A DNA stretch of 13,720 nt from Bacillota bacterium (GTDB lineage: Bacteria; Bacillota; Clostridia; Oscillospirales; JAKOTC01), in contig JAKOTC010000258.1 of the NCBI GenBank assembly GCA_029776465.1, positions 1 to 13,720 of the forward strand, read 5' to 3'. Within the stretch, counting starts at the first letter, position 1. The number at the start of each line of letters is the position of its first letter. A program made the translations under genes and the position numbers. Positions 1-13,720 of this stretch are shown here, piece by piece. Below the pieces are notes generated by a model. That model worked only from the letters and a program-made list of their open reading frames with translations, searched no databases and was not told the DNA's origin.

Positions 1-1219
1 AAAGGTTGCGGATCAGCTGGGAGATGGAGGGTGTTTTGATGTTGATTTTTTGGATGTATTCCTCGGCGGCGGCGGACACCTTTTTGGAATTGACCACGCC
101 CCAGCTTGAAAAGCGGTTCAGGTCGGTTAGAACGATGTTGTCCGCCACGGAGAGCCCGGTGGCAAGGCCGAAGCGCTTCCGGTCCTCGGAGAGATAGCCG
201 ATTCCGTGATGCACGGCATCGCTGGGGGAGTGAATCCGAACGGCTTTGCCGTTTTTCTTAATGGTGCCCCCGGTCATGGGGTCGGCGCCGAAGATCAGGC
301 GGGCCACCTCGGTGCGCCCCGCCCCCATCAGCCCGGCAAACCCGAGAATCTCGCCCCGGCGAAGCTGGAAGGAAACCCCCTTCACATCGGGGGAGGTGAG
401 GTTTTCCACCTCCAGCACCACTTCGGCGTCGGCGGGAACCATGCTGACGGTTTTGGGCTCCTCGTAAATGGTTCGGCCCACCATGGCGCTGATGATTTCG
501 TCCAGGGTGGTTTCGGCCGTGATGAGGGTTTTGATGTACTCCCCGTCCCGCAGGATGGTGATCCGGTCGGTGATGTCCATGATCTCGTCCATCCGGTGGG
601 AGATATAAATCATGGACACGCCCTTTTCCTTCAGGTCGCGCATGGTTTTGAAGAGCTCCTTGACTTCCGCCTCGGTCAGGGCGGCGGAGGGTTCGTCTAA
701 CACCAGAACCTTGGAGTCATAGGAGAGGGCCTTGGTGATCTCCACCATCTGCTGCTTGCCCACCGTCAGGCTGCCCACCTTATCGGTGGGGCGGATGCTG
801 AGCTTGAGGTGGTCGAAAAGTTCCTGGGTTTTTCGGTTGATCTCCCCGTCGTTTAACAGGAATCCCTTGGACTCCCGTCCGATGAAAACATTCTGGGCGG
901 CGGTGAGATGGTTCATCAGGTTCAGTTCCTGATGGACGATGGAGATGCCGGCCTCCTGGGCCCCCTTGGGGTTTTTGAAGGCTACCGGTTTCCCGTTGTA
1001 GAGAATCTCCCCCTTGTCGGCGGTGTAAATGCCGGTCAACACCTTCATCAGGGTGGATTTGCCTGCGCCGTTTTCGCCCACCAGCGCGTGGATTTCGCCC
1101 TTTCTCAGCTCGAACTGGCAGTTTTTCAGCGCGTGAACGCCCTGAAACCGCTTGTCGATATCCTTCATCTGCAATATCACTGGCCTGTCTTTATATTCAT
1201 GATGGGATGCAGTATTCAT
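1..1219 (-). CDS. Sugar ABC transporter ATP-binding protein, RbsA/MglA/XylG family (partial, C-terminus off left edge)
   Basis: Cytoplasmic ATPase that powers import of a monosaccharide through an RbsC/MglC-type permease. The reverse-strand frame is open from ATG 1219 to the window edge, giving 406 residues of a family usually near 500. The first nucleotide-binding domain has Walker A GENGAGKS (residues 48-55), Q-loop HQELN, signature LTVGKQQ, Walker B VLVLDEPS and H-loop YISHR. The second domain has the degenerate Walker A GLMGAGRTE and the GYLSEDRK motif typical of this tandem-domain family. The ATG is preceded by GAGGTGATGA at good spacing. It is the first gene of a leftward operon; no binding-protein gene precedes it, so permease and any binding protein should lie to the left. 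It is divergent from the sensor operon, which probably controls it. Family assignment is firm; the sugar is unknown. Confidence 0.96.
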   Translation of the reverse strand, partial: MNTASHHEYKDRPVILQMKDIDKRFQGVHALKNCQFELRKGEIHALVGENGAGKSTLMKVLTGIYTADKGEILYNGKPVAFKNPKGAQEAGISIVHQELNLMNHLTAAQNVFIGRESKGFLLNDGEINRKTQELFDHLKLSIRPTDKVGSLTVGKQQMVEITKALSYDSKVLVLDEPSAALTEAEVKELFKTMRDLKEKGVSMIYISHRMDEIMDITDRITILRDGEYIKTLITAETTLDEIISAMVGRTIYEEPKTVSMVPADAEVVLEVENLTSPDVKGVSFQLRRGEILGFAGLMGAGRTEVARLIFGADPMTGGTIKKNGKAVRIHSPSDAVHHGIGYLSEDRKRFGLATGLSVADNIVLTDLNRFSSWGVVNSKKVSAAAEEYIQKINIKTPSISQLIRNL

Positions 1220-1286
1220 GATTCATCACCTCGCATATTCTGATGCAGCTGTGCACCACAGAAACCTTGTCGGACTTGGTGGAATC

Positions 1287-1315
1287 ATTATACCGTTTTT
1301 GTTATGCAAAAACCA
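1287..1315 (-). promoter_or_regulatory. Candidate promoter of the sugar ABC operon
   Basis: On the reverse strand a perfect TATAAT (1292 to 1287) lies about 68 bases upstream of the ABC ATPase start. The hexamer at -35 distance (1315 to 1310) is TGGTTT, a poor match to TTGACA. A good -10 with a poor -35 fits an activator-dependent promoter, as expected if the neighbouring response regulator drives it. An inverted repeat (GTTTTTG at 1295-1301, CAAAAAC at 1307-1313) overlaps the -35 region. The motif is visible; its activity is inferred. Confidence 0.5.
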
Positions 1316-1379
1316 TAGATAATCTTCCACAGAATGTTTGAGTTTTTACACAATGAACACGAAAATCAAAGGTAAAAAC
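1295..1379. repeat. Paired GTTTTT(G/A) inverted repeats in the divergent intergenic region
   Basis: Two inverted repeats share a GTTTTT core. The first is GTTTTTG (1295-1301) against CAAAAAC (1307-1313) with a 5-base gap. The second is GTTTTTAC (1342-1349) against GTAAAAAC (1372-1379) with a 22-base gap. A further TTTTTAC occurs at 1415-1421. They sit between two divergent start regions, where operators of the sensor system are expected. The region is AT-rich, so chance A/T tracts are possible; binding is inferred only. Confidence 0.4.
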
Positions 1380-1444
1380 AGCAATTTCCTATAAACTCTC
1401 CTAATTCTTTCAAATTTTTACTGGATTCTAAAGGAAGATTCGTT

Positions 1445-1450
1445 TATAAT
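1445..1450 (+). promoter_or_regulatory. Candidate -10 box of the sensor operon promoter
   Basis: A perfect TATAAT at 1445-1450 faces the response regulator gene. No good TTGACA-like hexamer lies 16-18 bases upstream (TGGATT-like sequence near 1422-1427), so the promoter is weak or activator-dependent. If used, it would give a 5' leader of roughly 210 bases that includes the TTGCG repeats and the GC-rich fold-back at 1556-1613. Confidence 0.4.
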
Positions 1451-1532
1451 AGAATCAGCAAAATGATGGATATTATAGTGAGATATTTGGCAAAAACAAA
1501 TCCCTTCCCACGATTTCCCGATTTCATGGGAT

Positions 1533-1555
1533 TTGCGCTTCTTGCGGCGTTTGCG
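1533..1555 (+). repeat. Three TTGCG repeats at exact 9-bp spacing
   Basis: TTGCG occurs at 1533-1537, 1542-1546 and 1551-1555, that is three copies with a 9-base period. The first and third extend to TTTGCGCT (1532-1539 and 1550-1557). They lie between the candidate -10 box and the response regulator start. Short phased direct repeats are typical regulator sites, but the function here is unknown. Confidence 0.4.
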
Positions 1556-1613
1556 CTGCCCTCCCCGCCCCGAAGTCCGATTGGTCGGACCCGGGCTTGC
1601 CGGGGAGGGGCAG
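1556..1613 (+). promoter_or_regulatory. GC-rich nested hairpin in the response regulator leader
   Basis: The outer arm at 1556-1567 (CTGCCCTCCCCG) pairs with 1601-1613 apart from one bulged G. Inside is a perfect 6-bp stem, GTCCGA at 1575-1580 and TCGGAC at 1585-1590, with loop TTGG. No U-tract follows, so it is not an ordinary intrinsic terminator. If transcribed it would be a strong structure about 58 bases before the start codon, possibly affecting RNA stability or translation. Confidence 0.45.
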
Positions 1614-1659
1614 GCAGGGCCTGATTGCAGATGAACAATACATGAAAACAGTTTCGACA

Positions 1660-1665
1660 GGAGGG
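1660..1665 (+). promoter_or_regulatory. Ribosome binding site that fixes the response regulator start
   Basis: GGAGGG at 1660-1665 lies 5 bases before ATG 1671. An in-frame GTG at 1665 overlaps this site, so it cannot be the start; the ATG at 1671 is used. Confidence 0.8.
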
Positions 1666-1670
1666 TGCAC

Positions 1671-3251
1671 ATGCTGTACAAGGTTCTGCTGGCAGAGGAC
1701 GAGCCGGAGGTGCTGAGCGCCATCATCCGGACCATCCGCTGGGAGGAGCACGGATTTGAAAGGCCGCTGGCCTGCGGGGATGGCCAGGAGGCCATCGAGG
1801 CCCTGAAAAACGGGTTTGTCCCCCATCTGATCATCACCGATATCTGTATGCCCATCGCCGACGGGTTTGATCTGATCCGCTTCGCCAACAACAAGACCCC
1901 CGGCGCGGTTGTGGTGATCATCAGCGGGTATGACGATTTCAAATACGCTCAGACCGCCCTCAAGCTGTCGGTCACCGATTATCTCCTCAAGCCCGTTACC
2001 CCCGGGCAGATCTATGAGATGCTGGACAAGATGAAGGCCAAGCTGGATCAGCTGCAGTCCCGGTCCAGCGGGGACTCGGAGAAAATCGTGATCAGCCATT
2101 TCCTAAACCGGCTGGTCAGCCGGCGGATGGACGAGAACCTGATCCGGGAAAACTGCGAGCTGTATCATATCCGGTTCAGGGGCAGTTGCCACCAGGTGGC
2201 GCTGCTGGATGTGGACCTGCCCGGCAGCAGCGAGGATCAAAACCTGGAGCTGATGCGCTTTGCCCTTTTCAATATCACCGAAGAGCTGACGGCCGGCATG
2301 AAGGGCGTGGTGGTTTTCCAATCCCAAAGCGGCATCACCCATCTGATTTTCAGCGGCGAGGCCCCGGAGGAGTTGGAGACCCGTATCCGGGAGTGCTTCG
2401 AGCTGCTTTTAAAATCCATGGTTCAGCACATGGGCCTGACCATATCGGGCGGGGCGGGAGAGTGGATGTCCGAGCCCTCCGCCCTTCACATCTCCTGCCG
2501 GCAGGGGGGAGAGGCCCTGGCGTGGCGGTTCTTCAAGGGCACCGGCAGTCTGACCTTCAGCCGGGAGCTGGCCTTTGAAACCCTGGAGAACTTTGATTAC
2601 GGGGAGGCGGAGGCCCGGATACTCTCGGCGGTTCGGGCGGCGGACCGCCCCGAGGCCTACAGGGCCGTGGACCATTTCCTCTCCAAGCTGCGGGAGAACC
2701 GCATCGGGCTGAGAAACAGCATCCGCTTTACCAAGCGGATTTTGGCCGCCCTGAACACCCTTGCCCGCCAGCTGCTGGCGCGGCCCTCTGTCGAGCTGCA
2801 GCGATCTGCCGACGCCATCGGATTCAACAGCGTTCTCACCCTGGATCAGCTGGGCGGCTCCCTGCACCTGTTCTGCGATCAGCTTTTCGATCTTTTGAAA
2901 AATATCCAGACCGATACCGCCACCGCCATGGTCCACAAGGCGGAGGAGTATATCCGGGAGCATTTCGCCGACCCCAACATCTCCCTCAACACGGTGGTGG
3001 AGCATCTCTCGGTCAGCACCAGCTATTTCAGCAGCACCTTTAAGGCCAAAACCGGCATGACCTTTCTGGAGTATCTCACCCATCTGCGGATTGAGAAGGC
3101 CAAGCAGATCCTCGTCCTCACCGACCGGCGGACCTATGAGGTGGCGGAGGATGTGGGCTACTCCGATCCCCAGTATTTCAGCGTGGCCTTCAAACGGGTC
3201 ACCGACCAGACCCCCCGGGAGTTCCGGGAGAACAGCCGGAAACAGAAATAA
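1671..3251 (+). CDS. AraC-type response regulator (YesN family)
   Basis: DNA-binding response regulator of 526 residues, the cytoplasmic output of a sugar-sensing two-component system. The receiver domain (residues 1-120) has acidic pocket E9/D10, phospho-acceptor D57 in ITDICMP, S85 and K107 in the LLKPV motif. A long middle region (about 125-415) has no motif I recognise, as is usual in YesN-type regulators. An AraC/XylS double helix-turn-helix occupies about 420-520, including a KAKTGMTFLEYL segment and the VAEDVGYSDPQYFSVAFK segment. It is followed 38 bases later by the kinase gene in the same direction. By analogy with XylFII-LytS-YesN and AraPST it probably activates the divergent sugar ABC operon. 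The start is set by GGAGGG at 1660-1665. Confidence 0.95.
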   Translation: MLYKVLLAEDEPEVLSAIIRTIRWEEHGFERPLACGDGQEAIEALKNGFVPHLIITDICMPIADGFDLIRFANNKTPGAVVVIISGYDDFKYAQTALKLSVTDYLLKPVTPGQIYEMLDKMKAKLDQLQSRSSGDSEKIVISHFLNRLVSRRMDENLIRENCELYHIRFRGSCHQVALLDVDLPGSSEDQNLELMRFALFNITEELTAGMKGVVVFQSQSGITHLIFSGEAPEELETRIRECFELLLKSMVQHMGLTISGGAGEWMSEPSALHISCRQGGEALAWRFFKGTGSLTFSRELAFETLENFDYGEAEARILSAVRAADRPEAYRAVDHFLSKLRENRIGLRNSIRFTKRILAALNTLARQLLARPSVELQRSADAIGFNSVLTLDQLGGSLHLFCDQLFDLLKNIQTDTATAMVHKAEEYIREHFADPNISLNTVVEHLSVSTSYFSSTFKAKTGMTFLEYLTHLRIEKAKQILVLTDRRTYEVAEDVGYSDPQYFSVAFKRVTDQTPREFRENSRKQK

Positions 3252-3289
3252 AGCGGCCGATCCGATGACGCAAAGGGGAGGATGCAAAC

Positions 3290-5123
3290 GTGAAGAAACC
3301 GGTCCAATGGCTTAAGCGATTATTCAATTTCGACAGCATCAAGGGCGGCCTGATCTATTCCTTCACCCTGCTGATCGCCACCGTGATCCTGCTGTCCTCT
3401 CTGATGTCCTATCAATATATTGTCTATTATTATCAGAAGGTCTCCACTTCCTACGCCATCCAGCTTCTCCAAACGGTGAACGCCAATATCGATGTGTACA
3501 TCTCCAGCATCAAGAGCATGGCCCAGCTGGTGGTGCGAAACACCGACGTGAACAGCCTGATGTCCCTGTACCAAATCCCGGGCGAGCTGACTCCTTTCCA
3601 AAAGGAGCGGGAGGCCCGTTTAAAGGCCAACGTGGCCGACCTGCTGACTACCATGGTCAACACCCAGAAAAACGTGACCAATGTGGCCATCCTTTCCGCC
3701 GGGGGGGCAGGTGATCTTCGGGGACCCCGATAAAAAGGTCAACGAAAACGCCGATTACCAAAGCAGCGACTGGTATCAGAAAGCCCTTTCCTATACCGCC
3801 GACATCATCGTCTCCCCCTCCCATGTGCAGAATCTGGTCAAGGACGAGTATCCCTGGGTGATCTCGGTCTCCAAGGCCATTGTGGACCGGGAGACGGGGG
3901 AGGTCACCGGCGTGCTGGTGATCGACCTGAATTATAAGGCCATCGAGAGCATCTGCGAGAAGGTGCAGCTGGGGCAGAGCGGCTATATCTATCTGGTGGA
4001 TTCGGACGCCAACCTCATCTACCACCCCCAGCAGCAGTTGATCTACACCGGGCTGAAAACCGAAAACACCGCCGACATCCTGAAAATGCCCGATACCCAG
4101 TCCTATTTTATTGACAACCAAAGTAAAAAAATCTACACCCGCAATTTCTCCCTTCTCACCGGCTGGAGCGTGGTGGGGGTGTTGAATGCCAACGAGCTGG
4201 CCGACCAGAAAAGCCTGATCAATTTCGTGGTGCTGGTCGCCCTGGCTTCCATCCTGCTGGCCAGCTTCCTGGCCATCATGATCTCAACGGTTATGACCCG
4301 CCCCATCAAGCAGCTGGAGAACACCATGCACGAGGTGGAGAAGGGCAATTTCAACGTCCGGTCGGACATCCGGTTGAATAATGAAATCGGTCACCTCTCC
4401 AACACCTTCAACGTGATGGTCTCCGACATTCAGAAGCTGATGGAGCAGACCATCCGGGACGAGGAGGAGAAGCGGAAGAGCGAAATCAAAGCCCTTCAGG
4501 CCCAGATCAACCCCCACTTCCTCTATAACACCCTGGACACCATCATCTGGATGTCGGCCAGCGGCAAAAACGACGAGGTGGTGGAGGTGACCTCGGCCCT
4601 GGCCAAGCTCTTCCGAACCAGCATCAGCACCGGGGAGATGCTGGTGACGCTGGCGGTGGAGATCGAGAACATCAAAAGCTATCTGATTATCCAAAAGATG
4701 CGGTATAAAGACAAGCTTCGCTATCGGCTGGACATCCCCGATTCGCTGCTGAACTGCCGCCTGCCCAAGCTGATCTTGCAGCCCATCGTGGAGAACGCCA
4801 TCTATCACGGCATCAAGCTCAGCCCCACCGGCGGGGAGATTTTGATTCAGGGCAGCCTGCAGGGGGAAAACCTGTTGCTGAGCGTGAGCGACAACGGGGT
4901 GGGGATGACCGGTCAGCAGCTGGAGCGGCTCTTCGATCCCAAGGACAGCTCCCGGGGCATCGGCATCCACAACGTTCACAACCGGATCCAGCTCTTTTTC
5001 GGCAATCAATACGGGCTGTCCATCCAAAGCCGGGACGGGGAGGGCACCCGGGTGGACATTCTGCTGCCCAATCTGCCCATGCCGACCACGCCCAACGAGG
5101 AGGGAGAAAGCGAAAATGGCTAA
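3290..5123 (+). CDS. Sensor histidine kinase, YesM/LytS-like (frameshifted as sequenced)
   Basis: Membrane sensor kinase that phosphorylates the preceding response regulator. It starts at GTG 3290 with GGGGAGG eight bases upstream. The N-terminal frame runs to a stop at 3733; the rest is read in another frame from about 3707 to 5123. Removing one G from the seven-G run at 3701-3707 restores a continuous 610-residue protein. Order: transmembrane helix (about 20-45), a large extracellular sensor region that looks Cache-like (about 50-305), second transmembrane helix (about 311-333), HAMP domain, His_kinase phosphoacceptor H409 in NPHFLYNTL, then HATPase with N502 in QPIVENAIYHG, DNGVGM and a GIGIHNV glycine box. 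The stop overlaps the next start by 8 bases. The shift may be sequencing error, phase variation or inactivation. Confidence 0.9.
3701..3707 (+). other. Seven-G homopolymer causing the kinase frameshift
   Basis: Seven G residues follow GCC at 3698-3700. With seven, the frame ends at TAA 3731-3733; with six, it reads SAGGQVIFGDPDKK and continues to the conserved kinase core. The protein sequence on both sides is of normal kinase character, so one G is extra relative to a functional gene. Confidence 0.88.
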
Positions 5124-6105
5124 GCGGTATTATGTGCTGCTGCTCTGTTTCTTTCTGGTCTGCCTGACGGCCATCCTGCTGATCTTTACCCACCAGAACG
5201 CCCCCATCTCCTTTCAGCCGGTGGAGAAATACAATATCCGAATCATTTTAAAGTCCAGCGCCCCCACTCCCGCCTTCTGGCGGATTGTGGAGCAGGGGGT
5301 GGACGTGGCCTCCAAAGAGTTCGAGGTCAGCTGCCAGGTGACCGCCCCCAAGTCGGAAATCGACGTGGAGGGCCAGATCAAACTGGTGGAGGAGGCCATC
5401 GCTCAAAAGCCCGACGCCATCGTTCTGGCCGCGGCGGATTATGACCGCCTGGCGGGGGTATGCAAAAAGGCGGTGGAGCAGGGCATCCGCCTCATCACCG
5501 TGGACAGCGATGTCAACTATGACAAAAAAAGCTGCTTTGTGGGCATCGACAACTACGAGCTGGGCAAAAAGCTGGCCCAGCAGGTGGATCTTCTGATCGG
5601 CCCGGAGGAGCAGTTCGGGGTGATCGGCCATGTTTCCACCGTCTTTACCGCCATCGAGCGGCGGCAGGGGCTGCTGGACAATGTTCGAAACGCCGACCGG
5701 CGCCTGGCGGATATCCAATACTGCAACAGCTCGGAGGAGCTGGCCAAGCAGCAGACCATTGAGATGCTTCAAAAATACCCCTCCATCCGGTGCATGGTGG
5801 GGCTGAACGAGAGCTCGGCGGTGGGCATCTGCAAGGGGCTGACCGAACTGGGGCTGGCGGGAAAAATCAAGGTGGTCGCCTGCGACAGCTCCACCCAGCT
5901 GATTCAGTATATGGAAATGGGCACGGTGCAGGTTTTTGTGGTGCAAAACCCCTTTAATATGGGGTATGTCAGCGTCAAGCAGGCGGTGCGGATCCTGCAG
6001 GGCAAAAAAATTGACCCCGCCTTCGACACCGGCAGTGTGGTGGTCACCAGAGAAAACCTCTATACCCAGGAGAACCAAAAGCTTTTGTTCCCCTTTACCA
6101 ATTAA
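5116..6105 (+). CDS. Membrane-anchored periplasmic-type sugar-binding protein
   Basis: Protein of 329 residues of the Peripla_BP_4 (ribose/galactose-binding) fold. An uncleaved-looking transmembrane anchor spans about residues 5-25. No clear lipobox or signal peptidase site is visible. Family hallmarks include LITVDSDV, the GIDNYELGKKLAQQ segment, AIERRQGLLDN, the late VVACDSS strand and VVQNPFNMGYVSVKQA. Its ATG overlaps the kinase stop by 8 bases (ATGGCTAA), implying translational coupling. Placement in the kinase operon rather than with the transporter suggests a sensory role: it binds sugar outside the membrane and signals through the kinase's extracellular domain, as XylFII does with LytS. 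It could also deliver sugar to the transporter. The ligand is not predictable. Its stop overlaps the convergent lipoprotein stop by a few bases. Confidence 0.93.
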   Translation: MAKRYYVLLLCFFLVCLTAILLIFTHQNAPISFQPVEKYNIRIILKSSAPTPAFWRIVEQGVDVASKEFEVSCQVTAPKSEIDVEGQIKLVEEAIAQKPDAIVLAAADYDRLAGVCKKAVEQGIRLITVDSDVNYDKKSCFVGIDNYELGKKLAQQVDLLIGPEEQFGVIGHVSTVFTAIERRQGLLDNVRNADRRLADIQYCNSSEELAKQQTIEMLQKYPSIRCMVGLNESSAVGICKGLTELGLAGKIKVVACDSSTQLIQYMEMGTVQVFVVQNPFNMGYVSVKQAVRILQGKKIDPAFDTGSVVVTRENLYTQENQKLLFPFTN

Positions 6106-6716
6106 ACCTTTATCGGGAGGTTCCACTCCGTGTCCGCCACCCCAATGTTCGAATAATTCATGAGGGTGTTCTTTTTCAGCTGTTCCAGATCCAACACGCT
6201 GACGATTTGATCCTCTTTGACCTCAAACAGCCCATCTGGATTTGAAAGCGTGAAATAAAAATGACCCCTCGCCATCTTTGAAACCGTCCGGGGTGAAAAT
6301 TGGTGATAACGCCGGGAACGGCGGCATTGGTGCTTTCGTATGCGAATGTGCCGGGAAACCGGCCTTTCCCCTTGGTGATCTTGGCAAAAAACAGCCGGTG
6401 TCAATCTGATACCGGCTTTCGTCGCTGTATAAAATATTGTTGGCATCCAGGTATAGAACGGGGGAAGCGATGGAATCCCATGTTCTCTTAAAGGCAGTTC
6501 AATGACGGCATATCCCTCGGGGGCAGGGGGTGGCCTCCGCGGGAAGGCTCATATCTTCGGAGGCCATCGGCTCCGAGGTTACGGTATTGTCCGGGGCCGC
6601 ATTTTTCAGCAGTTCGCTTTCCTTGGCTCTATCCGGGGATATACGGCGGATTTCGTTTCAGCCCGGCAGCCGCAAAGCAAGCATGCGCATAAGATGCAGA
6701 GCAGGCGCTTTTTCAT
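6102..6716 (-). pseudogene. Small lipoprotein gene broken by six single-base indels
   Basis: The reverse strand encodes a lipoprotein start at ATG 6716 (MKKRLLCILCACLLCGC, lipobox LCGC, cleavage before C17) with AGGGGG and GAGG upstream. Coding sense then moves between frames six times. Expected changes are: add one A near 6651-6658, remove one C at 6526-6530, add one A near 6488-6489, add one T at 6386-6391, remove one T at 6296-6299 and remove one T at 6257-6261. They sum to zero and give one 204-residue frame ending at TAA 6104-6102, with recoverable stretches such as EATPAPEGYAVIEL, ASPVLYLDANNILYSDESR, GRFPGTFAYES, EGSFYFTLSNPDGLF and MNYSNIGVADTEWNLP. I do not recognise the family. It could be a secreted or cell-surface protein. 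Dense homopolymer indels without in-frame stops suggest sequencing error or very recent decay. Confidence 0.8.
6386..6417 (-). other. Terminator-like hairpin inside the broken lipoprotein gene
   Basis: On the reverse strand AGCCGGT (6417 to 6411) pairs perfectly with ACCGGCT (6399 to 6393) across an 11-base loop and is followed by G and six T residues (6391-6386). This resembles an intrinsic terminator for leftward transcription, although the same bases encode the conserved-looking YQIDTG segment. The T-run is also one of the indel sites. Coincidental structure is possible. Confidence 0.25.
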
Positions 6717-6757
6717 ATCCTCGCCCCCTAAAATCCCTGAGTTTCTTGGGCTTCTCT

Positions 6758-6785
6758 TTCACATTTTTCCCCTTCGTGGTATAAT
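6758..6785 (+). promoter_or_regulatory. Promoter of the HD-domain/NUDIX gene pair
   Basis: TTCACA (6758-6763, five of six matches to TTGACA) and TATAAT (6780-6785) are separated by 16 bases. The -10 is extended by TGG (6777-6779). Transcription would begin near 6792, leaving a short leader with GGAGGGG before ATG 6813. This is the best-looking vegetative promoter in the window. Confidence 0.75.
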
Positions 6786-6812
6786 GAAGAAAAATGCCGC
6801 CGGAGGGGTTTT

Positions 6813-7310
6813 ATGAACACCGTCGACCGTCTGATGTCCGCCATGATTGATTATTACAGCGGAGACCCCAAACGCATCCAGCATTTTATCAAGGTGCACA
6901 GCTTTGCCCGCCTGATCGGACTGGAGGAGGGGCTGGATGCCGAGACCCTTTTTACTCTGGAGTCCGCCGCCCTGGTCCACGATATCGGCATCCGGATCTG
7001 CGAGGAAAAATACGGCGGCAACACCGGAAAGCAGCAGGAGGCCGAGGGTCCCGCGCCGGCCAGAGAGATGCTGGAACAGCTGGGCTACCCTCCCCAAGTG
7101 ACCGACCGGGTTTGCTTTCTGGTGGGGCATCACCACACTTATTCCGGCATCGAGGGAGCAGACTATCAGATTCTGGTGGAGGCCGACTTTCTGGTCAACC
7201 TCTATGAGGATGGTCTGGGCAGAGCCGAAGCCGAGTCGGTTTTGAATCGGATATTTAAAACCCCCTCGGGCAGAAAGCTTTTAAAGACGATGTTTTTGAC
7301 CCCTGCCTGA
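6813..7310 (+). CDS. HD-domain phosphohydrolase-like protein
   Basis: Protein of 165 residues with a metal-dependent HD hydrolase signature: H29 in the IKVHSFARLIG helix, the H56-D57 doublet in ALVHDIGI, histidines 106-108 in LVGHHHTYSG and D125 in VEADFLVN. Small HD proteins of this length act on nucleotides or other phosphate esters; the substrate cannot be read from the sequence. The start has GGAGGGG at 6802-6808 and a strong promoter close upstream. The NUDIX gene follows after 32 bases in the same direction, so the two probably form a small operon with a housekeeping or sanitation role. No transmembrane segment or signal peptide is seen. Confidence 0.88.
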   Translation: MNTVDRLMSAMIDYYSGDPKRIQHFIKVHSFARLIGLEEGLDAETLFTLESAALVHDIGIRICEEKYGGNTGKQQEAEGPAPAREMLEQLGYPPQVTDRVCFLVGHHHTYSGIEGADYQILVEADFLVNLYEDGLGRAEAESVLNRIFKTPSGRKLLKTMFLTPA

Positions 7311-7342
7311 AAGAATAAATTATAAAGTCTGGAGCAATCATC

Positions 7343-7798
7343 ATGATCACTGTTACCGCCGCCATCCTCCGCAACGCCTCGGGGGAAATTTTAATCTGCC
7401 GCCGGGGAGCGGGCGGAAACTGCGCCTTCCTCTGGGAATTTCCAGGCGGCAAACTGGAAGCGGGCGAATCGGAGGAGGACTGCGTGGTTCGGGAGTGCCA
7501 GGAAGAACTGGGCATCACCATCCGGCCCACCGGGGTCTTCCAGCAGACCACCTATTCCTACCCCGATAAAGAGATCGCCTTCACCTTTTTCCTGGCCGAA
7601 TTGGTCAGCGGAACCCCCACCCCCGCCGTCCATGCGGAAATCCGCTGGGTTCTTCCCGCCCGGCTCAAGGAGTTTGAATTCTGCCCCGCCGATGTTGAAA
7701 TTGTCGAGCGGCTTTCCAAATGGGAGGTTTTTTGCAGCCCTGACCCATCTTTTTCGGCGAGATTACTTGGCCCGGGCAACTTGAGGAGTTGCCGCTGA
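7343..7798 (+). CDS. NUDIX hydrolase, MutT-like
   Basis: Cytosolic pyrophosphohydrolase of about 150 residues. The complete Nudix box G-x5-E-x7-REUxEExGU spans residues 36-58 (GGKLEAGESEE, then RECQEELGI), which coordinates the catalytic metal. N-terminal TVTAAILRN...LICRRG and WEFPGGK match MutT-type (8-oxo-dGTP diphosphatase-like) enzymes, and the FEFCPADVEIVERL segment is the usual C-terminal end. About 25 further residues follow (WEVFCSPDPS onward) that look unlike a MutT tail and may be out-of-frame sequence. GGAG lies 8 bases before the ATG. It follows the HD gene closely. Exact substrate unknown; nucleotide sanitation is the likeliest role. Confidence 0.92.
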   Translation: MITVTAAILRNASGEILICRRGAGGNCAFLWEFPGGKLEAGESEEDCVVRECQEELGITIRPTGVFQQTTYSYPDKEIAFTFFLAELVSGTPTPAVHAEIRWVLPARLKEFEFCPADVEIVERLSKWEVFCSPDPSFSARLLGPGNLRSCR

Positions 7799-7865
7799 CA
7801 TTGCCGAAAATGCTATTGACTTGAATACTGTTATCGCTTCTATGAACGGGAAATATAAATATTAG
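7727..7865 (+). pseudogene. Possible frameshifted coding remnant after the NUDIX core
   Basis: Downstream of the NUDIX core, other frames carry protein-like sequence: FAALTHLFRRDYLAR (about 7730-7775), QLEELP (about 7777-7794) and ADIAENAIDLNTVIASMNGK ending KYKY at TAG 7863-7865. Removing one T in the run near 7728-7733, removing one G near 7773-7775 and adding one G near 7793 joins them to the NUDIX frame. The final stretch is AT-rich unlike its surroundings. It may be a true NUDIX extension broken by homopolymer indels, or a remnant of another gene. I do not recognise the sequence. Confidence 0.35.
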
Positions 7866-7900
7866 CAAAGAAACCGGACGAAGCGTTAAAAAAGAAAAAA

Positions 7901-7926
7901 TCCCGGATGCGTGTTCGCATCCGGGA
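7901..7926. terminator. Bidirectional intrinsic terminator
   Basis: A perfect 11-bp stem, TCCCGGATGCG (7901-7911) with CGCATCCGGGA (7916-7926), closes a TGTT loop. T-rich sequence follows on the plus strand (7929-7939), and AAAAAAGAAAAAA precedes it (7888-7900), giving a U-tract for leftward transcripts. It therefore ends both the rightward HD/NUDIX unit and the leftward sugar-nucleotide operon whose last gene stops at 7932. Confidence 0.93.
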
Positions 7927-7931
7927 AGTTT

Positions 7932-8714
7932 TTATTTTTCCCAAATTTTCCAGGGGCATTGCTCGCTTTTCCACAGTTCGTTGAGATACTGCATATCCCG
8001 AACGGTGTCCATGCAGGCCCAGAAGCCGTCGTGCTGATAGGCGGCCATCTGGTTGTCCCGGATGATGTTTTCAACCGGCTCCCGCTCCCAGGTGGTCTGG
8101 TCTCCCTCGATATAATCGATGGCCTCGGGCTAGCAGATGAAGAAGCCGCCGTTGATCCAGTTGTTGTCCCCCTTGGGTTTTTCGGCGAACTTTAAGACGG
8201 TGTTGTCCTGGCCGATGTTCATCACGCCGAAACGGCCGGAGGGCTTGATGGCGGTAACGGTGACCAGCTTGCCGTGTTTCTTGTGAAATTCCAGCTGTTC
8301 TTTGATGTTGATATCCGAGATGCCGTCCCCGTAGGTGAGGAAGAAGGGCTCGTCGTTGAGATGTTTTCGGATCCGTTTGATACGGCCGCCGGTCATGGTG
8401 TTGATGCCGGTGTCGGCCAGGGTGACCGTCCAGGGCTCGGCCACCGTGGTGTGGGAAACGAATTTCTTCTGGCTGTGGTCAAAAGAGAAGGTCACATCCG
8501 ACTCGTGAAGGAAATAGTGCTCAAAATATTCCTTGATATAATACCCCTTGTATCCCAGGCAGATGACAAACTCGTTAAAGCCGTAATAGGAATACAGCTT
8601 CATGATGTGCCAGAGGATGGGGCGCTCGCCGATTTCAATCATCGGCTTGGGTTTCAAATGGGATTCCTCGCTGATGCGGGTGCCGAAACCGCCCGCCAGA
8701 ATAACAACCTTCAT
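7932..8714 (-). CDS. rfbF: Glucose-1-phosphate cytidylyltransferase with in-frame TAG at codon 195
   Basis: Makes CDP-glucose from glucose-1-phosphate and CTP, the first step to CDP-linked deoxysugars for cell-surface glycans. The N-terminus has the nucleotidyltransferase motif LAGGFGTR (6-13), KPKPMIEIG, and the LTYGDGISDIN segment with metal-binding D130; EKPKGDNNWINGGFF precedes the break. A TAG codon at 8132-8130 follows GGFFIC, where RfbF homologues carry a residue such as E or N before P. The same frame continues 65 residues (PEAIDYIEGDQTTWEREP ... GFWACMDTVRDMQYL ... PWKIWEK) to TAA 7934-7932, total 260 codons, close to the usual 257. The downstream part is fully conserved in character, so the gene is intact except for one codon. 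It is the last gene of the leftward cluster, 41 bases after the radical SAM gene. Confidence 0.93.
8130..8132 (-). other. In-frame amber codon within rfbF
   Basis: TAG occurs on the reverse strand at codon 195 of 260. One base change from GAG would restore a glutamate. Apart from the doubtful remnant ending at 7865, every complete gene here ends in TAA or TGA. The cause may be mutation, sequence error or, much less likely, stop-codon readthrough. Confidence 0.85.
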
Positions 8715-8755
8715 TGATTTTCATCCTTTCCGCTCCACCGTATATGATAGATTCT

Positions 8756-9859
8756 TTATTTTTCCCAATCAGGCGCAAAGACGTTGCCGATCTGGATAAA
8801 GGAGAACTTTTGGTTCCAGTTGGCGTTGGAGGACTGATAGCACCGGCTGCAGGGAGCGGGCATCTTTTCCGGATCGTTGATCCGGGCCCGGATGTCCTGA
8901 TACTCGGGGCTGTTCCACATCTCCTCAAAGGTGGCGTATTTGCTGATGTGGAAGAGCTTGTCGGGGGTGGACATACAGCTGCGCACATATCCGTCCGAGC
9001 CCAGGAAGAAGTCCCTCCAGGGGGTGAAGCAGTCCTTGTGCACCTTATCCCCGGCGGGGTCCTCGCCGCTCAGGTGGGGAAGCTTCAGCAGAACCCCCAG
9101 CTGTTCGGCCAGCCTGGCTGCCTCGTCAAAGACCTCCCGCACCTCGTCCATGCAGTAATAGAGGCTTTCCTGCCGCATATCCTCGCTGAAGGCCGTCAGG
9201 TAGACCACCTTCAGCTCCTCCAGGCCGATATCCGCCGTCAGCCGCACCAGGTCGGGGATCTGACGGAAGTTGGACTTCATGGCGGTGAAAACAAAATTCA
9301 TATAGGGGTAGGAGAGATTCTGCTCCTTCTTGATTTTCACGATATTGCGCAAGGAGCTTGTGATCTTGTTAAAGTCGGCGCCCCGGCGGATCCGGTCGTT
9401 GGTCTGCTGGTCCGCCCCGTCCAGGCTGATGGCGAACACATCCACCTTGTGCTTGAAAATTGCGGGGGTCAGCTTGTCCAGCAGCATCCCGTTGGTGCAG
9501 AAGTATTTTCTCAGCCCGGCCTCGTCCATAATCTCCAGCATCTTTTCAAACTGGGGGTGCATGGTGGGCTCGCCCCAGCCCATCAGGGTAATCTCCTCAA
9601 TGTCGGGGAAGATGTCCCGGAACAGCTCAAACCACTCCAGCTTAAACATGGTGGGCTTGAATTCCGCGCTGTTCCGCCCGCACATCACGCAGTTGAGATT
9701 GCAGGCGTTGGTCAGCTCGAATACCAGTCTGCGGGGTTTCGAGTCCAGAAGGGTCTTGCACGCTCTCAGCTCCTGAAGGTTCAGATCGCTGTTCTGCTGG
9801 CGGCGGGGAGTCAGCTCTTTGGTTTTAATTAAATCTTCTCTTTTTGCCCGGATAATCAT
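8756..9859 (-). CDS. Radical SAM protein with SPASM-type C-terminal cluster
   Basis: Cytosolic [4Fe-4S] radical S-adenosylmethionine enzyme of 367 residues. The SAM-binding cluster motif CxxxCxxC is C53, C57 and C60 (ACNLNCVMCGRNS), followed by the GWGEPT motif (94-99) and a TIM-barrel core (FCTNGMLL, FAISLDGAD). Four C-terminal cysteines, C277, C295, C337 and C340 (PAPCSRCYQ), look like a SPASM/twitch auxiliary cluster. GAGGAGG lies 8 bases before the ATG. It sits between glf and rfbF with gaps of 44 and 41 bases, so it is probably co-transcribed. SPASM proteins often modify peptides, but no precursor peptide is seen here; context suggests a sugar or glycan-precursor substrate (inference). 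Substrate and reaction are unknown. Confidence 0.92.
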   Translation of the reverse strand: MIIRAKREDLIKTKELTPRRQQNSDLNLQELRACKTLLDSKPRRLVFELTNACNLNCVMCGRNSAEFKPTMFKLEWFELFRDIFPDIEEITLMGWGEPTMHPQFEKMLEIMDEAGLRKYFCTNGMLLDKLTPAIFKHKVDVFAISLDGADQQTNDRIRRGADFNKITSSLRNIVKIKKEQNLSYPYMNFVFTAMKSNFRQIPDLVRLTADIGLEELKVVYLTAFSEDMRQESLYYCMDEVREVFDEAARLAEQLGVLLKLPHLSGEDPAGDKVHKDCFTPWRDFFLGSDGYVRSCMSTPDKLFHISKYATFEEMWNSPEYQDIRARINDPEKMPAPCSRCYQSSNANWNQKFSFIQIGNVFAPDWEK

Positions 9860-9903
9860 GGCGGGTGCCTCCTCTTTTTCATTGAAAACGAAAGAAAAAC
9901 ATG

Positions 9904-11082
9904 TTATGATGATTTATATTCTTTGATGATCTCCGCGGCCGCTTCCAGCGCCCGGGCAATCACTTTGTCCATGTAGTAATACTGGTATTCCGCCAGCCGG
10001 CCCACGGCGAAAAGATTGGGATACTGCTTCAGTTCCGCCCGGTAGGGTTGATAGGCGGCATTGGCGGCGTCGGACACAATGGGGTAGTAGGGGATGTTTC
10101 CCTTTGCCCCGTCCTTGTCGAAAGCCATGGGGTATTCCCGGACGATGGTGGTGCGGCCGGTGTCGGGCTTGTGCTCCATCAGATGCTTGTATTCCACAAT
10201 CCGGGTGATGGGATACTGGAAATCGGGGTAACAAACCCCCAGAGTGGGCTGGAAGGTCTCCTGCTCAACGGTTGCATACTCAAATTCCAGCGAGCGATAG
10301 GGCAGAACCCCCAACCGGTATCCGAAAAGCTCGTCCACCGCGCCGGTGTAGACCACCGGGCCTTCAAAAATCTCCCCATCCGCCAGCACCTTGCGGTTTT
10401 CCGTGTCCAGGGAGATCCGTTTCAATCCGTCCACGCCCAGCTGAACCCGAATATTCGGATGGTCCAGCAGGTCTTTGAAAAGGGCGGTAAAGCCCCCGCG
10501 GGGCATGAACTGATATTTGTCCAAAAACACCCGGTCTTCATAGCTGGCCCGAAAGGGGACCCGGGCGGTCACGCTGGGGTCGATTTGGGTGGGGGAGAGG
10601 CCCCACTGCTTGCTGGTGTAGGGAAAATAGTCCTTTTCGTAAAAGAAGAGGGCCATCTGTCTGAGGGTTTCATCCTCCCCGTTGATCAGCTCCAGCACCG
10701 GTACATGGGTCCCTTCGCCGTACCGTTCAATCAGGGCCCGGCGGATCTTCTCGGCCTGATCCGGCTGGAAAAGAAGGTCGATGGCGGTGAAGTTAAAGGG
10801 CATGGGCACGATTTTTCCCTCGATCAGCGCCGAGGTGCGCAGCTCAAAGGGGTACCATTGGCCGAATCTGCTGATAAAATGCCAAACCGCATCGTCATTG
10901 GTATGAAAGATATGGGGCCCGTATCGATGGACCAAAACCCCGTTTTCATCCGTTTCGTCATACATATTGCCGGCGATTTGACCGCGCCGCTCCAGTATCT
11001 CCACGTTGAAGCCGCTTTCCGCCAGCCGGCGGGCCGTTACCGCTCCGGCAAAGCCGCACCCGATTACAATCGCTTTCATCAT
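9904..11082 (-). CDS. glf: UDP-galactopyranose mutase
   Basis: FAD enzyme that interconverts UDP-galactopyranose and UDP-galactofuranose, supplying Galf for cell-surface glycans. It is 392 residues, near the normal 370-390. N-terminal FAD motif GCGFAG (8-13) is followed by ERRGQIAGNMYDE, then YGPHIFHTND and PFNFTAID, typical of bacterial Glf. Later signatures include FPYTSKQWG, PRGGFTALF, VVYTGAVDELFGY and the C-terminal flavin segment NLFAVGRLAEYQYYYMD. A start at ATG 11082 (MMK) has GAAAGGA upstream at better spacing than ATG 11079. It is 34 bases from the divergent SDR gene and 44 bases before the radical SAM gene. No oddities are seen in the protein. Confidence 0.96.
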   Translation of the reverse strand: MMKAIVIGCGFAGAVTARRLAESGFNVEILERRGQIAGNMYDETDENGVLVHRYGPHIFHTNDDAVWHFISRFGQWYPFELRTSALIEGKIVPMPFNFTAIDLLFQPDQAEKIRRALIERYGEGTHVPVLELINGEDETLRQMALFFYEKDYFPYTSKQWGLSPTQIDPSVTARVPFRASYEDRVFLDKYQFMPRGGFTALFKDLLDHPNIRVQLGVDGLKRISLDTENRKVLADGEIFEGPVVYTGAVDELFGYRLGVLPYRSLEFEYATVEQETFQPTLGVCYPDFQYPITRIVEYKHLMEHKPDTGRTTIVREYPMAFDKDGAKGNIPYYPIVSDAANAAYQPYRAELKQYPNLFAVGRLAEYQYYYMDKVIARALEAAAEIIKEYKSS

Positions 11083-11107
11083 ACTTTTCCTTTCAAGGAC
11101 ATCGTTT

Positions 11108-11112
11108 GGAGG
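11108..11112 (+). promoter_or_regulatory. Ribosome binding site that fixes the SDR start
   Basis: GGAGG at 11108-11112 lies 4 bases before ATG 11117. The open frame extends upstream to 11006, but that part is antisense to glf and has no ribosome binding site, so the start is 11117. Confidence 0.8.
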
Positions 11113-11116
11113 TTTT

Positions 11117-12025
11117 ATGCAAAATTCTATTCCTCAGAAAGTTTTGGTCACAGGGGCAAGTGGTTTTATCGGCCGTCAGGTTGTCTCTTTGCTGGTAAAC
11201 AGAGGATACGAGGTACACGTGACCTCTCGTGCCCCTTCCTTTTTGATAGAGGGTGCAGTGACCCACTCGGTAAATCTGCTGGATACCGCCCAAATCCAAG
11301 GGCTGTTGCAGCAGATAAAACTGGAAGGGCTGATCCATCTGTCCTGGGAGGTGTCCGCCGGAACCTTCCGCACCTCGGAAAACAACCTGCTCTGGCTCTC
11401 TAAAAGCCTCGATCTTCTCAAAGCTTTCGCCGAAAACGGGGGAAGCCGGATGGTTTTCGCCGGAAGCTGCTCGGAATACACCCCCGGTCAGGGGATGCTC
11501 TCGGAAGAGTCGGATATCTCACGCCCGGCCTGCCTCTATGGTTCCAGCAAGGCCGCTTTTTACATCATGGCCAATCGGCTAACAGCACAGCTTGGTTTAT
11601 CCTATCGCCACGCCCGGATATTTACGGTCTACGGGCCGGGTGAGGTAAAGCTGTCCAGCGCCATTCCGCTTTGCATTCAAAGCCTTTTGTCTGGTAAAGA
11701 ATTTGTTTGCAAGGCTCCCGATAATGTTTGGGATTATCTCTATATTGAGGATGCCGCCCGCGCCCTTGTCGCCCTTTATGAAACCCCGGAACAGGGAGTA
11801 TTTAATATTGCTTCGGGCAGACCGGTGGTGATGAGGGAGGTATTCAACACCATCGGAAGGCTGACGGGACGGGAGGAACTGGTTCGATTTGACCCCCATC
11901 CTTCCAAGCCCGGCTTTATGACGGCCAATACTCAAAAGCTGAACCAAATCCTGAAATTTATTCCACAAACAAAGATGGAAGAGGGATTGCAAAAGACCGT
12001 TGATTGGTGGAAAACCAGGGTTTAA
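11117..12025 (+). CDS. NAD(P)-dependent epimerase/dehydratase/reductase (extended SDR, NDP-sugar type)
   Basis: SDR enzyme of 302 residues acting on a nucleotide sugar. The cofactor motif TGASGFIG (12-19) starts the Rossmann fold; catalytic residues are S117/S119 in AGSCSEY and Y141xxxK145 in LYGSSKAA. HARIFTVYGPGE and WDYLYIEDAARALVALYE are typical extended-SDR segments. Length and context resemble the CDP-abequose synthase/4-ketoreductase type (RfbJ-like), so reduction or epimerisation of a CDP-keto sugar is plausible, but function is not proven. It is the only rightward gene in this cluster, 34 bases from glf and directly abutting the transketolase C stop. Two sampled 60-base lines hold 29 and 27 G/C, against 34 in lines from glf and the transketolase gene, suggesting separate acquisition. 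No clear promoter is seen upstream. Confidence 0.9.
   Translation: MQNSIPQKVLVTGASGFIGRQVVSLLVNRGYEVHVTSRAPSFLIEGAVTHSVNLLDTAQIQGLLQQIKLEGLIHLSWEVSAGTFRTSENNLLWLSKSLDLLKAFAENGGSRMVFAGSCSEYTPGQGMLSEESDISRPACLYGSSKAAFYIMANRLTAQLGLSYRHARIFTVYGPGEVKLSSAIPLCIQSLLSGKEFVCKAPDNVWDYLYIEDAARALVALYETPEQGVFNIASGRPVVMREVFNTIGRLTGREELVRFDPHPSKPGFMTANTQKLNQILKFIPQTKMEEGLQKTVDWWKTRV
11124..11151 (-). promoter_or_regulatory. Weak candidate promoter for glf inside the SDR gene
   Basis: On the reverse strand GTGACC (11151 to 11146, four of six matches to TTGACA) and TAGAAT (11129 to 11124, five of six to TATAAT) are 16 bases apart, about 42 bases upstream of the glf start. It would let glf and downstream genes be transcribed independently of the transketolase genes. 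Motif match only. Confidence 0.3.
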
Positions 12026-12949
12026 TCATTCCAATCCAATGGTTTTGGCGATTGTTTTATAAACCCCTTCGCCGTCAATGCCGTACACCCGCTGCTGATA
12101 ATCCCGTCCGCCCACCGTCTCGGTAAAGCAGTCGGGGATGGAGAGCCGCTTGAAGTGCTTGGCGGTCAGTCCGGCTTCCAGCGCGAAGCCCGCCACCGCG
12201 TTGCCCAGCCCGCTGGCGGCATTGTGCTCCTCCAGGGTGAAGACCGCGCCGCACCGGAAGGCCTCGGCGATGGCCTCCCCGTCCAGGGGCTTGACGGTGT
12301 GCATGCTGAATATTTTAACGCTCAGCCCTTTTTGCAGGAGCCTCTCTCTTGCAAGGAGGGCTGACTGTGTAATGCCGCCGGTGGAAAGGATGGCCACATC
12401 GCTGCCCTCGGTCATTTTAATGGCCTTTCCGATTTTAAAATCAATCTCCCCCTGATGCAGGGTGGGGTCATTGGTTTTTCCGATGGCGATATAGCAGGGA
12501 GCGTTCAGCTCGAAAGCTTTCCGGACCGCGTGACGGGTCTCCACGGGGTCGCAGGGGCAGAGCACGGTCATGTTGGGAAGGGAGGACATAATGGCCAGAT
12601 CCTCGGGGGCGTGATGGGTGGCGCCCATGTTGGAATAGGACATTCCGGTGCCGACGCCCACCAAAACCACCGGCAGGTTCTGATAGCAGACATTGATTTT
12701 AATCTGTTCGAAAGCCCGGGAGGGAAGGAAGGGGGCCATGGAATAGGCCACCGGCTTTTTTCCTCTCAGCGCCATGCCGCAGGCGATATTCACCAGGTCC
12801 TGTTCGGCGATGCCGGTGTTGTAAAACCGTCCGGGGAACTCGGCCTCAAAGCCTTCCACCACCGAAAATCCCACCTCGGCCATCAGGAGGCAGATTCTGT
12901 CGTCCTCCCGCGCCACCTGGGTCAGTTCTTTGATAAAAGCCGTACGCAT
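12026..12949 (-). CDS. Transketolase C-terminal subunit (pyrimidine-binding and C-domains)
   Basis: Second half of a split transketolase, 307 residues, typical for this subunit. The frame starts with MRTAFIKELTQVA at ATG 12949; its ATG overlaps the upstream stop as TAATG, and AGGAGG lies about 10 bases before, so translational coupling is likely. A longer frame back to 13009 lies within the upstream gene and is rejected. The catalytic glutamate that activates thiamine diphosphate is in NTGIAEQDLVNIACG. APFLPSRAFEQIK and MGATHHAPEDLA are typical of the family, followed by the C-domain (VAILSTGGITQSALLA, IFSMHTVKPLD). Paired with the upstream subunit it would transfer two-carbon ketol units. 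Context suggests a nucleotide-sugar acceptor rather than the pentose phosphate pathway (inference). Its stop abuts the SDR stop. Confidence 0.93.
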   Translation of the reverse strand: MRTAFIKELTQVAREDDRICLLMAEVGFSVVEGFEAEFPGRFYNTGIAEQDLVNIACGMALRGKKPVAYSMAPFLPSRAFEQIKINVCYQNLPVVLVGVGTGMSYSNMGATHHAPEDLAIMSSLPNMTVLCPCDPVETRHAVRKAFELNAPCYIAIGKTNDPTLHQGEIDFKIGKAIKMTEGSDVAILSTGGITQSALLARERLLQKGLSVKIFSMHTVKPLDGEAIAEAFRCGAVFTLEEHNAASGLGNAVAGFALEAGLTAKHFKRLSIPDCFTETVGGRDYQQRVYGIDGEGVYKTIAKTIGLE

Positions 12950-13720
12950 TATTTCAGTTCCTCCTGTGCTTTGATATACTGCTGGTCGTCCGGCCATTTG
13001 TAATGCCATTCCACCCGGTCCTCCATAAAGGAGACCCCTTTGCCCTTGACGGTGTTGGCAATGATGGCGGTGGGCTTTCCTTTGCAGGCCTCCGCCTCGG
13101 CAAAGGCCCTGTGGAGAGCGGCGTAATCATGCCCGTCCACATCGATGGCATGAAAGCCAAAGGCGGCGAATTTGGCGGCCAGATCCCCCATGTTTAAAAC
13201 CTTGTCGTCATGGCCGTAAGACTGAAGCCGGTTGCGGTCCACAATGGCCACCAGATTGTCCAGCCCCTGGCGGGAGGCGAACATGGCGGCTTCCCAGACG
13301 GAGCCCTCGTTGCATTCCCCGTCCCCCATCAGGACAAAGGTCCGGGCGGGGCTGCCGCCGGTTTTGTCGGCGCAGGCGATCCCGCAGGCCAGGCCCAGCC
13401 CATGCCCCAGGGAGCCCGAGGAGGTTTCCACGCCCGGCAGGGAGCCCTTTTTCAGGTGGACTCCCACCTTGCTGTCACATCCGCAGAACTCCTCCAGCCG
13501 TTCCCGGGGGAAAAATCCCTTATTGGCCAGAACGGCGTAGAGGGCCACGGCGGCATGTCCCTTGCTCAGCAGGAACATGTCCCGGTTTTCCCAGCCGTCC
13601 CGATATTGAAAGAACCCGTTGTATAAAACGGAGAGGGTGTCGATGGCGGAAAAAGCGCCTCCGATAAAGGCGGTTTTCTTTTCATAGCACATCTTTAAAA
13701 TATCCTGCCTGCACTTGCGG
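12949..13720 (-). CDS. Transketolase N-terminal subunit (partial, N-terminus off right edge)
   Basis: First half of a split thiamine-diphosphate transketolase; 256 residues visible, and homologues begin some 15-25 residues earlier. The reading frame continues upstream of the internal ATG at 13692 to the edge (RKCRQDILK before it), so the real start lies beyond 13720. Cofactor motif GDGECNEGSVWEA is present, along with LLSKGHAAVALYAVL, SLGHGLGLACG and TVKGKGVSFME. An oddity: the position usually holding a conserved histidine (SGHPG or GHIGG) reads TAFIGG, so His is replaced by Phe. In transketolases that His contacts substrate, so substrate or reaction may differ. It is coupled to the C-terminal subunit by a one-base overlap. 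Upstream genes of the cluster are off-window. Confidence 0.92.
   Translation of the reverse strand, partial: RKCRQDILKMCYEKKTAFIGGAFSAIDTLSVLYNGFFQYRDGWENRDMFLLSKGHAAVALYAVLANKGFFPRERLEEFCGCDSKVGVHLKKGSLPGVETSSGSLGHGLGLACGIACADKTGGSPARTFVLMGDGECNEGSVWEAAMFASRQGLDNLVAIVDRNRLQSYGHDDKVLNMGDLAAKFAAFGFHAIDVDGHDYAALHRAFAEAEACKGKPTAIIANTVKGKGVSFMEDRVEWHYKWPDDQQYIKAQEELK

Follow-up and report, generated by a model that had tools for sequence, protein, structure and literature searches.

A split transketolase and a radical SAM protein in rfbF gene clusters: a candidate variant route to CDP-activated branched sugars

The gene cluster described here may make a branched, CDP-activated sugar that enters a surface glycan, with RfbF, a radical SAM enzyme, a split transketolase and an SDR acting in sequence, a reading to which we assign a probability of roughly 0.5. 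Its transketolase/SDR part is likely to be a yersiniose-type CDP-branched-sugar route in which transketolase replaces YerE, a new variant that was seen in several phyla. The pairing of the radical SAM gene with rfbF is the less expected part, and the early position that we give to the radical step is a proposal. If this reading is correct, transketolases have a role in making the branched sugars that bacteria carry on their surfaces, and the radical SAM–rfbF pair adds a radical route into CDP-sugars. A literature search that reached few subscription papers returned no paper on either the transketolase/SDR variant or the radical SAM–rfbF pair. An earlier, sequence-only reading of the locus had recognized a real cluster and was mostly right, since its transketolase/SDR idea gains support, while the membership of Glf finds none and the radical step is moved to an early position in our proposal.

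The window, i.e., the whole stretch of DNA that was analysed, is an entire contig of 13720 bases (G000:C137) from a MAG of 1.27 Mb (286 contigs, 55.7% completeness). The GC contents of its two halves are alike (0.558 and 0.556). All six genes that had been reported to lie together were found in their expected place:

7932..8714, minus strand: rfbF, glucose-1-phosphate cytidylyltransferase (TIGR02623), with an in-frame TAG at 8130-8132
8756..9859, minus strand: radical SAM enzyme; auxiliary-cluster domain of the twitch type, with four cysteines (Pfam Radical_SAM and SPASM)
9904..11082, minus strand: glf, UDP-galactopyranose mutase (TIGR00031)
11117..12025, plus strand: SDR of the NAD-dependent epimerase/dehydratase family (Pfam Epimerase)
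12026..12949, minus strand: TktC (Pfam Transket_pyr and Transketolase_C; tree), overlapping TktN by TAATG if its start is 12949
12949..13719, minus strand: TktN, transketolase ThDP-binding subunit (Pfam Transketolase_N), 5' end cut

The earlier gene list was correct in content. Two points are corrected here: the SDR gene, flanked by tktC and glf, is on the plus strand, whereas the other five genes are on the minus strand, and it starts 34 bases from the glf start; and the radical SAM protein has no full SPASM domain. The 5' end of tktN is missing because the window is the whole contig and ends inside this gene, the reading frame of which is open up to the contig end. Genes to the right of 13720, to which the sequence-only reading had pointed, thus fall outside the contig, and related loci were examined in their place. 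Within the window there was no match to RfbH or to an ALS-type (YerE-like) ThDP enzyme, the ThDP enzyme present being the split transketolase, and no flagellar genes were seen in the window itself.

In the route that we envisage, RfbF would make CDP-glucose. With the help of a 5'-deoxyadenosyl radical and a single auxiliary Fe-S cluster, the radical SAM enzyme would then abstract hydrogen from the CDP-hexose ring to yield a CDP-ketosugar via oxidation or dehydration. In this genome it may replace, or work beside, a 4,6-dehydratase. Judging from its context, the split transketolase would next take a hydroxyacetyl unit (two carbons) from a ketose phosphate and attach it at the ring ketone. The product would be a tertiary alcohol carrying the branch, and transketolase would play the part that in yersiniose is taken by YerE, which uses pyruvate. 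The SDR would reduce the branch ketone to a dihydroxyethyl group, and Glf most likely provides for galactofuranose as a different unit of this glycan.

RfbF scores 403 bits against TIGR02623 (cut-off 300) with one TAG inside at codon 195, and its uninterrupted part alone reaches 308 bits. These scores place it in the glucose-1-phosphate cytidylyltransferase family, and its product is predicted to be CDP-glucose. In TktN, phenylalanine replaces the histidine of the SGHxGG-type motif, which we take to be catalytic and which is present in 11 of 11 comparable rows (12 other rows were aligned; that of L057 was mis-cut at this point and reads SSHVG in its own sequence). Because RfbF is interrupted and TktN carries this replacement, the window copy may be damaged. 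Decay of the cluster in this strain would account for both changes, but we regard it as improbable: the frames of the other five genes are open, and a frame break that also occurs in a sensor-kinase gene at 3290-5123 may point to an assembly sequence error.

The idea that transketolase could add a two-carbon branch to a CDP-keto sugar gains support from transketolase genes inside other rfbF clusters. Absence of the gene set from other genomes had been named beforehand as speaking against the sequence-only reading; instead, the set was encountered again in L041 (genome G380), and transketolase–rfbF clusters were found elsewhere. L041 has rfbF, the radical SAM gene, tktN, tktC and rfbG in one gene run. 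Its radical SAM protein, TktN and TktC are 62%, 48% and 42% identical to those of the window, and its predicted CDP-glucose 4,6-dehydratase scores 359.7 bits against TIGR02622 (cut-off 278). Transketolase pairs that are accompanied by rfbF and rfbG, mostly also by rfbH, and by no radical SAM gene occur in L079, L057, L061, L004 and L005. The hosts of transketolase genes in rfbF clusters comprise Clostridia, a Paenibacillus, two Bacteroidota and a Methylovirgula. The plainest case, L079 (rfbF-rfbG-rfbH-GtrA-TktN-TktC-SDR), looks like a yersiniose arrangement with transketolase in the place of YerE. In the Bacteroidota loci L004 and L005, which came from a genome scan with TktC, rfbF, rfbG and rfbH were identified by BLAST beside TktN-TktC, and the gene orders are rfbF-rfbG-SDR-rfbH-TktN-TktC on a Methylovirgula plasmid and rfbF-rfbG-methyltransferase-[SDR fused to TktN]-TktC on a plasmid of Paenibacillus cellulosilyticus. 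These two were the only ones with rfbF and rfbG among the ten records examined (H10, H11, H12, H14, H15, H18, H19, H25, H35, H49); TktC had matched 136 plasmid records in all. The remaining eight hold sugar catabolism, LysW or Pse genes or were not classified; thus, most split transketolases seen are not CDP-linked, as expected. In a TktC tree seven CDP-linked rows lie on one side of a branch and ten rows from other contexts on the other (support 84, not starred), a grouping that was matched in none of 500 shuffles, with 40 further rows of unknown context lying among both kinds.

As described in a 2025 review (PMC12247030), the ThDP enzymes YerE and ErwE extend a CDP-sugar at its ring ketone by a carbon unit. 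The window resembles such yersiniose-type pathways in its start from CDP-glucose, and kin of its SDR occur next to YerE-like (ALS) enzymes in Clostridia. It differs from them in that the ThDP enzyme is a split transketolase and not an acetolactate-synthase-type decarboxylase, a radical SAM gene is present, and RfbG and RfbH were not seen there. Split transketolase genes are also shared with the biosynthetic proposal for miharamycin and amipurimycin, in which a transketolase encoded by split genes would add a hydroxyacetyl group to a keto sugar. In the review's account the branching role of transketolase is proposed only, for these two nucleoside antibiotics and for 13 further untested sequences predicted in earlier work, all from Streptomycetes (PMC12247030). 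Whereas miharamycin and amipurimycin are streptomycete nucleoside antibiotics, the clusters described here are CDP-sugar clusters of other phyla and classes.

A census in Clostridia put these arrangements in proportion. TIGR02623 matched 76 places in 72 of 391 genomes, 46 of them over the cut-off; all of these and eight of the 30 below it were examined over up to about 9.5 kb on each side (less at contig ends), with neighbours called by BLAST at thresholds of our choice. The 46 stretches contained RfbG in 31 cases, RfbH in 25, a window-type SDR in 19, an ALS/YerE-like enzyme in 18, an RfbC-like protein in eight, TktC in five, the radical SAM protein in four and Glf in one. TktC belongs to the cluster in three of its five cases (the window, L041 and L079); in L108 and L110 the transketolase pair lies beside other, housekeeping-looking genes, with an ALS/SDR pair taking its place. 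The SDR gene is less than 100 bases from the gene for the YerE-like enzyme in seven of the 18 ALS-bearing stretches. The YerE-like type is common to many rfbF clusters.

The window SDR falls into a set of 22 rows (SH-aLRT 96) that comprises SDRs of both transketolase-linked and ALS/YerE-like-linked CDP clusters, in a tree made by a quick method from 53 rows with a highest identity of only 31% and no characterised YerF among them. The rows closest to it belong to the SDRs encoded after rfbF, the radical SAM gene and rfbC on Brachyspira plasmids. A window-type SDR was not found in L041, L004 or L005. The stop codons of the window SDR and tktC abut (measured TktC-SDR gap of 7 bases, against 30 bases in L079), and in L057, from a Paenibacillus, SDR and TktN are fused in one protein.

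Glf scores 373.9 bits against TIGR00031 (cut-off 303.75). It had been counted as a member of the pathway, which is not supported by its presence in only one of the 46 rfbF stretches (more distant flavoproteins in L043, L051 and L112 being excluded from the count); a role as CDP-sugar mutase was rejected for the same non-conservation. Glf is probably a neighbour outside the CDP pathway.

The Pfam SPASM region of the radical SAM protein covers the first four SPASM cysteines only. In the structural literature consulted, the full seven-cysteine SPASM motif is given as CX9-15GX4C...CX2CX5CX3C...C (PMC6231123). Across 55 family members the cysteines of the CX3CX2C core (C53/57/60) and four auxiliary cysteines (C277/295/337/340) are invariant, CX12GX4C is present in 55 of 55 rows and CX2CX5CX3C in none of the 55. 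Since the four cysteines are present and the CX2CX5CX3C part is absent, the domain is assigned to the twitch type, with one predicted cluster. The predicted twitch domain and the four auxiliary cysteines are shared with BtrN, in which, according to the structural accounts drawn on here, four cysteines of a twitch domain fully bind one auxiliary cluster and which oxidizes a ring alcohol by two electrons (PMC6231123, PMC9012708).

In the predicted structure of the radical SAM protein (pLDDT 92.5) a single helix precedes the core, and a distinct N-terminal domain for peptide binding is missing. BlsE was the top match by sequence profile, VIA-align and Foldseek; in the structural ranking DesII and SkfB come within 1 Z unit of it and are effectively level, SuiB, a peptide enzyme, is not far off, and BtrN ranks 36th. 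BlsE is a cytosylglucuronic acid decarboxylase and, in the description used here, has as its target the sugar moiety of a hexose linked to cytosine (PMC3715490). The window protein differs from BlsE, to which it is about 19% identical, scoring 45 bits against a BlsE family cut-off of 400, and its proposed substrate is a CDP-sugar. It also differs from DesII (13% identity over the aligned part), which acts on a TDP-sugar and is a deaminase by function. The top NCBIfam match, the tungsten-cofactor oxidoreductase maturase TIGR04317, was rejected, because its 152.7 bits are below the curated cut-off of 380. RiPP maturation is not favoured either, given the lack of a separate N-terminal peptide-binding domain in the model and a recurring neighbour that is rfbF and not a peptide gene.

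The radical SAM family yielded 1371 protein matches, the best 120 of which, the query itself excepted, are 59-66% identical. A search of the class at E 1e-40 located it in six of 391 genomes including its own, with two of the other five relatives only 43-47% identical, and a search of the phylum in two of 398 including its own. Counted by family with the centre genome included, it is present in 1 of 11 (G380), 1 of 71 (G386) and 2 of 40 (G186) genomes, and in 1 of 58 genomes of the order of G380. Close kin were absent from the 97 other genomes of the window's order (best long-stretch identity 28-29%), and viral contigs gave only matches of 25-30% identity. The 43-47% relatives in G190 and G214 adjoin sugar-metabolism genes and were left out of the family count; there was no rfbF in the 15-kb and 5-kb stretches around them and no RfbF match at E 1e-50 in G190 or G214.

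At an identity of at least 50%, rfbF is near the radical SAM gene in all eight loci examined, which span two Bacillota classes and a spirochaete: the window, L041, L042, L043, L051, L127, L049 and L050, the last two being two of nine Brachyspira hyodysenteriae plasmids found. The two genes are 22-45 bases apart in the window, L042, L127, L049 and L050, and 1.9-6.5 kb apart in L041, L043 and L051. Because L043 and L051 belong to one genus and L049 and L050 to one species, these are about six independent cases. As rfbF is encountered only about once per five genomes in the class, we infer that the association is not due to chance.

It is against this background that a simpler view has to be weighed, namely that the genes share no pathway and simply adjoin one another within a polysaccharide region: an ordinary sugar-metabolism transketolase, Glf for galactofuranose and a radical SAM enzyme maturing an unseen protein. 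Split transketolases are indeed common beside sugar-catabolism genes (L058, L065, L063), the transketolase pair near rfbF in L108 and L110 adjoins apparent housekeeping genes, and Glf is not conserved. Nevertheless, the abutting TktC and SDR genes, the SDR-TktN fusion in L057, the grouping of CDP-linked TktC rows and the presence of rfbF in all eight radical SAM loci make this view very doubtful and argue for a common CDP-sugar pathway.

The neighbours of the radical SAM gene bear on the position of its step. RfbH is encoded in L043 (727 bits, cut-off 423) and in its kin L051, RfbC is encoded beside the radical SAM protein in L042, L127, L049 and L050, and a sugar C-methyltransferase in L042, L127 and L050. 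RfbH requires a 4-keto substrate, and RfbC and sugar C-methyltransferases require a keto group. Because these partners and transketolase need a ketosugar, we propose that the radical SAM protein is an early CDP-hexose oxidase or dehydratase. Among five testable genomes with radical SAM relatives, only G380 exceeds the TIGR02622 cut-off of 278. No CDP-glucose 4,6-dehydratase over this cut-off was detected in G186, G386, G555 and G792, which are 99-100% complete (G186 and G386 in one contig each) and have best scores of 100-112 bits, in the range of related dehydratases. A dTDP-glucose-type (RmlB-type) dehydratase of these four genomes might act on CDP-glucose. The sequence-only reading had assigned to the radical enzyme a further modification late in the CDP-sugar route; we retain the route but not the late placement, since an early step fits better with the adjacency to rfbF in clusters devoid of transketolase (L042, L127, L049, L050) and with the lack of a dehydratase over the cut-off in four of the five relative genomes.

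The same adjacency and the same four genomes speak against the notion that the ketone is the work of an RfbG whose gene lies past the end of the contig and that the radical SAM protein acts later or elsewhere on the CDP-sugar, e.g., as an epimerase or deoxygenating enzyme. This notion, which we consider unlikely without dismissing it, draws on L041, where rfbG lies side by side with the radical SAM gene, so that the radical SAM protein would be redundant there as sole ketone maker. It further draws on the transketolase clusters with rfbG and no radical SAM gene (L079, L057, L061, L004, L005), on the cut contig and on the 55.7% completeness of the MAG, in which the best RfbG match reached 53 bits and none exceeded the cut-off. 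Moreover, local absence of RfbG is not special to radical SAM loci, as 12 of the 42 rfbF stretches without the radical SAM gene also lack RfbG nearby (among them a stretch on a contig of 6.5 kb and another in which rfbF is broken); no ORF in nine of these 12 was flagged for a CxxxCxxC motif near its start.

Returning to the early radical step, it is tempting to speculate, although only as a tentative generalization that could well be wrong, that the protein founds a family of radical CDP-hexose oxidases/dehydratases. These would constitute a second, unrelated opening of CDP-sugar chemistry that dispenses with the NAD-dependent 4,6-dehydratase and supplies modules that can be exchanged for one another (transketolase with SDR; RfbC with C-methyltransferase and SDR; RfbH with SDR); in the window the partner would be a transketolase making a branch of two carbons.

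A search for literature on radical SAM proteins with CDP-glucose, into which subscription papers mostly did not enter, yielded no paper, and the corresponding search with glucose-1-phosphate cytidylyltransferase, of the same reach, yielded only a study of the B. hyodysenteriae plasmid (PMC4267127). On pBHWA1 the rfbF–radical SAM pair (by gene order BHWA1_02683 and 02682) is located directly upstream of a block of rfbC, epimerase, glycosyltransferase and second radical SAM genes (02681-02678). In the parts of that study that concern the plasmid, the pair is reported for all tested strains except A1 and FM88.90 and the four-gene block for virulent strains only, its absence going along with reduced pathogenic potential (PMC4267127). 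Finally, flagellar genes (FliD, FliF or flagellin) are present around three Bacillota loci, L041, L042 with L054 and L043 with L053, which suggests flagellin glycosylation at these loci.

Two irregularities lie in the CDP-sugar half of the window. The split-transketolase N subunit TktN (12949–13719) carries a phenylalanine in place of the histidine of its SGHxGG-type motif, a position occupied by histidine in all 11 comparable N subunits. The glucose-1-phosphate cytidylyltransferase gene rfbF contains an in-frame TAG at 8130–8132, which may represent a true nonsense change, mixed strains or an assembly error.

The left half (1–7800) falls into two successive groups of genes:

first, apparently ordinary genes for sugar uptake and regulation, judged by eye to encode the ATPase of a transporter, a response regulator of the AraC type, a sensor kinase and a sugar-binding protein
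then HD-domain and MutT-type genes

The sensor-kinase gene (3290–5123) is split over two overlapping frames (3290–3733 and 3681–5123), which suggests a sequence error or frame break in this contig.

In five rfbF stretches from other genomes (L097, L098, L099, L101 and L103), a ThDP enzyme of the acetolactate synthase (ALS)/YerE-like type immediately adjoins rfbF, and the CDP-glucose 4,6-dehydratase RfbG is absent from the stretches examined. This combination is a further CDP-sugar arrangement. Two other stretches, L108 and L110, encode a protein (at 5195–6802 and 12541–14172, respectively) that by eye resembles the HMG-CoA-lyase/aldolase type and lies between the 3-dehydrase RfbH and the YerE-like enzyme; this protein might be the source of an α-keto acid donor.

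Relatives of the window's twitch-type radical SAM protein with 43–47% identity adjoin sugar-metabolism genes at loci L044 and L045, where rfbF was not found beside them; perhaps they form a sister family acting on a different sugar substrate. The sugar region of the Brachyspira hyodysenteriae plasmid pBHWA1 (L049, 19836–28671) harbors six additional genes with a radical SAM or SPASM annotation.
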